Source: Dictyobacter formicarum (lineage in GTDB: Bacteria; Chloroflexota; Ktedonobacteria; Ktedonobacterales; Ktedonobacteraceae). From it: a stretch of 64,000 bases of DNA. Location: contig NZ_BNJJ01000004.1 in NCBI RefSeq assembly GCF_016587435.1, forward strand, positions 62,001 to 126,000. Direction: 5' to 3'. Within the stretch, counting starts at the first letter, position 1; each line of letters starts with the position of its first letter. Positions 1 to 64,000 of this stretch are shown piece after piece. The notes below the pieces were generated by a model. The model made no database searches and had not been told where the DNA came from. It saw only the letters and a list, made by a program, of their open reading frames with translations. A program made the translations under genes and the position numbers.

Positions 1-223
1 CAGTCTCCAGGCCTGGATATATTACCTTGTTTAGTAATCACCACTGGTCTATGATGCTCTTTTGTGTTCGTGCCGTCTCCTCCTTTTGGATGATTGGAAA
101 GAGAAAGTCTAGCCATTATAAATGCTCTTTTTGGGCGATGACAGCCTGTATTTATGTGATTTACACTGAACGTATTCGATGTACCCTATCAGGCAGTCGT
201 CTGTTGGAGAAAGGAAGCGTTCG
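1..223. other. 5' flank of the ABC-2 permease; no gene seen
   Basis: No convincing coding region is visible. A reading frame on the + strand runs through this stretch into the permease, but it has no ribosome binding site of its own and no recognisable protein. The partner ATPase that an ABC-2 permease normally has must lie upstream of the window, if it exists. Confidence 0.4.
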
Positions 224-1159
224 ATGGCACAACGACTTTCGGAGCCAGGGATAAATGCTGCTACCTCTGATGTGTTTGTTCATGGTTGGCTGGCACAAAC
301 CTGGCAATTGGTTCTGTGGAATCTCTTTCACCTGCGGCGACGGGGTATGTCCAGATGGTTGTCCAGCCTCTTTTTTGGTGGTTATGCTCTTCTATTGCTA
401 CTGACTATTATTTCCCACATGCTACTGGCGCACAGTTCGACTCCGAGAGTGGGCGCTGATCCTATTGTCGCTTTGGCCTTTCCTGGTTCTTTACAATTTG
501 CTCTAGGCTACCTGGGCTTGCTGGCGCCGATCTTTCTTTGCATTGTGGCGGGGACCCTGGTCGGGGGCGATTATACTTATGGTATGCATAACCAGATGCT
601 GACGCGCGGTCTAGGTCGAGGCCAGGTCTTTACTGCCCAGGTTGCGGCCCTGGCATTGGTGGCTTTGCTGGCGGTCGGTTTTGTCATGCTCATCTCTACA
701 CTGCTTGGATTTTTGATTGGCCCTCTTTTTGGTTTGCGACCCGTTTTGTTAGCTCCCTTCGGCTGGTTAGGCTTTGTTCTAACCTGGTTGACGCAATCTT
801 TACGTTATTTTATCTATATGCTCATCGCTGTGCTGGCCGCGACCATTGGCCGTTCTGCTATTGCTGGTATAGGCTTTTCTGTTGGCTACGTCTTCATAGA
901 ATTTTTGGCCACCAATATACTTTTTAGCCTGGTTGGAGGATTAAGCGCTCCTATTGGCCGGGCTATTGTTGCCTTTGTTAGCAATCTTCCAGGTACCGTC
1001 TCCAATTCACTCAACACGTACGCTACCACGCTGATTGCCGGTCAGCCTATGCCTGATCTTGATCAGCTACCTTTGCAGCTTTTCTTGACGCTGATGTATA
1101 GCGTCATCCTGATTGCTCTTAGCTACCTTATCTACCAACATAGCGATATCTTTGATTGA
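224..1159 (+). CDS. ABC-2 type transporter permease
   Basis: Integral membrane protein of about 311 residues, likely the membrane half of an ABC exporter. Six hydrophobic segments are visible: one after a basic stretch (RRRGMSRW) near residue 35, then segments around residues 90-115, 140-170, 185-205, 215-240 and a last one at the C-terminus (LILMYSVILIALSYLIYQ-like). The first half has the charged G-G-D-Y-T-Y-G turn after the second or third helix that is common in ABC-2 permeases. The ATG at 224 is preferred over the upstream 179 start because GGAGAAAGG lies 9-17 bases before it. No ATPase partner follows; it would have to be upstream of the window. Substrate unknown. Confidence 0.7.
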   Translation: MAQRLSEPGINAATSDVFVHGWLAQTWQLVLWNLFHLRRRGMSRWLSSLFFGGYALLLLLTIISHMLLAHSSTPRVGADPIVALAFPGSLQFALGYLGLLAPIFLCIVAGTLVGGDYTYGMHNQMLTRGLGRGQVFTAQVAALALVALLAVGFVMLISTLLGFLIGPLFGLRPVLLAPFGWLGFVLTWLTQSLRYFIYMLIAVLAATIGRSAIAGIGFSVGYVFIEFLATNILFSLVGGLSAPIGRAIVAFVSNLPGTVSNSLNTYATTLIAGQPMPDLDQLPLQLFLTLMYSVILIALSYLIYQHSDIFD

Positions 1160-1283
1160 TTTCTCCTGGTTACATACAATATGTGCAATATGCAATAAGT
1201 GGATATTTCGATATAAAAACATTTTAATGACTTATTAATGATAAAATACGTATTCGCATGCAATAAAGCGCTATAATCATCCT

Positions 1284-1320
1284 ATGTGGCTTTAGATATT
1301 AGAAAAGCAGAAAGCCACAT
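1284..1320 (+). repeat. 5' leader hairpin before the WD40 gene
   Basis: A perfect 10 bp inverted repeat (ATGTGGCTTT / AAAGCCACAT, loop 17 nt) ends directly before the AAGGAAGG ribosome binding site at 1321-1328. It could mask or stabilise the translation start region; function is inferred only from position. Confidence 0.5.
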
Positions 1321-1337
1321 AAGGAAGGTACAAATTG

Positions 1338-2429
1338 ATGCAAATTTATCTGAAGAGTTTTAAATATACTTCTCCTGTTCGTCTATCGCGCCGTTCGCTA
1401 TGCCTGGCGAGCCTGGGATTGATATCAACGGGCCTGACCCTCAATATCAGGCATATGGTGGGCTATGCTGCTTCCCCGGATAATCATTTGCTGCTGACGC
1501 GCCAGAATAACTATAGCAGTGCGCTGGCCTGGTCTCATGATGGTAGCTGGATCGTTTCGGGAGGCGTGGGGTCTCCTGTTGAGATTTGGGATGCTACCAC
1601 TGGAAAGACACGGGTTGGCCTGGCGGCTAAAGATGGTGTGCTGCTCGATTGCTCTCCTGACGGCCACCACGTTGTCACGGCTGGTGGCATTGAGACTGCT
1701 GATGCGTCTAGCTCTACGGCGGGATTGCCACAGTCCTTTTCTGAGGTTGTGATATGGGATGTCGCTACTGGTGCGCGATTGGTTACTTATAATGGCATGT
1801 CATATGTCAATGCGGTGGCCTGGTCGCCTGACGGTACGCGTATTGCCCTGGCTGGCAGCGATGCAACCGGTGCTACGATCCATGTTTGTGATGCGCAGGC
1901 AGGTACATTGTTGCTGGCTTATCGGCAGCATGTGGCTTCGCGCCTGGCCTGGTCGCCAGATAGCCGTTTGGTTGTCTCGAGTATCGATAGTATTATTGGA
2001 GGCGTTTTCACACGTACGACGCGGGTCTGGAATAGTACCACTGGCCACGACTATCTGGTGTTGAATAATAGCGCTAATGCCTTATCCTGGTCTCCCAATG
2101 GTGCTCTGATTGCCTGTGGTGATGCGGAGGTGGTTTCACTCCGTGATGCGCGAACAGGAGCCGTTACCTCTTCATATACAACCAACAGCGGAGGGACACC
2201 AATCCTGGGTGTGGCCTGGTCCCCCGATGGTCGTTTTATCGCCTGTGTTGGTGGTAGTCCACAATTCCCCGACCCCAAAGGTTTTGTGCAGGTACGGGAG
2301 TTAGCCACCGGTCAGGTCACTTCTTACCATGGGCACAAGCTTACCGTGGCTGCTTTAGCCTGGTCTCCTGGCAGCGATCGTCTGGTTACCAGTTCTTATG
2401 ATGGAACGATTCGCGTCTGGCATATCTAA
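1338..2429 (+). CDS. Secreted WD40-repeat beta-propeller protein
   Basis: A 363-residue protein with an N-terminal export signal (basic start, SRRSLCLASLG then hydrophobic run, which resembles a twin-arginine Tat signal) followed by seven WD40-type repeats. Each repeat shows an A-W-S-P-D-G core and most end in W/R-D-x-x-T-G, e.g. AWSPDGTRIALAG, AWSPDSRLVVSS, SWSPNGALIACG, and a final TIRVWHI. Seven repeats fit one closed seven-bladed propeller. It has no enzymatic domain, so it is probably an extracellular protein-interaction scaffold. An in-frame TTG lies one codon upstream, but the ATG at 1338 sits at better distance from AAGGAAGG. It stands alone between two large intergenic regions. Confidence 0.8.
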   Translation: MQIYLKSFKYTSPVRLSRRSLCLASLGLISTGLTLNIRHMVGYAASPDNHLLLTRQNNYSSALAWSHDGSWIVSGGVGSPVEIWDATTGKTRVGLAAKDGVLLDCSPDGHHVVTAGGIETADASSSTAGLPQSFSEVVIWDVATGARLVTYNGMSYVNAVAWSPDGTRIALAGSDATGATIHVCDAQAGTLLLAYRQHVASRLAWSPDSRLVVSSIDSIIGGVFTRTTRVWNSTTGHDYLVLNNSANALSWSPNGALIACGDAEVVSLRDARTGAVTSSYTTNSGGTPILGVAWSPDGRFIACVGGSPQFPDPKGFVQVRELATGQVTSYHGHKLTVAALAWSPGSDRLVTSSYDGTIRVWHI

Positions 2430-2656
2430 TCAGCGGCACTGCAGTGAGCCCTGTTCATACTCCTTTATGCGGAAACGGCTAAGAATCATCATTGATGTGT
2501 TCTAGCTGTTTTTCTTTATACTCCTCTGTACCTGTTACCGAGACTTAGTACCGTGTGGTATCATTTTTATGGTACCTTGAATGGGTGCTTGCCTGGACAT
2601 CAAGCAGGTTTACGCATAAACTTTCGCACCATTGAGCTTAAAATGTAGTCCATGTA

Positions 2657-2695
2657 GTGTTGCACAAAGTGCTCAATGCGCACTTTGCGCAACAC
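2657..2695. terminator. Long stem-loop downstream of the WD40 gene
   Basis: Arms of 16 bp (2657-2672 and 2680-2695, GTGTTGCACAAAGTGC with one A-C mismatch) around a 7 nt loop. It is placed after the WD40 gene without a U tract, so a terminator or RNA 3'-end stabiliser role is inferred. Confidence 0.5.
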
Positions 2696-2708
2696 TGAAT
2701 AAAAAGGA

Positions 2709-2733
2709 CTCGGGCGCGGATGCGCCCGTCTGC
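2709..2733. repeat. GC-rich palindromic repeat, copy 1
   Basis: Contains CGGGCGCGGATGCGCCCG (7 bp stem, GGAT loop) followed by TCTGC. The same core returns at 7870-7887 and, in inverted orientation with one change, at 7715-7742. All copies are intergenic. Confidence 0.6.
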
Positions 2734-2912
2734 AAATCTCAGATGGCATCACAAGTTACCTTTATTTTTATATGAGAGAGCCGATTAAATATAGACGAGT
2801 ATCGATATTTTTTCGGGGTTATTTTGTCGTAGACAAGCATTTGTTTTGTCACTGACTGTTAGAATGAAGTGTGCTGTTTTTGACAGCATTTATCGAAAGG
2901 TTGCGCTTAATC

Positions 2913-3935
2913 ATGTTACTGGCTGGTGACATTGGAGGAACCAAAACCAATCTGGCTTTATATGCCTCGAAAGAGGACATTCGCACGCCAATACGGGAAG
3001 GAACATTGCCAAGTGCGCAGTATGCTACGCTGGCTGCCCTGGTTAATGACTTTTTAAAGAAGATCGATCTTCCTGACGTAACTATTGACCGGGCTGTCTT
3101 TGGGGTAGCAGGACCAGTGGTAGGAGGCAAGGCGAAGATAACCAATTTGCCCTGGCATATGGAAGAAAAGCAATTGCAGCAGACGTTGAATATTCCTTCT
3201 GTGACATTGCTGAATGACCTGGCTGCGATGGCAACGGCTATTCCTCTTTTGCTTCCATCTGATCTGCACACGCTCAATGCGGGAAAGCCGGCCAAGCATG
3301 GGACCCTGGCCGTGGTTGCTCCTGGCACTGGTTTGGGTGAGGCAATTTTGACCTGGGATGGTGCTCATTATCGTGTTCATCCTTCCGAGGGTGGGCATGT
3401 CGATTTTGCCCCTACAACTCCCTTTGAGGTTGGCCTGCTGGTTTACTTGCTCGAACGTATGAAGCATGTAAGCTATGAACATGTGTGTTCGGGCATTGGT
3501 TTACCAAATATTTATGCCTATACCAAGGCATCAGGTATGTTCGATGAACCCCGTTGGTTGTCGGAAAAGTTATCCCAGGTGAAAGATGTGACACCTGTGG
3601 TTGTTCAATCTGCCATGGCCCCTAGAATGGCCGAGGCTGACTCGGAAGCAGAGGGTGGCTATGCAACTATCTGTGCTGCAACTGTCAAGGTTTTTGCATC
3701 TATTCTGGCCGCCGAAGCTGGAAATATGGCTTTAAAAACGTTGGCAACTGGTGGCGTCTATCTGGGTGGTGGTTTGCCTCCTCGTATTCTACCGTTCTTA
3801 GAAGACCACGAGTTTATCCGTACCTTCCAGAATAAAGGCCGCTTCTCCGAAATGCTCACCGACGTACCCGTACATGTTATCTTAAATAGTAAAGTAGGTT
3901 TGATTGGAGCCGCCTCATTTGGCTTTGATTTATAA
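2913..3935 (+). CDS. glk: Glucokinase
   Basis: Phosphorylates glucose to glucose 6-phosphate with ATP in the cytoplasm. The 340-residue protein opens with the phosphate-binding motif LLAGDIGGTKTNLALY, then has LLNDLAAMA, the GTGLGEAIL loop, EGGHVDFAP (substrate-side acid and histidine) and a C-terminal GGVYLGGGLPPRILPFL segment. This order and length match the Glk (PF02685) family rather than ROK kinases. The ATG at 2913 is used because the catalytic domain begins directly there and GAAAGG lies 14-19 bases upstream; an upstream in-frame ATG at 2871 would only add a hydrophobic tail. It is convergent with the aldo-keto reductase. Confidence 0.9.
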   Translation: MLLAGDIGGTKTNLALYASKEDIRTPIREGTLPSAQYATLAALVNDFLKKIDLPDVTIDRAVFGVAGPVVGGKAKITNLPWHMEEKQLQQTLNIPSVTLLNDLAAMATAIPLLLPSDLHTLNAGKPAKHGTLAVVAPGTGLGEAILTWDGAHYRVHPSEGGHVDFAPTTPFEVGLLVYLLERMKHVSYEHVCSGIGLPNIYAYTKASGMFDEPRWLSEKLSQVKDVTPVVVQSAMAPRMAEADSEAEGGYATICAATVKVFASILAAEAGNMALKTLATGGVYLGGGLPPRILPFLEDHEFIRTFQNKGRFSEMLTDVPVHVILNSKVGLIGAASFGFDL

Positions 3936-3970
3936 TCTCTAGCTTTTTTCTTTTCTCTTAAATAAAACGT

Positions 3971-4004
3971 GTCGCTCCCTTGCGCACGTGCGCAAGGGAG
4001 CGAC
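3971..4004. terminator. Perfect palindrome between convergent genes
   Basis: A 17 bp perfect inverted repeat with no spacer (GTCGCTCCCTTGCGCAC and its complement) lies between glk (+) and the aldo-keto reductase (-). T-rich DNA flanks both sides, so it could serve as a bidirectional terminator. Confidence 0.6.
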
Positions 4005-4029
4005 AACATATAATAAAAACAACGTTTGT

Positions 4030-5040
4030 TTAAAATGTGCACGGCACAATTTCGTTGATTTTTTTGAGCTCTTCATCGCTGAAATCGAGGTTCTTTAATG
4101 CAGCGACGTTTTCATCGATCTGTTCGACTTTGGAGGCTCCAATCAAGACACTGGTGACGGCCGGAAGACGCAGATTCCAGGCCAGAGCCATCTGGGCCAG
4201 AGTCTGTCCGCGTTCTTTCGCAATGGCGTTCAAACGATTCAGTTTGTCCAGTGTCTCTCCTTGCACCACGTCCTCGTTGTTTTTGCGACCCCACCAGGCC
4301 GCCGCACGCGAGTCTGCGGGCAGGTTGCCGCCGAGATACTTGTCACTCAAGAGTCCCTGCGCCAGCGGACTAAAGGTGATCGCACCTATACCGTTGCGAA
4401 CGGTATGATCGAATAGATTGTGTTCACACCGTCGGTTGAGCAAATTATAGCAAGGCTGATGGATGGTAATTGGTGTTAGCCCCATTTGTTTCGTGACTTG
4501 CACAGCCTGTTCCAGGTGGTCTCCTGGAAAGTTACTGACGCCCACGTACAGCGCCTTTCCCTGGCGCACAATCAGATCCAGAGCGGCCATTGTTTCTTCC
4601 AGCGGCGTTTCAGGATCGGGGCGGTGGGCATAGAAAATATCTACATATTCCAGACCCAGGCGCTTGAGGGATTGATCCAGGCTGGCTACCAGGTATTTCT
4701 TGGACAGACCATCACCATAGGGTCCCGGCCACATGTAGTAGCCAGCTTTGCTGGAAATAATTAACTCATCGCGGGGCATATCTTTTAACACTTTGCCGAC
4801 GACTTTTTCCGCATTGCCCGGTGGGCGTCCATAGTTATTGGCCAGATCGAAGTGCGTGATGCCTAGATCGAAGGCGCGATAGAGACAGGCACGTGCGATC
4901 TCTTCGCCGCGATATCCTCCAAAGGTTTCCCAGGCTCCCAGCGAAATCGCTGGCAACTGCAATCCTGAACGACCAGAGCGGCGATAGAGCATACTATCAT
5001 ACCGGTTTTCAGCGAACTGGTATGCATCCTGTTCTGACAT
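4030..5040 (-). CDS. gpr: Aldo/keto reductase, L-glyceraldehyde 3-phosphate reductase type
   Basis: NADPH-dependent oxidoreductase of about 336 residues, cytosolic. The match to the E. coli YghZ (AKR14) group is close: LYRRSGRSGLQLPAISLG, FDLGITHFDLANNYGRPPGNAE (catalytic Asp and Tyr), IISSKAGYYMWPGPYG (Lys), YVDIFYAHRPDP (His), and the cofactor segments FSPLAQGLLSDKYL and VTSVLIGASKVEQI. All four catalytic residues D, Y, K and H are in place. The ATG at 5040 has AAAGAGA at suitable distance; another ATG lies two codons upstream at 5046. Probable role: detoxifying L-glyceraldehyde 3-phosphate or other aldehydes. It shares its strand with the ThuA-like gene upstream but a terminator lies between. 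Confidence 0.88.
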   Translation of the reverse strand: MSEQDAYQFAENRYDSMLYRRSGRSGLQLPAISLGAWETFGGYRGEEIARACLYRAFDLGITHFDLANNYGRPPGNAEKVVGKVLKDMPRDELIISSKAGYYMWPGPYGDGLSKKYLVASLDQSLKRLGLEYVDIFYAHRPDPETPLEETMAALDLIVRQGKALYVGVSNFPGDHLEQAVQVTKQMGLTPITIHQPCYNLLNRRCEHNLFDHTVRNGIGAITFSPLAQGLLSDKYLGGNLPADSRAAAWWGRKNNEDVVQGETLDKLNRLNAIAKERGQTLAQMALAWNLRLPAVTSVLIGASKVEQIDENVAALKNLDFSDEELKKINEIVPCTF

Positions 5041-5128
5041 GTACATTCTCTTTCTTATTCAACTATGAAATATACTTTTCCGCTGTCTTCCAATAACATC
5101 CTCAAGGATGAGATATAAAGTACGACGG

Positions 5129-5172
5129 AAAAAGCCCCTGGTATGCTGTCATCCATGGACCAGGGACTTTTT
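5129..5172 (-). terminator. Rho-independent terminator after the ThuA-like gene
   Basis: A 14 bp stem (AAAAAGCCCCTGGT at 5129-5142 against ACCAGGGACTTTTT at 5159-5172, one C-A mismatch) with a 16 nt loop. The A and T tracts at the two ends give a U tail on either strand; it sits just beyond the ThuA-like stop at 5193. Confidence 0.8.
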
Positions 5173-5192
5173 TCTCGGCTTTTACGAGGCAA

Positions 5193-5912
5193 TTATTTCT
5201 CCAGGGCTGGTGTGTTGCCGCGAATCAACTTGCGAGTCGCCGTCGGGTTGGCCCAACGCACTGCGTTGCTGATAACGAGCTGGACCTCTGGATGATGGTA
5301 GGTAGGAAGAGTCTCATGGCCGGGACGGAAATAGAAAATTTTGCCCTGTCCACGGGTGTAGCAGCAACCGCTACGGAAGACTTCTCCGCCGGTGAACCAG
5401 CTGACAAAGACCAGCGTGTCTGGCTCAGGAATACCAAATGGTTCGCCATACATTTCTTCGTGTTCGATTTCAATGTAATCGCCGATACCTTCGGTGATAG
5501 GATGGCCGGGTGCAACTACCCACAGGCGCTCTTTGTCATTGGTCTCACGCCATTTGAGATTACAATCTGTGCCGAGTAGTTTCTTAAAGATCTTGGAGAA
5601 GTGGCCTGAATGTAAGACAACCAGTCCCATTCCATCCAGTACGCGCTGATGTACTTTCTCGACAATTTCGTCGCGTACCTCTCCGTGGGCCATGTGACCC
5701 CACCAGATCATTACATCGGTATTTTCCAGCACTTCGTCGGTTAATCCATGTTCTGGTTCATCCAGCGTAGCTGTGCGCACGGTGTAGCCCTTTTCGCTGA
5801 GCGCTTTGGCCAGTGTGCCATGGATACCCTCTGGATAAATCTTTGCTACCTCTGGCCATTTACGCTCGTGGCGATATTCGTTCCAGATGGTGACTCGGAT
5901 GTTTGCTGTCAT
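5193..5912 (-). CDS. ThuA-like (trehalose utilisation) protein
   Basis: A 239-residue protein of the ThuA family, which has a class I glutamine amidotransferase-like fold. Recognisable pieces are [10 protein letters not shown] at the N-terminus, [69 protein letters not shown] and [21 protein letters not shown] near the end. ThuA proteins accompany trehalose and other disaccharide catabolism, and this window also has a TreT-like enzyme, but direct function is not established. AAAGAGG stands 6 bases before the ATG. It lies upstream of the aldo-keto reductase on the same strand. Confidence 0.85.
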
Positions 5913-6254
5913 TGTATGCCTCTTTCTAGTCGTTACATTGGCATTGGTGTCGCCTCATTGGGATTTATCTATCTTGTTCGCGCCTTCAAACGAGATAGAT
6001 GAGATGGCTGACCACAGTTGTATCTCGGGGTAAGCACATCTTGTTCGTTTTTATTGTAACACGTGCCTCCTGAAATTGCATGGCGTTCAGGTCGTTTTTT
6101 CTTTTTTTTGTGCTCCCTTGATCGTATTTTTGATTTTGTTCATCGTTTTTTTTCACAAATTTCTCATGTTTTCTTTCTTGCATTTGGCCTCTGTTTGTAT
6201 GCTGATTATGTAATTCTATTTGAGTCATGATGTGCTTTATGAAGGGATGAGGTT
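5913..6254. other. T-rich divergent intergenic region
   Basis: A 342 bp spacer between the divergent ThuA-like gene and the anchored protein gene. It is strongly T-rich around 6090-6180 and must hold promoters for both sides. A minus-strand frame at 5986-6228 has no ribosome binding site and low-complexity content and was not accepted as a gene. Confidence 0.4.
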
Positions 6255-7706
6255 ATGAGTCAAATACAGGAAAAACCACCACAGAGAGAGTCTGAGCAAT
6301 CGTTGTGGCGGCGCTATAGAAACTCGAAAAAGGCCCGCCGGGCCACCGTCATTGCATTATATGTGTTGCCAGTGCTTGTGCTGGTGACATTGATGTTTAC
6401 CGTGTTCATTCGGCCTCCCTTTAATCCTAATGAGGGCAAGCCTGTGCCGGAACCGGTGGTGAAACACCATCAGCCAACTGCGCAACCTACGCCAGCGGGG
6501 CAGCGCATAAAAAATCTGGATACCATTGTGACTCAAGTACTCAATGATATGAATGCACATAGCTGGGATGAGCAGTTTCACACCACATTGATAAACTGGC
6601 GCAAAAGTGATGTCAATCAGGTAAACTGTAGCCCGGACCGTTGCGATCAGCGTGGGCATTCGACCCGCCGCGATAGTCTCAATGACTTGCGTATCCTGGA
6701 TAATATGTATTGGTATAAGGTCCGTCATCCTGACGATACGTCAATGAACCAGTATATTGCACGTATATTGCCGACCGCGCAGCGTGAGTGGGGACACACC
6801 GTTTTGAATAAGGGGTGGGTCTATTTCACTCTGTTGCATATGCGGGACTTTAGCCATAATACTGATTACTGGAATCATACCCTGATTGGTTGGGCAACCT
6901 CGGAGTACAAACGAATTGATCCCCAATTAGGTGTGCAACACGGTGAGGTGGATACTAGCGCAGGCGGCGGTAATGTCCATTTACAGGATGGCTACCGCGT
7001 GGATCACGCTCTGGAAACCAGCCTGGCTCTGGTCGATGCAGGAACACGCTTCCGGCATCCAGAATGGGTGACGGCCGGTAACAGGGGAGCCGAGGCCGTA
7101 ATTAAGCAGGCGTATAGCCATCAGTATCATCTCTTTGGACGCATCTATCTGCTGAAAGATTCACGCTTTGGCACGAACAAAATGCTGGATACGCAGGCGC
7201 GGATGGGCGAGACTGGCCAGGAGCTTGAAGCCCTGGTGAGGGCAGGAGCCTATACGCATAATCAAACCTATCTGGCGCTGGCTAAAGAGATGCTGGATAG
7301 TCTTGAGACCTCACCTTTACGCGATACTATCAATGGTGGCTTCCACTTTAAGCTCTACCTGGAACCTTACCAGGGCTATAATACAGGCTATGTAGATAAG
7401 AGCTTCAAAGAAGCCCGCCAGATGCACGTACTGATCGCTGTCCACCTGGCCAATCAGCTCTTTAATAATCGTTGGGCTGACATGGAGAAGGACCTTATTC
7501 AGGTCGCTACGCAGCGCCTGTTTTTGCCCGCACCGGTGCCTGGTTTTAGCTATCGTGTGCTCCCTAATGGCGATATGTACCCCTGCACTTCCTGCAAAGT
7601 AGCCCCTAAACTAGAAGACTGGGTCACCTCTGAGGCCGACAACATTAGCATCGAAGCTTTCCAGACCGTCCTCTCAAACCGTCAATGGCTCTTCCCCACT
7701 AAATAA
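6255..7706 (+). CDS. Membrane-anchored extracellular protein, probable alpha/alpha-toroid enzyme
   Basis: A 483-residue protein not assigned to a named family. A basic N-terminus (RRYRNSKKARR) is followed by one transmembrane segment (about residues 33-52) and a Pro-rich linker, so the rest is predicted outside the cell. The body is helical and rich in W, H and Y, with segments such as GWVYFTLLHMRDF, QDGYRVDHALETSLALVDAGTRF, ARMGETGQELEALVRAGAYT and FHFKLYLEPYQGYNTGYVD. The repeating helix-pair pattern with acidic and aromatic residues at helix ends resembles six-hairpin glycosidases, C5-epimerases or lyases; this is an inference from pattern only. A CPC-type pair (YPCTSCK) lies near the C-terminus. 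GATGAGG precedes the ATG. Confidence 0.65.
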   Translation: MSQIQEKPPQRESEQSLWRRYRNSKKARRATVIALYVLPVLVLVTLMFTVFIRPPFNPNEGKPVPEPVVKHHQPTAQPTPAGQRIKNLDTIVTQVLNDMNAHSWDEQFHTTLINWRKSDVNQVNCSPDRCDQRGHSTRRDSLNDLRILDNMYWYKVRHPDDTSMNQYIARILPTAQREWGHTVLNKGWVYFTLLHMRDFSHNTDYWNHTLIGWATSEYKRIDPQLGVQHGEVDTSAGGGNVHLQDGYRVDHALETSLALVDAGTRFRHPEWVTAGNRGAEAVIKQAYSHQYHLFGRIYLLKDSRFGTNKMLDTQARMGETGQELEALVRAGAYTHNQTYLALAKEMLDSLETSPLRDTINGGFHFKLYLEPYQGYNTGYVDKSFKEARQMHVLIAVHLANQLFNNRWADMEKDLIQVATQRLFLPAPVPGFSYRVLPNGDMYPCTSCKVAPKLEDWVTSEADNISIEAFQTVLSNRQWLFPTK

Positions 7707-7932
7707 CCCCTCGTGCGGACGGGTGCATCCGCGCCCGTCCGCTCCTTTTGCCAGTGCGGAAAGGAGCCGCAGCACAGGTGCTACACCTACTCCCATTAAA
7801 ATCCCTGCTTGTAAGGAACTGGAAAGGTGCCGCAGCACCTTTCCAGTTCCTTACAATAAAATAACCGCTCGGGCGCGGATGCGCCCGTCCGCAAAAGACC
7901 CCGGCGTTTCCCATCACCATGGGAAATGCCCC
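7707..7932. repeat. Cluster of four hairpins between convergent genes
   Basis: The 226 bp between the two convergent genes is almost wholly made of inverted repeats: 7715-7742 (12 bp stem, ATCC loop), 7811-7854 (perfect 20 bp stem, CGCA loop), 7868-7892 (CGGGCGC core) and 7903-7930 (12 bp stem, CACC loop). The first and third are inverted copies of the same GC-rich repeat. Some probably terminate transcription from both sides. Confidence 0.65.
7811..7854. terminator. Perfect 20 bp hairpin
   Basis: Arms 7811-7830 and 7835-7854 are exact complements with a 4 nt CGCA loop. Placed between two convergent genes, it is a candidate bidirectional terminator, although only short A/T runs flank it. Confidence 0.6.
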
Positions 7933-9414
7933 CTACCCATTACTGCGCAGGTTGATGCGAAAATGGTATTCATGTGAATGATTGCCATAAACACCATCGA
8001 GGTAGTTGCTGAGAGGATTTCCTCCACGTGGCACGATAAATGTTGGTGCGTGGCAGAAGTCATCATCGGTACAACCAGGGAATTTCGATATATCCAGGTG
8101 GATCGGTGCGCTCAACTGGGTACCATCGGTATCGCTGGCCGTACCTGGATAGATGTTGATGCTTTGTCCCTGGTCATCCATCGAAATGAGATAGAAATGA
8201 CCGATGGCGTCCTGGATGATGCGTACTTTGTTGGGTGCGGTAACATCCTGTCGCACATTTTTGATAATAGTGCCATGATCAACGATGATATGGTGGACAC
8301 CATCATATTGATTGTTGTAAATGACGTGGGTGCGCCCCTGGGTATCCATATAGGCGTCAGTGAGATAGGTTACGTCGGCATCATTATTATTTTGTGGTTG
8401 TACCTCTGTTAACGATAGCTGCTGCATGTTGGGATTGTAAACATTGCCGATATAGAAATATCTGATCTCGTTAAAGATATAGTTAAAGTCCGAAGCGTTG
8501 GGATAGCCCAGACGTGGGCGTAGCACGTCGCGCATGGCGACCATGGTCAGGTCGTTGTTATAGCCGGGAAAGAAGAAGGCATACGTATGGCGGTAGTCCA
8601 TCTGGCTGGTGTGGAAAGTCCAGCGATTGGTGATCGGCGAATAGTAGGTCCAATAAAAGATACCTGGTACATCATCGCCTGTTTGAAAGAATACGATGTC
8701 TCCCAGCGGATTGATGGCGGCCCCACTATAGCCCTGGTCACTGGACCATTGTCCATTTAAAATCTCTTCGCTAAAGGTCTGCCCCAGGTTGGTAGATACA
8801 AAGTGGTGGGCTTCTTGTTGGGTGCCAGGCCAGGAGAAAAGGTGAATTTCATCATGGGGGCCACGAATAATATTGATGGGCTCGGTGCCAGCATTGCCTT
8901 GTTTTAGTTCATTCCAGGTGCTGCTACCAGGCGCCTGATGCATGAGATGCCAGGTGCGGTTCTGGGTATCACTGCCCTGTGAAATGAAAACGGTAAACAG
9001 GTCGCCAGAGGTCGTACGAATGATGCGTAGTTTGTGCGCGCCCCAGCTGTTAGGTACATATTCATCTTCATTGCCAAAGGCCTGGTTCGTCACCTGGTCC
9101 AGTCTATCTAGTGTAGGTACCCCGGGTATAGTTGGCTGAATAACTGTAGATTGTACTATGGGCGTGATTTTTGGCTTTGCTTGAGCTGTTGCTGTTGATG
9201 AATGTGGTGGTAACTGGAGTCCAATACCATTGGATTGCGGAGTTGCTGTCGGTGAAGCAGTGCTTGCTTGCTGTGGATGTGAATGGGTCTTTTGTGTATA
9301 GATTGAGATAGATGCAATAATAATGATAGCTGCTAATATTGAGAGTAGTATCGTCCTTTTTCTGCCTGTTATGCTATTGCTCCCTTTTAATTTATTAAAA
9401 AGTGGCACTTTCAA
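7933..9414 (-). CDS. Membrane-anchored or secreted protein with BNR-like propeller features
   Basis: A 493-residue protein of unknown family. A short basic head (KGSNSITGRKRT) precedes one hydrophobic segment (LLSILAAIIIIASISIY), then a Thr/Ser/Pro/Gln-rich linker of about 60 residues. The remainder is beta-rich with recurring W-x-F/Y and I-x-F/Y-N motifs: GDLFTVFISQGSDTQNRTWHLMHQ, DEIHLFSWPG, GDIVFFQTGD, FYWTYYSPITNRWTFHTS, GRTHVIYNNQYDGVHHI. This suggests a sialidase/BNR type beta-propeller acting outside the cell; no catalytic set could be assigned. The start is the TTG at 9414, chosen because AAGGGGG lies 9-15 bases upstream and no suitable ATG follows. It is convergent with the anchored toroid-like protein. 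Confidence 0.6.
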   Translation of the reverse strand: MKVPLFNKLKGSNSITGRKRTILLSILAAIIIIASISIYTQKTHSHPQQASTASPTATPQSNGIGLQLPPHSSTATAQAKPKITPIVQSTVIQPTIPGVPTLDRLDQVTNQAFGNEDEYVPNSWGAHKLRIIRTTSGDLFTVFISQGSDTQNRTWHLMHQAPGSSTWNELKQGNAGTEPINIIRGPHDEIHLFSWPGTQQEAHHFVSTNLGQTFSEEILNGQWSSDQGYSGAAINPLGDIVFFQTGDDVPGIFYWTYYSPITNRWTFHTSQMDYRHTYAFFFPGYNNDLTMVAMRDVLRPRLGYPNASDFNYIFNEIRYFYIGNVYNPNMQQLSLTEVQPQNNNDADVTYLTDAYMDTQGRTHVIYNNQYDGVHHIIVDHGTIIKNVRQDVTAPNKVRIIQDAIGHFYLISMDDQGQSINIYPGTASDTDGTQLSAPIHLDISKFPGCTDDDFCHAPTFIVPRGGNPLSNYLDGVYGNHSHEYHFRINLRSNG

Positions 9415-9756
9415 TATCCCAAACCCCCTTGTGAGATTTTCTACGGAAACAACCTGTCTACCTATATATTAACATTTATATTGTGTGAAAAGGAACAATA
9501 GTCTCCAGATATACAAACGAAGGCTACACATCTTTCTTTGTGGGCTATGACTTCCTACCTACTACACCTTTCATACTCTGTGAAAGCTTTTTTCTAACAA
9601 ACTGTCCTTAGCGTAAATGAATAATATGATAGACAGATTAAAAAATATGCAGATTGCTGTCTATTCAGGCGCAATTTAAAGTGTCGAAATATGACGCATA
9701 TACGTCAATAAAGAAAGAAACGCTTCGCTTTTTATTAATTGGCAAGGACTGATGTG
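9415..9756. other. Divergent intergenic region
   Basis: 342 bp of AT-rich sequence between two divergent genes. Promoters for both are expected here; no gene, repeat or long hairpin was recognised. Confidence 0.4.
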
Positions 9757-10341
9757 ATGGATAAAAAAGTAGAAATTTTAGAGCAGCGCGTCCTGATGGA
9801 CGATTTCTTTAAAATTGAGGAGGCTCGCCTGCGTTTCAGGCGTTTTGATGGGCAGATGAGTGAGCCGGTACGTCGCCTGGTGTTGGAACGCGGTGACGCG
9901 GTCGCGGCGTTGCTGGTTAATACCGATACCCAGAAAGTGTTGATGACAAATCAATTTCGCTATCCGACCTTGAAAAAAGGACCTGGCTGGCTGCATGAGG
10001 TGGTGGCAGGTATGGTGGATGAAAATGAGCAACCAGAAGCGGCAGTCAGGCGTGAAATCCATGAAGAGATTGGCTACCAGGTTCATGAACTGACTCCGAT
10101 CGCTACCTTTTACGTTTCTCCTGGTGGTTCGTCAGAGCGCATATTTCTCTTTTATGCCGAGGTAACCAATGCCGATCGTATCTCAAATGGGGGCGGCCTG
10201 GTTGCCGAGCATGAAGATATCGAGTTGATCGAAGTATCCTTTGATGAGTTGTGGGATGTACTTAAAAAAGGTGAGATTCGTGATGCCAAGACCCTGATTG
10301 CAGTTCAATGGTTGCAGCAGAAGTGGCAGAATGATGCATAA
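9757..10341 (+). CDS. NUDIX hydrolase, ADP-ribose pyrophosphatase-like
   Basis: A 194-residue hydrolase of nucleoside diphosphates linked to another moiety. The NUDIX box is complete: G-M-V-D-E-N-E, then REIHEEIG, fitting GX5EX7REUXEEXGU, and is followed by YVSPGGSSERIFLFYAEV, which is typical of the ADP-sugar pyrophosphatase branch (YffH/NudF). The N-terminal strand pattern VEILEQRVLMDDFFKIEEARL also fits that branch. The ATG at 9757 has GGCAAGG upstream; an in-frame TTG at 9739 is less likely. The stop codon lies inside a long palindrome that separates this gene from convergent purA. Confidence 0.85.
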   Translation: MDKKVEILEQRVLMDDFFKIEEARLRFRRFDGQMSEPVRRLVLERGDAVAALLVNTDTQKVLMTNQFRYPTLKKGPGWLHEVVAGMVDENEQPEAAVRREIHEEIGYQVHELTPIATFYVSPGGSSERIFLFYAEVTNADRISNGGGLVAEHEDIELIEVSFDELWDVLKKGEIRDAKTLIAVQWLQQKWQNDA

Positions 10342-10367
10342 TGTGCGCTTTGCGCACATTATGCATC
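10333..10367. terminator. 16 bp palindrome overlapping the NUDIX stop codon
   Basis: GATGCATAATGTGCGC at 10333-10348 pairs exactly with 10352-10367 around a TTT loop. The left arm contains the last codons and the TAA stop of the NUDIX gene. It lies between convergent NUDIX and purA and has no U tract on the + side; for purA transcripts, termination or 3' protection is inferred. Confidence 0.6.
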
Positions 10368-10375
10368 ACCAATAT

Positions 10376-11650
10376 TTATACCATCAGTGTCTGGTCGCGA
10401 TTGGGACCCACACCAACGCTGTGGATGCGTACACCGACCAGTTCGGCCAGGCGCTCCAGGTAGTTGCGGGCGTTGCGGGGAAGGTCCTCCATCGTTTTAG
10501 CCTGCTGGGTAGACTGCTGCCAGCCAGGGAGTACCTCGTAGACTGGCTCGCATTTTTCATGGATAACGGGATCAGGCAGGTGCTCGATCAGTTCACCTTT
10601 GTAGCGATAGCCGGTACAGACCGGGATCTCGGCTAGCGTATCCAGTACGTCCAGTTTGGTGATGTTCAGGTCTGTGCAGCCGTTGATCTCGGTGACGTAG
10701 CGGGTGACGACGGCATCAAACCAGCCAATACGTCGGGGACGGCCGGTGGTGGCGCCAAATTCGCCTCCCAGGGTGCGTAAATGGGTTCCTATTTCGTCAT
10801 GTAACTCGGTTGGCATGGGTCCGGTACCGACCTGCGTGCTGTACGCCTTAGCTACTCCGATGACCTGGTTGATGTAGCGCGGAGGAATGCCCGAGCCTGC
10901 GGAAGCGCCAGCGGCCGTGGGGGAAGAGCTGGTTACAAACGGATAAGAACCCCAGTCGATATCTTTCATGGCGCTTAGCTGGCCTTCAAGTAAAATATTT
11001 TTGCCTTCCTGTAGCGCGGTGCGTACGATGGGCATCGTGTCAACAATACGTGGTTTGAGCTGTTGACCCCAGGCCAATGCAGCCTCGATCAACTCTTCGA
11101 CATCAAAAGGTTGTTGCCCATAGACATGTGTGAGGATGGCGTTGTGCTTTTTGACGACAGCACTCAGCTTTACACGTAAAATATCTTCGTGTAGCAGATC
11201 ATGGAAGCGGATACCAATGCGTCCGACTTTATCTGTGTAGGCTGGTCCGATACCGCGACCGGTTGTTTCAACGCGATACGCACCTCGGGCCTCGTCTTCC
11301 ACTTTATCGAGTATCTTGTGATAAGGCATGACAACGTGTGCCCGATCGGAGACTACCAGCTGATCGATAGAAACGCCCTTGCTGGCAATGGCCTCCATTT
11401 CTACAATCAGGTCCTGTGGATCGATCGCTGTGCCTGTCCCCATAACGCAGATACAATTGGCATTAAAAATACCGCAGGGAACCAGGTGGAGCTTGAATTC
11501 ACCATAGTTATTGACGACAGTATGGCCTGCGTTGCCGCCTCCCTGGAAGCGCATGCACAGGTCGGCCTCTTTGCTCAAAAGGTCTACCAGTTTACCTTTC
11601 CCTTCGTCTCCCCATTGTGTGCCTACAACTACGGTTACTGTTCCAGCCAT
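10376..11650 (-). CDS. purA: Adenylosuccinate synthetase
   Basis: Joins IMP and aspartate using GTP, the first step from IMP to AMP. The 424-residue protein carries the family signature VVVGTQWGDEGKGKLVDLLS with the catalytic Asp, GGGNAGHTVV with the catalytic His, GRGIGPAYTDK, EGQLSAMKDIDWGSYPFVTSSSPTAAGA-type central segment, GEFGATTGRPRRIGWFD and a GxxR-type end (GVGPNRDQTL). One oddity is EGQLSAMKDIDWG where most family members have EGAQGxxLDxDxG. It is 6 bp downstream of the TrmB-type regulator on the same strand, so the two are probably cotranscribed. Confidence 0.95.
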   Translation of the reverse strand: MAGTVTVVVGTQWGDEGKGKLVDLLSKEADLCMRFQGGGNAGHTVVNNYGEFKLHLVPCGIFNANCICVMGTGTAIDPQDLIVEMEAIASKGVSIDQLVVSDRAHVVMPYHKILDKVEDEARGAYRVETTGRGIGPAYTDKVGRIGIRFHDLLHEDILRVKLSAVVKKHNAILTHVYGQQPFDVEELIEAALAWGQQLKPRIVDTMPIVRTALQEGKNILLEGQLSAMKDIDWGSYPFVTSSSPTAAGASAGSGIPPRYINQVIGVAKAYSTQVGTGPMPTELHDEIGTHLRTLGGEFGATTGRPRRIGWFDAVVTRYVTEINGCTDLNITKLDVLDTLAEIPVCTGYRYKGELIEHLPDPVIHEKCEPVYEVLPGWQQSTQQAKTMEDLPRNARNYLERLAELVGVRIHSVGVGPNRDQTLMV

Positions 11651-11656
11651 AACGGC

Positions 11657-12547
11657 TTACTCCTCTCCAAGATGAAATGCTTCTCGCATTGATATGTTTA
11701 AATTTGATGGTAGGTTGATTGGTTGCGATCCCAGGGTTGTGATGGCGACGAGTTGCTCGGCGTCTTCGGTCGGCAGCAGGCTACGGCGCAAATTGACCAT
11801 GTGCGGACCAAAGGTGGCCTCTAGCTCTGGCGAGAGTCGCTCATAAATAGCTGCCAGATAGGCTTCGTCGCGAATAAATTTTTCAACGACACGGACCATG
11901 GTGCGATTCTGGGTGACGACTCCGGTTGCCGGCTCATCCAGTGAAGCGACCAGGGCCTCCTTGAAATCTATCGCCAGCGCAATAACATGACCTCCTACCA
12001 CTTTTTCGGGACCCTCGTGCTGGTAGATCATGGCATAATCAGCGCTGGCTTCGCCAAATAAGTTAAGAATAACTGTGCAGCCCCGGTCCCGCGCTGCCTG
12101 TAAGACATCGCTCAGGCGATCGAGATCTTCTGCCCACAGACTGGCTGCGATACGATGTTGTGCTAGCGTGATCAACTCGCGCAGACGAGCCTCAATGCGA
12201 CTGTATTCATTGAGCTCCCAAAAGTGGCCCACGCCATCCGGCCGTTCAAGCGCGGTGAGCTGCTGTTCTAAGCTCTGACAGCGCCGGGTGGTCTCCTCCT
12301 CAATCCGCTTCAGCAACCGCCCCGGCGGAACAGGTGCGTAACGCACCGGATCTGCGCTTACAGCATTAACACGTTCTTTAGCTGTCAGAGTTTCAAGAGC
12401 CTGATACGTATTGGCTCTGGGTAATCCCGCCCCTTTACTGATCTCATAGCCTGTAGAGAGTGGATGCTGGAGCAGGAAGATGTAAACCTGTGCTTCCGCC
12501 CCTGTAAACCCGAGCTGCTTCATCTCCTCAACGGTCGACATAGTCAC
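11657..12547 (-). CDS. TrmB-family transcriptional regulator
   Basis: A 296-residue DNA-binding regulator. The N-terminus is a winged helix of TrmB type: MKQLGFTGAEAQVYIFLLQHPLSTGYEISKGAGLPRANTYQALETL, then a coiled segment (LLKRIEEETTRRCQSLEQQLTAL) and a C-terminal TrmB-regulatory-like alpha/beta domain with AASLWAEDLDRL and EALVASLDEP. TrmB proteins usually sense sugars; here the only cotranscribed gene is purA. The GTG at 12547 has GGAAG 8 bases upstream; an ATG two codons later is the alternative. A palindrome 24-51 bp upstream may be its own operator. Confidence 0.85.
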   Translation of the reverse strand: MTMSTVEEMKQLGFTGAEAQVYIFLLQHPLSTGYEISKGAGLPRANTYQALETLTAKERVNAVSADPVRYAPVPPGRLLKRIEEETTRRCQSLEQQLTALERPDGVGHFWELNEYSRIEARLRELITLAQHRIAASLWAEDLDRLSDVLQAARDRGCTVILNLFGEASADYAMIYQHEGPEKVVGGHVIALAIDFKEALVASLDEPATGVVTQNRTMVRVVEKFIRDEAYLAAIYERLSPELEATFGPHMVNLRRSLLPTEDAEQLVAITTLGSQPINLPSNLNISMREAFHLGEE

Positions 12548-12570
12548 GAGCCTCGCTTCCTTTCTCTAAA

Positions 12571-12598
12571 ATTAGTAGTAGTATCTACAACTACTAAT
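12571..12598 (-). promoter_or_regulatory. Candidate operator upstream of TrmB-purA
   Basis: Perfect 9 bp arms ATTAGTAGT (12571-12579) and ACTACTAAT (12590-12598) with a 10 bp spacer, placed 24 bp before the regulator start. Arm length and centre-to-centre distance of two helical turns fit a dimeric winged-helix protein. Assignment to TrmB is an inference. Confidence 0.5.
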
Positions 12599-12636
12599 AT
12601 AACAACGAGAGCACTGGTTGTCAAGGGCCAAAGGTA

Positions 12637-12693
12637 TTTTATGTGTTGGTGCAAGTGGTACACTTTGTGCACCGCTTGCACCAACACATAAAA
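12637..12693. repeat. Long imperfect hairpin, 23 bp arms
   Basis: Arms 12637-12659 and 12671-12693 pair over 23 bp with one G-T type mismatch, loop 11 nt. It stands between the divergent TrmB and AAC(3)-type genes, so it cannot be a terminator of either; an element in the acetyltransferase leader or a mobile hairpin is possible. Confidence 0.5.
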
Positions 12694-12706
12694 GATCTAT
12701 TGAACG

Positions 12707-12736
12707 CCGCAGGCGCGAATCCTCTGGCTTTCAGAC
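12707..12736 (+). repeat. 30 bp dispersed repeat, copy 1
   Basis: Begins CCGCAGGCGCGAA and ends TGGCTTTCAGAC. Two other 30 bp copies are at 35666-35695 and 46263-46292. This one lies 70 bp before the AAC(3)-type start codon. Confidence 0.5.
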
Positions 12737-12806
12737 AACTTTCTGCTTGCTTTTAGCTGTGATGGATGGTAGGCTGATCAGGTTATAAATAGAAAGGAAT
12801 ATACTT

Positions 12807-13616
12807 ATGTCCGAAGAAAAAGTTGTGCGGGAGACCGCTACCCTTTGTACACGTGAAAGTCTGGCCCACGATTTGCGACAACTGGGATTGAAGGCGGGGA
12901 TGACGGTAATTGTCCATTCATCGTTGAGCTCTTTAGGATGGGTTTGTGGTGGTCCTGTTGCGGTGGTTGAGGCTTTGATGGATGTGCTCACTGAGGAGGG
13001 TACCCTGGTCATGCCGACTCAGAGCGGCAATTATTCTGATCCGGCCAACTGGCAACGTCCGCCTGTGCCGCAGCCCTGGTGGGATGTCATTTATGAGGCG
13101 ATGCCAGCGTTTCGCCCTGAGGTTACTCCATCCTATAAAATGGGTGTGGTTGTCGAGACGTTTCGGACCTATCCCGGTGTGCTGCGCAGCAATCATCCAC
13201 AGGTTTCATTTGCGGCCTGGGGCAGGCATGCTCGGGCGATTATCGCTAATCATGGGTTAGAATATGGCCTGGGCGAGCAATCACCCCTGGCACGCATGTA
13301 TGAGCTGGATGGCTGGGCATTGCTGCTCGGGGTTGACTATGATAGCAACACCACCTTTCACCTGGCGGAATATCGCATTCCTGGCTCTCAAGAGGTTACG
13401 TTGGGCGCTCCGATCATCGAAAATGGCCAGCGTATCTGGAAGCGTTTTAAGGATATCGAGATTGATGCCGATATATTTCCAGCCATCGGCCAGGACTTTG
13501 AGCAGACGAAGCAGGTGTTGAGCGGTAAGGTCGGGCAGGCCGCGTGCCGCCTCTTTCAGCAGCGACCTGCCATAGATTTCGCGACCGGCTGGCTAAAGCG
13601 CCATCGCGGCTTTTAA
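12807..13616 (+). CDS. Aminoglycoside N(3)-acetyltransferase family protein
   Basis: A 269-residue acetyl-CoA dependent acetyltransferase of the AAC(3)/YokD fold (Antibiotic_NAT). Typical blocks are MTVIVHSSLSSLGWVCGGPVAVVEALMDVL, GTLVMPTQSGNYSDP, FRPEVTPSYKMGVVVETFRTYPGVLRSNHPQVSFAAWG, and LDGWALLLGVDYDSNTTFHLAEY. These carry the usual His and acidic residues around the acetyl-CoA site. Soil bacteria often carry such genes without clinical resistance, so the substrate may be another amine. AAAGGA lies 11 bases before the ATG. It converges with atpD, leaving only 29 bp between. Confidence 0.88.
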   Translation: MSEEKVVRETATLCTRESLAHDLRQLGLKAGMTVIVHSSLSSLGWVCGGPVAVVEALMDVLTEEGTLVMPTQSGNYSDPANWQRPPVPQPWWDVIYEAMPAFRPEVTPSYKMGVVVETFRTYPGVLRSNHPQVSFAAWGRHARAIIANHGLEYGLGEQSPLARMYELDGWALLLGVDYDSNTTFHLAEYRIPGSQEVTLGAPIIENGQRIWKRFKDIEIDADIFPAIGQDFEQTKQVLSGKVGQAACRLFQQRPAIDFATGWLKRHRGF

Positions 13617-13645
13617 TATTGCCGCCGCTCTCGCCGTTTTCCTTT

Positions 13646-15082
<1,437 letters not shown>

Positions 15083-15314
15083 TCACTTTTTTCTTCTGCA
15101 CCTAATGTACAGAAAAAAGGAGGCCTGGATATGACTCATATTACGTAGTTTTGGGAACGCAAAACGATTGAATTTCGAGTTCCCAGAGGTAGGCAAAATA
15201 ACGTAGAGTATCTGGCCTGATACGATACGGCATTGCATTTTTCGTGTGAGCTGAATTATGCTATGATTGAGTCTCATCGATACACTCCTGGCAGTCTGAT
15301 GGAAGGAGAAACCT

Positions 15315-16145
15315 ATGGCTCATGAGTATGAATATGTAAAATTTTGGCATGATGCTACATTGAGCAATCTTGAACTGCTCCACGCGACCTATGTCAAGCA
15401 TACTTTTGCTCCCCATACTCATGAAGGTTATGTGATTGGAGTCATCGAACAGGGTGCAGAGCAGTTTGCGTATCGTAGACGTCAACACATAGCGCCAGTC
15501 GGGAGCATTGTGTTTATCAATCCTGGAGAAGTGCATACCGGTTCGGCCGCAGCCGAGCACGGTTGGACCTATAGGACGCTCTACCCGTCGATCGAGCTTT
15601 TGCAGCGTGCTGTTTCTGATCTCACCGGACGGTCGCGCGATATCCCTTTCTTTGCTGAACCAGTGGTTCACGATCCTGAGATGATGGCCGAAATTTCCCT
15701 CACACATCGCGCTCTGGAGGAACAGGCGTCCGCCCTTGAACGGGAATCGCGGATTTTATGGACCCTCTCGCGCTTAATTTTGCGCTATGCTGACGATCAT
15801 CCGCGTCCTCGTCCGTTCGCTAAAGAGCATATGGGCATTCAGCGCGTCCGTTCTTATATCGAGGAAAACTACGCCGAGAATATCTCACTCGAACAGCTGG
15901 CCGCGATTGCTCGGCTCAGTCCATTTCACCTGTTGCGCTCGTTTAGAGATCAGGTAGGCTTGCCTCCTCATTCCTACCAGATACAAACACGCATCAGGCA
16001 TGCGAAGTCCTTGTTAGGTATGGGATTGCCCTGTGTAGATACAGCAATAGTTGTGGGCTTTGCGGACCAGAGCCACTTCACCAAACATTTTAAGCGCATT
16101 GTTGGCGTGCCACCTGGACTGTACGGCTCAATTCGCAATTCGTAG
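15315..16145 (+). CDS. AraC-family transcriptional regulator
   Basis: A 276-residue regulator with an N-terminal cupin sensor (TFAPHTHEGYVIGVIEQG, then GSIVFINPGEVHTGSAAAEHGW) and a C-terminal double helix-turn-helix: VRSYIEENYAENISLEQLAAIARLSPFHLLRSFRDQVGLPPHSYQIQTRIRHAKSLL and IVVGFADQSHFTKHFKRIVGVPPGLY. GGAAGGAGA precedes the ATG at good distance. Regulators of this type are often next to azlC/azlD, as here, and probably control them in response to an amino acid or similar small ligand. It is divergent from atpD. Confidence 0.9.
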   Translation: MAHEYEYVKFWHDATLSNLELLHATYVKHTFAPHTHEGYVIGVIEQGAEQFAYRRRQHIAPVGSIVFINPGEVHTGSAAAEHGWTYRTLYPSIELLQRAVSDLTGRSRDIPFFAEPVVHDPEMMAEISLTHRALEEQASALERESRILWTLSRLILRYADDHPRPRPFAKEHMGIQRVRSYIEENYAENISLEQLAAIARLSPFHLLRSFRDQVGLPPHSYQIQTRIRHAKSLLGMGLPCVDTAIVVGFADQSHFTKHFKRIVGVPPGLYGSIRNS

Positions 16146-16192
16146 TTCGCGATTTGTGATTTGTGATTTATAAAAAAATAGCAATATCAGAC

Positions 16193-16221
16193 AAGACAGT
16201 CCCTTTCTCGCCTTCTATAAT
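16193..16221 (+). promoter_or_regulatory. Promoter of azlC, possibly leaderless
   Basis: AAGACA (16193-16198), a 17 bp spacer and a consensus TATAAT (16216-16221) lie so close to the azlC ATG at 16228 that the predicted transcription start would be at or near the A of the ATG. No ribosome binding site is present before azlC. Confidence 0.55.
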
Positions 16222-16227
16222 CGTCCC

Positions 16228-16923
16228 ATGAAAGCATCACATTCTGAGTTCTTACATGGCATCAGGGACGAACTCCCAATCCTGTTTGGTGCGCTCCCTT
16301 TTGGTATGGTCTATGGAGTGTCAGCGATCAGTGCGGGCATCCCGGCGAGTATCGCGCAAGCTATGTCATTCATCGTCTTTGCGGGATCGGCACAATTTGT
16401 GATCGTTCAGCTCATTGCGGCTGGCACGCCCGCGCTTGTCGTTGTCCTGACCGCTTTTATCGTGAATATCCGTCATGTGCTCTATAGCGCGTCAGTGTCT
16501 TCCTATACCCGCAAGCTCCATCCTCTCTGGAAGTGGCTGCTGGCATACCTCTTGACCGATGAGGCGTATGCAGTGACCATCTTGCACTACCAGAAGCCGG
16601 AAGACGACGGGCACAAGCATCGATATTTTCTGGGTGCCGGTCTGGCGTTGTGGACGACCTGGCAGTTGAGTACCGCTGTGGGTATTTTCCTGGGTGGGCA
16701 CATCCCTGCAAGTTGGTCACTGGACTTTACCTCTACGCTTACTTTTATCGCTCTCGTTGTGCCCGCGCTCAAGGATCGCGTGAGCACAGCTGCCGCATTG
16801 GCCTCCGCGTTGACCGCGCTGCTTGTCATTGCTTTGCCACTGAAACTAGGGATAGCTGTCGCCGCCCTGATTGGTATCGCTGTCGGCCTCACTTTAGAGT
16901 TAAAAAAACCAATATCGCTATAG
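16228..16923 (+). CDS. azlC: AzlC-family branched-chain amino acid exporter, large subunit
   Basis: Membrane protein of 231 residues with about seven to eight hydrophobic segments. The family signature region is clear: LPILFGALPFGMVYGVSAISAG, AQAMSFIVFAGSAQFVIVQL, TAFIVNIRHVLYSASVS and LLAYLLTDEAYAVTI. AzlC and AzlD together export branched-chain amino acids or related compounds. azlD follows 13 bp later, and the AraC regulator precedes. There is no Shine-Dalgarno sequence; a TATAAT box ends 6 bp before the ATG, so a leaderless mRNA is likely. Confidence 0.9.
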   Translation: MKASHSEFLHGIRDELPILFGALPFGMVYGVSAISAGIPASIAQAMSFIVFAGSAQFVIVQLIAAGTPALVVVLTAFIVNIRHVLYSASVSSYTRKLHPLWKWLLAYLLTDEAYAVTILHYQKPEDDGHKHRYFLGAGLALWTTWQLSTAVGIFLGGHIPASWSLDFTSTLTFIALVVPALKDRVSTAAALASALTALLVIALPLKLGIAVAALIGIAVGLTLELKKPISL

Positions 16924-16936
16924 TAAGGAGCCGAAT

Positions 16937-17269
16937 ATGTCACAGGCATGGCTTTGGATAACTATCATCATTATTGGACTGCTGACCCTGGGTATTCGCC
17001 TGTCCTTTATAGTGTTCATGGGTAAGATGCAGATTTCGCCCATAGCTCAGCAGGCTCTACGTTTTGTGCCAATCGCAGTACTGTCAGCACTCATCTCGCC
17101 CGCACTCTTCTTTCCCGGTGGCTCACTGGATGTATCGTTGAGCAACATTCGTCTCATAGCAGGAATCCTCGCGGTACTGGTAGCCTGGAGGACAAAAAAC
17201 GTCCTGCTGACAATCGCGAGCGGCATGGCTTGCTTACTTATCTTGCAGATGTTTGTGTCTCCTCATTAA
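16937..17269 (+). CDS. azlD: AzlD-family transport protein, small subunit
   Basis: Small membrane protein of 110 residues with four hydrophobic segments: WLWITIIIIGLLTLGIRLSFIVF, LRFVPIAVLSALISPALFF, IRLIAGILAVLVAW and VLLTIASGMACLLILQMF. It shows the AzlD pattern of a helix followed by R-x-x-F and P-x-A-V-L-x-A. Partner of AzlC in amino acid export. AAGGAG stands 7 bases before the ATG. Confidence 0.88.
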   Translation: MSQAWLWITIIIIGLLTLGIRLSFIVFMGKMQISPIAQQALRFVPIAVLSALISPALFFPGGSLDVSLSNIRLIAGILAVLVAWRTKNVLLTIASGMACLLILQMFVSPH

Positions 17270-17367
17270 GTTGCGCGAAAACTCATGCATATCCCTCTGG
17301 GAAGGAACACGCCTATTCTATTTCACACTTACAATAGAATGCGCTTGTCCGAGTGTCCGGGTGGTTG

Positions 17368-20196
17368 TTAAACCAGTTTGTGTTCGAAGGCAAAGCGGGT
17401 AGCAGCGGTACGCGATGAGACGCCCAGCTTAGCGTAGATTGAGCGTAGATGGGTATTGACGGTGCGCGGACTGAGGACCAGTTTTTGAGCGATCAGTATA
17501 TCGGTTAGTCCCTCTGCCAGGAGCCGTAAAACATCCACTTCACGTGTCGTTAGCCCGGCTGGATAGGCTGTCTGGGATTTCTCTTCAGGCGTTTCGCGCT
17601 GTTTGTGCAGGTGGATGTTGGCGATCATGCCCAGTGTGTGGGGCAGGCTCATGTTACTGCCTACGCTCCAGTTCTCGTTGAATGCTTTGTCGCCGATGAT
17701 TTTCTTATAGTTATTTGTCTGCTGTATGTAGCTGGCTCGATATACCTTTTCGATGGGGGCGGCCACTCCTTCACGAAGGGCGGCAGCGGTGCCTAGAAAC
17801 TGGACGGCGCGTTCAGGTAAATCGAGCACCCTGCATAGCTGGGAGAAGCCTTCAAGGGCAATTGCCATTCCGAGCATATCTCCAAGCAAAGAGGCGTGGT
17901 GCAGCGCCTTACGGATCTCTATGCCCGCTTGCTCATAATCTTGTTTTGCCAGCGCCACGCATCCCAGTCCATAGAATAGGGAGATTTTAGAGACCTGGTT
18001 ACCCATGCCAGACATCAGGCTAAGGCTTTCCTCATAATATGTTTTGGCGTCGCCATAGTGTCCGTTCAGGCGTGCTAGATCTCCCAGACTGCGGAGGGCA
18101 GCTGCGATGCCGGAAGGATAGTTTATTTCCCTGGTGATGTGCAGGCTTTCTTTGATGCGCTGGCTGGCCTGTGCGATGGCGCCAGTGCTAATGTTCAGTT
18201 TGCCCAGTCCTAGCAGGGCATTGGCCCTTTCGCGCCTGATACCCAGAGTTGTTGCCAGCTCCAGGCAGGCATCCAACGCTTGCTGCGCTCCCTCGTAGTC
18301 GCCGCGCAGGCGCAGCGCGTTCCCGATACTACTCAGGCAAACTACCTGTCCCCAGCGATCATTGAGCTTTTGGTAGAGTGGCAAACCTTTCTGATAGAGA
18401 AAGCTGGCGGTGATAAATTTGCTGCGCTGGCTCATGGTGTCACCGACATGGATCAGGACATCGGCCTGGCTGCGGATGTCGCCGGTCTGGCGTAAGAGGC
18501 GCAGGCTCAAGGCATAGCGTACCTGGGCGGCTTTGAAATCGCATTGCTGGCTGGCAATATTTCCGCAGATGTTATAGAGGATGCCGCGACACCAGATATC
18601 GGGCGAGTCACGCAGCGTTTGGAGGCTGGCTTCCGCCAGTTGTCGTGCGCTATCGTAGTGACCCTGGTGTAAATCGAGCAGGGCTAGCGCTCCCTGGGCC
18701 AGGGCGTGAGTGCGGGTATCAGCGGTCAGGGCAGCCAGCCGGCGACACTCTTCCAGCCGGCTACGCGCCAGGGTCAGGTGACCATGGAGATGGGCCATGG
18801 TGCCCGCGCTATAGTAGATGCGGGCCAGAAATTGATTGGGTTGCGTGCTGGATGAGATGGCGATAACCTCCTCTAGCCAGTTATGACCTTCATTTAAAGA
18901 GCTGCGCAATTGTAGAAAACGGCCTAGATTACTGGCCAGTCGTTGCGCGATATCGACTTCAAGCTGGTCAATGACCCGGCGCATCGCTAGCCAGATATTG
19001 GCTGCCTCTCGATCGAGGAGCGCCAACCACAGTGGTTGTTCATTGCCATAGAGCTGTGGCTCACATCTTTCGACCAGCGCGGCAAAGAATCGGGCATGGC
19101 GCTTCTGTGCCTCGATCATTTCCTGCTTTTGTTTGAGGCAGTCAAGCGCGTACTCACGAATCGTTTCTAGCAGACTGAAGCGGGTTTCAGGACCCGTATT
19201 ATCGGCTACGCGCACCAGGCTTTTGTCCACCAGCGAGCTGAGTAAGCTTAATGCATCCTCTTCAAACGTAGTTTCGCTCTGGGCGATAGCGGTCGCGGCT
19301 TCCAGTGTCCAGCTACCGGTCAGGATACCTAGCTGCCGAAAGAAGTATTTCTCCTCTTCATTCAGCAGGTTGTAGCTCCAGTCCAGGGTATTGCGCAGGG
19401 TTTGCTGGCGGGGCGATAGATTACGCGCTCCACCGATCAGGGTACGCAGACGGCTATGCAGGCGTTCGAGCAATTCTTGTGGACTTAATAGTTTACAGCG
19501 GGCGGCGGCCAACTCAATAGCCAGTGGGAGGCCGTCGAGCTGAATACAAATCTCCGCGATGGCCTGGATGTTATCCTGATGTAGTATAAAGGTGGGCCTG
19601 ACGGCTTGTGCTCTCTCAATAAAGAGTCGCATGGCGTCGGAAGGTTCGCCTGGCACGATCTTTTGTTGTTGATCAGATACGGGAAGGGCCAGCGGTAGGA
19701 CCTCGAATTCATGCTCACCATAAATGTGCAGAGCTTCGCGGCTGGTTACCAGGATTTTGAGCTGAGGCGCTGCTGTCAGCAGATCGGCAATGGCGACGTT
19801 GGCCGCCATAACATGCTCGAAATTATCCAGTACGAGCAGTATATGCTTATTGCGCAGGTACTCTTGCAGCTCCTCGCTGATAGAGTATTGTCCCGTTTCT
19901 TCAATGCCTACGGCCTGCGCGATCGTTGAGAGCACAAACGTATGCTCGCGTAGAGGTGCCAGCTGGACGAAAAAGACCTCTTTAGCAAAAAAATCGCGCA
20001 TCTGGTAGGCGATCTCCAGGGCCAGTCGCGTCTTACCAACGCCGCCAGGGCCAGTCAGGGTTTGCAAGCGTATGTGCTCATTGCGCAATAATGAGCATGC
20101 ATGGAGGATTTCTGCATCGCGCCCGATCGTGGTATTCATCTGCGCGGGCAAATAGCGCCGTAGCTGTGTTCCGTGAGATGGGTTATGCTGGCTCAT
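17368..20196 (-). CDS. LuxR-type STAND ATPase transcriptional regulator
   Basis: A 942-residue regulator that combines a nucleotide-binding switch, a sensor repeat region and a DNA-binding end. The P-loop is LTGPGGVGKTRLALEIAY, followed by LLVLDNFEHVM (Walker B), ILVTSREALHIYGEHEFEVLPL and LAIELAAARCKLLSPQELLERL, all typical of the AfsR/MalT-like NB-ARC group. The centre and second half are TPR-like helix pairs (LARSRLEECRRLAAL, GDYEGAQQALDACLELA and others). The C-terminus is a LuxR HTH: LTTREVDVLRLLAEGLTDILIAQKLVLSPRTVNTHLRSIYAKLGV. The ATG at 20196 has AAGGA at 7 bases; an upstream in-frame ATG at 20244 lacks this. Ligand and targets unknown; no cotranscribed gene. Confidence 0.9.
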   Translation of the reverse strand: MSQHNPSHGTQLRRYLPAQMNTTIGRDAEILHACSLLRNEHIRLQTLTGPGGVGKTRLALEIAYQMRDFFAKEVFFVQLAPLREHTFVLSTIAQAVGIEETGQYSISEELQEYLRNKHILLVLDNFEHVMAANVAIADLLTAAPQLKILVTSREALHIYGEHEFEVLPLALPVSDQQQKIVPGEPSDAMRLFIERAQAVRPTFILHQDNIQAIAEICIQLDGLPLAIELAAARCKLLSPQELLERLHSRLRTLIGGARNLSPRQQTLRNTLDWSYNLLNEEEKYFFRQLGILTGSWTLEAATAIAQSETTFEEDALSLLSSLVDKSLVRVADNTGPETRFSLLETIREYALDCLKQKQEMIEAQKRHARFFAALVERCEPQLYGNEQPLWLALLDREAANIWLAMRRVIDQLEVDIAQRLASNLGRFLQLRSSLNEGHNWLEEVIAISSSTQPNQFLARIYYSAGTMAHLHGHLTLARSRLEECRRLAALTADTRTHALAQGALALLDLHQGHYDSARQLAEASLQTLRDSPDIWCRGILYNICGNIASQQCDFKAAQVRYALSLRLLRQTGDIRSQADVLIHVGDTMSQRSKFITASFLYQKGLPLYQKLNDRWGQVVCLSSIGNALRLRGDYEGAQQALDACLELATTLGIRRERANALLGLGKLNISTGAIAQASQRIKESLHITREINYPSGIAAALRSLGDLARLNGHYGDAKTYYEESLSLMSGMGNQVSKISLFYGLGCVALAKQDYEQAGIEIRKALHHASLLGDMLGMAIALEGFSQLCRVLDLPERAVQFLGTAAALREGVAAPIEKVYRASYIQQTNNYKKIIGDKAFNENWSVGSNMSLPHTLGMIANIHLHKQRETPEEKSQTAYPAGLTTREVDVLRLLAEGLTDILIAQKLVLSPRTVNTHLRSIYAKLGVSSRTAATRFAFEHKLV

Positions 20197-20446
20197 CACT
20201 TTATCCTTGCATGCTTGCCGAGGGCGCGGACATTCTATACTCAACTTTACTTCCTATTGTAGCAGGTAAGGGCAATGGATGCATGCAATTGTGATCTCGT
20301 TGTGATATGTTTTAGTTGCGGTGTGAGTTTATTGTGAGCATTACAGTTTATAATAGCTTTAGATAGAACAAGGGATTTAGCTCACTGGAAACTTCCTTTG
20401 TGAGTTTAATACGGTACTCATCTTGTTTTATCTTTGCCTTCTGGGA

Positions 20447-20482
20447 CGCAAATTGTGTAGCTTTGACTGCACACAATTTGCG
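20447..20482. repeat. 12 bp hairpin
   Basis: CGCAAATTGTGT at 20447-20458 pairs exactly with 20471-20482, loop 12 nt. It lies 15 bp beyond the stronger hairpin after the murB homologue. Confidence 0.45.
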
Positions 20483-20498
20483 ACTGGAGCTTATAAGC

Positions 20499-20544
20499 TC
20501 AAGCGAGCACTACATGACGACGGGGCCATGTAGTGCTCGCTTGA
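20499..20544 (-). terminator. 18 bp perfect hairpin after the murB homologue
   Basis: Arms 20499-20516 and 20527-20544 are exact complements, loop 10 nt. Located 13 bp downstream of the minus-strand stop codon of the murB homologue; no clear U tract follows. Confidence 0.6.
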
Positions 20545-20557
20545 ACATTTCTGCTAT

Positions 20558-21643
20558 TTATTCACCACGTAGTTCCACATTGAGTTCCAGCTTGACGTTG
20601 CATTTATCCTGGACGCGGCGTCGCATCTCTTTGATTAAAGAGAGGATGTCGCTGGTGGTAGCTCCGCCTTTATTGACAATGTAATTGGCGTTACGATCTG
20701 AAACCTGGACCGTGCCCATGCTGAAACCTTTCATGCCCGCCTGTTCGATCAGCTTGCTGGCCTGCTGGCCGGGAGGATCTTTGAAGATGGGGCCGGTATG
20801 GTTATGCAGTGGCTCAAGTTCTTTACGTTCTTGCTGATATTGTCTGAGCTTTTCCATTAATTTCTGTGGGGTTTCTTGATGTAATCGTATGCTCAGCGTC
20901 ATGACTATTTCGGCTGGTTCGATCAAGAGATGCGGGACCGGCAAGATGTTGTTCTGCTCGTCAAATACGCTTTCGTGGCCGGCGCGGAAGCGGCTATAGC
21001 GATAGGCGAGATCCAGTTCATCTTTAGTGTAGCGACGCCTGATTGGTAGTGAGAGCGAGTCTCCTTCAATGTTACAGCCACGGGCATCTAAGACATCGAT
21101 CGATTCTAATACTTCGCCTAGCTCCTGGTTGTGGGCGCCCGCGTTACTGACGATTCCGGCGCCTAAGGTGCCTGGAATGCCGATCCCAAATTCTACGCCT
21201 CCCCAACCCAGCAGTGCCAGTTCGTAGGCGAGGCGCGGCCAGCTTGATCCAGCGCTTACGCTCAAAATGGTCTTGCCATCGGGCTCCTTATTGATCTGAT
21301 AGTCGTATCCCGTCATTCTGGCTACAATACCACGCACACCGGCATCGGTAAAAATAATATTTGAACCATTGCCAATGAGGAGGAGGGGCCAGTGCTCTTC
21401 AGCGCAGAGACTGACCAGGCCGATCAATTCGTCACGTGTCTCCACCGTAATCCAGATATCAGCTGTTCCCCCAACCCCAAAAGCGCTGTGCTGAGCGAGC
21501 GGCTCGTTTCTGTGCACGCGTGGCCCAAAGCGTCTTTGCAAATGCTGGTATGCCATATCTGTATTAAAGGCTGCGGTATTTATCAGGTCAAACGGCGGTG
21601 TGTTGCTGATCGGAGAGTTGTTGGGTGGTGTTATATCTTGCAT
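20558..21643 (-). CDS. murB: MurB-family UDP-N-acetylenolpyruvoylglucosamine reductase homologue, catalytic residues substituted
   Basis: MurB reduces enolpyruvyl-UDP-GlcNAc to UDP-MurNAc in peptidoglycan synthesis using FAD and NADPH. The 361-residue protein has the FAD-binding parts HSAFGVGGTADIWI, LLIGNGSNIIFTDAGVRGIV, GIPGTLGAGIVSNAGAHNQEL and the YRYSRF substrate motif. However, the serine that donates a proton (GSxF in the family) is Pro285 here (TGPIFKDP), and the second acid (LxxEV near the end) is Asn355 (LELNVEL). Both codons are clear in the DNA. Either this is a degenerate paralogue or this lineage uses other residues. GAGG lies 6 bases before the ATG. A 38-residue N-terminal extension precedes the domain. 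Confidence 0.8.
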   Translation of the reverse strand: MQDITPPNNSPISNTPPFDLINTAAFNTDMAYQHLQRRFGPRVHRNEPLAQHSAFGVGGTADIWITVETRDELIGLVSLCAEEHWPLLLIGNGSNIIFTDAGVRGIVARMTGYDYQINKEPDGKTILSVSAGSSWPRLAYELALLGWGGVEFGIGIPGTLGAGIVSNAGAHNQELGEVLESIDVLDARGCNIEGDSLSLPIRRRYTKDELDLAYRYSRFRAGHESVFDEQNNILPVPHLLIEPAEIVMTLSIRLHQETPQKLMEKLRQYQQERKELEPLHNHTGPIFKDPPGQQASKLIEQAGMKGFSMGTVQVSDRNANYIVNKGGATTSDILSLIKEMRRRVQDKCNVKLELNVELRGE

Positions 21644-21940
21644 ATGTAACCTCGCTCCTTTATCTATATAAATCCTATCAGTGCGATATCTGGATCATAT
21701 GCACAAGCAACGCAGGTAGTTAGAAATCGTAGAATTCTTATCCTGTTCACGGCAGCCAGGATCAATGCCGGTGATGATTCTACAGGTCTATTAATGATTC
21801 TGCGCCTCTATGTACCCGCTGTTGTTTCTCTTAGCATAGTCTTGCCTTATCACAGAACTATCACTGCTTCTTGCCCCTATATCACAGGGATATCACGACA
21901 TTTAAGAAGCGAAAGTTACTCCACTTCCAGTGCTCGGTCA

Positions 21941-21988
21941 TTTGATGTGGTGTGGTGGGCGCGACCGCGCCCACCACACCACATCAAA
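21941..21988. repeat. Perfect 23 bp palindrome
   Basis: Arms 21941-21963 and 21966-21988 are exact complements with a 2 nt spacer; the inner part is GGTGGGCGCG. It shares this inner part with the palindrome 80 bp downstream. Confidence 0.65.
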
Positions 21989-22067
21989 CCAGCCTCGTAC
22001 CGCAGGTGCGCGTCTCTGGCACCATGTCGAAAGTTAGGTTCACTGTCGGTGCCCAATCATCTAATGT

Positions 22068-22103
22068 GGTGTGTGGTGGGCGCGACTGCGCCCACCACAC
22101 ACC
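22068..22103. repeat. 16 bp palindrome related to the preceding one
   Basis: GGTGTGTGGTGGGCGC (22068-22083) pairs with 22088-22103, loop GACT. The core GTGGTGGGCGC is shared with the copy at 21941-21988, which suggests duplication followed by drift with the pairing kept. Confidence 0.6.
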
Positions 22104-22161
22104 TAACCGGACTCGCGCCGCATGATCTTTAACAAATAAAGCAGGTATAAAGCGGGGAGGT

Positions 22162-22242
22162 GCAGGAGGGCCGGCGAGGCCCTCCTGCCGGGGTTCGGGG
22201 TGTCCCCGACCACTCCTCCCCCTCCTCCCGCCGAAGGCGGGA
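22162..22242. repeat. GC-rich multi-hairpin block
   Basis: Hairpins GCAGGAGGGCC (22162-22172) with 22178-22188 and TCCCGCC-GAA-GGCGGGA (22226-22242), joined by a GGGG/CCCC-rich segment that can also pair. Composition is much richer in GC than the surroundings. Could be one unit of a genome repeat family, but only one copy lies in this window. Confidence 0.45.
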
Positions 22243-22301
22243 ATGCAAGAGGTATTTTTATACCGTATTAAAAAGTAAAAGATCATCAGGCGCGAGCCCG
22301 A

Positions 22302-22327
22302 GGCACTATGACGAAAGTCATAGTGCC
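22302..22327 (+). promoter_or_regulatory. GNRA-capped hairpin in the leader of the ABC exporter
   Basis: GGCACTATGAC (22302-22312), GAAA tetraloop, GTCATAGTGCC (22317-22327): a perfect 11 bp stem with a stable tetraloop, 100 bp upstream of the ATPase start codon. No known riboswitch was recognised. Confidence 0.45.
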
Positions 22328-22427
22328 AGATATGCCTTTTCGGACTTCTTTCCTTTCTCCTTGTCGCGTTATACTTAGCTTGAGCTTGAAAGAGCTATAC
22401 ATATTAGCGTATGAGGAGCGCTTGTTT

Positions 22428-23267
22428 ATGCAAAAAACAACAAAAACTTCTGTATCAAATACTATCAATACTACCTCCACGGGACCGATCCATCTGCCGA
22501 GCGATGGTCGCGATGTTGTCGTTGAAGTACAGCATCTGGTGAAAACATTTGGCAAACATGAAGCGGTGAAAGATGTTTCGTTCACGATTGGCAAAGGCGA
22601 AATTTTTGGCTTGCTTGGTCCCAATGGGGCGGGCAAAAGCACGACGATCAATATGATGTGTGGGTATTTGAAGCCCACGGCCGGAGATGTAAGCGTTAAC
22701 GGACTCTCGTTGTCCAGGCATGTCCGAGAGGTTAAGCGTATTATCGGGGTCGTTCCGCAGGAAATTGCCCTGTACAAGGATCTGAATTCGCTGGAAAATC
22801 TGGAGTTCTTTGGCAAGATCTATGGTCTATCGAAGCAAGAATGTAAGCAGCGTGCCGAAAAATTATTGAATTTTGTGGGGCTCTATGAGCGGCGTAAGGA
22901 TGCCGTAAAGACGTTTTCAGGTGGTATGCAGCGTCGCATCAATATGGCCATCGGCCTGATGAACGAACCTGACTTTCTGATGATGGATGAACCAACCGTT
23001 GGCGTTGATCCACAGTCCCGCGAGCACATTTTTACCACCATCGAGCACATTCGCGATCAGGGAACCACGCTCCTTTATACCACGCATTATATGGAAGAGG
23101 CCGAGCGGCTCTGTAATCGCATTGCGATCATGGATGAAGGGAAGATCATCGCTTTAGGTACGCTAGAACAATTGCTGGCGTTGCGCGATCGGCAGCAGGA
23201 AGTACAGCGGCCCCATGGTTTGCAGGAACTGTTTATCCAATTGACGGGAAAAACATTGCGTGACTAA
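22428..23267 (+). CDS. ABC transporter ATP-binding protein
   Basis: Energises an ABC exporter; 279 residues. All nucleotide-binding motifs are present: Walker A GLLGPNGAGKSTTINMM, Q-loop VVPQEIALY, signature FSGGMQRRINMAIGLM, Walker B FLMMDEPTVGVDPQ and the H-loop TTHYMEEAERLC. The pattern (PTVGVDPQSR, C-terminal IALGTLEQLLAL) is that of drug, antibiotic or Nod-factor type exporters. The ATG at 22428 has GAGGAG 9 bases upstream; the longer frame to 22308 would cover a leader hairpin. The permease follows after 12 bp, then a two-component system. Confidence 0.92.
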   Translation: MQKTTKTSVSNTINTTSTGPIHLPSDGRDVVVEVQHLVKTFGKHEAVKDVSFTIGKGEIFGLLGPNGAGKSTTINMMCGYLKPTAGDVSVNGLSLSRHVREVKRIIGVVPQEIALYKDLNSLENLEFFGKIYGLSKQECKQRAEKLLNFVGLYERRKDAVKTFSGGMQRRINMAIGLMNEPDFLMMDEPTVGVDPQSREHIFTTIEHIRDQGTTLLYTTHYMEEAERLCNRIAIMDEGKIIALGTLEQLLALRDRQQEVQRPHGLQELFIQLTGKTLRD

Positions 23268-23279
23268 AAGTGAGGAAAT

Positions 23280-24530
23280 ATGAAAACGCTCTGGTATATT
23301 GCGAAAAAAGATCTTTTGCAGGTTATCAAAGATAGAAGCGCATTAATATTGATGCTTGTTGTACCTCTGGTATTGATTTCGGTGGTGGGCTTTGCCTTTG
23401 GCAATCTTTTTGGAGATGGTTCCTCTCAACTTAAAATCAAGGTGGCTTTAAGCAATCACGATGCTGGTATTGGTAATACTATTAGCCATGCGCTCAAAGT
23501 TGATACGAAAACCCTTTTGATCACTGTCAATGAATATCCCGATACCGCTCAAGTGACCGCAAAAGTTGCCGCTGCTAATGATGCAGCAGATGTTGGTATC
23601 GTCATTCCTGCAGGCGCCAGTCAGGCCGTGATGGATGCTGGACAGTCTGCCAGTACAGCAAAGAATTTAATACAGTTTTATACTCTGCCTAATACTACTA
23701 ACGCATCCGTTACCGTTGTACGGGATATCATCAACAATATTGTGCAGGAGCAGCGTATTGCTGAGGTATCGGCGGGGCAGGTGCATATGGTGTGTAGTCA
23801 GCCGGGAAATGTGTGTGCGCCAAAAACCATCGATGACGCTGCGATTAGCACCGCGGTCGTCAAGGCCAGTCAGACCAGCGATCAAGCTATTGTCCCTCAG
23901 ACGGTAGGACAGGCCACGAAAGTCGGACCATTTGATCAGGTTGTGCCTGGTTATGCTGTCTTCTTTTCGCTGTTTGGCTTGAATGCGGTTGCCGCCACGA
24001 TTTTGCAGGAGCAAGAGGATGGTACTTTCCGACGTTTGCTGATTGCGCCGATCCAGAAATATGCGTTATTAGGTGGAAAACTGCTGGCACAATTTCTGCT
24101 GACCCTTGCTCAGCTAACAGTGCTGTTCGCGGTTGGCTACTTTGTCTTCAAAATGCATATCGGTTCCTGGCCAACCGTTATTATGCTCTTGATTGCAACC
24201 AGTTTTGCCGCTACTGGTCTTGGTATTCTGCTTGTGTCGCTGGTCAAAACACGTCGCCAGATCAATCCTGTGGTTAGTCTGGTGACACTTATCACTTCAG
24301 CTATTGGCGGAGCCTGGTGGCCGCTCTTCATTGAGCCAGCCTGGATGCAGCAACTGGCAAAGGTTGGTATCACCGCCTGGGCAATGGAGGGCCTTAACGG
24401 AACCATGATCTTTGGCAAAAGTTTTTCGGCGGTACTGCCTGATATTCTCGGATTGCTGATTTATGGCGTCATTTGCTTCATTCTTGCTTTGCGCTTCTTC
24501 AGCTTTCAACCGAAGGCCGTCGCTGCATAA
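23280..24530 (+). CDS. ABC-2 family transporter permease
   Basis: Membrane component of the exporter, 416 residues. One N-terminal membrane helix (LILMLVVPLVLISVVGFAFG) is followed by an extracellular domain of about 190 residues and then five helices, e.g. GYAVFFSLFGLNAVAATILQEQEDGTFRRLL, FLLTLAQLTVLFAVGYFVF, TVIMLLIATSFAATGLGILLVSLV and the last ILGLLIYGVICFILALRFF. This is the YhgE/DrrB-like ABC2_membrane_3 layout. Two cysteines lie in the outer domain (CSQPGNVC). GAGGAAAT precedes the ATG. Exports an unknown hydrophobic compound; the nearby regulator pair suggests induction by a membrane-active agent. Confidence 0.9.
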   Translation: MKTLWYIAKKDLLQVIKDRSALILMLVVPLVLISVVGFAFGNLFGDGSSQLKIKVALSNHDAGIGNTISHALKVDTKTLLITVNEYPDTAQVTAKVAAANDAADVGIVIPAGASQAVMDAGQSASTAKNLIQFYTLPNTTNASVTVVRDIINNIVQEQRIAEVSAGQVHMVCSQPGNVCAPKTIDDAAISTAVVKASQTSDQAIVPQTVGQATKVGPFDQVVPGYAVFFSLFGLNAVAATILQEQEDGTFRRLLIAPIQKYALLGGKLLAQFLLTLAQLTVLFAVGYFVFKMHIGSWPTVIMLLIATSFAATGLGILLVSLVKTRRQINPVVSLVTLITSAIGGAWWPLFIEPAWMQQLAKVGITAWAMEGLNGTMIFGKSFSAVLPDILGLLIYGVICFILALRFFSFQPKAVAA

Positions 24531-24544
24531 TATTGGAGATTATA

Positions 24545-24581
24545 CCGCTGCCAAAACAATTTTAAGGTGGTTTGACAGCGG
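24545..24581 (+). repeat. Stem-loop between the exporter and the response regulator
   Basis: CCGCTG (24545-24550) pairs with CAGCGG (24576-24581), extended inward by CAAA/TTTG with one bulge and one mismatch. Could cause partial termination or RNA processing between the two gene pairs. Confidence 0.4.
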
Positions 24582-24644
24582 CGTGTTCCTCACCGATAAT
24601 GGATGAGGTGAGAATGATGTAGCTTGCAGGAAAGATACAGCACT

Positions 24645-25322
24645 ATGACCAACGAGATCAGTATTCTGATTTGTGAAGATCAGACCTTGATGCGCCAGGG
24701 ATTGCGCACGATTCTTGAACTGGAACCAGGGATGAAGGTGATTGGAGAGGCGGCCAATGGCGAAGATGCGGTCAAACATTATATAGCTTTGCGCGACGAA
24801 AACAAGGCGCCTGATATTGTTCTGATGGATATAGAAATGCCTCGTATGAATGGTGTTCAGGCTACAACTGCACTGATCGAAAGCCATCCGCAGGCACATA
24901 TTATTATCCTGACCACCTTCGACTATGAAGATTATGTTTTTGATGCCATTAAAGCTGGCGCCATGGGCTATCTGCTCAAAGATGTGCCCGCCTCCGAGCT
25001 GATGGCAACCATTCGCAAGGTTCATACCGGTGAACCCTTTATCCAACCCAGGATTGCCAACAAACTGCTCATCGAATTTGGACGTAAAGAACGTAGTTCC
25101 AGGCCGCAGTCTCTACGCACCTCTCCAGAAGAAGATCTGAGTCCCCGTGAAATCGAGATCCTTAAATTACTGGCTGAAGGTGCCAGTAATCGCAAAATAG
25201 CGGAGCGATTGGTACTGGCTGAAGGAACAGTTAAAAATCATGTCTCGAATATTCTGAGCAAACTCCAAACCGAAAATCGCACTCAGGCTGCCCATCTTGC
25301 ACGTGAGCGCAAGTTATTCTAA
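24645..25322 (+). CDS. NarL/FixJ-type response regulator
   Basis: A 225-residue two-component regulator. The receiver domain has the acidic pair ED at residues 11-12, the phosphoacceptor Asp62 in IVLMDIEMPRMNG, the switch Thr in IIILTTFDYEDYV and the Lys in GYLLKDVPASEL. The C-terminal LuxR-type HTH is LSPREIEILKLLAEGASNRKIAERLVLAEGTVKNHVSNILSKL. The histidine kinase follows 59 bp later, and the ABC exporter precedes by about 110 bp, so the set probably forms one response unit for envelope stress. AGGAAAG lies upstream of the ATG at 24645. Confidence 0.92.
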   Translation: MTNEISILICEDQTLMRQGLRTILELEPGMKVIGEAANGEDAVKHYIALRDENKAPDIVLMDIEMPRMNGVQATTALIESHPQAHIIILTTFDYEDYVFDAIKAGAMGYLLKDVPASELMATIRKVHTGEPFIQPRIANKLLIEFGRKERSSRPQSLRTSPEEDLSPREIEILKLLAEGASNRKIAERLVLAEGTVKNHVSNILSKLQTENRTQAAHLARERKLF

Positions 25323-25381
25323 AGTCTCTATGCTTGTGTTCGATCAGGGAACCGCAGAATCGAGAGAGGAAAATAAAAGTG

Positions 25382-26743
25382 ATGTGTTCAGATATAGAGA
25401 CAGATGATATTATTTTTAAACGTACTTTTAAACGTGTGATGGTGGGCTTTGTTATTTTTGTTTTCCTCTATCTGGTTATCTTAGATTTTGCTGTGCTTGC
25501 AAATACGCCAGGCTATCTGCGAGATTGGCGGGGCGTGACCTGCATTGTGCTCTCAGTTATTGCGTTTTTACTGTATGCGATCCCAATTCTTGCGCATCAT
25601 CAGCATTGGCCTCCACCATTGCCCTATGCTTTGTCGGTATGGAGCAGTATGTATCTCTCGGTATTTCTGCTCTCGTGTATCGATCGCAATTTTATCTGGA
25701 ATTTTTATCTTGTATTTGGCCTCTGCTTTGGCCTGTTTAGTTCACGTCGTTTGCTTCTTATGGTCAGCGTGATCGCTCTTACCCTCTTTTCTTTCCAGGG
25801 ATTATGGATATGGCCGTTAAAAACGGAGCTGTTGTTCAGTATCGTTAGCCAGTCTATGACTATTTATGGCCTGACTGGTTTGAATATGCTGTTCCAGAAA
25901 CTCGTAGCAGAACGTTTTGCTCGTAACAGGCTCTTCCGAGAGCTTAAACATGCGAACAGGCAATTAGAGGAGGCCCATCGTCGTCTGGAGCAATCGGTGG
26001 AGCAGGAGCAAGAACTGGCGATACTGCGTGAACGGACACGCCTGGCGCGTGAGATGCATGATACGCTTGGTCATGCGCTTGTGTTGATTGCTGTCAAGCT
26101 AGAGGCGGCGCAGCGTCTACGCGAACGTGATCCTGAACGTTGTGAGCAAGAGCTAGAAGCTACCAAAGTGATTGCTCGTGAGAGTATGGCAGGTCTTCGT
26201 GCCAGTATTGCTGATCTGCGTTCACCAGTGCTGGAGCGTGAGCGTATTCAGCGGGCCCTTGAGCGTTCAGTACGAGAATTGACCCAGCGTGTTGGTCTAC
26301 GTGTTACATACACCCTGCAAACCGATGTGACCTGTTTGCCTGCTTCGCTTGAAGAGATCCTCTGGAAGGTGAGCCAGGAGGCGCTAGCAAATATTGAGAA
26401 ACACGCTCATGCCACACATGTCAACCTGCGTATTAGCCAGCAAGAAGATCAACTGGTGTTGACAATTCAGGATGATGGGGTTGGCTTGCCAGAGGCCTAT
26501 TATAACTATCGAGAAGATGGCAGCCTCGTGTGCCTGAGTCCTCATGGGCATTATGGCTTACGGGGTATGCTTGAACGTGTTGAGCATGCTGGAGGACAGC
26601 TTTGTGTGCGTTCCACTTCTGGTCAGGGAACTACGATAGAGGTCAGATTGCCACTTGAGGTTGAACAATCGACGAAAGCTCTTCGTCCCCCGCTGCCACA
26701 GGCAGCAAAAATGAGAATTGAAACCCCTGATCATACAAGGTGA
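25382..26743 (+). CDS. Sensor histidine kinase, NarL/DesK group
   Basis: A 453-residue membrane kinase. Five or six membrane helices occupy about residues 18-180 (VGFVIFVFLYLVILDF, VLSVIAFLLYAIPILAHH, SMYLSVFLLSCID and others) with almost no extracellular domain, so it may sense the membrane itself, as DesK does. A coiled coil (ELKHANRQLEEAHRRLEQSVEQEQEL) leads to the HisKA_3 box LAREMHDTLGHALV with the phosphorylated His, then an N box (QEALANIEKHAHA), G1 (DDGVGLP) and G2 (HYGLRGMLERV). AGAGAGGAAAA precedes the ATG at 25382; the frame upstream overlaps non-coding sequence. Confidence 0.92.
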   Translation: MCSDIETDDIIFKRTFKRVMVGFVIFVFLYLVILDFAVLANTPGYLRDWRGVTCIVLSVIAFLLYAIPILAHHQHWPPPLPYALSVWSSMYLSVFLLSCIDRNFIWNFYLVFGLCFGLFSSRRLLLMVSVIALTLFSFQGLWIWPLKTELLFSIVSQSMTIYGLTGLNMLFQKLVAERFARNRLFRELKHANRQLEEAHRRLEQSVEQEQELAILRERTRLAREMHDTLGHALVLIAVKLEAAQRLRERDPERCEQELEATKVIARESMAGLRASIADLRSPVLERERIQRALERSVRELTQRVGLRVTYTLQTDVTCLPASLEEILWKVSQEALANIEKHAHATHVNLRISQQEDQLVLTIQDDGVGLPEAYYNYREDGSLVCLSPHGHYGLRGMLERVEHAGGQLCVRSTSGQGTTIEVRLPLEVEQSTKALRPPLPQAAKMRIETPDHTR

Positions 26744-26745
26744 GC

Positions 26746-26797
26746 AATAATCGAGAACCATCCAGCTATGGCTGAATGGTTCTCGATTATTTTCTTC
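26746..26797 (+). terminator. Rho-independent terminator after the histidine kinase
   Basis: A 16 bp perfect stem (26746-26761 with 26776-26791) and a 14 nt loop, ended by TTCTTC and a T-rich arm end. It lies directly after the kinase stop codon and before the convergent small zinc protein gene, which may use it as well. Confidence 0.8.
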
Positions 26798-26813
26798 ATA
26801 CATCTATTCGTAT

Positions 26814-27044
26814 CTATGAGATGTGCAATAGCTCTCCTGGCTTGTGTGGACTGATGGAGAATTTTGCGTGGCGACTGGAGCAATGGACACAATAGGAATG
26901 CAGCACTGAACTGTGGTGACGCTTTAATGTGCAGGCATGACGGCTGCAAATAGTTCTGCCACAATCCATGCAGGACTGGGTGTTCCACCATTTTAATGGG
27001 GCATTACAAAGAGCGCATGTGTGTCCACTACGTACTTGTTTCAT
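26814..27044 (-). CDS. Small multi-cysteine (double zinc-finger-like) protein
   Basis: A 76-residue protein of unknown family. Ten Cys and several His are spaced as CALC, then CMDC, CSRHAC, and CVHC with SSRH, i.e. CxxC-x(13)-CxxC-x(4)-CxxHxC-x(n)-CxxC. This cross-brace arrangement recalls FYVE or RING-like treble-clef folds that bind two zinc ions. A strong AAAGGAG lies 9 bases before the ATG at 27044, whereas the in-frame ATG at 27053 directly abuts it, so the shorter start is used. It is convergent with the histidine kinase and has no evident partner. Confidence 0.65.
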   Translation of the reverse strand: MKQVRSGHTCALCNAPLKWWNTQSCMDCGRTICSRHACTLKRHHSSVLHSYCVHCSSRHAKFSISPHKPGELLHIS

Positions 27045-27155
27045 CGCCCTCATCTCCTTTGAACGAGTGCTCTCGTGTCGCTATCTTCAAATTTACCTAT
27101 GTCAAAAATATGTTTTGCTGTGTTATGGCTATTTATCGGCTGCACTGCGAAATAT

Positions 27156-27208
27156 GTTAGCCCGTGCTAATATCCGACATCTCTACTAAGATATTAGCAC
27201 GGGCTAAC
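27156..27208 (-). terminator. 19 bp perfect hairpin after the GNAT gene
   Basis: GTTAGCCCGTGCTAATATC at 27156-27174 pairs exactly with 27190-27208 around a 15 nt loop. It lies about 50 bp downstream of the minus-strand GNAT stop codon and upstream of the zinc protein gene. Confidence 0.6.
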
Positions 27209-27256
27209 ACTTTCGTCAATATCAATTGAAATGAAAATGTAGTACGTTAGTATTTA

Positions 27257-27823
27257 TCAATTAGTTAAATCTTTATTGAAACGTAGATAGGGGTGCCCAT
27301 CCCTTATTGCATTTCCGGCTGCCTTAAAATCCGCCCTTGTGACAACGCCAATAGATTGAGCATTGTCTGGCGCCACCATGGCATACAGACGTCGAAATCC
27401 GGCTGTTTTGGCACTTTCGCATAGCGCTATCACCGTGTTAGTCATAATTCCACGGCTCTTGCTGCTGGCCCAGTAGCCTATTTCTGCATCATCGGTATTA
27501 TTGGACTTGATATCGATAGCCGCTACAGCGTGGCCCAATGGATCAAGGACGAGGAAGACGAACCAGCCATTGGTTCGCCAGCCTTCCTGTGCCCAACTGA
27601 GGAAGTATTTGACGTTCTCCAGGCCGTATGGTTGTCCCTGCATGCGCTCGCGGAAGAGCCTGTTATAGATCAATGGCTCGTTGCAGATGGCGACGATCTC
27701 TTGCTGCAGTTCTGGGGTAACAGGAAAACTGTCATCAATGGAGCGGAGGCCATATGGTTCATTTTCTGGAAAATGCAATACGATCCGCTTAAATGGGGTA
27801 AAAAAACCTGGGGTTGTCATCAT
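27257..27823 (-). CDS. GNAT-family N-acetyltransferase
   Basis: A 188-residue acetyltransferase resembling the RimJ/RimL group. It has LRSIDDSFPVTPELQQEIVAICNEPLIYNRLF at the N-terminus, FLVLDPLGHAVAAIDIKSNNTDDAEIGYWASSKSRGIMTNTVIALCESAKTAGFRRLYAMVAPDNAQSIGVVTRADF in the core. The expected R/Q-x-x-G/A acetyl-CoA loop is present only in a weak form (SKSRGIMT). Substrate unknown. AAGAAGGGA precedes the paired ATG codons at 27823 and 27820. It is divergent from the TreT-like gene with 91 bp between. Confidence 0.8.
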   Translation of the reverse strand: MMTTPGFFTPFKRIVLHFPENEPYGLRSIDDSFPVTPELQQEIVAICNEPLIYNRLFRERMQGQPYGLENVKYFLSWAQEGWRTNGWFVFLVLDPLGHAVAAIDIKSNNTDDAEIGYWASSKSRGIMTNTVIALCESAKTAGFRRLYAMVAPDNAQSIGVVTRADFKAAGNAIRDGHPYLRFNKDLTN

Positions 27824-27914
27824 AAAGATCCCTTCTTATTGTGGTTGAGTATCTGACTATTCTACTCTTCCGTACAAAATATGAGAAGTGTTTTTTATAT
27901 TGGAGTGCTACTAA

Positions 27915-29204
27915 ATGAAAAGATCTAAACAATTAGACCAATATGCAACTTCTGTTGGCGAAGATGTACTAAATACTATCTATAAGAAGGCATCAGATCT
28001 GCGCGGGTTGCACGTCTTGCATATCAATACAACTGTTAAAGGGGGCGGTGTGGCGGAAATCCTTGAAGGATTGGACCCTATCGTGCGCGATTTTGATATC
28101 ACCCATAGCAGAAAAATCATTCAATTAGATGAGGATGCCAGCCACTTTACTACCCATCTGCTGAATTTATTGCAAGGAAATGAGCCGGGCGAGATTTCCG
28201 CGGCGGATCGTGAAAAGTTTTTGACCTGGCTAGGCCAGGCTCGACTTTCTGAGCATGAAGATCAGGCTGATATATATCTGGTGCATGACTACCAGCTTGT
28301 TCCACTGGCTCAACTCTATCCATGGTTGCAGCCAGCCGTCTGGTTCTGTCATGTAGATACAGCCCAACCTAACCCTCAAGCTAAACGCTACATGCAGGAA
28401 TTTCTAGATTCATATCAGTTATGTATTTTTAATAGCGAGCTTTCTGTTTTCCCTGAGATCCAGTCACAACTGGCCCATGTGATAACACTTGGGATTGATC
28501 CTTTTCGGCGCAAGAATGCTTCCATGGCCCGCGATCATGGACTAAAACTTTTACAACAGTGTGGAATCGATACTCAACGTCCATTGCTAACCCAGGTGGC
28601 GCGTTACGATCGCTGGAAAAATCCCTGGCAGGCTATTGATGTTTATCGTCTGGTGAAGCAGCAAATACCAACGGTCCAGTTTGCCTTTGTGGGTGCGATG
28701 GAGGCTACCGATGATAAGGGGGCTGTTGAGGTGTTGCATGACCTGCAGCGTTATGCCGAGGATGATAAAGATATTCATTTTTTGTATGATCCAGCTGTTA
28801 TCCGCGATGATGAGGTCAATGCTTTTCAGCGCTATTCCAGTGTTATTCTGCAGCGTTCAACGCGTGAAGGGTTTGGTTTGACAACGACGGAGGCTATGTG
28901 GAAAAATCAGCCAGTCATAGGTACATCAGCAACTGGTTTGAGGACTCAACTGGTCGATGGTGAGAATGGCTATATTGTGGATGATACGCAGGCATGCGCT
29001 GAGCGTACGCTGGAACTTCTGCAGAGGCGTGATCTCTGGCAGCAACTGGGGCAAAATGCACATAGGTATGTAGGCAAGCACTATCTTTTGCCAATGATGG
29101 TTCTTAGCTATCTGGATGCGTTGGAAAAAGTTTATTCGCGGTCGATTCAACAATCAAGCAGTGAGCGATCTTCAAATTCTGATAGAAATACGGCCGCTGA
29201 TTAG
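27915..29204 (+). CDS. treT: Trehalose synthase, TreT-type glycosyltransferase
   Basis: A 429-residue GT4 enzyme that would join NDP-glucose and glucose to trehalose. The N-terminal domain shows LHVLHINTTVKGGGVAEILEGL, the TreT-type glycine loop, and DIYLVHDYQLVPLAQL and WFCHVDTAQPN. The C-terminal nucleotide-sugar domain has LLTQVARYDRWKNPWQAIDVYRLV, FVGAMEATDDKGA, VILQRSTREGFGLTTTEAMWKNQPVIGTSATGLRTQLVDGENGYIVD, with the usual E-x7-E. A Ser/Asn tail is extra. Trehalose protects spores and dried cells, which fits a filamentous soil bacterium. Upstream there is only a weak Shine-Dalgarno (TTGGAGTG) before the ATG. Confidence 0.88.
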   Translation: MKRSKQLDQYATSVGEDVLNTIYKKASDLRGLHVLHINTTVKGGGVAEILEGLDPIVRDFDITHSRKIIQLDEDASHFTTHLLNLLQGNEPGEISAADREKFLTWLGQARLSEHEDQADIYLVHDYQLVPLAQLYPWLQPAVWFCHVDTAQPNPQAKRYMQEFLDSYQLCIFNSELSVFPEIQSQLAHVITLGIDPFRRKNASMARDHGLKLLQQCGIDTQRPLLTQVARYDRWKNPWQAIDVYRLVKQQIPTVQFAFVGAMEATDDKGAVEVLHDLQRYAEDDKDIHFLYDPAVIRDDEVNAFQRYSSVILQRSTREGFGLTTTEAMWKNQPVIGTSATGLRTQLVDGENGYIVDDTQACAERTLELLQRRDLWQQLGQNAHRYVGKHYLLPMMVLSYLDALEKVYSRSIQQSSSERSSNSDRNTAAD

Positions 29205-29249
29205 ACTGATAAAATTGTCAAAGCAGTTTGCTAGCGGGGGCAATGTTTT

Positions 29250-29286
29250 TGCCGGAAACTCTCTTATGAGATCGTTCCCGGCAATA
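29250..29286 (+). terminator. Hairpin after treT
   Basis: TTGCCGG pairs with CCGGCAA, extended through AA/TT with one bulge, in the gap between convergent treT and the small zinc-ribbon gene. Weak compared with the other hairpins of this window. Confidence 0.4.
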
Positions 29287-29304
29287 CATGAGTTTAGCCG
29301 CCGG

Positions 29305-29484
29305 CTAGCGGCGATCCTGGTAGTCACAATCACAGTATGTGAATGTGTTGGAGCAGGATGGGCAGTAGTACTGTAAGTTGCCATCGTCATCCGTTTCAGG
29401 TATCACCTCTTCAAGGTCAGTGAGTAAAATGCCTTCTTCTTGATCATAGGGACATGTCTGATACTTAATGCGCTCTAGGTTCAT
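29305..29484 (-). CDS. Small zinc-ribbon-like protein, paralogue A
   Basis: A 59-residue protein of unknown family. It has CPYD near residue 11, CPSC at residue 41 and a CDC near the end, with an acidic middle (TDLEEVIPETDDDGN). Layout: MNL, Y-x-x-C, GILL-x-D-x-E, acidic stretch, D-x-x-G-x-x-QYYC. The same layout is found in the 70-residue protein at 39808-40020, so the two are paralogues. GGGAG lies 8 bases before the ATG at 29484. Probably a metal-binding small protein; no role can be assigned. Confidence 0.65.
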   Translation of the reverse strand: MNLERIKYQTCPYDQEEGILLTDLEEVIPETDDDGNLQYYCPSCSNTFTYCDCDYQDRR

Positions 29485-30210
29485 GACGTTCTCCCTTGTT
29501 GATGTTGTTTGCCTCGCCACAATGTAAGCTTCCGCGAGGTGATATGTTCAACCACTCGAGCGAGAAAACCTGTTTCATCGCTTTCAATGGTGACTTTATA
29601 TGATGTTTTTCATATCCTCAATTTTTGGTACCCATTTGTCCATGAAGTACTATTTTTCGCCCATAAAATAAAAATGCTAAATTTGTGTCTCTTATTGTCT
29701 GGACTGTCGTATCCCTTGTGTGAATGGAATTTATGTTCTATATTTATAATAAGTGAGGTACCTTTTAAGCTTGACATAAAGCATAGGTTATTGTATCTGA
29801 CTTTTATGTTTGAAATCATATAGTGTGTTTCATTGTAGAGAAAGTGGAACGTAATAGTTCGGCTTGTATTGGCCCCCAAGTAGTACATTCTACTCATAAA
29901 TGAGTAATAAAGCATAAAAAAGCCTTTGAAAATGTTAAAGTAGTATTAATGAAAATGATAATAAGTGGCCTGTATTATCCCCCTACGTGTAACTAGTTTC
30001 GTTATTAATATATAGAAGTAATAGTGCTTGATGTGTGTGTGGCAATATGAATTTATTCAGTTTAAGCTGTTGGATATATGTAGGGGTCCATGAGTAAAAG
30101 TTGAATTCTATGATTGTGGTTATGGCTGTGCGAAAAGATTGTATCAGAAATCCAAGTGCTTTGAGCAATGATGGGCAGGTTGTTGTTTCCTCTAGTCAAG
30201 AAAGAAACTA
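29485..30210. other. AT-rich 726 bp region without a confident gene
   Basis: Between the zinc-ribbon gene and the DUF523 gene the sequence becomes clearly AT-rich (about 29600-30150), with many TA and AAA/TTT runs. A minus-strand frame at 29610-29915 has an AAGG at fair distance but no recognisable protein. No hairpin of the type common elsewhere in the window is seen. It may be foreign DNA or a decayed gene region. Confidence 0.4.
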
Positions 30211-30726
30211 ATGATGACGAAGCATGTAAAAAAGCCAGTGCCGCTTAAGATGGTAAGCGCCTGTATGGCGGGTGTGCAATGCCGCTATAATGGACAGTCA
30301 AAAACGGTTCCGATGCTGAGAGATATGGTGCAGCGTGGTGATGCGATTGCCTTGTGTCCTGAGCGCCTGGCCGGATTAGCTACACCACGGCGACCAGCAG
30401 AAATTAAGGGCGGCGATGGCTATGCTGTGCTGGATGGCAAGGCGCGTGTGTATGATGATCTTGGAGAGGATCTGACCGGTGCCTTCATTATTGCTGCATA
30501 TAAAACTTTACATGTATTGCAAGCAGCTGGTGTAAACGAGGTCGTGTTGAAGGAAGGTAGCCCTTCCTGTGGCTGTAATGAAATTTATGATGGTACCTTT
30601 TCAGGCACCCGAAAATCTGGCGTTGGGGTTACCACTGCGCTCCTGCTACGTTCTGGCATCCACGTCTATTCTGAAAAGATGCTATTTGGCGATGCCCAGC
30701 CTGAACTGGTATTGAGCAATATGTGA
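30211..30726 (+). CDS. DUF523 family protein
   Basis: A 171-residue protein of the DUF523 (YbbK-like) family. Clear family blocks are MVSACMAGVQCRYNGQSK, ALCPERLAGLATPRRPAEIKGGDG, KARVYDDLGEDLTGAF and EVVLKEGSPSCGCNEIYDGTFSG, with conserved cysteines at SACMAGVQC, LCPE and SPSCGC that probably hold a metal or Fe-S cluster. The function of the family is not known. About 13 residues at the N-terminus are extra. The TGA stop codon directly borders the left end of the IscB element, so its 3' end may serve as the guide-encoding flank. Confidence 0.88.
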   Translation: MMTKHVKKPVPLKMVSACMAGVQCRYNGQSKTVPMLRDMVQRGDAIALCPERLAGLATPRRPAEIKGGDGYAVLDGKARVYDDLGEDLTGAFIIAAYKTLHVLQAAGVNEVVLKEGSPSCGCNEIYDGTFSGTRKSGVGVTTALLLRSGIHVYSEKMLFGDAQPELVLSNM

Positions 30727-31010
30727 ACTACCCCTGAGCTAAAGACTCAGGGGCTTCGCAAGAAGCCTGAGTTCACCAGACTCCTCATCAGAAATGGTGA
30801 GACCGTTTGAAAGGTCATGACACCTGCGGTTGACGCATCAGACTGCTGCTCTGTCGCCTGGATTTAAGAAGGGCTGAGGAAAGGCCCGGTGATCCAGATG
30901 GAAAAAGCCTTTTGAACTGTGTCGAGATGAGGTCGGACTCCCTCCATGGTCACAGTGGAGGGATACGCATTACCCGGCGCTTGCCGGAGCATTTTTCCGA
31001 AAGGAATCGT
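30705..31010 (+). ncRNA. Predicted omega RNA of the IscB element
   Basis: The roughly 280 nt before iscB are non-coding and heavily structured, as expected for the guide RNA scaffold of IscB. It begins with GTGAACTACCCCTGAG; CCCCTGAG (30731-30738) pairs with CTCAGGGG (30746-30753), then GGCTTC (30752-30757) can pair with GAAGCC (30762-30767), and GTGAACT (30723-30729) with AGTTCAC (30770-30776) closes the set. In known IscB systems the guide is the 5' end, taken from DNA flanking the left end, so bases around 30705-30722 (3' end of the DUF523 gene) would be the guide. Exact ends are not known. Confidence 0.6.
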
Positions 31011-32276
31011 ATGAATACCGTCTATGTCTTATCACCAGATAGGACGCCGCTTATGCCTTGCTCTTCTGTGATTGCTCGTTTGTTACTCAAAGAGGGAAAG
31101 GCCAAAGTCGTACGCAGAACACCTTTTACGATTAAGCTCTATGCACTGCCGGAGCATACCTCCACCCAACCCTTGACGCTGGGAGTGGATACAGGCAGTA
31201 CGGTGATTGGTTCGGCTGTTGCAAGTGACCAGGGCAACATCCTGTATCTTTCTGAAGTGGAAGTGCGCAATGATATTGCCACGACGATGAAAGAACGGGC
31301 CACCCATCGTCGAAATCGCCGCAACCGAAAGACACGCTATCGGCCTGCACGCTGGTTGAATCGGAGGAATTCCATCAAGACCGGGCGCTTCTCCCCAACC
31401 ATGAGAAGCAAGATCGACGCCCATCTGCGAGAAATCCGCTTTGCGCAATCCTTATTGCCAATCACGTCCATTGTGCTGGAAACAGGAACCTTTGACCCAC
31501 ATGCGCTCAAAAACCCAGAGGTGCTGCGAAAGAAGTGGTTGTATCAAAAAGGGATTAACTATAGTTTTGCTAATACCAAAGCGTATGTGCTGACACGGGA
31601 TAGCTACACGTGTCAACACTGCCAGGGGAAATCCAAAGATCAACGGCTCGAAGTGCATCACATTGTGTTCCGAAGCCAACATGGAAGTGATGAGGAGGCG
31701 AATCTGTTGACGCTGTGTAAGACCTGTCATGATAACCTTCATGCAGGGACGATGACCCTCAAGCGCACCGGTAAGAAAAAAGGGAATCTGCTGCATGCCA
31801 CGCAGATGAACAGCATTCGCATGCAATTGCTGAAACGCGTTGAGGCGGAAGAAACATGGGGCTTCGTGACGAAAGAACATCGATTGCTCGCTGGTTTACC
31901 CAAAGAACATATCTTTGACGCGGCGATGATTGCCACACGCGGGAATATCCCCGTTTTCCAAACCCAACTGGTGCTCTTGAAAAAAGGTGTTTCAGATGGA
32001 GAGTATCAACAGACCAGAGGAGTGCGCAGCGAGCAACCCATTCCGACCGGCAAAATCCAGGGCTTTCGCAAATTCGACAAAGTGCGTTATCGAGGTCAGG
32101 AATACTTTATCAAAGGGCGCATGTCTACTGGCTATGCCATTTTGATGATGATAGACGGGAAAAAGGTCGATTTGAAACCCATTCCCAAGTTTGAGAACAT
32201 GAAGAGAGTGAGTGCGCGATCCTCATGGATTACCTGTCAAAGAATCATGCCAGGTTCCTTTTCCTCTCCCACTTGA
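31011..32276 (+). CDS. iscB: IscB RNA-guided nuclease
   Basis: IscB proteins are the ancestors of Cas9 and cut DNA with an omega RNA. This 421-residue protein has the PLMP domain (SPDRTPLMP, residues 8-16; LLLKEGKAKVVRR), RuvC-I TLGVDTGS with Asp60, an Arg-rich bridge helix (about residues 96-115), RuvC-II IVLETGTFD with Glu157, an inserted HNH domain (residues 193-245: RDSYTCQHC, EVHHIVFRSQHG with His216/217, NLLTLCKTCHDNLH) with two CxxC zinc pairs, and RuvC-III EHIFDAAMIA with Asp303. All catalytic residues are present. GAAAGGA lies 5 bases before the ATG. The C-terminal end overlaps the tnpA frame by 52 bases. Confidence 0.92.
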   Translation: MNTVYVLSPDRTPLMPCSSVIARLLLKEGKAKVVRRTPFTIKLYALPEHTSTQPLTLGVDTGSTVIGSAVASDQGNILYLSEVEVRNDIATTMKERATHRRNRRNRKTRYRPARWLNRRNSIKTGRFSPTMRSKIDAHLREIRFAQSLLPITSIVLETGTFDPHALKNPEVLRKKWLYQKGINYSFANTKAYVLTRDSYTCQHCQGKSKDQRLEVHHIVFRSQHGSDEEANLLTLCKTCHDNLHAGTMTLKRTGKKKGNLLHATQMNSIRMQLLKRVEAEETWGFVTKEHRLLAGLPKEHIFDAAMIATRGNIPVFQTQLVLLKKGVSDGEYQQTRGVRSEQPIPTGKIQGFRKFDKVRYRGQEYFIKGRMSTGYAILMMIDGKKVDLKPIPKFENMKRVSARSSWITCQRIMPGSFSSPT

Positions 32277-32620
32277 TCTTTGTCTGCACATAGCGCAAAA
32301 AACGACTGATTCCTTATGGAGACGAAGTGAAGCGGTTGTTTGAGGAAATTGCTGCTTGCTCAGATTTTTCTTTTGAAGCCTTGGAGGTTGGTCAGGATCA
32401 TCTTCACTGCATAGTCAAAAGTGAACCTCGGATTTCACCGCTGGCCATCGTACGTAAGCTGAAACAAGAATCGACGTTCCGGCTTTGGAAGACCGACGGA
32501 ACTGAATTGAAACGTCATGTCTGGAAAGAGAAAACATTTTGGAGTGATGGGTATTTTTGCAGCACCATTGGGAATGCAAGCCAGGAGACTATTCGCCAGT
32601 ACATTGAAAGCCAGGGATAG
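32225..32620 (+). pseudogene. tnpA: IS200/IS605 TnpA transposase, interrupted by an in-frame TAG
   Basis: Y1 transposase of the HUH superfamily, about 131 codons. The frame from the ATG at 32225 reads SKNHARFLFLSHLIFVCT, then TAG (32291-32293), then RKKRLIPYGDEVKRLFEEIA. In relatives this point reads VCKYRKK, so one base change in a Tyr codon explains the stop. Beyond it are intact parts: the HUH motif DHLH (His59, His61), LAIVRKLKQEST, and the nucleophile Tyr126 in TIRQYIES. Restarting at the GTG at 32327 would lose the first core strand, so the product is unlikely to be active. It overlaps iscB in another frame. Confidence 0.8.
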
Positions 32621-32642
32621 GAGTAAGGTACGGCGTTCATCT

Positions 32643-32661
32643 ACGAGGCTGAGGACCTCGT
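32643..32661 (+). repeat. Right-end hairpin of the IscB element
   Basis: ACGAGG (32643-32648) and CCTCGT (32656-32661) form a 6 bp stem with a 7 nt loop, just downstream of the tnpA stop. This position fits the imperfect hairpin that TnpA recognises at the right end. Confidence 0.5.
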
Positions 32662-32715
32662 GGTTTTCTCGCCGCACCGAATAAAAAATACAAATCGTAA
32701 ATCCGGCCTTTTTTT

Positions 32716-32794
32716 AATAGAGGTTCGGAGCTTGCCTCCAATTGTCGCCTCACCACGAGCGGGCAATAATCGGGGCAAGCTCCGAACCTCTATT
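32716..32794. repeat. 21 bp perfect inverted repeat with 37 nt loop
   Basis: AATAGAGGTTCGGAGCTTGCC (arms 32716-32736 and 32774-32794) is exactly complementary. It lies 35-115 bp beyond the IscB element and upstream of the dehydrogenase gene, in its own intergenic position. It may be a terminator for the element or a small non-autonomous palindrome. Confidence 0.5.
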
Positions 32795-32977
32795 TATAAT
32801 GTGTTGTTATTGTTGCCCTGGTGTAATGGCGGGTGGTGCATAGATACGCGCATGCATAATTTGTGTTATAAAGAAATGTATCTGTAAAATGTGACTTAGA
32901 GACGATCCTCTGGCGATCGGTCTGCCATAGAGTTGCTGATTTATCGTCGCTTATATATTCGGAGGCTATTTGTACCT

Positions 32978-34009
32978 ATGACTCAAACAAAAGTACACGC
33001 TTTAGCTACGGAAGCAAAAGAGGATGAGGTCAGGCGCCTGACTGAAAAACTAGGTGAGCAGGTGGAGTTGCGCACCATTAGTGGTACGCTTGAGGAATTA
33101 CCCCCGGCTGATCTGCATGATGTTGAAGTCCTGTTGCCTTTTATTCACTCTAAAGTTGGTCGGAACGAGCTCGATGCGATGCCCAATTTAAAAGTCATTG
33201 CCACTCGTTCTACTGGCTTTGATCATATTGATCTGGCTGCAACTGGCGAGCGTGGGATTACTGTATGTAATGTGCCTGGTTACGGCGAGACGGCGGTGGC
33301 CGAATATACGTTTGCTTTGTTGTTGAATATATCGCGTAAGGTCCACCTGGCCAATTCGCGTACCAAGCGCGGAGATTATACTCTTGAAGGCTTGCGTGGC
33401 TTTGATCTGTATGGGAAAACGATCGGCGTTATTGGGGCGGGCGCTATCGGATTGCGCGTCATTCGTATTGCGACTGGCTTTGGCATGCGTGTGCTGGTTT
33501 ATGATGAGGTCCAGCGCAAGCGCAATCGCCTTTTATCTGAAGTCCTGGGCTTTAATTTTGTGCCGTTGGATGAATTGTTGACGCAATCTGATGTGGTGAC
33601 CCTGCATGCTCCCAGTTTACCCAGCACATATCACATGATTAATCGTGACTCTTTAGCAAAAATGAAGCGCGGCTCTTATCTGGTCAATACGGCGCGTGGT
33701 ACGCTGGTTGATACGCACGCGGTCGCCTGGGCCTTAGATACAGGTATTCTGGCAGGCGCTGGCCTGGATACCTTTGAGGGTGAGGAATTTTTGGAGCGTG
33801 AGGAGGAATTAATGGACCAGCCCGGTGCTGAAGAGAAATTACGTATGCTGGTACAAAATAATGTGCTTCAGCGTCGTCCAAATGTCATTATAACTCCCCA
33901 TATGGCTTTTAACTCTAACGAGGCTTTGCTGCGTATTCTGGATACCACGATTGAAAATGTGCAGGCCTTTCTGGCCGGTGATCCGCAAAACGTCGTTCAA
34001 GCCCGTTGA
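32978..34009 (+). CDS. D-isomer-specific 2-hydroxyacid dehydrogenase (D-lactate dehydrogenase-like)
   Basis: NAD-dependent oxidoreductase of 343 residues interconverting a 2-oxoacid and a D-2-hydroxyacid. The substrate domain has ATRSTGFDHIDL and VCNVPGYGETAVAEYTFALLL; the NAD domain has IGVIGAGAIGLRVIRIATGFGMRVLVYD; the catalytic set is Arg in VNTARGTLVDT, Glu in GLDTFEGE and His in IITPHMAFNS. An acidic stretch near residues 280-290 (EEFLEREEELMDQPG) is typical of fermentative D-LDH relatives. The ATG at 32978 is preceded by GGAGG at 12 bases, a rather long distance. It stands alone after the IscB element. Confidence 0.87.
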   Translation: MTQTKVHALATEAKEDEVRRLTEKLGEQVELRTISGTLEELPPADLHDVEVLLPFIHSKVGRNELDAMPNLKVIATRSTGFDHIDLAATGERGITVCNVPGYGETAVAEYTFALLLNISRKVHLANSRTKRGDYTLEGLRGFDLYGKTIGVIGAGAIGLRVIRIATGFGMRVLVYDEVQRKRNRLLSEVLGFNFVPLDELLTQSDVVTLHAPSLPSTYHMINRDSLAKMKRGSYLVNTARGTLVDTHAVAWALDTGILAGAGLDTFEGEEFLEREEELMDQPGAEEKLRMLVQNNVLQRRPNVIITPHMAFNSNEALLRILDTTIENVQAFLAGDPQNVVQAR

Positions 34010-34116
34010 TGCCAAATCGTTGCTCCCTCCCTCCAGAGGTGCGTCGCTGATTATTGGGAGGTCAGGTAGGGTAGAAGTCTACCTGGTCTCTTTTCTTTTT
34101 GGGAAAATTTTAATAA

Positions 34117-34326
34117 CGTCCGCTTCAGAAAGTTATGCGCCTGAAGCGCGATATGATTGGTTCGGCGCGTGGCACTGGTTCAGGCTTGTTTATCAGCAAG
34201 CTATTAATGGAAACGATAGGTGGATGTATATGGGTAAAAAGTACTGGTACCTCTGGCCAGGGTGGTTGTTTTTGCTTTACTTTGCCGGGGATCCCGATAA
34301 CCATCTTACCAGTGTCATTATCCTGA
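34117..34326 (+). pseudogene. Remnant of a sensor histidine kinase (ATPase end only)
   Basis: The frame reads RPLQKVMRLKRDMIGSARGTGSGLFISKLLMETIGG (in parts) and ends CIWVKSTGTSGQGGCFCFTLP. This is the final third of a HATPase_c domain: the xxF-R segment, the G2 box GTGxGLxISK and the G-x-I-W-V-x-S strand with F-x-F-T-L-P. Nothing of the dimerisation domain or N box is present, and TAA TAA stands directly upstream in frame. It is therefore a decayed fragment, perhaps left by recombination. Confidence 0.65.
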
Positions 34327-34342
34327 CCGTCAGCAACAAACC

Positions 34343-34379
34343 AGAAGGCAGGCCCTCTGACTTGAGGAGCCTGCCTTCT
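34343..34379 (+). terminator. Hairpin after the kinase remnant
   Basis: AGAAGGCAGG (34343-34352) pairs with CCTGCCTTCT (34370-34379); the loop contains a second CCTC/GAGG pair. May be the former terminator of the degraded kinase gene or of the dehydrogenase transcript. Confidence 0.5.
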
Positions 34380-34463
34380 ATAGCATAGTGCCATTTAAAA
34401 TAAGGGCTGATATTTACTTATTTTCGACACCATTATATGTATTTGAGAAGTTCCTGAAGCTGC

Positions 34464-34658
34464 TTAGTAGCCCCATTTCCAGCCTCTCAAAGTGTCCTCT
34501 GCGACTGTTCTCCAACCACGGGCAGCCGATTCGGATTTGAGGCCAGCCTGTTCGGCTAACTCGGCATCACTGATATTAGGATTTTTCTTCAGAATTTGAA
34601 TAATTTTGTCTGTAATTTTGTGCGTTGATGTTGATTTTTGCTCGGATGTGTTGTTCAC
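34464..34658 (-). CDS. Small helix-turn-helix-like protein
   Basis: A 64-residue protein with a Ser/Thr-rich head and a predicted winged-helix or HTH body: ITDKIIQILKKNPNISDAELAEQAGLKSESAARGWRTVAED. The I-S-D-x-E-L-A-x-x-A-G-L pattern is that of a DNA-binding helix-turn-helix. The GTG at 34658 is the likely start because GGGAGG lies 8 bases upstream; an upstream in-frame ATG at 34700 has no such site. No close family can be named. It may be a small regulator or a toxin-antitoxin-like part, but no partner is adjacent. Confidence 0.6.
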   Translation of the reverse strand: MNNTSEQKSTSTHKITDKIIQILKKNPNISDAELAEQAGLKSESAARGWRTVAEDTLRGWKWGY

Positions 34659-35191
34659 TACCAAACCTCCCTTACAATGCGGAATGCCTAAGAATAACAA
34701 CGCTCTACAGGGATGTCACCGTACCACGTACGCTTGCTTTCCTGTCCGGTGGCAGTTGGTGCGTATATTTAAAAGCGCCTATGCATTCTGCATAGGGCAT
34801 GTAATTTTTTCGTGGCACCCCTATTGTACAACTTTTGGTAGCCACTAGCCACTATTTTCTTGCTTTTGAAAAAATGGGTGAACTTTGCCCATTGGATTGT
34901 GGGCATAATTTTCCTATGTATCTAAAAATTCCTATTTCATAGTGACTCGGACCGGTCATAGTTCGTCAGAATATGTGGGATGGACGATATGGGAAATCTA
35001 TCCTGCTTGTTTTGAAGCTATGCCCTAGTTATATCCATGTGTATTGGGCCGGAATGGACCGGCAAGGAAGTGGGGAAGCATCAATATATGTTAATAAAAA
35101 TTTATATGGTTCGCCAAGGCAGTAGATCAATGTAGTTCTTTAAGCAGTGTGGTTACTTGGTGTGCCCTTTTTGAAAAAAGAAGGAATCATC
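34659..35191. other. 533 bp divergent intergenic region
   Basis: Between the small HTH gene (-) and a small hypothetical gene (+). It holds an 8 bp hairpin CCTATGCA/TGCATAGG (34778-34796) near the HTH gene and otherwise AT-rich sequence. No gene was recognised. Confidence 0.4.
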
Positions 35192-35431
35192 ATGAACCTG
35201 TTCGGATTTTGGAAACGTCAATCTTTTGGAGCACCCGTAGAAGTTATTCAAGCCGCTTGTGATTTTTATGGCACCTCACCGGAACGTGTCCCGGCTGTAA
35301 AAGCTGAAAAGCTGAAGGCCCTTTCTGATAACGTCTGGGTAGTAAAATTAAATGACAAAGCAAGTGCTGTGGTTGCCTATACACCCAAGGAAAAAGAGCA
35401 CACCATTACTGCTCCCTGGTATGGTGAATAA
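35192..35431 (+). CDS. Small conserved-looking hypothetical protein
   Basis: A 79-residue soluble protein with no family recognised. It begins MNLFGFWKRQSFG, then an alpha-helical part (VEVIQAACDFYGTSPERVPAVKAEKLKAL) and a beta-hairpin end (VWVVKLNDKASAVVAYTPKEKEHTITAPWYGE). The start at 35192 is supported by AAGGAAT 5-10 bases upstream, and a good rho-independent terminator follows, so it is probably a real single-gene transcript. Function unknown. Confidence 0.65.
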   Translation: MNLFGFWKRQSFGAPVEVIQAACDFYGTSPERVPAVKAEKLKALSDNVWVVKLNDKASAVVAYTPKEKEHTITAPWYGE

Positions 35432-35469
35432 TCAATCAATGTACTTGATATAATAATAAAGCGACTCTC

Positions 35470-35507
35470 ACCTGGTCATCGGATCACTCCGATGAGCCAG
35501 GTTTTTT
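35470..35507 (+). terminator. Rho-independent terminator
   Basis: CCTGGTCATCGGA (35471-35483) pairs with TCCGATGAGCCAGG (35488-35501) with one bulge, followed by TTTTTT. Classical form, downstream of the 79-residue protein gene. Confidence 0.85.
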
Positions 35508-35574
35508 ATTGATTTTTATGCTTACTGAAGCGTAGCGCCCCCTTACGGGCGGCCGTGTGCGCGCCCGCATCTTT

Positions 35575-35631
35575 ATTTAGTATGAGTTGCCAGAAGTGCG
35601 CCCGGCGCACTTCTGGCAACTCATACTAAAT
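35575..35631. repeat. Perfect 28 bp palindrome
   Basis: Arms 35575-35602 and 35604-35631 are exact complements around a single central C; this is the longest perfect palindrome in the window. It lies upstream of the sugar-binding protein gene, 195 bp before its start, and after the terminator of the preceding gene, so it is not needed for termination there. Confidence 0.65.
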
Positions 35632-35665
35632 ATTTTTGAGCGCCGAAGGCGCGTAGCGTCAGGGG

Positions 35666-35695
35666 CCGAAGGCACGAAAAGCATGGCTTTCAATC
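35666..35695 (+). repeat. 30 bp dispersed repeat, copy 2
   Basis: Begins CCGAAGGCACGAA and ends TGGCTTTCAATC. Matches the copies at 12707-12736 and 46263-46292 over the full 30 bp with a few changes. It lies 130 bp before the sugar-binding protein start codon. Confidence 0.5.
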
Positions 35696-35825
35696 TCCCT
35701 CTTCACTATTTTTCCGCTTGAGTTAAGACGATGTGTATTGTAAAAGTAGCCTCAGCATATACACATTTGCATCAAATGCTATTCATTGGGATGAGCGCAG
35801 CTGTCGAAAGAGGGGTGAAAACTGT

Positions 35826-37100
35826 ATGATGAAAAGCTCTAAGCATAGCTTTATTTTATGCCTTTGCGCTCTTATGTTTGTGTTAGTTGCGTGTAGTGGA
35901 CCCGCTTTTTTGAACGGGTTTGGTGGTAGCAATGGCAAAATTACGATTACGCTCTGGTATTGGAATCGGGCGATCGATGACAGATTGATTGCCCAGGTGG
36001 AGCGGCAGTTTCCCCATGTTCGCTTTAAGCCATTGAAGATTGGCGGTGGATATGATGCAAAGTTACGTACGGCCCTGGCTGGCCATGCGAATATACCAGA
36101 CATTGTGGGCATTAATTCAAATATCGCCACCTATTTTCCCGATGCCGAGCAATTTGTCGATTTGCGTCCGTTGGGTGCGAGCCGGATCAGCAAAGTTTAC
36201 TTGAATTGGAAGTGGCAGCAGGGTATAGCGCCTGGTGGACGTGTTATTGCGTTGCCAATGGATAGCGGTCCGACCGCTTTATTCTATCGGGCCGATCTGT
36301 TTAAGCAGGCTGGCCTCCCTGCCGATCCCGCTGCGGTGTCTGCACGCTTGAAGACATGGGATGACTATATTCGAGCTGGTGAGCAGATGACGCAGGCCAC
36401 TGGTGGCAGAATTCATATGTTTGATAATATCAACAATGTTTTTACGCAAATTATGGGGCAGAGTAAGCAGCAATACTTTGATGCGGCTAATCATTATGTG
36501 GGAGATCAGCTGGCGGTCAGACGGGCATGGGATTACGCGGCCAGGGTTCACCAGTTAGATCTGAGTGCGAAGGCCACTTCGTATTCGACTGATTGGAGTG
36601 CCGCGATTAGCAATAACTCTATTGCATCCTTTGTGGGCGCGGTCTGGATGAAGCATCGCTTGAAGGATGCTGGCCCTAAGACGGCTGGATTGTGGCGCGT
36701 CGCTCCGGCTCCTGGTGGTCCCGGTAATGCTGGTGGCTCTTTTCTGGCAGTTACCAGGGCTTCACAGCATTCGCAAGTTGCCTTTGATATCGCCAGCTGG
36801 TTGATGTCGGCTCAGAATCAGGTAACGGCATATCTGGATACGGGACTTTATCCTTCCGCTATTGCCAGTTTAAATAGTCCTCATCTGCTGCAGCCAGAAC
36901 CTTTTTTCGGGGGGCAGGTCACGACAAAGATCTTTAGCCAGGTTGCGGCCCACATTCAGCCCGTGCCCAATAGTCCCGATGCTGATGTGGTTCAGAATGT
37001 GCTACAGCGTGAGCTGACCTTGATAGAGATGCAGAATATGAACCCTCAGGTGGCCTGGGATACGGCTCAGCAGCAGATACAGAGAGAGCTCTCTCATTAG
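35826..37100 (+). CDS. ABC sugar transporter, extracellular solute-binding lipoprotein
   Basis: A 424-residue lipoprotein that would deliver a sugar to the permeases encoded next. The signal peptide LCLCALMFVLVACSG has a lipobox ending at Cys (LVAC). The mature part has features of family 1 solute-binding proteins: ITITLWYWNRAIDDRLIAQVERQFPHVRFKPLKI, AGHANIPDIVGINSNIATYFPDAEQFVDL, IALPMDSGPTALFYRADLFKQAGLP and the late SFLAVTRASQHSQVAFDIASWLMS. The ATG at 35826 follows AAAGAGGGG; an upstream extension has no start signal. First gene of a four-gene operon; substrate not deducible from sequence. Confidence 0.9.
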   Translation: MMKSSKHSFILCLCALMFVLVACSGPAFLNGFGGSNGKITITLWYWNRAIDDRLIAQVERQFPHVRFKPLKIGGGYDAKLRTALAGHANIPDIVGINSNIATYFPDAEQFVDLRPLGASRISKVYLNWKWQQGIAPGGRVIALPMDSGPTALFYRADLFKQAGLPADPAAVSARLKTWDDYIRAGEQMTQATGGRIHMFDNINNVFTQIMGQSKQQYFDAANHYVGDQLAVRRAWDYAARVHQLDLSAKATSYSTDWSAAISNNSIASFVGAVWMKHRLKDAGPKTAGLWRVAPAPGGPGNAGGSFLAVTRASQHSQVAFDIASWLMSAQNQVTAYLDTGLYPSAIASLNSPHLLQPEPFFGGQVTTKIFSQVAAHIQPVPNSPDADVVQNVLQRELTLIEMQNMNPQVAWDTAQQQIQRELSH

Positions 37101-37127
37101 TTTTCTGAGGAGAAGGAGTGCCTGGCT

Positions 37128-38081
37128 ATGAGTGCGATGAGTCGTCCTCCAGTTATTACGCCGCCGCCATTAGCTGTTCCTGTGCGCGCTCCGCGCCGGA
37201 AGAATGAACTGCAACGCACCTGGCCTCTGTACCTGTCGGTGGCTCCTTTCTTTGTGCTGTTTGCTATCTTTGGATTGTTTCCTCTGGCCTTCTCACTCTA
37301 CCTCTCTTTCCAGAAGTGGGATGGAATCGGGCCGATGATGTATGTGGGCTGGAATCAGTTCTCCTACCTGGTGACGGATAGCTACTTCTGGCAGGCGATT
37401 GTGAATACGTTGGAGATCTGGCTGCTGGCTACCGTTCCGATGATCTGCATCTCTGTGGTGCTGGCTTTTTTGCTGGCCTCGCCTTTAGTCAAAGTGAAAC
37501 GTCTGTATCATATCGCTTTTTTCTTGCCGCATATTACCTCGATCGTCGCGATCGCGCTCGTTTTTGGTTCTCTGTTTAGTAATCAGTTTGGTTTGATCAA
37601 TGCCTTGTTGACCGCGTTGGGCCTGGGACGCGTAGCCTGGTTGAGCCAGCCATGGGGAATGAAGTTTGCGATCGCCGCTATGATTCTGTGGCGCACGATT
37701 GGCTATCATGCTTTGATTTTTATGGCTGGCATCCAGAGCATTCCTACGACCTTATATGAGGCAGCTCAGATCGACGGCGCGAGCTCACGGCAGATTTTCT
37801 TTCGCGTTACACTACCACTGCTCCGGCCCGTTATGCTGTTTACGGTGATTACTTCGACGATTAGCGGCATGCAGGTCTTTACTGAGCCCCAGGTGTTGCT
37901 GGGCAACGATGGTGGCCCGGGCCGAGGTGGCATGACGATTGTGCTGTATCTCTATCAGCAGGCCTTCGGTAGCTACCATTTCGGCTACGGGGCCGCCATT
38001 GGCTGGGGACTGTTTGTGCTGATCGCTTTGTTCTCGCTTCTCAACTGGCTATTGATACAGCGACCGGGCGCGCGCGCTTAG
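37128..38081 (+). CDS. ABC sugar transporter permease, MalF/UgpA type
   Basis: A 317-residue inner-membrane permease with six helices, starting with YLSVAPFFVLFAIFGLFPLAFSLYLSFQKWDG, which is typical of the sugar permease class. The EAA loop that contacts the ATPase is YEAAQIDGASSRQIFFRVTLPLLRPV. It pairs with the MalG-type permease encoded 18 bp downstream. No ATPase gene is in the operon, so a shared MsmX-like ATPase elsewhere is expected. AGGAGAAGGAG precedes the ATG. Confidence 0.93.
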   Translation: MSAMSRPPVITPPPLAVPVRAPRRKNELQRTWPLYLSVAPFFVLFAIFGLFPLAFSLYLSFQKWDGIGPMMYVGWNQFSYLVTDSYFWQAIVNTLEIWLLATVPMICISVVLAFLLASPLVKVKRLYHIAFFLPHITSIVAIALVFGSLFSNQFGLINALLTALGLGRVAWLSQPWGMKFAIAAMILWRTIGYHALIFMAGIQSIPTTLYEAAQIDGASSRQIFFRVTLPLLRPVMLFTVITSTISGMQVFTEPQVLLGNDGGPGRGGMTIVLYLYQQAFGSYHFGYGAAIGWGLFVLIALFSLLNWLLIQRPGARA

Positions 38082-38099
38082 TAAGGATGGTGGGAGACT

Positions 38100-38969
38100 A
38101 TGATCGGACTGCGGATGAAGCAAAAATATACCTATAGGGTGCCGCTGCGAATGCGAACGAAGCAGTTGTGGCTGCACCTCGTTTTGTTGCTGGTCACGGC
38201 CATTTCTTTCTTTCCTTTTTACTGGCTGCTTGCTATGGCCACCAATGAGACCAGCGACATCTTTGCTTATCCGCCCAGATTGTCCTTTGGTACTCATCTG
38301 GGCGAGAATATCGCCAATGTGTTAAAGAGCATCAATTTCTTTGGGGCTTTTGCCAATACCATGTTTGTGGCTGTAGTGGAGACCATGCTGGTGCTCTTCT
38401 TTTGTTCTCTGGCCGGTTTTACCTTCGCTAAATTTCATTTTCGAGGCCGCAACCTGTTGTTTGTGGTGCTGCTAGGGACCATGATGATCCCTTCACAGCT
38501 CTCGGCCGTTCCGTCTTTTGTCTTGATGGCCACACTTGGCTGGGTCAGTAGTTTTAAGGCGTTGATTATTCCCGGTATGGTGACTGCCTTTGGTGTGTTC
38601 TGGATGCGGCAGTATGCGGAATCATCTGTGCCAGGGGAGCTGGTGGATGCTGGTCGTATTGATGGCTGTGGTCACCTGCGCCTCTACTGGCATGTGGCGC
38701 TCCCAATTTTGCGGCCAGCCCTGGCCTTTCTTGGTATCTTTACCTTTATTCATGCCTGGAACGATTATATGTGGCCTTTGATTATTCTCAATGATCCGGC
38801 CAAATATACTCTGCAGGTCGCGCTTTCGCAGCTTGACAACGTATACGGTTCAGATTATGGTATGGTCATGGCCGGGACGCTGATGGCGACGATACCACTG
38901 ATTGTCATCTTTTTAATTGGTAGCCGTCATTTTATTGCCAATATCGCGGCAGGCGCATTGAAAGAATAA
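38100..38969 (+). CDS. ABC sugar transporter permease, MalG/UgpE type
   Basis: A 289-residue partner permease. Six helices including LHLVLLLVTAISFFPFYWLLAMATN and LFFCSLAGFTFAKFHF, with the EAA loop ELVDAGRIDGCGHLRLYWHVALPILRPAL. The first Ala of the EAA motif is here D-A-G-R, within normal variation. The C-terminal end IIFLIGSRHFIANIAAGALKE is the standard MalG-type end. GGTGGGAG precedes the ATG at 38100. Confidence 0.93.
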   Translation: MIGLRMKQKYTYRVPLRMRTKQLWLHLVLLLVTAISFFPFYWLLAMATNETSDIFAYPPRLSFGTHLGENIANVLKSINFFGAFANTMFVAVVETMLVLFFCSLAGFTFAKFHFRGRNLLFVVLLGTMMIPSQLSAVPSFVLMATLGWVSSFKALIIPGMVTAFGVFWMRQYAESSVPGELVDAGRIDGCGHLRLYWHVALPILRPALAFLGIFTFIHAWNDYMWPLIILNDPAKYTLQVALSQLDNVYGSDYGMVMAGTLMATIPLIVIFLIGSRHFIANIAAGALKE

Positions 38970-39011
38970 AGTCCAGACCAGTCTGATATTGTCAGGAGGA
39001 AACGCACAGGC

Positions 39012-39530
39012 ATGGAAGCTTCTCTACAGGTAAGGCTAGCTCGGCCTGATGAAGTTGCATATATTGTTGATTTGATCGATCGTGTGCAACAAAATTTGAT
39101 TAAGACGGGCAGCCTGCAGGTAATTGGTCCAATTTCTCATGAGCGCGTCTCTGGATATGTTGCAGCCGAAACAGCATTTGTGCTGGAAGATAAAGGCCAT
39201 CTGTTGGGCAGCGTTTTTGTTAGCCCGATAACGGCTGAGAGCTGTCCGGAACTGGTGCGCTGGCAGCTGGCAGAAGTGATAGCGAGGCCCTGGTTTCTGC
39301 GCACGCTGGCGCTTGAGCCGGGACAGCAGGGCCGTGGACTGGGCTTACAGCTTCTGGCAGCCCTGAAGAAGTTGCTGGCTCGGTCTGATCCCCACGCGAC
39401 TATTATCCTGGATTGTTGGGCGGGCAATAGCAATCTCCGCACTTTCTATACCCGAGCAGGTTTCAAGCTCCACGGAGTTTTTCCTGTGCATGACTACAGT
39501 GTGGCCGTCTTTACCTCTGCCGTTGTATAG
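39012..39530 (+). CDS. GNAT-family N-acetyltransferase
   Basis: A 172-residue acetyltransferase. The core LRTLALEPGQQGRGLGLQLLAALKKLL contains the acetyl-CoA binding Q-G-R-G-L-G loop, followed by IILDCWAGNSNLRTFYTRAGFKLHGVF, the typical beta5-alpha4 end. AGGAGG lies 12 bases before the ATG. It begins 42 bp after the second sugar permease on the same strand and probably belongs to the same operon, which would be consistent with acetylation of an amino sugar or small metabolite brought in by the transporter, but this is only an inference. Confidence 0.85.
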   Translation: MEASLQVRLARPDEVAYIVDLIDRVQQNLIKTGSLQVIGPISHERVSGYVAAETAFVLEDKGHLLGSVFVSPITAESCPELVRWQLAEVIARPWFLRTLALEPGQQGRGLGLQLLAALKKLLARSDPHATIILDCWAGNSNLRTFYTRAGFKLHGVFPVHDYSVAVFTSAVV

Positions 39531-39807
39531 GCGCTCCCGCAGCATTGTTGTCCTCGATTATTAACATTATGCTCAACAGCAATTTCACATTTGCACAGAA
39601 ATATTTTGCATCGTAGTATTTTTGCTGCCACATTTTATATCACAGGTGAATCATCCGTCTTTATGAATAGAGTCTGATCACGTGTGATGAGCTTGATTGC
39701 GTTTGTAAATTATGTGGGATATTTTACAAATAGCACAAATAGCACAAATAGCGTAATAGAAAAAGTAGCAGCTTTTGAGTACATAGGCACAGAAATGAGG
39801 ATGAACA
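39531..39807. other. 277 bp gap with a 9 bp tandem repeat
   Basis: AT-rich region. At 39726-39752 the unit ACAAATAGC is repeated exactly three times, 55 bp before the small zinc-ribbon gene. No other feature. Confidence 0.5.
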
Positions 39808-40020
39808 ATGAATTTGCAACCCCCCAAAGAGTATCAATGTAAGCACGGTCATGGTAAAGGCATATTGTTGGTAGATATCGAAACCGAAACCAGGCCGGTT
39901 ATCGATGTTCATGGCCATTGGCAGTATTATTGCTTAAATGGGCACCATGTTTTTGCGGTACTCCCTGCCACGGCAAATAGCCTGGAAGAGGAAAAACAGA
40001 AAGTCACCAGCATGGCTTAG
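39808..40020 (+). CDS. Small zinc-ribbon-like protein, paralogue B
   Basis: A 70-residue protein related to the one at 29305-29484. Aligned blocks: MNL at the start, Y-x-C at residues 9-11, GILL-V-D-I-E, acidic/basic centre, D-V-H-G-H-W-QYYC then NGHHVF. The metal ligands differ: CKHGH and CLNGH replace CPYD and CPSC, so Cys/His pairs may bind one zinc. GAGG is located 7-10 bases before the ATG. Its C-terminal helix (NSLEEEKQKVTSM) is extra compared with paralogue A. Function unknown. Confidence 0.65.
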   Translation: MNLQPPKEYQCKHGHGKGILLVDIETETRPVIDVHGHWQYYCLNGHHVFAVLPATANSLEEEKQKVTSMA

Positions 40021-40077
40021 CTGGCATCTGTTTTCTGCCGCGTTTCTTGTCGCTTTCGCTTATCATTTTCACCTTGT

Positions 40078-40911
40078 TTACTCGATTTGCTGGATGTTGC
40101 GGGCGCTCAGGCCATGTTGGCCGGTGACGATTTCGAAGCACACAGCCACTCCTGCCTTAATCGTTCGATAACCCTGGCCTGGAATTGCGGTGAAATGGAA
40201 GAATACGTCCGGTCCCGCGTTGTCCTGGGCTATCATGCCTATACCGCTATCTATATCAAACCAGCGAACGGTTCCACGGGCAACCGGAAGCCCATTGGTT
40301 CCTGGCGCGGGCGCGCCGTGTTCCCATTCCTGTTGCGGAATACGAATCTGACGTGTGGCTGGATCATTGTAAGCTTCATAGCGATAATCGACGCGCTTCT
40401 CCATAATGGCGCGCAGATCCTGACGCAACTCTTCAAGCGTTGGGCGACCCACAAAGAACCAGCCGTTATAGATAGCGTGAATTTGGAGTGTCGGGCGCAG
40501 CACAAAGGTATAGGGTTGCGCCCGATAGGCGTATTCGCCCTCCGTTTCATCCAGGATATTGATCTGTTTGATGACCTGCCTGGACTCATCGGACAAAAAA
40601 GGCCACTGCGCATTGAGGCCAGCGCGAAAGGCTGCGTTGATGGCTGGCGGATCGGTACTAATCGTTACTACTCTGGCGTAGTTGACGGCCAGCTCAGATT
40701 GGAATGCTACCATCTGACGCATTTGTTGTTGATCTCTGGGACAAAAGAAGCCGCGCAGAAAAATGAGGATGAGAGGATTGCCATCGTGAAAGCCTAGATA
40801 CTGATCCAGGAGGTTTGGCCTGGTCAGGTTCGAAAGTTGAGTTATTTCGTTTTGCTGGTTGGGCAGGGCGACATCAGGAAATTGGTCGTTTACGCGCAGG
40901 GATGTTGCCAT
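40078..40911 (-). CDS. Peroxiredoxin-like domain fused to a cold-shock domain
   Basis: A 277-residue two-domain protein. Residues 1-170 form a thioredoxin-fold peroxiredoxin of the AhpC/TSA type: VNDQFPDVALPNQQ, ILIFLRGFFCPRDQQQM with one cysteine (Cys57) in the peroxidatic position, VVTISTDPP and YTFVLRPTLQIHAIYNGW. No partner cysteine follows, so a 1-Cys mechanism is likely. After a linker, residues 211-277 are a cold-shock OB fold: GTVRWFDIDSGIGMIAQD, PDVFFHFTAI, IKAGVAVCFEIVTGQHGLSARNI. RNP2 (VFFHF) is kept, while RNP1 (usually KGFGFI) reads SGIGMI and lacks its aromatic residues. AAAGGAGG precedes the ATG. The fusion is unusual. Confidence 0.85.
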   Translation of the reverse strand: MATSLRVNDQFPDVALPNQQNEITQLSNLTRPNLLDQYLGFHDGNPLILIFLRGFFCPRDQQQMRQMVAFQSELAVNYARVVTISTDPPAINAAFRAGLNAQWPFLSDESRQVIKQINILDETEGEYAYRAQPYTFVLRPTLQIHAIYNGWFFVGRPTLEELRQDLRAIMEKRVDYRYEAYNDPATRQIRIPQQEWEHGAPAPGTNGLPVARGTVRWFDIDSGIGMIAQDNAGPDVFFHFTAIPGQGYRTIKAGVAVCFEIVTGQHGLSARNIQQIE

Positions 40912-40973
40912 TGGTGGCCTCCTTTCTTCGCGTACCTGGTGCTTGCTTGTTGTGTTTTACGCTCGCTATTGGA

Positions 40974-41189
40974 CTATGTAAGCTTGAGAATATGGTCAGT
41001 GATAGTGGAGACGAAGGCATTCTGTAGCAACTGGGTGAACCAGTTACGGCGCAAATTACCATTGCCGAAAGCAATCTGAGCTTCATTCGTTTTCCAGGGT
41101 CGAAGCATAATACCAAGTAAGGTGGCTACTGTAATGATGGCAATGAGTATGGTACGTACCTGTGTTGACACATGGAAAAGGATCGCCAT
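40974..41189 (-). CDS. Small membrane protein, possibly a truncated transporter
   Basis: A 71-residue product with one hydrophobic helix (ILIAIITVATLLGIML) followed by RPWKTNEAQIAFGNGN. The L-R-P-x-x-x-N-E-A pattern after a first helix recalls the N-terminus of ArsB-like ion transporters, so it could be a fragment of one; the rest of such a protein is not found. AAGGA lies 9 bases before the ATG, which supports translation. The peroxiredoxin-CSD gene follows 62 bp downstream on the same strand. Confidence 0.4.
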   Translation of the reverse strand: MAILFHVSTQVRTILIAIITVATLLGIMLRPWKTNEAQIAFGNGNLRRNWFTQLLQNAFVSTITDHILKLT

Positions 41190-41265
41190 TTTTTCAATTC
41201 CTTACAGCAATATATTATTAGATTGTGTTTATAACACGGCGCGCTCATGCAAAAAGTTGGAAACT

Positions 41266-42120
41266 TTAACTATTGGATTTTGACTCGGGCTGGCTACTGG
41301 TATGCTGACTGCTTATAGACGTGCGGCTGATTTGCATGTGACGCAATTGTGTGGGTGCAACCCCGAAAGCACGATGAATAGTCTTGTTGAAGAGATGAAG
41401 ATCATTGATGCCAACTTCGATAGCAATGGATTTAATTGAGCGTGTGGAAGTGGTGAGCAGGTGATGTGCTCTGTCCATACGTCGTTTTTGAATATACCCT
41501 GAGATTGTGCAGCCTAAAGACTTCTGGAAGAGGCGTGCCAGGTGGTTATGTGAGAGCCCCACTTCGTGTGCTAGCTCCGCAATATATATGCGCTCGCCGA
41601 TGCGCAACTCAATCATTTTTACTACCTGTTCAACTGCAGGATGGACACTATTGAGTGTAGTAGCAGGGGCGGGTGAACGCTCACTTATTTGCCAGAGGAT
41701 ATCCCAGAGCTTGATGGTGGCTCGGGTTGGCCGTGTTGTCCAGTTAACGATTGCATGTGTGAAGTCAGTTTGTAGCGTTCTAAAATCGTCTTGTAAGTCC
41801 TGCATAGCTAAAATCGAAATCGTGGCTTGTTCTGGAAGCATAGCGGAAAACGAAAAATGAGCATAAAGATGTTCTGAGCGCCCCAGGTAACGGTACTCTA
41901 TCTGGGCGTCAGGCGGTGTGATACTGATGTAGCCCGGGCGAATAGGTAAGGCGAGTCCATCAATCCATAATTCTCCGACGTATTGATAGAGATGTATGCA
42001 CCACAATCCCTCCAGTTGGTAGCGTTCAACTGGAAGAAAGCCATGGACTGCATAGCCCATATTCAGAACTTTTGGTTGGTTCTCTAATGGTATCGACCAG
42101 CGCCTTTCAGATGCAAACAT
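41266..42120 (-). CDS. AraC-family transcriptional regulator
   Basis: A 284-residue regulator. The N-terminal half is a cupin-like sensor (LWCIHLYQYVGELWIDGLALPIRPGYISITPPDAQIEYRY). The C-terminal double HTH is VVKMIELRIGERIYIAELAHEVGLSHNHLARLFQKSLGCTISGYIQKRRMDRAHHLL and IAIEVGINDLHLFNKTIHRAFGVAPTQLR. It is divergent from the PhyH-type dioxygenase (140 bp between), so that gene is its most likely target. No strong ribosome binding site was seen before the ATG at 42120. Confidence 0.87.
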   Translation of the reverse strand: MFASERRWSIPLENQPKVLNMGYAVHGFLPVERYQLEGLWCIHLYQYVGELWIDGLALPIRPGYISITPPDAQIEYRYLGRSEHLYAHFSFSAMLPEQATISILAMQDLQDDFRTLQTDFTHAIVNWTTRPTRATIKLWDILWQISERSPAPATTLNSVHPAVEQVVKMIELRIGERIYIAELAHEVGLSHNHLARLFQKSLGCTISGYIQKRRMDRAHHLLTTSTRSIKSIAIEVGINDLHLFNKTIHRAFGVAPTQLRHMQISRTSISSQHTSSQPESKSNS

Positions 42121-42260
42121 GGTGATATTGTACCAATAATCATAAATGTGGGCAATTGTTTCTTCGCTGGTTCATGGGTATATTTGACGTTATAAGCGAT
42201 GGCAATTAGCCAGTTGATCACCGGAACAAGTCACTAATGCTTTAGGAGGAAGCCAGTATC

Positions 42261-43133
42261 ATGACACATGAACAGCGTATGGCTGGTAGTCTAACGGAAG
42301 AGCAGATAGCGTTTTATGAGCGAGAAGGTTATCTGGTTTTACCTCATTTTCTTACTGTAGAGGATATGGCACCTGTACGTGCCGCTTTAGAAGAGAAAGT
42401 CTCCTGGATTGCCGATGACCTTTATAAGGATGGCTTTATCACGGATAAGCTTGAGCAACGTCCATTTGAGACGCGCCTGGCAGATCTTTTTGCTGGCTTA
42501 ACTGATAAAGAATTTCTGCACTATGGTCGTGGTTGGCGTGATCGGCAGCCTGGATTATTTCATCTGATCAGCCAGCCGAAAATTTTGGATGCCATTGAGT
42601 CGCTGATCGGATCAGAAATTTTTGCTAATCCAGTCTATAATGTGCGCCCTAAAGTACCTCATGTGGCTGCGGGAGCTGTCCCCTGGCACCAGGATAAATC
42701 TTATTGGCCGGACGCTAATTCAAATCCTGTGATTACTGCCTGGGTGGCTCTGGTGGATGCCACCGCCGAAAATGGTTGCTTACACATTATGCCCCGTACC
42801 CATAAAAAACAGGTGCTCTCATACCATGCTGAAACCTATTCTGGAACCGGTTATACCGAATTAGACGCGGAACATGTTTCTAAGAAAAAGCAGGCTATAA
42901 GTTTGCCATTAGCTGCTGGAGGCGTCATCCTTTTTAATGATCGATGCATCCACATGTCCACCATGAATAACTCGCATGTTGTGCGCTGGAGCGTGGACTT
43001 GCGTTACCAGCCGACTGATCAAGATCCTATGCCACAACATGGCATCGGTTTTCTGGCGCGTAGCCGCCAACACCCTGAACAGGTGACAACTTTAGATGAC
43101 TGGCTGGCGGAACGGCCAACTCATCACCTGTAA
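42261..43133 (+). CDS. Phytanoyl-CoA dioxygenase family protein
   Basis: Fe(II)/2-oxoglutarate dioxygenase of 290 residues. The metal ligands are the HxD of PWHQDKSYWPD and the distal His in CIHMSTMNNSHVVRWSVDLRY, where the Arg would bind 2-oxoglutarate. NGCLHIMPRTHKKQ is the characteristic PhyH segment, and the N-terminus LTEEQIAFYEREGYLVLPHFLTVEDM also fits. Probable substrate is a small natural product or carnitine-like metabolite; it cannot be determined here. TAGGAGG lies upstream of the ATG. It is divergent from the AraC regulator. Confidence 0.9.
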   Translation: MTHEQRMAGSLTEEQIAFYEREGYLVLPHFLTVEDMAPVRAALEEKVSWIADDLYKDGFITDKLEQRPFETRLADLFAGLTDKEFLHYGRGWRDRQPGLFHLISQPKILDAIESLIGSEIFANPVYNVRPKVPHVAAGAVPWHQDKSYWPDANSNPVITAWVALVDATAENGCLHIMPRTHKKQVLSYHAETYSGTGYTELDAEHVSKKKQAISLPLAAGGVILFNDRCIHMSTMNNSHVVRWSVDLRYQPTDQDPMPQHGIGFLARSRQHPEQVTTLDDWLAERPTHHL

Positions 43134-43186
43134 CCACACCGTACGGAATGCACTTGAGGTACTGCTTATGGTTGTATTCTAGCTTC

Positions 43187-44632
43187 TCACGCAGTATGTC
43201 GAGCTGAGGAATACAATGTGGGCCAGAGATTGATTGTCAGGCAGATAGCCAGCGCTAAACCACATGGTCCCGAAAGACCCATGAGGATGGTGCTCAAGGC
43301 ATATCCCTGGGCGCTATGAATGAAGGGGGAAAGCAGAAGAGGGCTCACACGTAGCACAACAGCGGCATTGCCGAGCCAGAGTGTCGCGCTCACCAGCCGG
43401 GGCGAAACGATCTGGCAGCCGGAGAAGCTCGGCAACATACGCGGCGCAATGCCGCAGATCAAAAGCGCGATAAATCCGATGGCGAAGCTATGGCGGATCG
43501 CATCAATGGCGACTGGCGCGCTGCCAGTCGCTAGCAAACTGAGACCATCAATAAGTAGCAGCAGGGCGCCAAGTAGCGCCCACAGATAGGAGCTGGCAAC
43601 CAGGCCTACGAATGGTCCGTAATTGGCTTGCTCTTTCTTTATCTGTTTCTTATAGCTCTGAGCCAATGCTACAGGTTTGGGGGCGAGTTGCGCCACGCGC
43701 TGTGGTAGGCGGCCTCGCTTGCGCATCAGGCGCAGGAAGGTGCCGACAAACAGCAGCACAACGCCTCCCGTCAGTAGCATGCCCAGACCACCGATGATGT
43801 TTGCCCAGAACTGTGGCAGGTTATTTGCTGTGCCCACGCTCATGAGCGCCAGTCCTGTAAAGTATGTTCCGGACAGAGGCCACAGCGCCCGGCGTGGAAA
43901 ACCATCTAGCTCTGCATACATAGGCAGGGAGCGGGCCGACATTGCCAGCGCTATTGGCACCAGGAAACCGAAGAGACCCAGCGTCACATTCAGCGCATCG
44001 CTCCTATACAATGCTAACCCGCTTCCTTGCGCTGCCTGTACGACATTGAGTAAATTCACGATACTGGCGATTCCTGATGAACAGAAAGCGCCCACAAAAA
44101 ACGGCAAGACGCTCCAATAGGCCGGGCGTGTCTTCGCAGGCGGACCACGCCGTGCGGTTACTCCTATCAAGAACAGAATGCCGCCAATGGCGATTACTTC
44201 GAACAGCCCGCTGTTGACAAGCATTAACCGCCACGCTGGAGCATCCACCATAATTAGTCCGGGCTGACTGACAGCTCGTAGGATCAGGCTCACAATGGCT
44301 ATGCCTAGCAACCAGGGTAGAAAGCGGGCGCCCGCCAATGGGGCGCCACATAGCCGTGGGAAAAAGTGTAACGCTATACCCAGGACAAAAAGGCCTGCCC
44401 ATCCATACAGTTGGAGATGTCCATGTGCCTGTACGACGGCTTCCCACCACATGCCAGGCGGTATTGCAAAAGCCAGCGATAGTGTCAGCACGCTTGCCAG
44501 TACAAAGCCGCCGCACGCCCCTATAAGGAGAGCCGCCTTCACCACTGGCGCAACGCGCCAGAACGGTTCCTGCTTGTTCTCCGTTTCAAGCTTTGATGTA
44601 TGCCCATGTTTTCCATATCCAATTGTATGCAT
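43187..44632 (-). CDS. NnrS-like multi-span membrane protein
   Basis: A 481-residue protein with about 12 hydrophobic segments. The diagnostic block is VVQAHGHLQLYGWAGLFVLGIALHFFPRLCG, the NnrS-type AHGHLQ motif with histidines in membrane helices; a second half has IRHSFAIGFIALLICGIAPRML. NnrS proteins carry heme and copper and protect cells from nitric oxide. It is 12 bp downstream of the copper protein gene and belongs to the cluster with the Crp/Fnr regulator, DUF2249 and hemerythrin genes. The ATG at 44632 has AGGGGA upstream; a TTG one codon earlier is possible. Confidence 0.85.
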   Translation of the reverse strand: MHTIGYGKHGHTSKLETENKQEPFWRVAPVVKAALLIGACGGFVLASVLTLSLAFAIPPGMWWEAVVQAHGHLQLYGWAGLFVLGIALHFFPRLCGAPLAGARFLPWLLGIAIVSLILRAVSQPGLIMVDAPAWRLMLVNSGLFEVIAIGGILFLIGVTARRGPPAKTRPAYWSVLPFFVGAFCSSGIASIVNLLNVVQAAQGSGLALYRSDALNVTLGLFGFLVPIALAMSARSLPMYAELDGFPRRALWPLSGTYFTGLALMSVGTANNLPQFWANIIGGLGMLLTGGVVLLFVGTFLRLMRKRGRLPQRVAQLAPKPVALAQSYKKQIKKEQANYGPFVGLVASSYLWALLGALLLLIDGLSLLATGSAPVAIDAIRHSFAIGFIALLICGIAPRMLPSFSGCQIVSPRLVSATLWLGNAAVVLRVSPLLLSPFIHSAQGYALSTILMGLSGPCGLALAICLTINLWPTLYSSARHTA

Positions 44633-44644
44633 CAAAGGTCCCCT

Positions 44645-45055
44645 TTATTGAACAATCACGGTCAGATTCATCCCTGGATGAACCGTGCAATACAGATGAA
44701 ACGTACCGGGTGTCGTGAATGGCCCTATGACCTGACTGTTGCCACTGCCACTGATCTGTACATTGTTCACAGTTGGCATGCCCTTCTCCTGTATTGGCTG
44801 AGAGCTTCCATTCACCCAACTGCCGCTGGCAATGATATGGGGTGTCGCTGCATCATCCATCAACATAATGGTGCCGCCCTTCCTGATAGTAACAGATGAC
44901 TGTGCAAAGTTCTGATCGCTCATGTGCACCATATAGCCACCGCTATCGCTGTTAGAACTCCCACTGGTACTGCCAGTACCGGAACCACTACTGCATGCGG
45001 CGATTACAAGCGTCATCAAGCTGAAAAATATTAAAACCGCTAGAAGTTTTTTCAT
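44645..45055 (-). CDS. Cupredoxin (type 1 copper) lipoprotein
   Basis: A 136-residue secreted lipoprotein and probable electron carrier. The signal peptide ends with VIAAC (Cys21), followed by a Gly/Ser linker. The copper site is complete: His73 in ATPHIIASG and Cys123, His126 and Met129 in FHLYCTVHPGMNL. The beta-sandwich strands IRKGGTIMLMDDA and VIGPFTTPGTF fit plastocyanin-like folds. It is the first gene of the operon with the NnrS-like protein, and a copy of the shared CRP-like palindrome lies 88 bp upstream. Confidence 0.92.
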   Translation of the reverse strand: MKKLLAVLIFFSLMTLVIAACSSGSGTGSTSGSSNSDSGGYMVHMSDQNFAQSSVTIRKGGTIMLMDDAATPHIIASGSWVNGSSQPIQEKGMPTVNNVQISGSGNSQVIGPFTTPGTFHLYCTVHPGMNLTVIVQ

Positions 45056-45341
45056 AATTGTACTTTCCCTGCTAATAGAACAGCTATACTAAGTAATTCT
45101 CTTCTCTAACGAAGAGGATAACTTTAGCAGGTGGAGATTCCTGCGACTTTTGTCACATAGAGGCGTTGTGATGTGTTTGTGATGGCCAGCTGTTCAATCG
45201 GATGAGCGCAGCTGCCTGGAAAGCCAACCACATACCTGGATACGGATCACTTTGAATGGCAGAGCTATGGCAGCGGAGCTAGCCGCGAGTGAGTAGCGTT
45301 GACGATTGCTTTTAATCGCACTGTAAGGGAAGATGAGGATG
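45056..45341. other. Intergenic region upstream of the copper protein operon
   Basis: 286 bp between the copper protein gene (start 45055, minus strand) and the end of the Crp/Fnr gene. It contains the palindrome at 45143-45156 and nearby TGTGA half-sites (about 45166-45185). No gene. Confidence 0.5.
45143..45156 (-). promoter_or_regulatory. CRP/FNR-like operator, site 1
   Basis: GCGACTTTTGTCAC on the + strand; on the minus strand this reads TGTGACAAAAGTCGCA with flanks, i.e. TGTGA-N6-TCGCA. It lies 88 bp before the copper protein start. The same motif occurs at 46140-46153 and 48399-48412. Confidence 0.6.
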
Positions 45342-46013
45342 TTATTCCGAGGTGAGCAAACGGAGGCGTTCACGGTCCATCACGATAGCTCGCCCCTGGT
45401 GCATCTCGATGGCACCCGCTGTCTCTAGCTCTTTGAGCGAGCGTCCCACGACTTCACGAGCGGTGCCAGCCAGCGCCGCCATCTCTTGTTGGGTCAGGTG
45501 ATGGGAGTGGTGAGCCTGCTGAGATGCTTCCTCCTGATCAAGGAGCAGCTTGGCGACTCGGGCCGTGACATGACGGAGAGAAAGATCTTCGACAAGTGAG
45601 ACAAGATGGCGCAAGGCACCTGTGAGCGAGCGTACGACGGCTTCGGCTACTTCGGGCCGCGTCATGATCAGTGTGCGCAGATCCGCGCGTCTGATGACGT
45701 ACACACTGCTTCGCTCCATAGCTGCCACACTGGCGGGATTGGGACCGCCATCCAGAGCAGGCACATCGTTGAAGGTGTGGCCCGCCGCGATCATGCGCAG
45801 GACCTGCTCCTTGCCGCTCGGCGAGGTCTTGAAGACTTTGACTAGCCCCGAATGCACATAGTGCAATGCACCACCCAGATCGCCTTCCAGCAAAATGAGG
45901 TCACCGCGTTCGTAAGAACGCTCCTGTGTCATTACCGCAACCTGTGCCAGGTCCTCCTGGTTGAGCTGCGCAAAAAGAGGAATGCGGCGCAGCACTTCGA
46001 GTTCGACGGGCAT
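45342..46013 (-). CDS. Crp/Fnr-family transcriptional regulator
   Basis: A 223-residue regulator with an N-terminal cyclic-nucleotide-binding-type barrel (SYERGDLILLEGDLGGALHYVHSGLVKVF, VLRMIAAGHTFND) and a C-terminal HTH (LTQQEMAALAGTAREVVGRSLKELETAGAIE). It has no cysteine at all, so it cannot hold an FNR-type Fe-S cluster; a heme or other ligand, as in DNR-type NO sensors, is possible. The recognition helix has Arg186, Glu187 and Arg191 in the same R-E-x-x-G-R pattern as E. coli CRP, which reads TGTGA. That agrees with the TGTGA-N6-TCGCA palindromes nearby. AAGGAGAG precedes the ATG at 46013. Confidence 0.9.
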   Translation of the reverse strand: MPVELEVLRRIPLFAQLNQEDLAQVAVMTQERSYERGDLILLEGDLGGALHYVHSGLVKVFKTSPSGKEQVLRMIAAGHTFNDVPALDGGPNPASVAAMERSSVYVIRRADLRTLIMTRPEVAEAVVRSLTGALRHLVSLVEDLSLRHVTARVAKLLLDQEEASQQAHHSHHLTQQEMAALAGTAREVVGRSLKELETAGAIEMHQGRAIVMDRERLRLLTSE

Positions 46014-46081
46014 AAGATCTCTCCTTCCAACCAGGTATCCAATCCCGATATGAGAGAACAATAGCAGAACCCAGGTTTGGG

Positions 46082-46095
46082 TGTCAATCCTGACA
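46082..46095. promoter_or_regulatory. Small palindrome upstream of the Crp/Fnr gene
   Basis: TGTCA-ATCC-TGACA, a perfect 5 bp inverted repeat with 4 bp spacer, about 70 bp before the Crp/Fnr start codon. It may be an additional regulatory site; its half-site order differs from the three main operators. Confidence 0.3.
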
Positions 46096-46139
46096 ATAGT
46101 TGTTGCTGTACTACGAAGTTTTCCAGCGGACACGAGATT

Positions 46140-46153
46140 GCGACTTTTATCAC
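46140..46153. promoter_or_regulatory. CRP/FNR-like operator, site 2
   Basis: GCGACTTTTATCAC, the second copy of the palindrome (one change, A for G). It lies between the divergent Crp/Fnr gene (start 46013) and the DUF2249 gene (start 46318) and could act on both. Confidence 0.55.
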
Positions 46154-46262
46154 GGTAATACTTCTGTCCAGTGACTTATATTTGAGACACGTATGGATCT
46201 CCACATGATGTTTATCATATGGAGCATGCGTCATAGGTGCTGAGCTTGCCTCAGCTTTGATT

Positions 46263-46292
46263 CCGAAGGCGCGAAACATATAGCTTTCAGAT
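46263..46292 (+). repeat. 30 bp dispersed repeat, copy 3
   Basis: Begins CCGAAGGCGCGAA and ends TAGCTTTCAGAT. It lies only 25 bp before the DUF2249 start codon, so it would be inside the leader RNA. Confidence 0.5.
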
Positions 46293-46317
46293 ACACTCTG
46301 AAGAAGGAGAGAAGGCA

Positions 46318-46584
46318 ATGATAGAGCAGGCTCTACGTTGGAAAGCAGAAGCAGAAACAGTCCTTGATGTGAGACCAGATCTGGCTAGCGGGGGCGAGCC
46401 CTTTGTGCGCATTATGGAGGCGGCTTTCACCATTCAGCCCGGTGGCACACTGGTGATCATTGCGCCGTTTGAGCCGGTTCCACTCTATGATGCCCTGGGA
46501 GCACAGGGCTTTACACATGAAACGGTTATGGTTGCAGCCGATGAGTGGGTGGTACGGTTTACCCGCGCTCAGTTACCAGGATGA
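46318..46584 (+). CDS. DUF2249 domain protein
   Basis: An 88-residue soluble protein of the DUF2249 family: AETVLDVRPDLASGGEPFVRIMEAAFTIQPGGTLVIIAPFEPVPLYDALGAQGFTHE. The LDVRPDLxxGxEPFxxI start and the PFEPxPL turn are typical. The TusA-like fold suggests a role in sulfur or metal transfer, and the family is found beside nitric oxide and cytochrome oxidase genes. It is the first gene of an operon with the cbb3-like membrane protein (10 bp gap). GGAGAGAAGG precedes the ATG. A second DUF2249 gene lies at 48529. Confidence 0.9.
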   Translation: MIEQALRWKAEAETVLDVRPDLASGGEPFVRIMEAAFTIQPGGTLVIIAPFEPVPLYDALGAQGFTHETVMVAADEWVVRFTRAQLPG

Positions 46585-46594
46585 AAGGAGCGGT

Positions 46595-47968
46595 GTGCCT
46601 GTGGGTATTTTGAAACCTGATGCAAAGCAGGGGGACTCCTTACCGTTGAGGAGTACACCTGCTATCTCGACCAGCAGGATGCCAGGCATGATGGGGGGCC
46701 GCCGTGGTCTGCCTTTGTCCGTGCCGTTGCCGTTTCTGCTCACAGGGGTAAGCGCGGCGGCGTTTTTTGGTCTCCTGCTGCCAGCGATGATACCCGAAGC
46801 CATGCTTGCCCCGAACTTCCCGCATGTGTTGGCTGAGGTGCACCTGGCAACGTTGGGGTGGCTGACCATGATCGTTATGGGTGCTTCGCTCCAGCTTACG
46901 CCGGTTATGATTGTGGCTCCGCTATGTGCGACGCGCTTCATTCGCTGGCAATATCCGGTGTATATGAGCGGCGTGACCTTGCTATTGAGTGGCTTCTGGT
47001 GGATGCGACCCTGGCTCATGGCCGTTGGCGGTAGCCTGGTTGTGTTGGCAGTGATCCACTACACAGTGATACTGGGCACCAGTCTTGCGCGTGCGGCTAC
47101 TCGCCCCTTGACCGTGCGCTTTCTGGTCGCGTCATTGGTGACGTTGTGCATTGTGGTAAGTCTGGGGCTGACGATGGCGCTCAACATGCAGTTCAGTTTC
47201 CTTGGAGCAACTTTAGAGTGGGTGCTGCTGGTACACCTTCTCCTGGGCGTCGTTGGTTGGCTCAGCAATACCCTGGTGGGCGTCTCTTATACGCTTGTGC
47301 GCATGTTTGCGATGGCCCATGGCCATACTGATCGTCTGGGATGTTTTGTCTTTGTTCTCTTGAATACCGGCATCGTGATCCTGGCATCTGGCTTCATGGC
47401 AGCCTGGTTGCCGTTGATCGCGATAGGAGGGGGAGCACTGGTAGTGGCTGTCTGGCTCTTTGCTTATGATTTCCAGCGTATGTTCCGTTTGCGCCGCCGC
47501 AAGGTGCTCGATGCAGCACAGTATCATAGTATCGCGGCAGTCGTGTATCTTTCCCTGGTTATTCCTGCCGGTATAGCGGTTGTTCTGGCTGGCTGGCAAC
47601 AGTCAACGATGTTGGTGGCACTCGGGTTGGCGGCGCTGGTAGGTTGGTTAGGCCAGAGCACGATAGGGTATCTATATAAAATCGTGCCATTTCTTATCTG
47701 GCAGAGCCGCTACGGACCGCTCGTCGGGCGTCAGAAAGTTCCTCTGATGCGTGAGCTGGTGCCCGAACGCTGGACATGGATAAGCTGGTGGCTGATCAAT
47801 GGTGGTCTGCTATGTACGCTCTTTGCGGTCCTATGCGTCTGGACGCTGCTTGCGCAGCTTGCTAGCGGATTGCTGGGAGCTGGTCTCGTTCTTGCGGCCG
47901 CCACTGTGTTTAGTGCGCTACGTCATCTCCCTCTACGAAAGAGCAAATATAATGGGAGCACCTTTTAA
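46595..47968 (+). CDS. Cytochrome oxidase subunit I-like (cbb3/NnrS-like) membrane protein
   Basis: A protein of about 457 residues with 12 predicted membrane helices. Histidines in helices, as in VLAEVHLATLGWLTMIVMGASLQLTPVM, LLVHLLLGVVGWLSNTLVG and MFAMAHGH, resemble heme ligands of heme-copper oxidase or NorB-type subunits, but the full set of copper ligands was not found. Such proteins occur beside DUF2249 and hemerythrin genes in nitrite or nitric oxide clusters. The start is uncertain: GTG at 46595 or GTG at 46601, with AGGAG 4 or 10 bases upstream; an apparent longer frame overlaps the DUF2249 gene. Confidence 0.8.
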   Translation: MPVGILKPDAKQGDSLPLRSTPAISTSRMPGMMGGRRGLPLSVPLPFLLTGVSAAAFFGLLLPAMIPEAMLAPNFPHVLAEVHLATLGWLTMIVMGASLQLTPVMIVAPLCATRFIRWQYPVYMSGVTLLLSGFWWMRPWLMAVGGSLVVLAVIHYTVILGTSLARAATRPLTVRFLVASLVTLCIVVSLGLTMALNMQFSFLGATLEWVLLVHLLLGVVGWLSNTLVGVSYTLVRMFAMAHGHTDRLGCFVFVLLNTGIVILASGFMAAWLPLIAIGGGALVVAVWLFAYDFQRMFRLRRRKVLDAAQYHSIAAVVYLSLVIPAGIAVVLAGWQQSTMLVALGLAALVGWLGQSTIGYLYKIVPFLIWQSRYGPLVGRQKVPLMRELVPERWTWISWWLINGGLLCTLFAVLCVWTLLAQLASGLLGAGLVLAAATVFSALRHLPLRKSKYNGSTF

Positions 47969-47979
47969 GTGCTCCCACT

Positions 47980-48300
47980 TTAGTTAAAACCAAGCAGACG
48001 ACGACCTTCCTCCGTCATACGCGATGGGTCCCACGGTGGCTCCCATATCAAGTGTATCTCTCTACTGGTAAGCCCTGGTATTCCCTGCAATGCTGCCTCC
48101 ACCCCATCGCTGAGTGCTTCGTGCATGGGGCAACCGGGCGTAGTGAGCGTCATATCGATCGTGGCGTGCCCATTTGCGTTGACATCGATAGCATAGACCA
48201 GGCCCAGGTCGATGACATTGACGCCGAGTTCCGGGTCATAGACGTGACGTAACGCTTCAGCGATCAGCGCTCTGGTATTTTCACTCGTTGGTATATCCAT
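47980..48300 (-). CDS. DUF59 (MIP18/PaaD-like) metal-sulfur cluster assembly factor
   Basis: A 106-residue protein that helps load Fe-S clusters. The family signature is complete: RHVYDPELGVNVIDLGLVYAIDVNANGHATIDMTLTTPGCPMHEALSDGVEAAL and EIHLIWEPPWDPSRMTEEGRRLLG, with the reactive Cys in TPGCPM. It converges with the oxidase-like gene (11 bp apart). Divergently, after the CRP-like operator at 48399, come DUF2249 and hemerythrin. AAGAAGGA precedes the ATG. Confidence 0.93.
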   Translation of the reverse strand: MDIPTSENTRALIAEALRHVYDPELGVNVIDLGLVYAIDVNANGHATIDMTLTTPGCPMHEALSDGVEAALQGIPGLTSREIHLIWEPPWDPSRMTEEGRRLLGFN

Positions 48301-48398
48301 GTCTGTATCCTTCTTTTACAAGATTAATCGTTTCCGCGCCTGCCTGAGCAGGGAAAGCGGTCTGGAGGAAGCATAGCGCACATGATAAGTGGAGGGCA

Positions 48399-48412
48399 GC
48401 GACTTTTGTCAC
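48399..48412. promoter_or_regulatory. CRP/FNR-like operator, site 3
   Basis: GCGACTTTTGTCAC, identical to site 1. It lies 99 bp before the DUF59 start (minus strand) and 117 bp before the DUF2249 start (plus strand), so it could serve both divergent transcripts. Confidence 0.6.
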
Positions 48413-48528
48413 AGCATTACCTCCAGCGCATCGTGCATACTTGCCTCTGTACCCATAAGCCGTCCGCTGACTTATGTGATTAGTATTCGTGTATATAGCT
48501 TTTATAAGAGAGAAGGATGAAATACATT

Positions 48529-48774
48529 ATGACAGATGCTACTATTGAGACGCTTGATGTTCGGAATATGCAGCCACGTGAGCGCCATCCTGCGATTTTT
48601 GCTCGTCTTGACGCCCTCAAGCAGGGTGATATCTTACGCCTGATCAACGACCATGATCCCGCGCCGCTGCGCTACCAGTTGCTCGCGGAGCGTCCGGATA
48701 TGTTTACCTGGAAGCCAGAAAAACAGGGCCCGGAGGAATGGATTATCCGTATTCAGAAAGTGGAGTCGGAGTAG
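48529..48774 (+). CDS. DUF2249 domain protein, second copy
   Basis: An 81-residue soluble protein: IETLDVRNMQPRERHPAIFARLDALKQGDILRLINDHDPAPLRYQLLAERPDMFTWKPEKQGPEEWIIRIQK. The DVR-PRERHP start, NDHDPxPLRYQ and WxxxxxGPxEWxIRI blocks define the more common DUF2249 subgroup, unlike the copy at 46318. The ATG at 48529 is preferred because AAGGA lies 11 bases upstream, while the in-frame ATG at 48517 directly abuts it. The hemerythrin gene follows 41 bp later. Confidence 0.9.
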   Translation: MTDATIETLDVRNMQPRERHPAIFARLDALKQGDILRLINDHDPAPLRYQLLAERPDMFTWKPEKQGPEEWIIRIQKVESE

Positions 48775-48815
48775 TGAGCGGCCTATGAGGCAAACCGCTT
48801 GAGAAAGAGATAGCA

Positions 48816-49319
48816 ATGACAACATCAACCCAACCCTTACGCGATGAACATAAGGAACTCATGCCCTACATTGAGGCCCTGCGAACAGTGGCTGATGCGA
48901 TTGGTACCGCATCTGGAGAGTCGATCCAACAGGGGGTAGAGGAAGCCTATCAGTTTTTGAAGCACCACCTCATTGCTCATGCGCAGGCGGAGGAAAAAGC
49001 CTTGTATCCAGTGGTAGGTAAACTCATGGGAGCGCCGGAGGCAACTGCCACAATGAGCCGTGATCACTCCGCGATCGTTCAACTTACTGAAGAACTGGGG
49101 CAACTTCGCTCGCACCTATATGAAGCCACGATGAGTGAGACGCATAGAAACGCCTTGCGCCGCGTGCTCTACAGCCTTCATGCTATCATTACAGTCCATC
49201 TGGCGAAAGAAGAAACAGTCTATCTTCCTATTCTGGATGCTCGACTGACACCCGAAGAGACTCAACATCTGTTTGAGACGATGGAGATGGCGGCGCAAGA
49301 GGCAAAGAACACCTTATAG
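48816..49319 (+). CDS. Hemerythrin HHE domain protein
   Basis: A 167-residue four-helix-bundle protein with a di-iron site. The ligands are seen as LRDEHKELM (His12), HHLIAHAQAEEKALYPVV (His51/55, Glu59), SRDHSAI (His84) and HAIITVHLAKEETVYLPIL. Such proteins bind O2 or NO, or help repair Fe-S centres under nitrosative stress (YtfE/Ric-like), which fits this cluster. It ends the DUF2249 operon and is followed by a 25 bp perfect hairpin. Confidence 0.93.
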   Translation: MTTSTQPLRDEHKELMPYIEALRTVADAIGTASGESIQQGVEEAYQFLKHHLIAHAQAEEKALYPVVGKLMGAPEATATMSRDHSAIVQLTEELGQLRSHLYEATMSETHRNALRRVLYSLHAIITVHLAKEETVYLPILDARLTPEETQHLFETMEMAAQEAKNTL

Positions 49320-49349
49320 CACATATAGTTATACTGTGCTGATAATGTG

Positions 49350-49404
49350 GCGCGTTCATGAAAAAAGATGGAAGGAGAGCTTCCATCTTTTTTCATGAAC
49401 GCGC
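49350..49404 (+). terminator. 25 bp perfect hairpin after the hemerythrin gene
   Basis: Arms 49350-49374 and 49380-49404 are exact complements with a GAGAG loop. An A6 tract in the left arm and a T6 tract in the right arm lie in the stem itself, so transcription could stop within the T tract after the inner GATGGAAG part has folded. Confidence 0.75.
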
Positions 49405-49552
49405 ATGCAAATGCTCAAGCGATGATGTCATGTTTCCATTCATCAACCAACAGAACAATAAAAAACCTACGCCTAAAAGGCGTCAGCACCCCCGGAATGG
49501 CGAATCATCCCATCCTGATGGCTATGGTAATGAAACACGTGCTACGGAAGTG

Positions 49553-49582
49553 TTGACAAATTGCAATAAACTTATGTATAAT
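49553..49582 (+). promoter_or_regulatory. Sigma-70-type promoter of the LacI gene
   Basis: TTGACA (49553-49558), an 18 bp spacer and TATAAT (49577-49582): both hexamers are perfect consensus. This is the best promoter match in the window, 41 bp before the LacI start. Confidence 0.8.
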
Positions 49583-49585
49583 TTT

Positions 49586-49599
49586 TGCAAACGTTTACT
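49586..49599 (+). promoter_or_regulatory. LacI-type operator
   Basis: TGCAAACGTTTACT is centred on CG and close to the LacI-family palindrome with AAACGTTT core. It covers the expected transcription start of the LacI gene, so autorepression is likely. Confidence 0.7.
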
Positions 49600-49622
49600 T
49601 ATTGTTTTCATCGAGGAAAAAT

Positions 49623-50657
49623 ATGGCAGAAGGTCTGGAAGAGATTGCTGCGAGAGCAGGTGTATCAATTGCTACGGCATCGCGTGCTCTTAATGGCAAA
49701 GGTGGCGTTAAAGGAGAGACAAGGCAGCGTGTGCTGGCAGTGGCGCAGGAATTGCAGTATTCTGTGTCAATGGCAGGTCGTGGATTGGCAACATCGCGCA
49801 CAGAGACGATTTGTTTTGTGGTCAGCCGCAAGTCAGATTCGTTTAACGATGATCCATTTTATCCAATTATCATGCGCGGTCTGGAGTCTGAATTGTCTAA
49901 CCACGGCTACCATCTGCTCATGTCGACTATCGATGTTGCACAGAGCAAATCGGCTAGCGAGTTTCGGCCCGTCATGGAGCGGCGCGTTGATGGTGTGATT
50001 CTGGCAGGACCAGATATACCATCACGTTTGATTGTTGATTTGCAGCAGCGGGGTATACCGATGCTATTGGTTGACAATGATCTGGCAGCTCTATCGATTG
50101 ATACTGTGAATATTGACAATAAACAAGGGGCGCGACTGGCGACCGAGCATCTCATTCAGCATGGTCACCGCACGATTGTATCTTTGTTAGGACCAGATAG
50201 CTGGCATAGTTCACTTATGCGTGGGCAGGGATATCGGGAGGCAATGTCTGCCGCCAATCTTACACCACACGTTTTTCATGCAGATGCCACGACTGCGCAG
50301 ACCGGAGGGCTGGCGATGCGTCAGGCATTGGAAGCTGTTCCGAATCTGACGGCGGTGTTTGCCGCTAACGACGCGATGGCGGTAGGGGCTATCCGCGAGT
50401 TGCTTCAGCAGCAACGTCGTGTACCCGATGATGTGGCGGTAATTGGTTTTGACGATGTGGCTATGAGTGAGCTGTATGAGCCATCCCTGACAACAATTAG
50501 AGTATTTAAGCGTGAAATAGGTAGACAGGCTGCCCGGCAGATGCTTGATATGTTGAGTGAGCATAGCAATGCTGAACGTGCTCCAATGCAGATCTTGCTC
50601 TCGACTGAACTGGTGATCCGTCGTTCTTGTGGTTGTCAGACGACGACAGAGCATTAG
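49623..50657 (+). CDS. LacI-family transcriptional regulator
   Basis: A 344-residue sugar-responsive repressor. The DNA-binding end GLEEIAARAGVSIATASRALNGKGGVKGETRQRVLAVAQELQYSVS includes the HTH and hinge, followed by a periplasmic-binding-protein-like sensor: FYPIIMRGLESELSNHGYHLLMS, RRVDGVILAGPDIPS, LVDNDLAALSIDTVNIDN, AVFAANDAMAVGAIRELLQQ, IGFDDVAMSELYEPSLTTI. The start at 49623 follows CGAGG at 6 bases. It heads the sugar operon (binding protein, two permeases, GH130, Gfo/Idh) and has an AAACGTTT operator at its own promoter. Confidence 0.95.
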   Translation: MAEGLEEIAARAGVSIATASRALNGKGGVKGETRQRVLAVAQELQYSVSMAGRGLATSRTETICFVVSRKSDSFNDDPFYPIIMRGLESELSNHGYHLLMSTIDVAQSKSASEFRPVMERRVDGVILAGPDIPSRLIVDLQQRGIPMLLVDNDLAALSIDTVNIDNKQGARLATEHLIQHGHRTIVSLLGPDSWHSSLMRGQGYREAMSAANLTPHVFHADATTAQTGGLAMRQALEAVPNLTAVFAANDAMAVGAIRELLQQQRRVPDDVAVIGFDDVAMSELYEPSLTTIRVFKREIGRQAARQMLDMLSEHSNAERAPMQILLSTELVIRRSCGCQTTTEH

Positions 50658-50792
50658 TGGTCATTATCTAAACTTTTTGTGTATTGTTCGTTTATATTGG
50701 ATTATCGCTTGCTGTTAGTACCTGCTGTCATCCTTTAGACTGGACAAGCGTAGCTAGCAGTTGAGCGACAATGCAAGTGAAGGAGTCTAGCA

Positions 50793-52121
50793 ATGAAGCT
50801 GACCAAAATTTTTTCTGGTTTAGCTATATTTATCGTTGTTTCCCTCTCCCTGGCTGGCTGTGGGGGAAGTCAGAGTGGTAGTAGCTCTGATAGTGGTAGT
50901 ACTAATTTAACGTTTTGGGCCGCGCCCAATCCTCCTCAATTAGCTTTTTGGACACAGATGGCTAAAGAGTATACCGCTAAAAATCCTTCTGTTAAGATTA
51001 CGGTTAAATCTATTCCTGAATCCCCATCTTCTGAGGCTGGTATCCAGGCTGCTCTGGCCGGGAATACCGCTCCTACCGCTTCAGAAAATATCTTTACCGG
51101 TTTTGGTAGCCAACTTTCGCAGTCGCAGGCTTTGGTACCATTGGACCAGATGCCTGGATGGGATAATGTGTTAAAAGCTCGTCATATGGAGAACACTGCC
51201 CAGAGTTGGAAGTTTTCTGACGGCCATTCATACATTTTGCCAATATATTCGAACGCCATACAGGTTGCCTGGCGTATGGATATTCTGAAACAGCTTGGTT
51301 ATAGTCAGCCTCCACATACGTATAGTGAAGTGCTGGAGCTGGGCCAGAAGTTGAAAGCCAAATTCCCAGATAAATATGTCTGGGCACGTGGTGAACTGGC
51401 AAAGGATACCTGGTACGAGCGCTGGTTTGATTTCTTCACCCTTTATGATGCTGCTAGCAACGGAAATTCATTCATCAGCGGCAGTAAGTTGACGGCTGAT
51501 GATCAGACAGCTGTCTCGACTCTGTCATGGTTACAGCAGTTGTCACAGAAAAAATATCTCTTGACGCAGACGATTACGGATCCGTTTGAGAATGGTAACT
51601 CTGTGATGACCATTCTTGGTCCCTGGACTTTTACGACCTGGCAGCAGAAATATCCTAATCTGCAGCTGAACAAGACTTATGTTTTAACATCGCCTGTGGT
51701 GCCCGATAATATGGCGAGTACACAGGATGTCAAGACGTTTGCTGACTCCAAGGGGATTGTCATTTACAAACAGGCCTCTGAAGCACAGCAGCAGGCCATC
51801 TGGAAGTTTGTCTCATGGGTTCTTTCTGATCCACAACATGATCTGACGTGGTTGAAGACTACCGCGCTTCCTCCTGCTCGCGACGATCTCAACACGAATT
51901 CGGCCTTTGCATCCTATTTGAATCAGCATCCTGAGCTGTTGGCTTTCACTAAGAATATTGTGAACGGTGTGCCACCAATTAAGAATGGCAAATATTCTGA
52001 TATTCAGCAGAAGTTGGGTGCTGATGCAGTTATCCCGGTAGTTAAAGGTCAGGCCAGTCCGCAGAATGCCTGGAATGCTTTTAAATCGGATGTACAGTCA
52101 TCTCTAGGCGGAAATCAGTAA
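50793..52121 (+). CDS. ABC sugar transporter, extracellular solute-binding lipoprotein
   Basis: A 442-residue lipoprotein receptor. The signal peptide FIVVSLSLAGCGG has the lipobox LAGC; a Ser/Gly linker follows. Family 1 solute-binding blocks include NLTFWAAPNPPQLAFWTQMAKEYTAKNPSVKITVKSIP, YILPIYSNAIQVAWRMDILKQLGYSQPP, WARGELAKDTWYERWFDFF and the aromatic-rich LGPWTFTTWQQKYP. It is separated from the permease genes by a hairpin that could raise its mRNA relative to them. AAGGAG precedes the ATG. Context suggests a manno-oligosaccharide. Confidence 0.92.
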   Translation: MKLTKIFSGLAIFIVVSLSLAGCGGSQSGSSSDSGSTNLTFWAAPNPPQLAFWTQMAKEYTAKNPSVKITVKSIPESPSSEAGIQAALAGNTAPTASENIFTGFGSQLSQSQALVPLDQMPGWDNVLKARHMENTAQSWKFSDGHSYILPIYSNAIQVAWRMDILKQLGYSQPPHTYSEVLELGQKLKAKFPDKYVWARGELAKDTWYERWFDFFTLYDAASNGNSFISGSKLTADDQTAVSTLSWLQQLSQKKYLLTQTITDPFENGNSVMTILGPWTFTTWQQKYPNLQLNKTYVLTSPVVPDNMASTQDVKTFADSKGIVIYKQASEAQQQAIWKFVSWVLSDPQHDLTWLKTTALPPARDDLNTNSAFASYLNQHPELLAFTKNIVNGVPPIKNGKYSDIQQKLGADAVIPVVKGQASPQNAWNAFKSDVQSSLGGNQ

Positions 52122-52135
52122 TTCCTGATTGGTAT

Positions 52136-52190
52136 GGCCCTCCTTTTTCCCAGGCTGCTGTTTGTATGCCTGGATGAAAAGGAGTGGCCC
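52136..52190 (+). repeat. Intercistronic hairpin after the binding protein
   Basis: GGCCC-TCCTTTTT-CCCAGGC pairs imperfectly with GCCTGG-ATGAAAAGGAG-TGGCC. It lies right behind the binding protein stop codon within the operon, where such stems commonly favour higher levels of the receptor mRNA than of the permease mRNA. Confidence 0.55.
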
Positions 52191-52367
52191 GCCAATCTCC
52201 TCTTGATAAACGAACTGTATCCTCTTTCCTTTAGAGTGAGAGTGCATGCATCGCTCCATGAAGCATAAAATGATCCATTGCTTGCTTATTTCCCGTTTCA
52301 GAATGAGCCTTGCTGTGGGGCTGCATCGATACAGTTCTGTTTACCAGTGCAATGCGAGGATTTTGCA

Positions 52368-53273
52368 ATGATACACACGCAAGGTGGACAAGAAATGGCC
52401 AATGTCCCGGCTGAGCGCCAGCCCAGGACCAGGCGAACAGCAGCCAGGAGACGCGGGCGAGCTGGGAGAAAATACTGGTTATATCTCATCGCGATACCAG
52501 TGGCGCTGATAATGATGATTCCTTATCTGTATCTGCTGCTGCAATCGCTGGCGCCCTGGGATCAAGTTGACAAGAATTTTTTTCCTGCTAGCCTGACATT
52601 GAAATCGTATCAGTGGCTCTGGACAGGTGGTGGCTATGGGGCGCAGCCGTGGCTCAGCGCGCTTTTCAATAGTTTGTTTGTGTCGGCGGCGGATAGTTTC
52701 TGTATGGTTGCCATTGGTGCCATCGTGGGCTATGGCCTGGCGATTATGGAATTTCGTGGTAAGAAGTTTATCAACGGCTTTATCCTCTTCCAGATGTTCT
52801 ATCCCGGGATCATTTTGCTGGTGCCAACCTTTCTGGTTGTGCGTTTTCTGGGGCTGTACAACTCCGTCTGGGCAATGATTATTCCGAAGATGGTTGGTTT
52901 GTGGGCGATCTTTATGTACACAGGTTTCTTTCGCTCAATCAATATGGAAGTAATAGAGGCAGCGCGTCTGGATGGGGCCAGTGAGTTATCGATTATCTTT
53001 CGCATCATGCTGCCGATCTCGCGTTCAATCACGTCGGTCATCTTTTTGTTTGTGTTTATGGATCGCTGGACCGAGTTGATGTGGGATCTGATTGTGGTGA
53101 AGGATGCTGCGCATCAGACATTGAATGTGTTGCTATCAACCATGTTTGGCCCATACGGTGCCTATCCGGGTCCGTTGTATGCAGCGGGCGCGTTATTGAC
53201 ATTCCCGATTCTTGTGCTGTTCATGGCCTTTAGCCGCAACTTTGTCAGGGGTGTTCAGTTTGTCTTGCGCTAG
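52368..53273 (+). CDS. ABC sugar transporter permease, MalG type
   Basis: A permease of about 301 residues. After a basic head (RTRRTAARRRGRAGRK) come six helices, from YLIAIPVALIMMIPYLYLLLQSL to LLTFPILVLFMAFSRNFV. The EAA loop is VIEAARLDGASELSIIFRIMLPISRS. Unusually for such operons, the MalG-type gene precedes the MalF-type gene. Two starts are possible: ATG 52368 with GCGAGG 8 bases upstream, or ATG 52395 with AAGGTGG. No ATPase gene is present in the operon. Confidence 0.9.
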   Translation: MIHTQGGQEMANVPAERQPRTRRTAARRRGRAGRKYWLYLIAIPVALIMMIPYLYLLLQSLAPWDQVDKNFFPASLTLKSYQWLWTGGGYGAQPWLSALFNSLFVSAADSFCMVAIGAIVGYGLAIMEFRGKKFINGFILFQMFYPGIILLVPTFLVVRFLGLYNSVWAMIIPKMVGLWAIFMYTGFFRSINMEVIEAARLDGASELSIIFRIMLPISRSITSVIFLFVFMDRWTELMWDLIVVKDAAHQTLNVLLSTMFGPYGAYPGPLYAAGALLTFPILVLFMAFSRNFVRGVQFVLR

Positions 53274-53308
53274 GCCAGACATACCTATTATCTGTGAGGG
53301 GAAGCGAT

Positions 53309-54229
53309 ATGATTGGTGCTCATAAGGTGAATCGGGGAGGTCGTGAACCGGGGGCTGTCAGGCGGGAAATCCAGGGCTGGCTGTTTTCGAGTCCGTATCT
53401 GGTGTTCACGGTGATCTTCTTCCTGATCCCACTGATCTATAGTATTTATCTAGTATTCCAGGATTGGAACTTAATTTCGCCGACGCCTGTTTTTGTAGGA
53501 TTGGCAAACTTTAAAGAGGCATTGGCAAGCTCGCGTGTCTGGGCAGCCTTCTGGGTGTCTTACAAGTTTATGCTTGGCTTTATCCCGTTAGTCCTGGTTG
53601 CATCCATCTGCCTGGCGTTGGTTGTGCATCATCTGCCCAAATGGAAGAGCATCTTCGCGGTAGCCTTCTTTCTACCGTATCTTGCTTCAGGCGTGGTGTC
53701 GTCGCTGGTTGTGAAAGGTGTACTGTCCTATTCGGGTCCACTGAACACGTTTTTGCGCGCGACCTTTGGTAACTCTCCTGATTGGTTGGGCAACCCGACG
53801 CTGGCAATGATAGTGATCGTAGCGATGGTTGTCTGGAAAATGGCCGGTTACTATGCGTTGATCTTCCTTTCCGGGCTACAGGGTATTCCGACCGAAATCT
53901 ACGAGGCCGCGGCGATTGATGGCGCTGGACCCTGGAAGACATTCTGGTGGATGACGCTGCCGATGCTCTATCCCGCTTTTTATACTGTGTTAATTCTGGC
54001 TGTTGGTATCGCCCTATCGATCTTTACCGAGCCATATACGTTGACGCATGGCGGCCCCGAGATGGCAACGCAGACCTGGCAGCTTGAAATTTACTACCAG
54101 GCTTTCGACCAGTTCCGCTCTGGATATGGCGCGACGGTCGCCTTGCTCAATGCGGTGGTAACATTGATCACGATCTTGATCATTCGCAGAGTTGTTGAGG
54201 CCTGGGGCCATAAAAACGGCTGGAATTAA
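53309..54229 (+). CDS. ABC sugar transporter permease, MalF type
   Basis: A 306-residue permease with six helices: LVFTVIFFLIPLIYSIYLVFQDWNLISPTPVFVGLANFKEAL is the typical start. The EAA loop is YEAAAIDGAGPWKTFWWMTLPMLYPAF. The end VVTLITILIIRRVVEAWGHKNGWN is basic and cytoplasmic. GAGGGGAAG precedes the ATG at 53309, 35 bp behind the MalG-type gene. It works with that gene and the lipoprotein receptor. Confidence 0.93.
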   Translation: MIGAHKVNRGGREPGAVRREIQGWLFSSPYLVFTVIFFLIPLIYSIYLVFQDWNLISPTPVFVGLANFKEALASSRVWAAFWVSYKFMLGFIPLVLVASICLALVVHHLPKWKSIFAVAFFLPYLASGVVSSLVVKGVLSYSGPLNTFLRATFGNSPDWLGNPTLAMIVIVAMVVWKMAGYYALIFLSGLQGIPTEIYEAAAIDGAGPWKTFWWMTLPMLYPAFYTVLILAVGIALSIFTEPYTLTHGGPEMATQTWQLEIYYQAFDQFRSGYGATVALLNAVVTLITILIIRRVVEAWGHKNGWN

Positions 54230-54245
54230 TTTGTCGGCATGGACT

Positions 54246-54305
54246 ATTGAGGCTATGAGAGCACTGATTTTCCTGCCAGTCTGTCAGTGCTCTCATAGCC
54301 TCAAT
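54246..54305 (+). repeat. 22 bp perfect hairpin inside the sugar operon
   Basis: Arms 54246-54267 and 54284-54305 are exact complements, loop 16 nt, between the MalF-type permease and the GH130 gene. No U tract follows, so it may separate transcripts partially or protect mRNA ends. Confidence 0.65.
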
Positions 54306-54364
54306 CACAGCGTTGTCCTTATCAGGGGCGCAGAACGAGAACTGTTATTTAAGGAGTATTTGTG

Positions 54365-55423
54365 ATGGCTGATATCGCCAAAAGATTTGGAAACAATCCT
54401 TTATTACATCCACGCGATGTAAAGCCTAGTATAGATGGCCTGGTTGTTGAGTGTCTACTGAACCCGGGAGCCTTCAGGTATCAAGGTAAGACCTATTTAT
54501 TGCTGCGTGTTGCTGAGCGTCCTGAGCAGAATGATGACACTGTAAGTGCCCTGGTACTTGATCCAACTGCACCTAAGGGATTACGTATTCTCTCCTGTAA
54601 GAAGGGAGATCCAGAATTGGAGTACGAGTCCGATCCTCGTAGCTTCACGTATCGAGGCGATACCTATCTGACCACACTGTCACATCTGCGCCTGGCCTCA
54701 AGCACAGATGGCGTGCATTTCCAGGTGGAAGAGGAGCCTACTCTGCTTGGCGAGGGTCCGTTGGAAACCTTTGGCATTGAGGATTCTCGTGTGACGCAGA
54801 TCGGTGATGTCTACTATCTGACTTTTACCTCTGTTTCGGCTGATGGTTATGGTGTTGGCCTGGTCAGCACTCGCGATTGGCAGCACTTTGAGCGCCATGG
54901 CATGATCATCTCTCCTAATAATAAGGATTGCACACCTTTTAGCGAACGCATCAATGGCAAGTATTACGCGTTGCATCGTCCTTCAATGGCGCCTGGTGGC
55001 CTGGGTGGTAATTACATCTGGCTGGCTGAGTCGCCGGATATGATACATTGGGGCAATCACAAGTGTATTGTGCGCACTCGCCCTGGCAAGTGGGACTCCG
55101 CCCGTATTGGTTGCGGGGCTGCCCCCACACGCACTCCTGAAGGTTGGTTAGAGATTTATCATGGCGCCGATGAGCATAATCGCTATTGCCTGGGTGCCGT
55201 GCTGCTTGATCTAAACGATCCGACTAAAGTGCTGGCGCGTTCCGAGGAACCGATCATGGAGCCGTTAACCGAATATGAGACCAATGGTTTCTTTGGGAGC
55301 GTCATCTTCACTAACGGTATCGTTGAGGATGGCGACCAGATCACTGTTTACTATGGAGCTTCTGACCTGGTCGTTTGCGGCGCTACGCTCTCGATCAATG
55401 AGATCTTGCGCACTCTGAAGTAG
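54365..55423 (+). CDS. Glycoside hydrolase family 130 protein (mannoside phosphorylase-like)
   Basis: A 352-residue five-bladed propeller enzyme. Members of GH130 phosphorolyse beta-1,4- or beta-1,2-mannosides to mannose 1-phosphate. Visible motifs: NPGAFRYQGKTYLLLRVAER, SDPRSFTYRGDTYLTTLSHLRLA, FGIEDSRVTQIGDVYYLTFTSVS with the catalytic Asp in IEDSR, YYALHRPSMAPGGLGGNYIWLAESPDMIHWG, RIGCGAAPTRTPEGWLEIYHGAD and VYYGASDLVVC. The Arg and His phosphate-site residues seem present, so phosphorylase rather than hydrolase activity is favoured, but this needs structure-based alignment. AAGGAG precedes the ATG at 54365. Confidence 0.92.
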   Translation: MADIAKRFGNNPLLHPRDVKPSIDGLVVECLLNPGAFRYQGKTYLLLRVAERPEQNDDTVSALVLDPTAPKGLRILSCKKGDPELEYESDPRSFTYRGDTYLTTLSHLRLASSTDGVHFQVEEEPTLLGEGPLETFGIEDSRVTQIGDVYYLTFTSVSADGYGVGLVSTRDWQHFERHGMIISPNNKDCTPFSERINGKYYALHRPSMAPGGLGGNYIWLAESPDMIHWGNHKCIVRTRPGKWDSARIGCGAAPTRTPEGWLEIYHGADEHNRYCLGAVLLDLNDPTKVLARSEEPIMEPLTEYETNGFFGSVIFTNGIVEDGDQITVYYGASDLVVCGATLSINEILRTLK

Positions 55424-55450
55424 AAAATACACAGTGAAAGGGAGTCCCCA

Positions 55451-56557
55451 ATGAAAAAACAACCTGGTCTGGGTATTGTTGGCTATGGTGGGTTTGGCGA
55501 GTTTACCGCGCAAGTTTACGCTCAAATGCCACAGGTACGCATTGTGGCTATTACTGATGTTGATGCCGCACGACGTGAAAGCGCCGCTGAGCGTTATCAT
55601 GCGCGTGCATATGCGGATCTGACAGCGTTGCTGGCCGACCCCGAAGTGGATATTGTTGTTATCAATACTCCTCCCTGGCTACATGCTTCACAGGCGATGG
55701 CTGCGGCGGATGCTGGAAAACATATTTTTCTAGAAAAGCCACTGGCTACAGCGCTGGATGATGCCGATATCTTGCTGGCGAAGCTCAAAGAGCGACAGGC
55801 GCATCTCACCATCGATTATGTGTTGCGCCATGTTCCTGTCTACGAGACGCTGCTGAAGGTGACGAACAGCGGTTTGCTCGGAACTGTAACCTATATGCGG
55901 TTGGAAAATGTGGCCTCAAACGAGGCGCTGCACGATCAGCACTGGTTCTGGCAGCGCTCGTATAGCGGCGGTATTTTCATCGAACACGGAGTTCATTTCT
56001 TTGATCTCTGTAACCAGATTAGTGGTACACATCCTGTCCACGTATCAGGTGCCGCTCACCGTGGACCTAATGACCGCCAGGATCGTGTGATGGCAGCGGT
56101 TACCTATGCTAATGGTACGCTTGCTAACTTTTATCATGCCTTTGATCGTCCCGCGATCCTTGAGCAAACTACCCTGCGCGTTGTGCTGGAGCGCGGCTCA
56201 ATTATCGTTACTGGCTGGATTCCTGACCATCTTGAGCTGGAGGGTACTCTACCAACTGAGCAGTATAGTCAGCTTGAGTCCTTGCTCGGCGTGCCCTTGA
56301 CGGTACGTGATGTACCTGCCCCTGTTGGGATTACCGGCGCGACTGCTGGTCATCTGGTGCAGGCAACGCTTGATCGCGCGGATCGCAATGCGGACTATGT
56401 GGAAGCGGTCAGGCGTGGTATGGCTGATTTTGTGATGCAGATCCAACAGCATGATTACACGCCCCTCGTCACATTGCAAGATGCATATGAGAGTTTTCGC
56501 CTGGCATTCCTGGCTCAACGTTCCATTGATGATGGATGCAGCCTCGATATTTGCTAG
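55451..56557 (+). CDS. Gfo/Idh/MocA-family oxidoreductase
   Basis: NAD(P)-dependent sugar or polyol dehydrogenase, 368 residues. The Rossmann start is LGIVGYGGFGEFTAQVYAQMPQVRIVAITDVD, then VDIVVINTPPWLHASQAMAAADAGKHIFLEKPLA with the catalytic Lys of the EKP motif, and GGIFIEHGVHFFDLCNQISG with the second acid-base His (EHGVHxxD). It is the last gene of the LacI-type operon, 27 bp after the GH130 gene. Likely substrate: a mannose-derived sugar. AAAGGGAG precedes the ATG. A strong terminator follows. Confidence 0.93.
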   Translation: MKKQPGLGIVGYGGFGEFTAQVYAQMPQVRIVAITDVDAARRESAAERYHARAYADLTALLADPEVDIVVINTPPWLHASQAMAAADAGKHIFLEKPLATALDDADILLAKLKERQAHLTIDYVLRHVPVYETLLKVTNSGLLGTVTYMRLENVASNEALHDQHWFWQRSYSGGIFIEHGVHFFDLCNQISGTHPVHVSGAAHRGPNDRQDRVMAAVTYANGTLANFYHAFDRPAILEQTTLRVVLERGSIIVTGWIPDHLELEGTLPTEQYSQLESLLGVPLTVRDVPAPVGITGATAGHLVQATLDRADRNADYVEAVRRGMADFVMQIQQHDYTPLVTLQDAYESFRLAFLAQRSIDDGCSLDIC

Positions 56558-56657
56558 TCCGCTTAACTCAAAAAAGAATGCCTCACTCTGGCGTACTACC
56601 AGAGTGAGGCATTTTAAAAATTTCCCTATTATGCTGGCTATGTTGAGTTGAGCGGAC
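56557..56657 (+). terminator. Nested hairpins ending the sugar operon
   Basis: The inner stem AATGCCTCACTCTGG (56577-56591 with 56599-56613) has a 7 nt loop and a following TTTT, a good terminator. An outer pair GTCCGCTTAACTCA (56557-56570) with 56644-56657, one mismatch, encloses it; its left arm begins at the last base of the Gfo/Idh stop codon. Confidence 0.8.
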
Positions 56658-56689
56658 CAGCAAACATCGAACCGTGTTTGCGAGCTTTT

Positions 56690-57124
56690 TTAATGACCAC
56701 GAATTGACTGAGGTGAGATACGCAGAGCAACCGAATAGAGCGAGGCAAAGTGTTCTGGGGTTCCGAAAAGCTGAGCGATGAGCTCGCGATATTTTTCTAC
56801 GTAGACCTGGTGCTGATCCGCAGGTAGATCAGTGCTACTTACCCGGGCCTCGCCAGTAATCACGATGATATCGCCTCCCATCCCATTGCCATCAAAGTTG
56901 AGTGCAACATGCGGATTATGTTGTAAGTGTTCCAAACGTTTGGCGTGTGTCTGGCTGTAGATAAGTATCGTCGAAGTGGCTGCATCCCACAAAAACCAGA
57001 CGGGTGTTGGCTGTGGCGTGTCCTTCACATCAACTGTCGTCAGCCAAATCAAATGTTCCTCCTGCAGCCGCCGAGCGACTCGTTTCCCAAACGGCGTTGA
57101 TGGGTCTGGCAATTGAAATGTCAT
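56690..57124 (-). CDS. PPOX-class (F420-dependent type) oxidoreductase
   Basis: A 144-residue split-barrel flavoprotein close to the TIGR03667 (Rv3369) group: FGKRVARRLQEEHLIWLTTVDVKDTPQPTPVWFLWDAATSTILIYSQTHAKRLEHLQHNPHVALNFDGNGMGGDIIVITGEARV. The family binds F420 or FMN and reduces small molecules. Cofactor cannot be told from sequence alone. AAAGGAAG lies 7 bases before the ATG at 57124; the longer frame upstream has no start signal. It converges with the sugar operon. Confidence 0.88.
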   Translation of the reverse strand: MTFQLPDPSTPFGKRVARRLQEEHLIWLTTVDVKDTPQPTPVWFLWDAATSTILIYSQTHAKRLEHLQHNPHVALNFDGNGMGGDIIVITGEARVSSTDLPADQHQVYVEKYRELIAQLFGTPEHFASLYSVALRISPQSIRGH

Positions 57125-57337
57125 GCTTATCTTCCTTTCATTATTCTTCTCACATTTCCATCTTCTTCTAGCTACGTTAAAAATTGTGATTAGTTTCATA
57201 TGCCTGGAGACGATACGATGTTACAATAATGGGGGGAAAGTAAATTAACCATTTCTGATACAATATCGCGAGTAAGGACACTTATTGTACATCCTCAGAA
57301 ATGCATCGGGCTCGTCTGAGGTAATAGGAGGTTATTT

Positions 57338-58219
57338 ATGACTGGCATCCGTAACGTGATTTCAACGTTGACCGAAAATGGCGAAGAAATGATGGGACCA
57401 GAAGTTCTCCTCTGGCACTATCCCCACAATGGTATTATGAATGGTTCGCTGCTGACAGTAGAGAGCAACCATTTTTGCGTTCTCAAGTCACGTGGAGCTA
57501 TTCTTAATGTCTACGAAACGGGGCAATATACTATCCAGACACCTGATCGTCCTCTTTTCGGCTCTATGCAACAGGCCTTCTATGGTGGGCAGAGCCCATG
57601 GCAGTATGAGGCACTCTATATTAATCGTGCCAAGCTCGTGTTAAAAACAGGTGGCATGGCTCTCTCACGAGAAATGGCCGAGATGGTTTACAGCGTGGAT
57701 TACTATATTCACGTTGAGACGCGCGAGGCCGCGGTGCAACTTGTCCAACACATGCCCTACCGGGGACACGCATTGACAACGCAAGAGATAAATGCTTACG
57801 CGGGACCTGTTATTGAACAAGCTGTGAACCAGATTGTACAGATCACTCCTCTGGAATCTGTCAATGAAAAGATTCATGATCTTTCGCAGATTGTATTTCA
57901 GCACCTGCAACAATTTCTGGCCACCTATGGAATCGCGCTTAATACGGTCAAAGTCCTGGTGTTCCCGCGCGATGAGCGCATGAAGGCGCTCATTTCGCTC
58001 AAAGCTTTTGGGCTGAGTGAAATAGAGGCGGTACGTTACTATACCGCGATGTTGATGGCGGAAAAAGGTATCATCTCGGCCCCCAATATGGCAATTGGTC
58101 AGCCCTTCAATGTTAATGGTATACAGCCAACCATGAACGCTGACCATTATACAGAAACCAATTCTTCAAAGGCTCCAGCGCCCACACCTCCGCGCCCACC
58201 GGCACAGCCACCTCGCTAA
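57338..58219 (+). CDS. SPFH-domain protein
   Basis: A 293-residue protein with an SPFH/band-7-like domain. Key part: LLTVESNHFCVLKSRGAILNVYETGQYTIQTPDRPLF, then VYSVDYYIHVETREAAVQLV and a long alpha-helical part (VNQIVQITPLESVNEKIHDLSQIVFQHLQQFLATYGIALNTVKVLVFPRDERMKALI). This is similar to the YdjI or virion-core-like SPFH group that accompanies PspA and membrane stress genes. The Pro-rich C-terminus (APAPTPPRPPAQPPR) lacks the zinc ribbon often found there. No membrane segment is present. GGAGG lies before the ATG. Partner gene follows. Confidence 0.85.
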   Translation: MTGIRNVISTLTENGEEMMGPEVLLWHYPHNGIMNGSLLTVESNHFCVLKSRGAILNVYETGQYTIQTPDRPLFGSMQQAFYGGQSPWQYEALYINRAKLVLKTGGMALSREMAEMVYSVDYYIHVETREAAVQLVQHMPYRGHALTTQEINAYAGPVIEQAVNQIVQITPLESVNEKIHDLSQIVFQHLQQFLATYGIALNTVKVLVFPRDERMKALISLKAFGLSEIEAVRYYTAMLMAEKGIISAPNMAIGQPFNVNGIQPTMNADHYTETNSSKAPAPTPPRPPAQPPR

Positions 58220-58238
58220 AGCAATGATCATGATCAAA

Positions 58239-58269
58239 GGAAATGGGTAATATAAACTTGCCCATTTCC
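58239..58269 (+). repeat. Hairpin between the SPFH gene and its partner
   Basis: GGAAATGGG (58239-58247) pairs with CCCATTTCC (58261-58269), loop 13 nt, just before the GGGAGAA ribosome binding site of the next gene. It may tune translation of that gene. Confidence 0.45.
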
Positions 58270-58282
58270 GGGAGAAATCAAG

Positions 58283-58828
58283 ATGAGTTCACAACCATCC
58301 AACAACGCGCTCGTACAGCAATTACAATTGTTGCTTACCGGCTATGGTTATAATTTCTACAACAAGACCGATCAAGCACGCGCGGATGATTTACTTGTGC
58401 GCGAGCGTGCCTCCTACTATCTTTCGCAAGCAGTATCTACGCTCGCGCAGTTACGTAGTGAATATCATATACGCTTTATCCCTCCTCTGACGCGAGCCAA
58501 TCCTGATCCACCCCAGGAAGCTATGGCGCAATTACGAGCACTTGAGGCAGCCCAACAGGCACTTGCTAAAGTAGAATCCAGCATTCGCGGGATGTCGGTC
58601 CCGTCTCAGGATCGTATATGGTGGCGTTTCCGGCAGGAGCAAGCCCTTTTGATGCAGTTACTCAACTTCGATCTGTTACTTGTGCGTGACAGCGAGCAAA
58701 TATATCAATATGTCTCACGCATGACTCCTGAGGATTGGTCGAATCAGAGCAGTATATTGCACCAGATGACACAACAATTGGCCCGTTCAGTGACGGAGCG
58801 GGAGCGCTTCTTGCTATTACAGCTTTGA
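58283..58828 (+). CDS. Uncharacterised helical protein beside the SPFH gene
   Basis: A 181-residue soluble protein, not recognised as a family member. It is mostly helical, rich in Gln and Leu: ALVQQLQLLLTGYGYNFYN, RERASYYLSQAVSTLAQLRSEYHIRFIPPLTRANPDPP, AMAQLRALEAAQQALAKVESSIRGM, QEQALLMQLLNFDLLLVRDSEQIYQYVSRM and QQLARSVTERERFLLLQL. The long amphipathic helices suggest coiled-coil or bundle assembly, perhaps with the SPFH protein encoded 63 bp upstream. GGGAGAA precedes the ATG. Function unknown. Confidence 0.7.
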   Translation: MSSQPSNNALVQQLQLLLTGYGYNFYNKTDQARADDLLVRERASYYLSQAVSTLAQLRSEYHIRFIPPLTRANPDPPQEAMAQLRALEAAQQALAKVESSIRGMSVPSQDRIWWRFRQEQALLMQLLNFDLLLVRDSEQIYQYVSRMTPEDWSNQSSILHQMTQQLARSVTERERFLLLQL

Positions 58829-58909
58829 TAGCACAGCTTAGAGCTTAATCCGTCCACCCTATCCATGATGGCAGTAGTGAGGCTGTTTACAAAGCGGTGT
58901 ATCTGGAAA

Positions 58910-58956
58910 AAGCCCCCAACGAGCCAGAGCAATCCGGCTCGCTGGGGGCTTCGAAT
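58910..58956 (-). terminator. Rho-independent terminator of the GxGYxYP gene
   Basis: A 16 bp stem (58910-58925 with 58936-58951, one mismatch) of AAGCCCCCA-type GC-rich arms. Read on the minus strand it ends GGGGGCTTTTT, a classical U tail, 27 bp downstream of the GxGYxYP stop codon. Confidence 0.88.
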
Positions 58957-58977
58957 ATGTTCATTTGACTACCAGCA

Positions 58978-61065
58978 TTAATGCTTTACTGGAAGATTGT
59001 TCGCTTCGCGGGCAAGCTGAAAGAACTGATCGCCACGCACTATGGAATAATTGGAATTGAGATGCTGGGCCACGTAGACAGCATCGGATGCCGTACTGTT
59101 CCAGGCAATCAACAAAACACTAATAAACATTGGTGATTTTCCGTCCCATTGGGCCGTTTCTTGATTGATCGCATTCACAATTTCAGCCCCGTTAGCAGCA
59201 TTCAATTGCGTTGATACTGGCAAGTTTCCATTAGCAATCGTCAGGGCACTCTGATTGTAATTGTTGAGGAACATGCCATTCAGGCCCATCTGACTGTAAG
59301 CCTGCGCTACCGAAGGTGGCAGTGTAGAGTTTGGGTCGATGGCATAGATAATGTCTGTTCCCATCTTGCCTAGGTATGTATTTGATTGCTGCAAGTACGT
59401 GTTGAGATTATCTGATGGCCACGATGAAGGATAGAAGTATCCGGCTCCCGACGGAGCTGCGACCAGCAAATCATTGCTACTGGCTGTGGTCTGATAATGG
59501 TTTAAGAAGAACGGAGCAGCATCGGGTAACAGGGGAGAGATAGACCAGTTCAATGGTACTTTCCCTCTATCCGGGTTGTCCCAGAGCGCACGCATATAAT
59601 GTTCGTCATACTGCAAGTTGTCACCATCGCTTACGACAAACGTTACATACACCTTGTTTTGCAGCGGCGGAGCTGCGATAGTTTTGATCTTTTGCGATGG
59701 TGCATTCACCCCAGACCAGACCGTCAAATTAGAGAACCAGTCGGCAGCCAGAACATACACGCCGTGCTTAGAGGTCATGCTTACGCCGTCAGGCTCACTA
59801 TCAAACCATCCCAGGTACGGTGTACCAGGTTTCACAGCAGAGAGGATCTGATTGAACAGAGCAACCTCGTCGGGTTTCTGAGCACTCAGCCAGAAAACAA
59901 AAGCATGGTTGGCTACCGCATAGTCTCTTAAGTAGCCGAATGGTGTTTGATCGTCCGAAGAAGCCTGTGGAGCAACTTTCGATGCTGAAATCAGGTACTC
60001 ATTCCACATATCTACTGAAACAGTCAACTGCTTGGTGTTAGCTGGTGGCGCGAAACGGTACACGAAGTAGTTAGAGCCATCGGCAAAACGATGGGGGTTA
60101 GATGGATTGAAATCACAAGAGGAATTACCATGATCAAAGATATATTGCTCCTCTTGCTGGCTACATCCGGTAAACTGGGCGATGACATTTCCGTCTGCTT
60201 TTACCGTGACCTCGTGAACCGAAGGGCCCCAGCCGTCCTGGGGGAATGCATCCTGGAAGCGTAGGTAGACTGCATCGTTGCCCAGATAGCTGGATAGGTC
60301 AATTGTATAGGTAGAGCGATTCGAGGCATCGCGAACTTGCTGATTTTCTTGTAAAACCGTCTGGAAGTCTTTCCAGTTATCAGAAGGTACCGGCACACTC
60401 GTACTCGGCCTTAGTCCGATCAGCATGCGATGCGTTGTCTGAGGCCAGAGATGCTGGAATTCCCAGGTATAAGCAGCCAGTGAATTGGGAAATTTGCCAC
60501 GTAAATCATCCAGAACAGGTAAATTATATGGAGCAGCTGTCAACTTTTGGGCCAGGGTTGGACTCACCGCAAGACCATTTTGAAGGCCAGCTTCAGTCGT
60601 AGCCACATTTGTCGTGTCCAGGAGATTAGGGTCATAAATAATAACGCCCCTGGCTTCCTGGTAGTATTGATTGACGACTGTCCAGGGATCTTTGATCTGG
60701 TAGGGGATATGAGCATCATTCAACCATGTATAGGGTCCCTCGTCGTGATTTGGCTCAATTAAATAGATACTCGGTCGTCCTCGGTTGACAATGCCTTGCA
60801 GCGTCGACATCATCAGGTGCATATCACCGGGAGCCTTCTGTAGATCCACTACATCCAGGCTGTGTGGTTCGGCGAATCTTGGCAAGGCCTGAGTCTGAGG
60901 CCAATTAACTCCATCAGCATTGAGATTATTTTCTGAATGTATGGTATTGCTCGCTGCATGCGATGAAGGAACGTCACGAAATCCTGAAAATCCCGTGAAA
61001 AGAATAAGTAGACATACTACGATGGAAAACCTAGAGAACAGCGGTCTTAGGATTGCTTTCAACAT
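58978..61065 (-). CDS. Secreted GxGYxYP-motif protein
   Basis: A 695-residue extracellular protein. The signal peptide is FSIVVCLLILFTGFSGF, with a likely cut after SSHA. The family motif is seen as SGAGYFYPSSWP (GxGYxYP, PF14323), preceded by VYVTFVVSDGDNLQYDEHYMRALWDNPDRGKVPLNWSISP, which is typical of this glycoside-hydrolase-like group. The N-terminal part has LMMSTLQGIVNRGRPSIYLI, also a hallmark. A beta-sandwich of about 130 residues (TYTIDLSSYLGNDAVYLRFQDAFPQ up to FAPPANTKQLTVSVDMW) is inserted in the middle and looks like a carbohydrate-binding module. GGAAGGA precedes the ATG. Confidence 0.88.
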   Translation of the reverse strand: MLKAILRPLFSRFSIVVCLLILFTGFSGFRDVPSSHAASNTIHSENNLNADGVNWPQTQALPRFAEPHSLDVVDLQKAPGDMHLMMSTLQGIVNRGRPSIYLIEPNHDEGPYTWLNDAHIPYQIKDPWTVVNQYYQEARGVIIYDPNLLDTTNVATTEAGLQNGLAVSPTLAQKLTAAPYNLPVLDDLRGKFPNSLAAYTWEFQHLWPQTTHRMLIGLRPSTSVPVPSDNWKDFQTVLQENQQVRDASNRSTYTIDLSSYLGNDAVYLRFQDAFPQDGWGPSVHEVTVKADGNVIAQFTGCSQQEEQYIFDHGNSSCDFNPSNPHRFADGSNYFVYRFAPPANTKQLTVSVDMWNEYLISASKVAPQASSDDQTPFGYLRDYAVANHAFVFWLSAQKPDEVALFNQILSAVKPGTPYLGWFDSEPDGVSMTSKHGVYVLAADWFSNLTVWSGVNAPSQKIKTIAAPPLQNKVYVTFVVSDGDNLQYDEHYMRALWDNPDRGKVPLNWSISPLLPDAAPFFLNHYQTTASSNDLLVAAPSGAGYFYPSSWPSDNLNTYLQQSNTYLGKMGTDIIYAIDPNSTLPPSVAQAYSQMGLNGMFLNNYNQSALTIANGNLPVSTQLNAANGAEIVNAINQETAQWDGKSPMFISVLLIAWNSTASDAVYVAQHLNSNYSIVRGDQFFQLAREANNLPVKH

Positions 61066-61689
61066 AAGGATCCTTCCCTTACTTACAAGCGTATGATCAT
61101 CCTACATATTCCTAAGGCTAAACCGAATCAGCAGTCACAAATGGAGCAGCATACCAGCGCCATGGCACGCTATTAGGGCTGCTGGAGGTGGGGAGGGATA
61201 AAAGATACATGATTCTTTTGCTACTGCTGTGCCTTTCCTTCAATCTCGTCAGAGAGATGAAAAGGTTCCCTCCATCAAGGCACAATATGTAGCAAATAGA
61301 GTACTCTATATGAGAAGAGTTTTGTCTATACAAATGCTACCATGGTATAGACAAATTTGTCAATTCATTTGCGCATTAAAAAAACATGCTATGACTATTC
61401 TGACTATTCCGTCAATTAGCTTAAAGGCAGAATAAGCTAAAAAACATAGATTTCCTGCCTGATTTCGCGTATGCCAGGCCGTGTTCTTTACCCGTTAAAA
61501 ATGGAAACAAGTTTTGAATATGGTTCACCAAAAACGCGGAAGAGCCGTGATTGCATCGGCATTGCCATATAATGGAACCAACTCCATTCAGAGCCCAGGA
61601 AGCGGTTGAGACTGGCAAGTATCGCTTTTGTGGGGTATAGTATAGAAAACTAGTAGTATCGACTCGTTGATACTATCATATATTTGTTT
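61066..61689. other. Long AT-rich intergenic region
   Basis: About 620 bp between the GxGYxYP gene and the TPP riboswitch. A 7 bp inverted repeat TAGTATC/GATACTA near 61653-61674 lies just before the riboswitch and could be part of its promoter. Short frames here are not convincing. No gene seen. Confidence 0.4.
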
Positions 61690-61778
61690 GTGCGGGAGCT
61701 TGGGGAAGCCAGGCTGAGAGGACAACCTTTATTCGTTGTCGACCGAACCTGATCTGGATAATGCCAGCGTAGGAAGTG
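61690..61778 (+). promoter_or_regulatory. TPP riboswitch
   Basis: The thi-box consensus is clear: GGCTGAGAGG around 61713-61722 (pyrimidine side), GAACCTGATCTGGATAATG and GCCAGCGTAGGAAG at about 61745-61776 (pyrophosphate side and closing stem). The P1 stem partner GCGGGAGCTTGGGGAAGCC lies upstream. It lies about 110 bp before an NCS1 transporter gene and thiD, both fitting thiamin supply. When TPP is bound, downstream expression should fall. Confidence 0.92.
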
Positions 61779-61804
61779 ACATTTGCCTGACAAGCAATCT
61801 CTAA

Positions 61805-61836
61805 TGGCACTGGCTGGTAGCTGGTGCTATTTTGTT
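61805..61836 (+). terminator. Candidate riboswitch-controlled terminator
   Basis: TGGCACTGGCT (61805-61815) pairs with AGCTGGTGCTA (61819-61829) using three G-U pairs, loop GGT, followed by TTTTGTT. It stands between the TPP aptamer and the transporter start, where a transcription-attenuating terminator is expected. Confidence 0.55.
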
Positions 61837-61885
61837 GTCACATTTGCCTTGCGAGACCTATGCCTGAGCTGAAAGGTGTTCTGAC

Positions 61886-63409
61886 ATGTCTGAAGAGGTA
61901 AAAGTTACTGATGAGCAACTCACGGCCGCTGATGAGTTCCTTAAGGTGGAGCGTCGCGGGATGGAGCCGGTTCCAGATGCTGCGCGGCATGGTTCGCCGC
62001 GTGAACTGACCCTGGTCTGGGCCGGAGCCATGTCTAATTATGTTTCTCTGTTGACTGGAGCACTGGTCATTGGCGCTCCAGTGGCTATCGGCGTCAGCCG
62101 TGGACAGTTGGGGTTAATTGATAGTGGGGTGGCGATCATGATTGGGGCGGCCCTGGCGGCGCTTATACATGGTCTTGTGAGCGCGACGGGAGCGCGAACT
62201 GGTACGCCGCAAATGATTTTTGCGCGTGCTGTCTATGGACATCGCGGCGCTTATCTGGGCGCGGCGCTGACCTGGTTGATGGCGATTGGCTGGTTTGCCG
62301 TCGATTGTATTATCGGAGGCTGGGCGCTGGTGCAGTTGCTGGGTATTTTTGGCGTCCCTAAAACCACGGAGGTAGCTATGGGGGCCATTACCCTGGTATT
62401 GGTAGCGTCGGTGGTGGTGGCGATTTACGGGCATCAAACGGTCCATGTTTTTGAGAAATATGGGGCCATCGTCTTTATGGCTTTTTGCGCTCTTCTGTTT
62501 ATGGTCTTATGGCCAAAGATCCACTGGAACCTGCCCACTACTGTGCATGGCTCGCCGCGCTTTGCCGCTATGGTCCTTGGAGGTAGCTTTATTTATGCCC
62601 TGGTGGCCTCCTGGATTCCCTTTGCCTCAGACTACTCGCGCTACCTGCCGCATGCCGTTTCATCGCGGCGCATCGCCTGGTGGACCGGTTTGGGTATTGG
62701 CTTGCCTGTATCCTTATTAGGGATCATGGGGGTGGCGCTCTACACAATTGATCCATCCAATGCCGATCTGCTTAGCGTCATTACTGCTGCCAGCCCGGCC
62801 TGGTTGACGATTCCTTTTCTGCTATTTGTGGTTCTGGGTGAGATCTGGGCCAACTACTTTGATGTCTATACTGCTGGCCTGGTGGCGCTGGCGATGGATG
62901 TTCCGTTGCGTCGCTGGACGTCGGCCCTGATTTGTGGTCTGGTTGGTGGGCTATGCGTCTATAGCATCGGTTTCTTCTCACATTTCAATCGCGCGCGTAC
63001 TTATACCGAACTGACCACCAGTTTTCTGGGATTTTATACCGATTTTCTTTTGCTGACCTACCTCTGGGTTCCTTCCTGGGCCGCCGTCTTACTGGTAGAT
63101 TTCTTTGTATTCAGGCGTGGCTCGTATGCTGTAGATCAGTTGACACGTGGGCGTACTGGTTTCTACTGGTATCAAGGAGGCGTGTTCAGGCGTGCTGTAG
63201 TTGCCTGGTTGCTTGGTTTCTCCGTGACGATCCCATTTATTGGCTCTGCCACCTTGCCCTGGTTGACTGCGCCCTGGCAGGGTCCGTTGGCGCATCTGTT
63301 AGGTGGTATGGATATCAGCGGCCTGGTTGGAGCTCTCGTCAGCGGACTCCTCTACTATCTGTTTGGTCGCAGCTATTTTCGTCGCTTACGCGAGCGTGCA
63401 GCGGAGTAG
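61886..63409 (+). CDS. NCS1-family transporter, probable HMP/thiamin-precursor permease
   Basis: A 507-residue membrane protein with 12 helices of the purine-cytosine permease family. Typical parts: ELTLVWAGAMSNYVSLLTGALVIG, GLVSATGARTGTPQMIFARAVYGHRGAYLGAALTWLMAIGWFAVDCIIGG, and SWIPFASDYSRYLP (conserved D-Y-S-R-Y). The TPP riboswitch upstream and thiD downstream point to uptake of hydroxymethylpyrimidine or a related thiamin precursor (CytX-like) rather than a nucleobase. AAAGGTG precedes the ATG. thiD follows 67 bp later. Confidence 0.9.
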   Translation: MSEEVKVTDEQLTAADEFLKVERRGMEPVPDAARHGSPRELTLVWAGAMSNYVSLLTGALVIGAPVAIGVSRGQLGLIDSGVAIMIGAALAALIHGLVSATGARTGTPQMIFARAVYGHRGAYLGAALTWLMAIGWFAVDCIIGGWALVQLLGIFGVPKTTEVAMGAITLVLVASVVVAIYGHQTVHVFEKYGAIVFMAFCALLFMVLWPKIHWNLPTTVHGSPRFAAMVLGGSFIYALVASWIPFASDYSRYLPHAVSSRRIAWWTGLGIGLPVSLLGIMGVALYTIDPSNADLLSVITAASPAWLTIPFLLFVVLGEIWANYFDVYTAGLVALAMDVPLRRWTSALICGLVGGLCVYSIGFFSHFNRARTYTELTTSFLGFYTDFLLLTYLWVPSWAAVLLVDFFVFRRGSYAVDQLTRGRTGFYWYQGGVFRRAVVAWLLGFSVTIPFIGSATLPWLTAPWQGPLAHLLGGMDISGLVGALVSGLLYYLFGRSYFRRLRERAAE

Positions 63410-63476
63410 CTGTAGCGTTTCCGCTATTGTGGCTTAGCATTGTATAAATATGTTGTAGAGAGGAAAGGAGCGTAAT

Positions 63477-64000
63477 ATGTCTGCTCTGCAAAGAGCGAGT
63501 GGCGAAACTCCACGGGCTTTGACGATTGCTGGTTCTGACTCGGGCGGTGGCGCAGGCATTCAGGCGGATTTAAAGACCTTTGCGGCGCTGGGTGTATTTG
63601 GAACGTCGGCCATTACCGCGTTGACCGCCCAGAATACGCTGGCCGTACGGAGCGCTTTTGAGGTGCCGCTGGAGATGATCGCGGCCCAGATTGATGCTGT
63701 TATGGAAGATATCGGTGCCGGAGCGGCTAAAACAGGCATGCTATCCAGTCCCGAGATTATTCAAGTGGTGGCTGAGCGGGTCAGGCACTGGCGGTTGCGC
63801 CTGGTGGTCGATCCTGTCATGGTTGCGAAAGGAGGAGAGCGGTTATTGCAGGAGCGGGCTATCGAGACCCTGAGGTCGGCACTGTTGCCGTGGGCCGAGG
63901 TGGTAACGCCTAATCTGCCTGAGGCTGAGGTGTTGGTAGGCCGTCCACTACAAGGTATCGCAGCTATGCGCGAGGCGGCGCGGGCGATTCACGCCCTTGG
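63477..64000 (+). CDS. thiD: Hydroxymethylpyrimidine/phosphomethylpyrimidine kinase, cut by the window end
   Basis: Phosphorylates HMP and then HMP-P in thiamin synthesis. The first 174 residues are visible: RALTIAGSDSGGGAGIQADLKTFAALGVFGTSAITALTAQNT, the classical ThiD start with the substrate-binding Gly-rich segment, then GAAKTGMLSSPEIIQVVAE, LVVDPVMVAKGGERLL and VVTPNLPEAEVLVGRPLQ. The catalytic Cys-containing part and the ATP anion hole are beyond position 64000. GGAAAGGAG lies 6 bases before the ATG. It is probably in one TPP-controlled operon with the NCS1 transporter. Confidence 0.93.
   Translation, partial: MSALQRASGETPRALTIAGSDSGGGAGIQADLKTFAALGVFGTSAITALTAQNTLAVRSAFEVPLEMIAAQIDAVMEDIGAGAAKTGMLSSPEIIQVVAERVRHWRLRLVVDPVMVAKGGERLLQERAIETLRSALLPWAEVVTPNLPEAEVLVGRPLQGIAAMREAARAIHAL

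Follow-up and report, generated by a model that had tools for sequence, protein, structure and literature searches.

Among the closest described systems, DNR and NnrR of Proteobacteria are Crp/Fnr-fold activators of denitrification genes, with nirK/nnrS-type targets and palindromic boxes, given as TTGATnnnnATCAA-like and ctTTGcgnnnncgCAAag in PMC1274295. The same source describes for Desulfovibrio HcpR a CRP-like box, wTGTGAnnnnnnTCACAw, together with R180, and correlates R180 and E181 with G3 and A6 of the site. HcpR is the NO-response Crp/Fnr regulator of anaerobes, and its core target is hcp. DUF2249 proteins are co-expressed or co-located with nirK/nor/nar in haloarchaeal and Thermus denitrification clusters, with CGAAYATDKTYG as the haloarchaeal motif (PMC11218638, PMC6282519). 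Among the literature matches listed, a nitrogen-oxide regulon in Ktedonobacteria or Chloroflexota is not described, and the main text of PMC8510549, on CRP/FNR regulators in an anammox community, does not contain 'Chloroflexi'.

The locus described here lies in a 64-kb stretch of Dictyobacter formicarum DNA (the window) and contains a Crp/Fnr gene (crp) and three copies of a palindrome. It shares with DNR and NnrR the fold, the type of target and a palindromic box, and with HcpR a CRP-like box and R180; by analogy, the resemblance to all three would be one of role and targets alone. Its refined box, TGYGAC-WWWW-GTCRCA (also written TGYGAC-W4-GTCRCA), differs from those of DNR and NnrR, and the haloarchaeal and Thermus DUF2249 clusters differ from it in organism, regulator and motif. 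The three palindromes are very probably operators at which the local regulator activates nitrogen-oxide genes. The features are as follows.

43187-44635, minus strand: NnrS/COX1-like membrane protein (PF05940 and PF00115, below cut-off)
44645-45055, minus strand: plastocyanin/azurin-like copper protein (PF00127, above cut-off)
45115-45120, minus strand: predicted -10 element TATCCT, 32 bp from the box 1 centre
45142-45157, no strand assigned: box 1, TGCGACTTTTGTCACA, upstream of the copper protein/NnrS-like operon
45342-46013, minus strand: Crp/Fnr-family regulator, 223 aa, its ATG backed by ortholog alignment
46139-46154, no strand assigned: box 2, TGCGACTTTTATCACG, between crp and DUF2249a/P5
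46177-46182, plus strand: predicted -10 element TATATT, 33 bp from the box 2 centre
46318-46584, plus strand: DUF2249a (PF10006)
46595-47968, plus strand: P5, 12-helix membrane protein of 457 aa with a heme-copper oxidase/NorB fold; start codon uncertain
47980-48300, minus strand: DUF59/SufT-type Fe-S assembly protein (PF01883; TIGR02945 below cut-off)
48398-48413, no strand assigned: box 3, AGCGACTTTTGTCACA, between DUF59 and DUF2249b/hemerythrin
48436-48441, plus strand: predicted -10 element CATACT, 33 bp from the box 3 centre, departing from TANNNT
48517-48774, plus strand: DUF2249b (PF10006)
48816-49319, plus strand: hemerythrin HHE protein (PF01814)

As an earlier note on this DNA had reported, exact copies of GCGACTTTTGTCAC stand at 45143 and 48399, with a third at 46140 that carries one change, and the placement given in the note is borne out: all three boxes are intergenic and adjoin the genes it named, box 1 lying 86 bp from the copper-protein start. 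The minus-strand form that it proposed, TGTGA-CAAAAG-TCGCA, is exact at the first site only; the site at 48398 departs from it by one outer base, and that at 46139 by two, one of them outer and the other inner. Within the window alone, the box count is weak support, barely above chance. The 15-mer with up to three mismatches has 4 matches versus 1.55 expected, with 8 of 100 shuffles giving at least as many, and the refined pattern with up to two mismatches has 3 versus 0.62 (3 of 100 shuffles); repeated 15-mers number 111 in the real window versus 3–13 in each of ten second-order Markov simulations. Counts just mildly above shuffles are what a chance repeat or a dispersed element might give, but the boxes are conserved beside the same genes in genomes with differing flanks, which makes chance very unlikely, and we give this explanation practically no weight. 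The boxes are significant because other genomes conserve the regulator-site pair, not because of window counts.

In Dictyobacter's class, 20 of the 47 genomes carry a homolog of the regulator. Of 20 class loci that could be tested (21 loci, one truncated locus being skipped), 19 have a matching box upstream of crp, the sole miss being a 49% paralog. Fifteen of the 16 exact-box sites fall in the 20 ortholog genomes and one in the 27 others, an association with p 0.005 when six apparently closely related genomes count as one, and all three reversed-control matches to the exact box also fall in ortholog genomes. One genome that looks like an exception, G010, has the box, and its crp is truncated by the end of a contig. 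Ktedonosporobacter (L049) repeats the three-box layout, and the DUF59/DUF2249 layout of box 3 recurs in L049, L053, L055, L060 and L074. In D. aurantiacus the NnrS-like gene lies at another place in the genome, and it too has a box, AGCGACTTTTGTCACT (L043; two departures).

Looser patterns performed poorly. The form TGTGA-N6-TCGCA, put forward in the earlier note as a scan motif, gave nothing above control. A loose CRP palindrome was rejected as a genome-wide marker: GCGAC-N4-GTCACA with at most one mismatch matched D. aurantiacus 134 times versus 154 in the reversed control, and TGYGAC-N4-GTCRCA had 58 sites in 47 genomes versus 92 in the reversed control. The 20 ortholog genomes hold 33 of these 58 sites and the other 27 genomes hold 25; a centre with at least three A/T is found in 19 of the 33 versus 6 of the 25 (p 0.016). 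A strict TTTT centre is not essential, since relatives use CTTT, ATAA, GAAA, AAAG and others, in both orientations. The signal of the box is carried by its A/T-rich centre, its position and its gene context. Nor does a box precede crp in all Chloroflexota homologs of the regulator: none of 11 distant ones (44–49% identity) has it. Box-like sites were present near three distant homologs, before sigma-70 genes in L086 and L088 and before a ParA/DUF1858 gene in L089, and these homologs may use a related box elsewhere.

The boxes could instead serve a different Crp paralog, such as a global CRP-like protein, the local gene being merely a neighbour. Each class genome holds 4–38 first-look candidates, most distant homologs aligned also carry R-E-x-x-G-R helices, and in L078 a box precedes a 43% identical Crp-like stretch. 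Against this, box presence tracks the local ortholog and loose CRP-type palindromes show no enrichment, and we consider a paralog quite improbable. The candidate regulon of the earlier note, with a box matching the local Crp/Fnr protein, is upheld by this tracking, by the recurrence of the same genes and by the class II spacing described below.

The regulator has a cNMP-binding-type N-domain (PF00027) and HTH_Crp_2 (PF13545), both above cut-off, which places it in the Crp/Fnr superfamily. By alignment it keeps R180, E181, R185 and K188 of E. coli CRP, so the DNA-reading residues are those of a CRP-type regulator, as had been claimed; the cAMP-pocket residues checked are not. The residues that we take to form the pocket in CRP (G71, E72, R82, S83, T127, S128) are replaced by N, D, N, P, L and V, and a conserved TFNDVPALDGGPNPAS-like segment occupies the region. 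The half site, TGYGAC with an A/T centre, also differs from that of CRP. The regulator scores 73 bits against a cut-off of 266 for the NCBIfam CRP model and 28 against 228 for NF008365 (FNR); it contains no cysteine, and so none of the Fe-S cysteines of FNR, and no invariant His. The DNR structure 3dkw is a distant match (E 4e-13).

In 21 of 31 promoters that face a gene, a TANNNT element is set 32–33 bp away from the box centre, versus a mean of 1.25 per offset, this spacing being computed rather than mapped, and noticed first and then tested on mostly the same promoters. It is the geometry of a class II activator, whose box is centred about 32 bp upstream of the -10 centre, and the boxes in the window resemble class II promoters of E. 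coli CRP in this respect. We infer that a regulator dimer binds TGYGAC-W4-GTCRCA, centred near -41.5/-42.5, and would activate in class II fashion the copper protein-NnrS-like, DUF2249a-P5 and DUF2249b-hemerythrin promoters. Were the regulator a repressor of these operons, the box in L023/L024, beginning 37 bp ahead of the start of crp, would suit repression of crp itself; the 32/33-bp spacing at the 21 of 31 target promoters argues for activation instead, as does the lack of such a peak toward crp/DUF59, and repression is very unlikely to be the correct reading. The box before crp suggests autoregulation.

The genes at the boxes of relatives bear on the role of the activator. Sixteen sites outside crp neighbourhoods were found by pattern and fetched, and ten of them adjoin regulon-type genes: a nirK-like gene (L057), a molybdopterin operon (L058, L061, L076, L077), DUF59/DUF2249/HHE genes (L060, L074, L075, L082) and DUF2249 with NnrS-like and nirK-like genes (L078). 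No regulon gene was found beside the other six (L059, L062, L079, L080, L081, L093). In ortholog genomes, an upstream box scoring at most 2 is found for P5 in 16 of 16 cases, often as a site identical to (shared with) the crp box, and for NirK in 5 of 8 and NnrS-like in 8 of 20. For the membrane gene of the molybdopterin operon the figures are 5 of 18 versus 2 of 12 in other genomes, not a clear difference. Some of the genes in these incomplete sets lie downstream in operons. The L057 gene scores below the TIGR02376 cut-off but has the two-domain cupredoxin build of copper nitrite reductase, matching 3x1e (E 4e-70) with HSIDFHA, YHCGT...HMANGM, FHVIG and VTH motifs aligned, which carry the copper ligands of types 1 and 2. 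The NasC match in box-linked genes of relatives is below the curated cut-off, and the best PDB matches of the molybdopterin enzyme are formate dehydrogenases. In relatives the regulon would extend to a copper nitrite reductase and to a molybdopterin operon of nitrate-reductase/formate-dehydrogenase-like type, and because it includes these nirK-type and molybdopterin genes we assign it a probable role in nitrogen-oxide (nitrite/NO) handling.

Within the window, the NnrS-like protein reaches 22.2 bits against the PF05940 gathering score of 28, so the 'nitric oxide' label originally given to the cluster draws little from this match and more from the nirK-like and DUF2249/hemerythrin genes at relatives' boxes. 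Homologs of this protein (E<=1e-60) occur in every class genome with the crp ortholog (20 of 20) and in 6 of the remaining 27. By eye, the copper-protein N-terminus has the look of a lipoprotein signal. P5 has no Pfam/NCBIfam match at 1e-3, and its profile retrieves nothing from PDB sequences at E<=1; its AF2 model (pLDDT 80.8) has a 12-helix fold matching the NO-reductase/cbb3 type. We take the metal-ligand His of these enzymes to be six, on helices 2, 6, 7 (two) and 10 (two). With His placed by helix order, without residue superposition, no (nearly) invariant His was found on helices 7 and 10 in 35 aligned P5 sequences.

NO or nitrite is the most likely signal, with low oxygen as a possibility. 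The same box and regulator answering to oxygen or redox, in an FNR/ANR-like role, would also fit the nirK-like gene, the NorB-fold protein, hemerythrin and the molybdopterin oxidoreductase; the absence of cysteine speaks against an FNR-type Fe-S cluster, and the boxes are repeatedly accompanied by DUF59, DUF2249 and HHE genes, so that we hold this alternative unlikely, if by no means far-fetched. The switch would be one more case of a familiar type, here in a group of soil Chloroflexota, the boxes being very probably docking sites from which nitrite/NO genes are most likely switched on. Box, conservation, co-occurrence, spacing and recognition residues come directly from computation. More tentatively, and with more doubt than belief, the regulator could represent a Ktedonobacteria-centred class of Crp/Fnr activators that sense NO/nitrite without CRP or FNR determinants and drive a nitrogen-oxide programme including a NorB-fold protein whose metal site would be rebuilt and perhaps non-catalytic or differently ligated.

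For nitrogen-oxide metabolism in a soil Chloroflexota class, the locus supplies a regulon that can be put to the test, together with a defined box and predicted promoters. The box could help assign function to the unnamed DUF2249, P5 and NnrS-like genes and flag candidate nitrite/NO operons in metagenomes, and the ligand of a sensor domain lacking the cAMP-CRP and FNR residues is a testable question. A HEARO RNA, unrelated to the boxes, is also present in the window.

Sequence inspection of the window located the three palindromes in intergenic spaces as an earlier note had described them, at the following positions.

45142, intergenic, box 1: TGCGACTTTTGTCACA
46139, intergenic, box 2: TGCGACTTTTATCACG
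48398, intergenic, box 3: AGCGACTTTTGTCACA

A window scan with the refined box pattern (up to two mismatches) gave 3 matches against 0.62 expected, and repeated 15-mers were seen in 10/10 simulated windows. Because the boxes are just mildly unusual there and 15-mer repeats arise in simulations, the window by itself decides nothing. The window also carries a HEARO RNA (RF02033) at 30723–30937 (+), scoring 114.8 bits, above the gathering score.

Genomes of the class Ktedonobacteria were compared with more distant Chloroflexota, scoring each box as half-site mismatches plus 0.5 per centre G/C, with a cut at 2, over the 420 bp that precede the regulator gene (crp; 45342–46013 (−) in the window). 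A close box was present in 19 of 20 testable class loci (one of 21 was skipped, its regulator N-terminus being missing), and the sole locus without one was a second paralog, 49% identical. By contrast, a box was found upstream of none of the 11 more distant homologs (44–49% identity; Fisher p 1.4e-7, or 1.6e-6 with G038–G043, six genomes that appear closely related and were collapsed or dropped in the statistics, counted once). Regulator homologs (E<=1e-40) were present in 20 of 47 class genomes, hereafter ortholog genomes. The exact string YGYGACTTTTGTCRCR occurred 16 times in the 47; fifteen of these fell in ortholog genomes (11 of the 20) and a single one among the 27 others, within a mechanically called ORF (Fisher p 9e-5; 0.005 with the six collapsed; 0.013 with the six dropped); its reversed control gave 3 matches, all in ortholog genomes. 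One genome counted among the others, G010, has a box and a regulator cut at the contig end (95 aa, 70% identical). On this cross-genome comparison the earlier note's candidate regulon with matched regulator and site is supported: the regulator and its boxes are predicted from sequence to be a real, conserved regulator–operator pair.

The window regulator shares 88% identity with its Dictyobacter aurantiacus homolog and matched no NCBIfam equivalog at its cut-off. When aligned to E. coli CRP it was alike in the DNA-reading residues, retaining R180, E181, R185 and K188, whereas six other checked residues differed (G71, E72, R82, S83, T127 and S128 being N, D, N, P, L and V, respectively). The segment TFNDVPALDGGPNPAS occupies the position of the cAMP phosphate cassette, with a similar segment in nine distant rows. 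The window protein contains no cysteine, and none of its histidines is invariant across 16 aligned class rows. PMC1274295 describes a correlation between R180/E181 and G3/A6 of the site, which agrees with the TGYGA half site found here.

The window layout recurred in gene maps around boxes of other loci. In L049, probably Ktedonosporobacter, boxes lie between crp and DUF2249a–P5 (P5 being the membrane protein at 46595–47968 (+) in the window), between DUF59 and DUF2249b, and before an NnrS-like gene. L053, L055, L060 and L074 likewise have a box in the space separating DUF59 from a DUF2249 or hemerythrin (HHE)–DUF2249 gene. In D. aurantiacus (L043) the NnrS-like gene lies 2.5 Mb from crp yet has a box, with two departures. 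Sixteen pattern-found sites outside crp neighbourhoods were fetched, six from the exact string and 10 of 58 from a looser list, picked mostly for A/T-rich centres. Regulon-type genes adjoined 10 of the 16, as follows, and none was found beside the other six (L059, L062, L079, L080, L081, L093).

L057: nirK-like gene
L058, L061, L076, L077: membrane protein and molybdopterin oxidoreductase
L060, L074, L075, L082 (the G010 contig): DUF59/DUF2249/HHE
L078: DUF2249, NnrS-like and nirK-like genes

L074 and L075 appear nearly identical and are therefore not independent. A cupin gene follows DUF2249b in L046, L047, L049 and L060, and one precedes the NnrS-like gene in L046/L047. The L078 contig, which carries three boxes and the genes for DUF2249a, NnrS-like and nirK-like proteins, also has two Crp-like stretches (617–1126 and 2523–2735; 43% and 56% identical).

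Similar tests were performed starting from the genes (box score <=2 in at most 900 bp of upstream sequence, which two additional loci lacked in usable form). P5 had a box in 16/16 loci (14 in ortholog genomes, two in G009/G010), frequently one shared with crp. Boxes preceded NirK in 5/8 loci of ortholog genomes versus 0/2 of others, and NnrS-like genes in 8/20 versus 0/5; for the molybdopterin-operon membrane gene there was no clear difference (5/18 versus 2/12). NnrS-like homologs occurred in 20/20 ortholog genomes versus 6/27 others (p 2e-8), NirK-like in 9/20 versus 2/27, and P5 in 14/20 versus 2/27. The L057 nirK-like protein matched Cu nitrite reductase 3x1e (4e-70) with copper-ligand motifs aligned, and did not reach the NCBIfam cut-off. 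The molybdopterin protein scored 793–806 bits against NasC (cut-off 1100) and 677–688 against formate dehydrogenase (cut-off 666), and its best PDB matches were formate dehydrogenases; its RLCMSSA motif resembles that of nitrate reductases, so the protein may be of either kind. P5 has a NorB/cbb3 fold and lacks conserved histidines in helices 7 and 10; its family is unnamed and large, with 434 homologs at E<=0.001.

Thirty-one gene-facing promoters were then aligned, leaving out five rows of then-unclear direction, L047 (likely a duplicate of L046), L048, L082, and promoters pointing at crp or DUF59, of which one DUF59 row (L060) was retained. The base-count table from 31 sites gave the consensus TGYGAC-WWWW-GTCRCA, its core information being inflated because site selection relied in part on the pattern. 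TANNNT stood 32 or 33 bp from the box, centre to centre, in 21 of 31 promoters (mean over offsets 1.25; best non-neighbouring offset 4), with p 5e-5 by single-base shuffles, the smallest possible with 20000 shuffles, for a peak noticed and then tested on largely the same promoters. It was absent by eye in three of the left-out rows, L055, L060 and L061 (direction later settled, plus side), with which the count would be 21/34, and no such peak was found toward crp and DUF59. Among the window hexamers, TATCCT and TATATT fit the rule and CATACT does not. In textbook class II promoters the box lies at −41.5 and the −10 element is centred at −9.5, the same spacing as found here. Most likely the regulator activates nitrogen-oxide genes from class II promoters. 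It would belong with the N-oxide-responsive Crp/Fnr regulators, a known kind, and has a box particular to it.

The gene-side base after the palindrome was G in 25/31 sites, the mirrored far-side C occurring in 11/31; this G may reflect RNA polymerase contact. Outside the class, TAGGACAAAAGTCGCT lies 46 bp upstream of a crp homolog in L072 (regulator 45% identical), and an HHE-type gene adjoins that regulator in L090, a wider stretch of the same genome; this may be what is left there of the regulon. Close to distant Crp homologs, box-like sites also precede sigma-70 genes (L086, 6067; L088, 3014) and a ParA/DUF1858 gene (L089, 5802), so that outside the class other targets may be under a related box.
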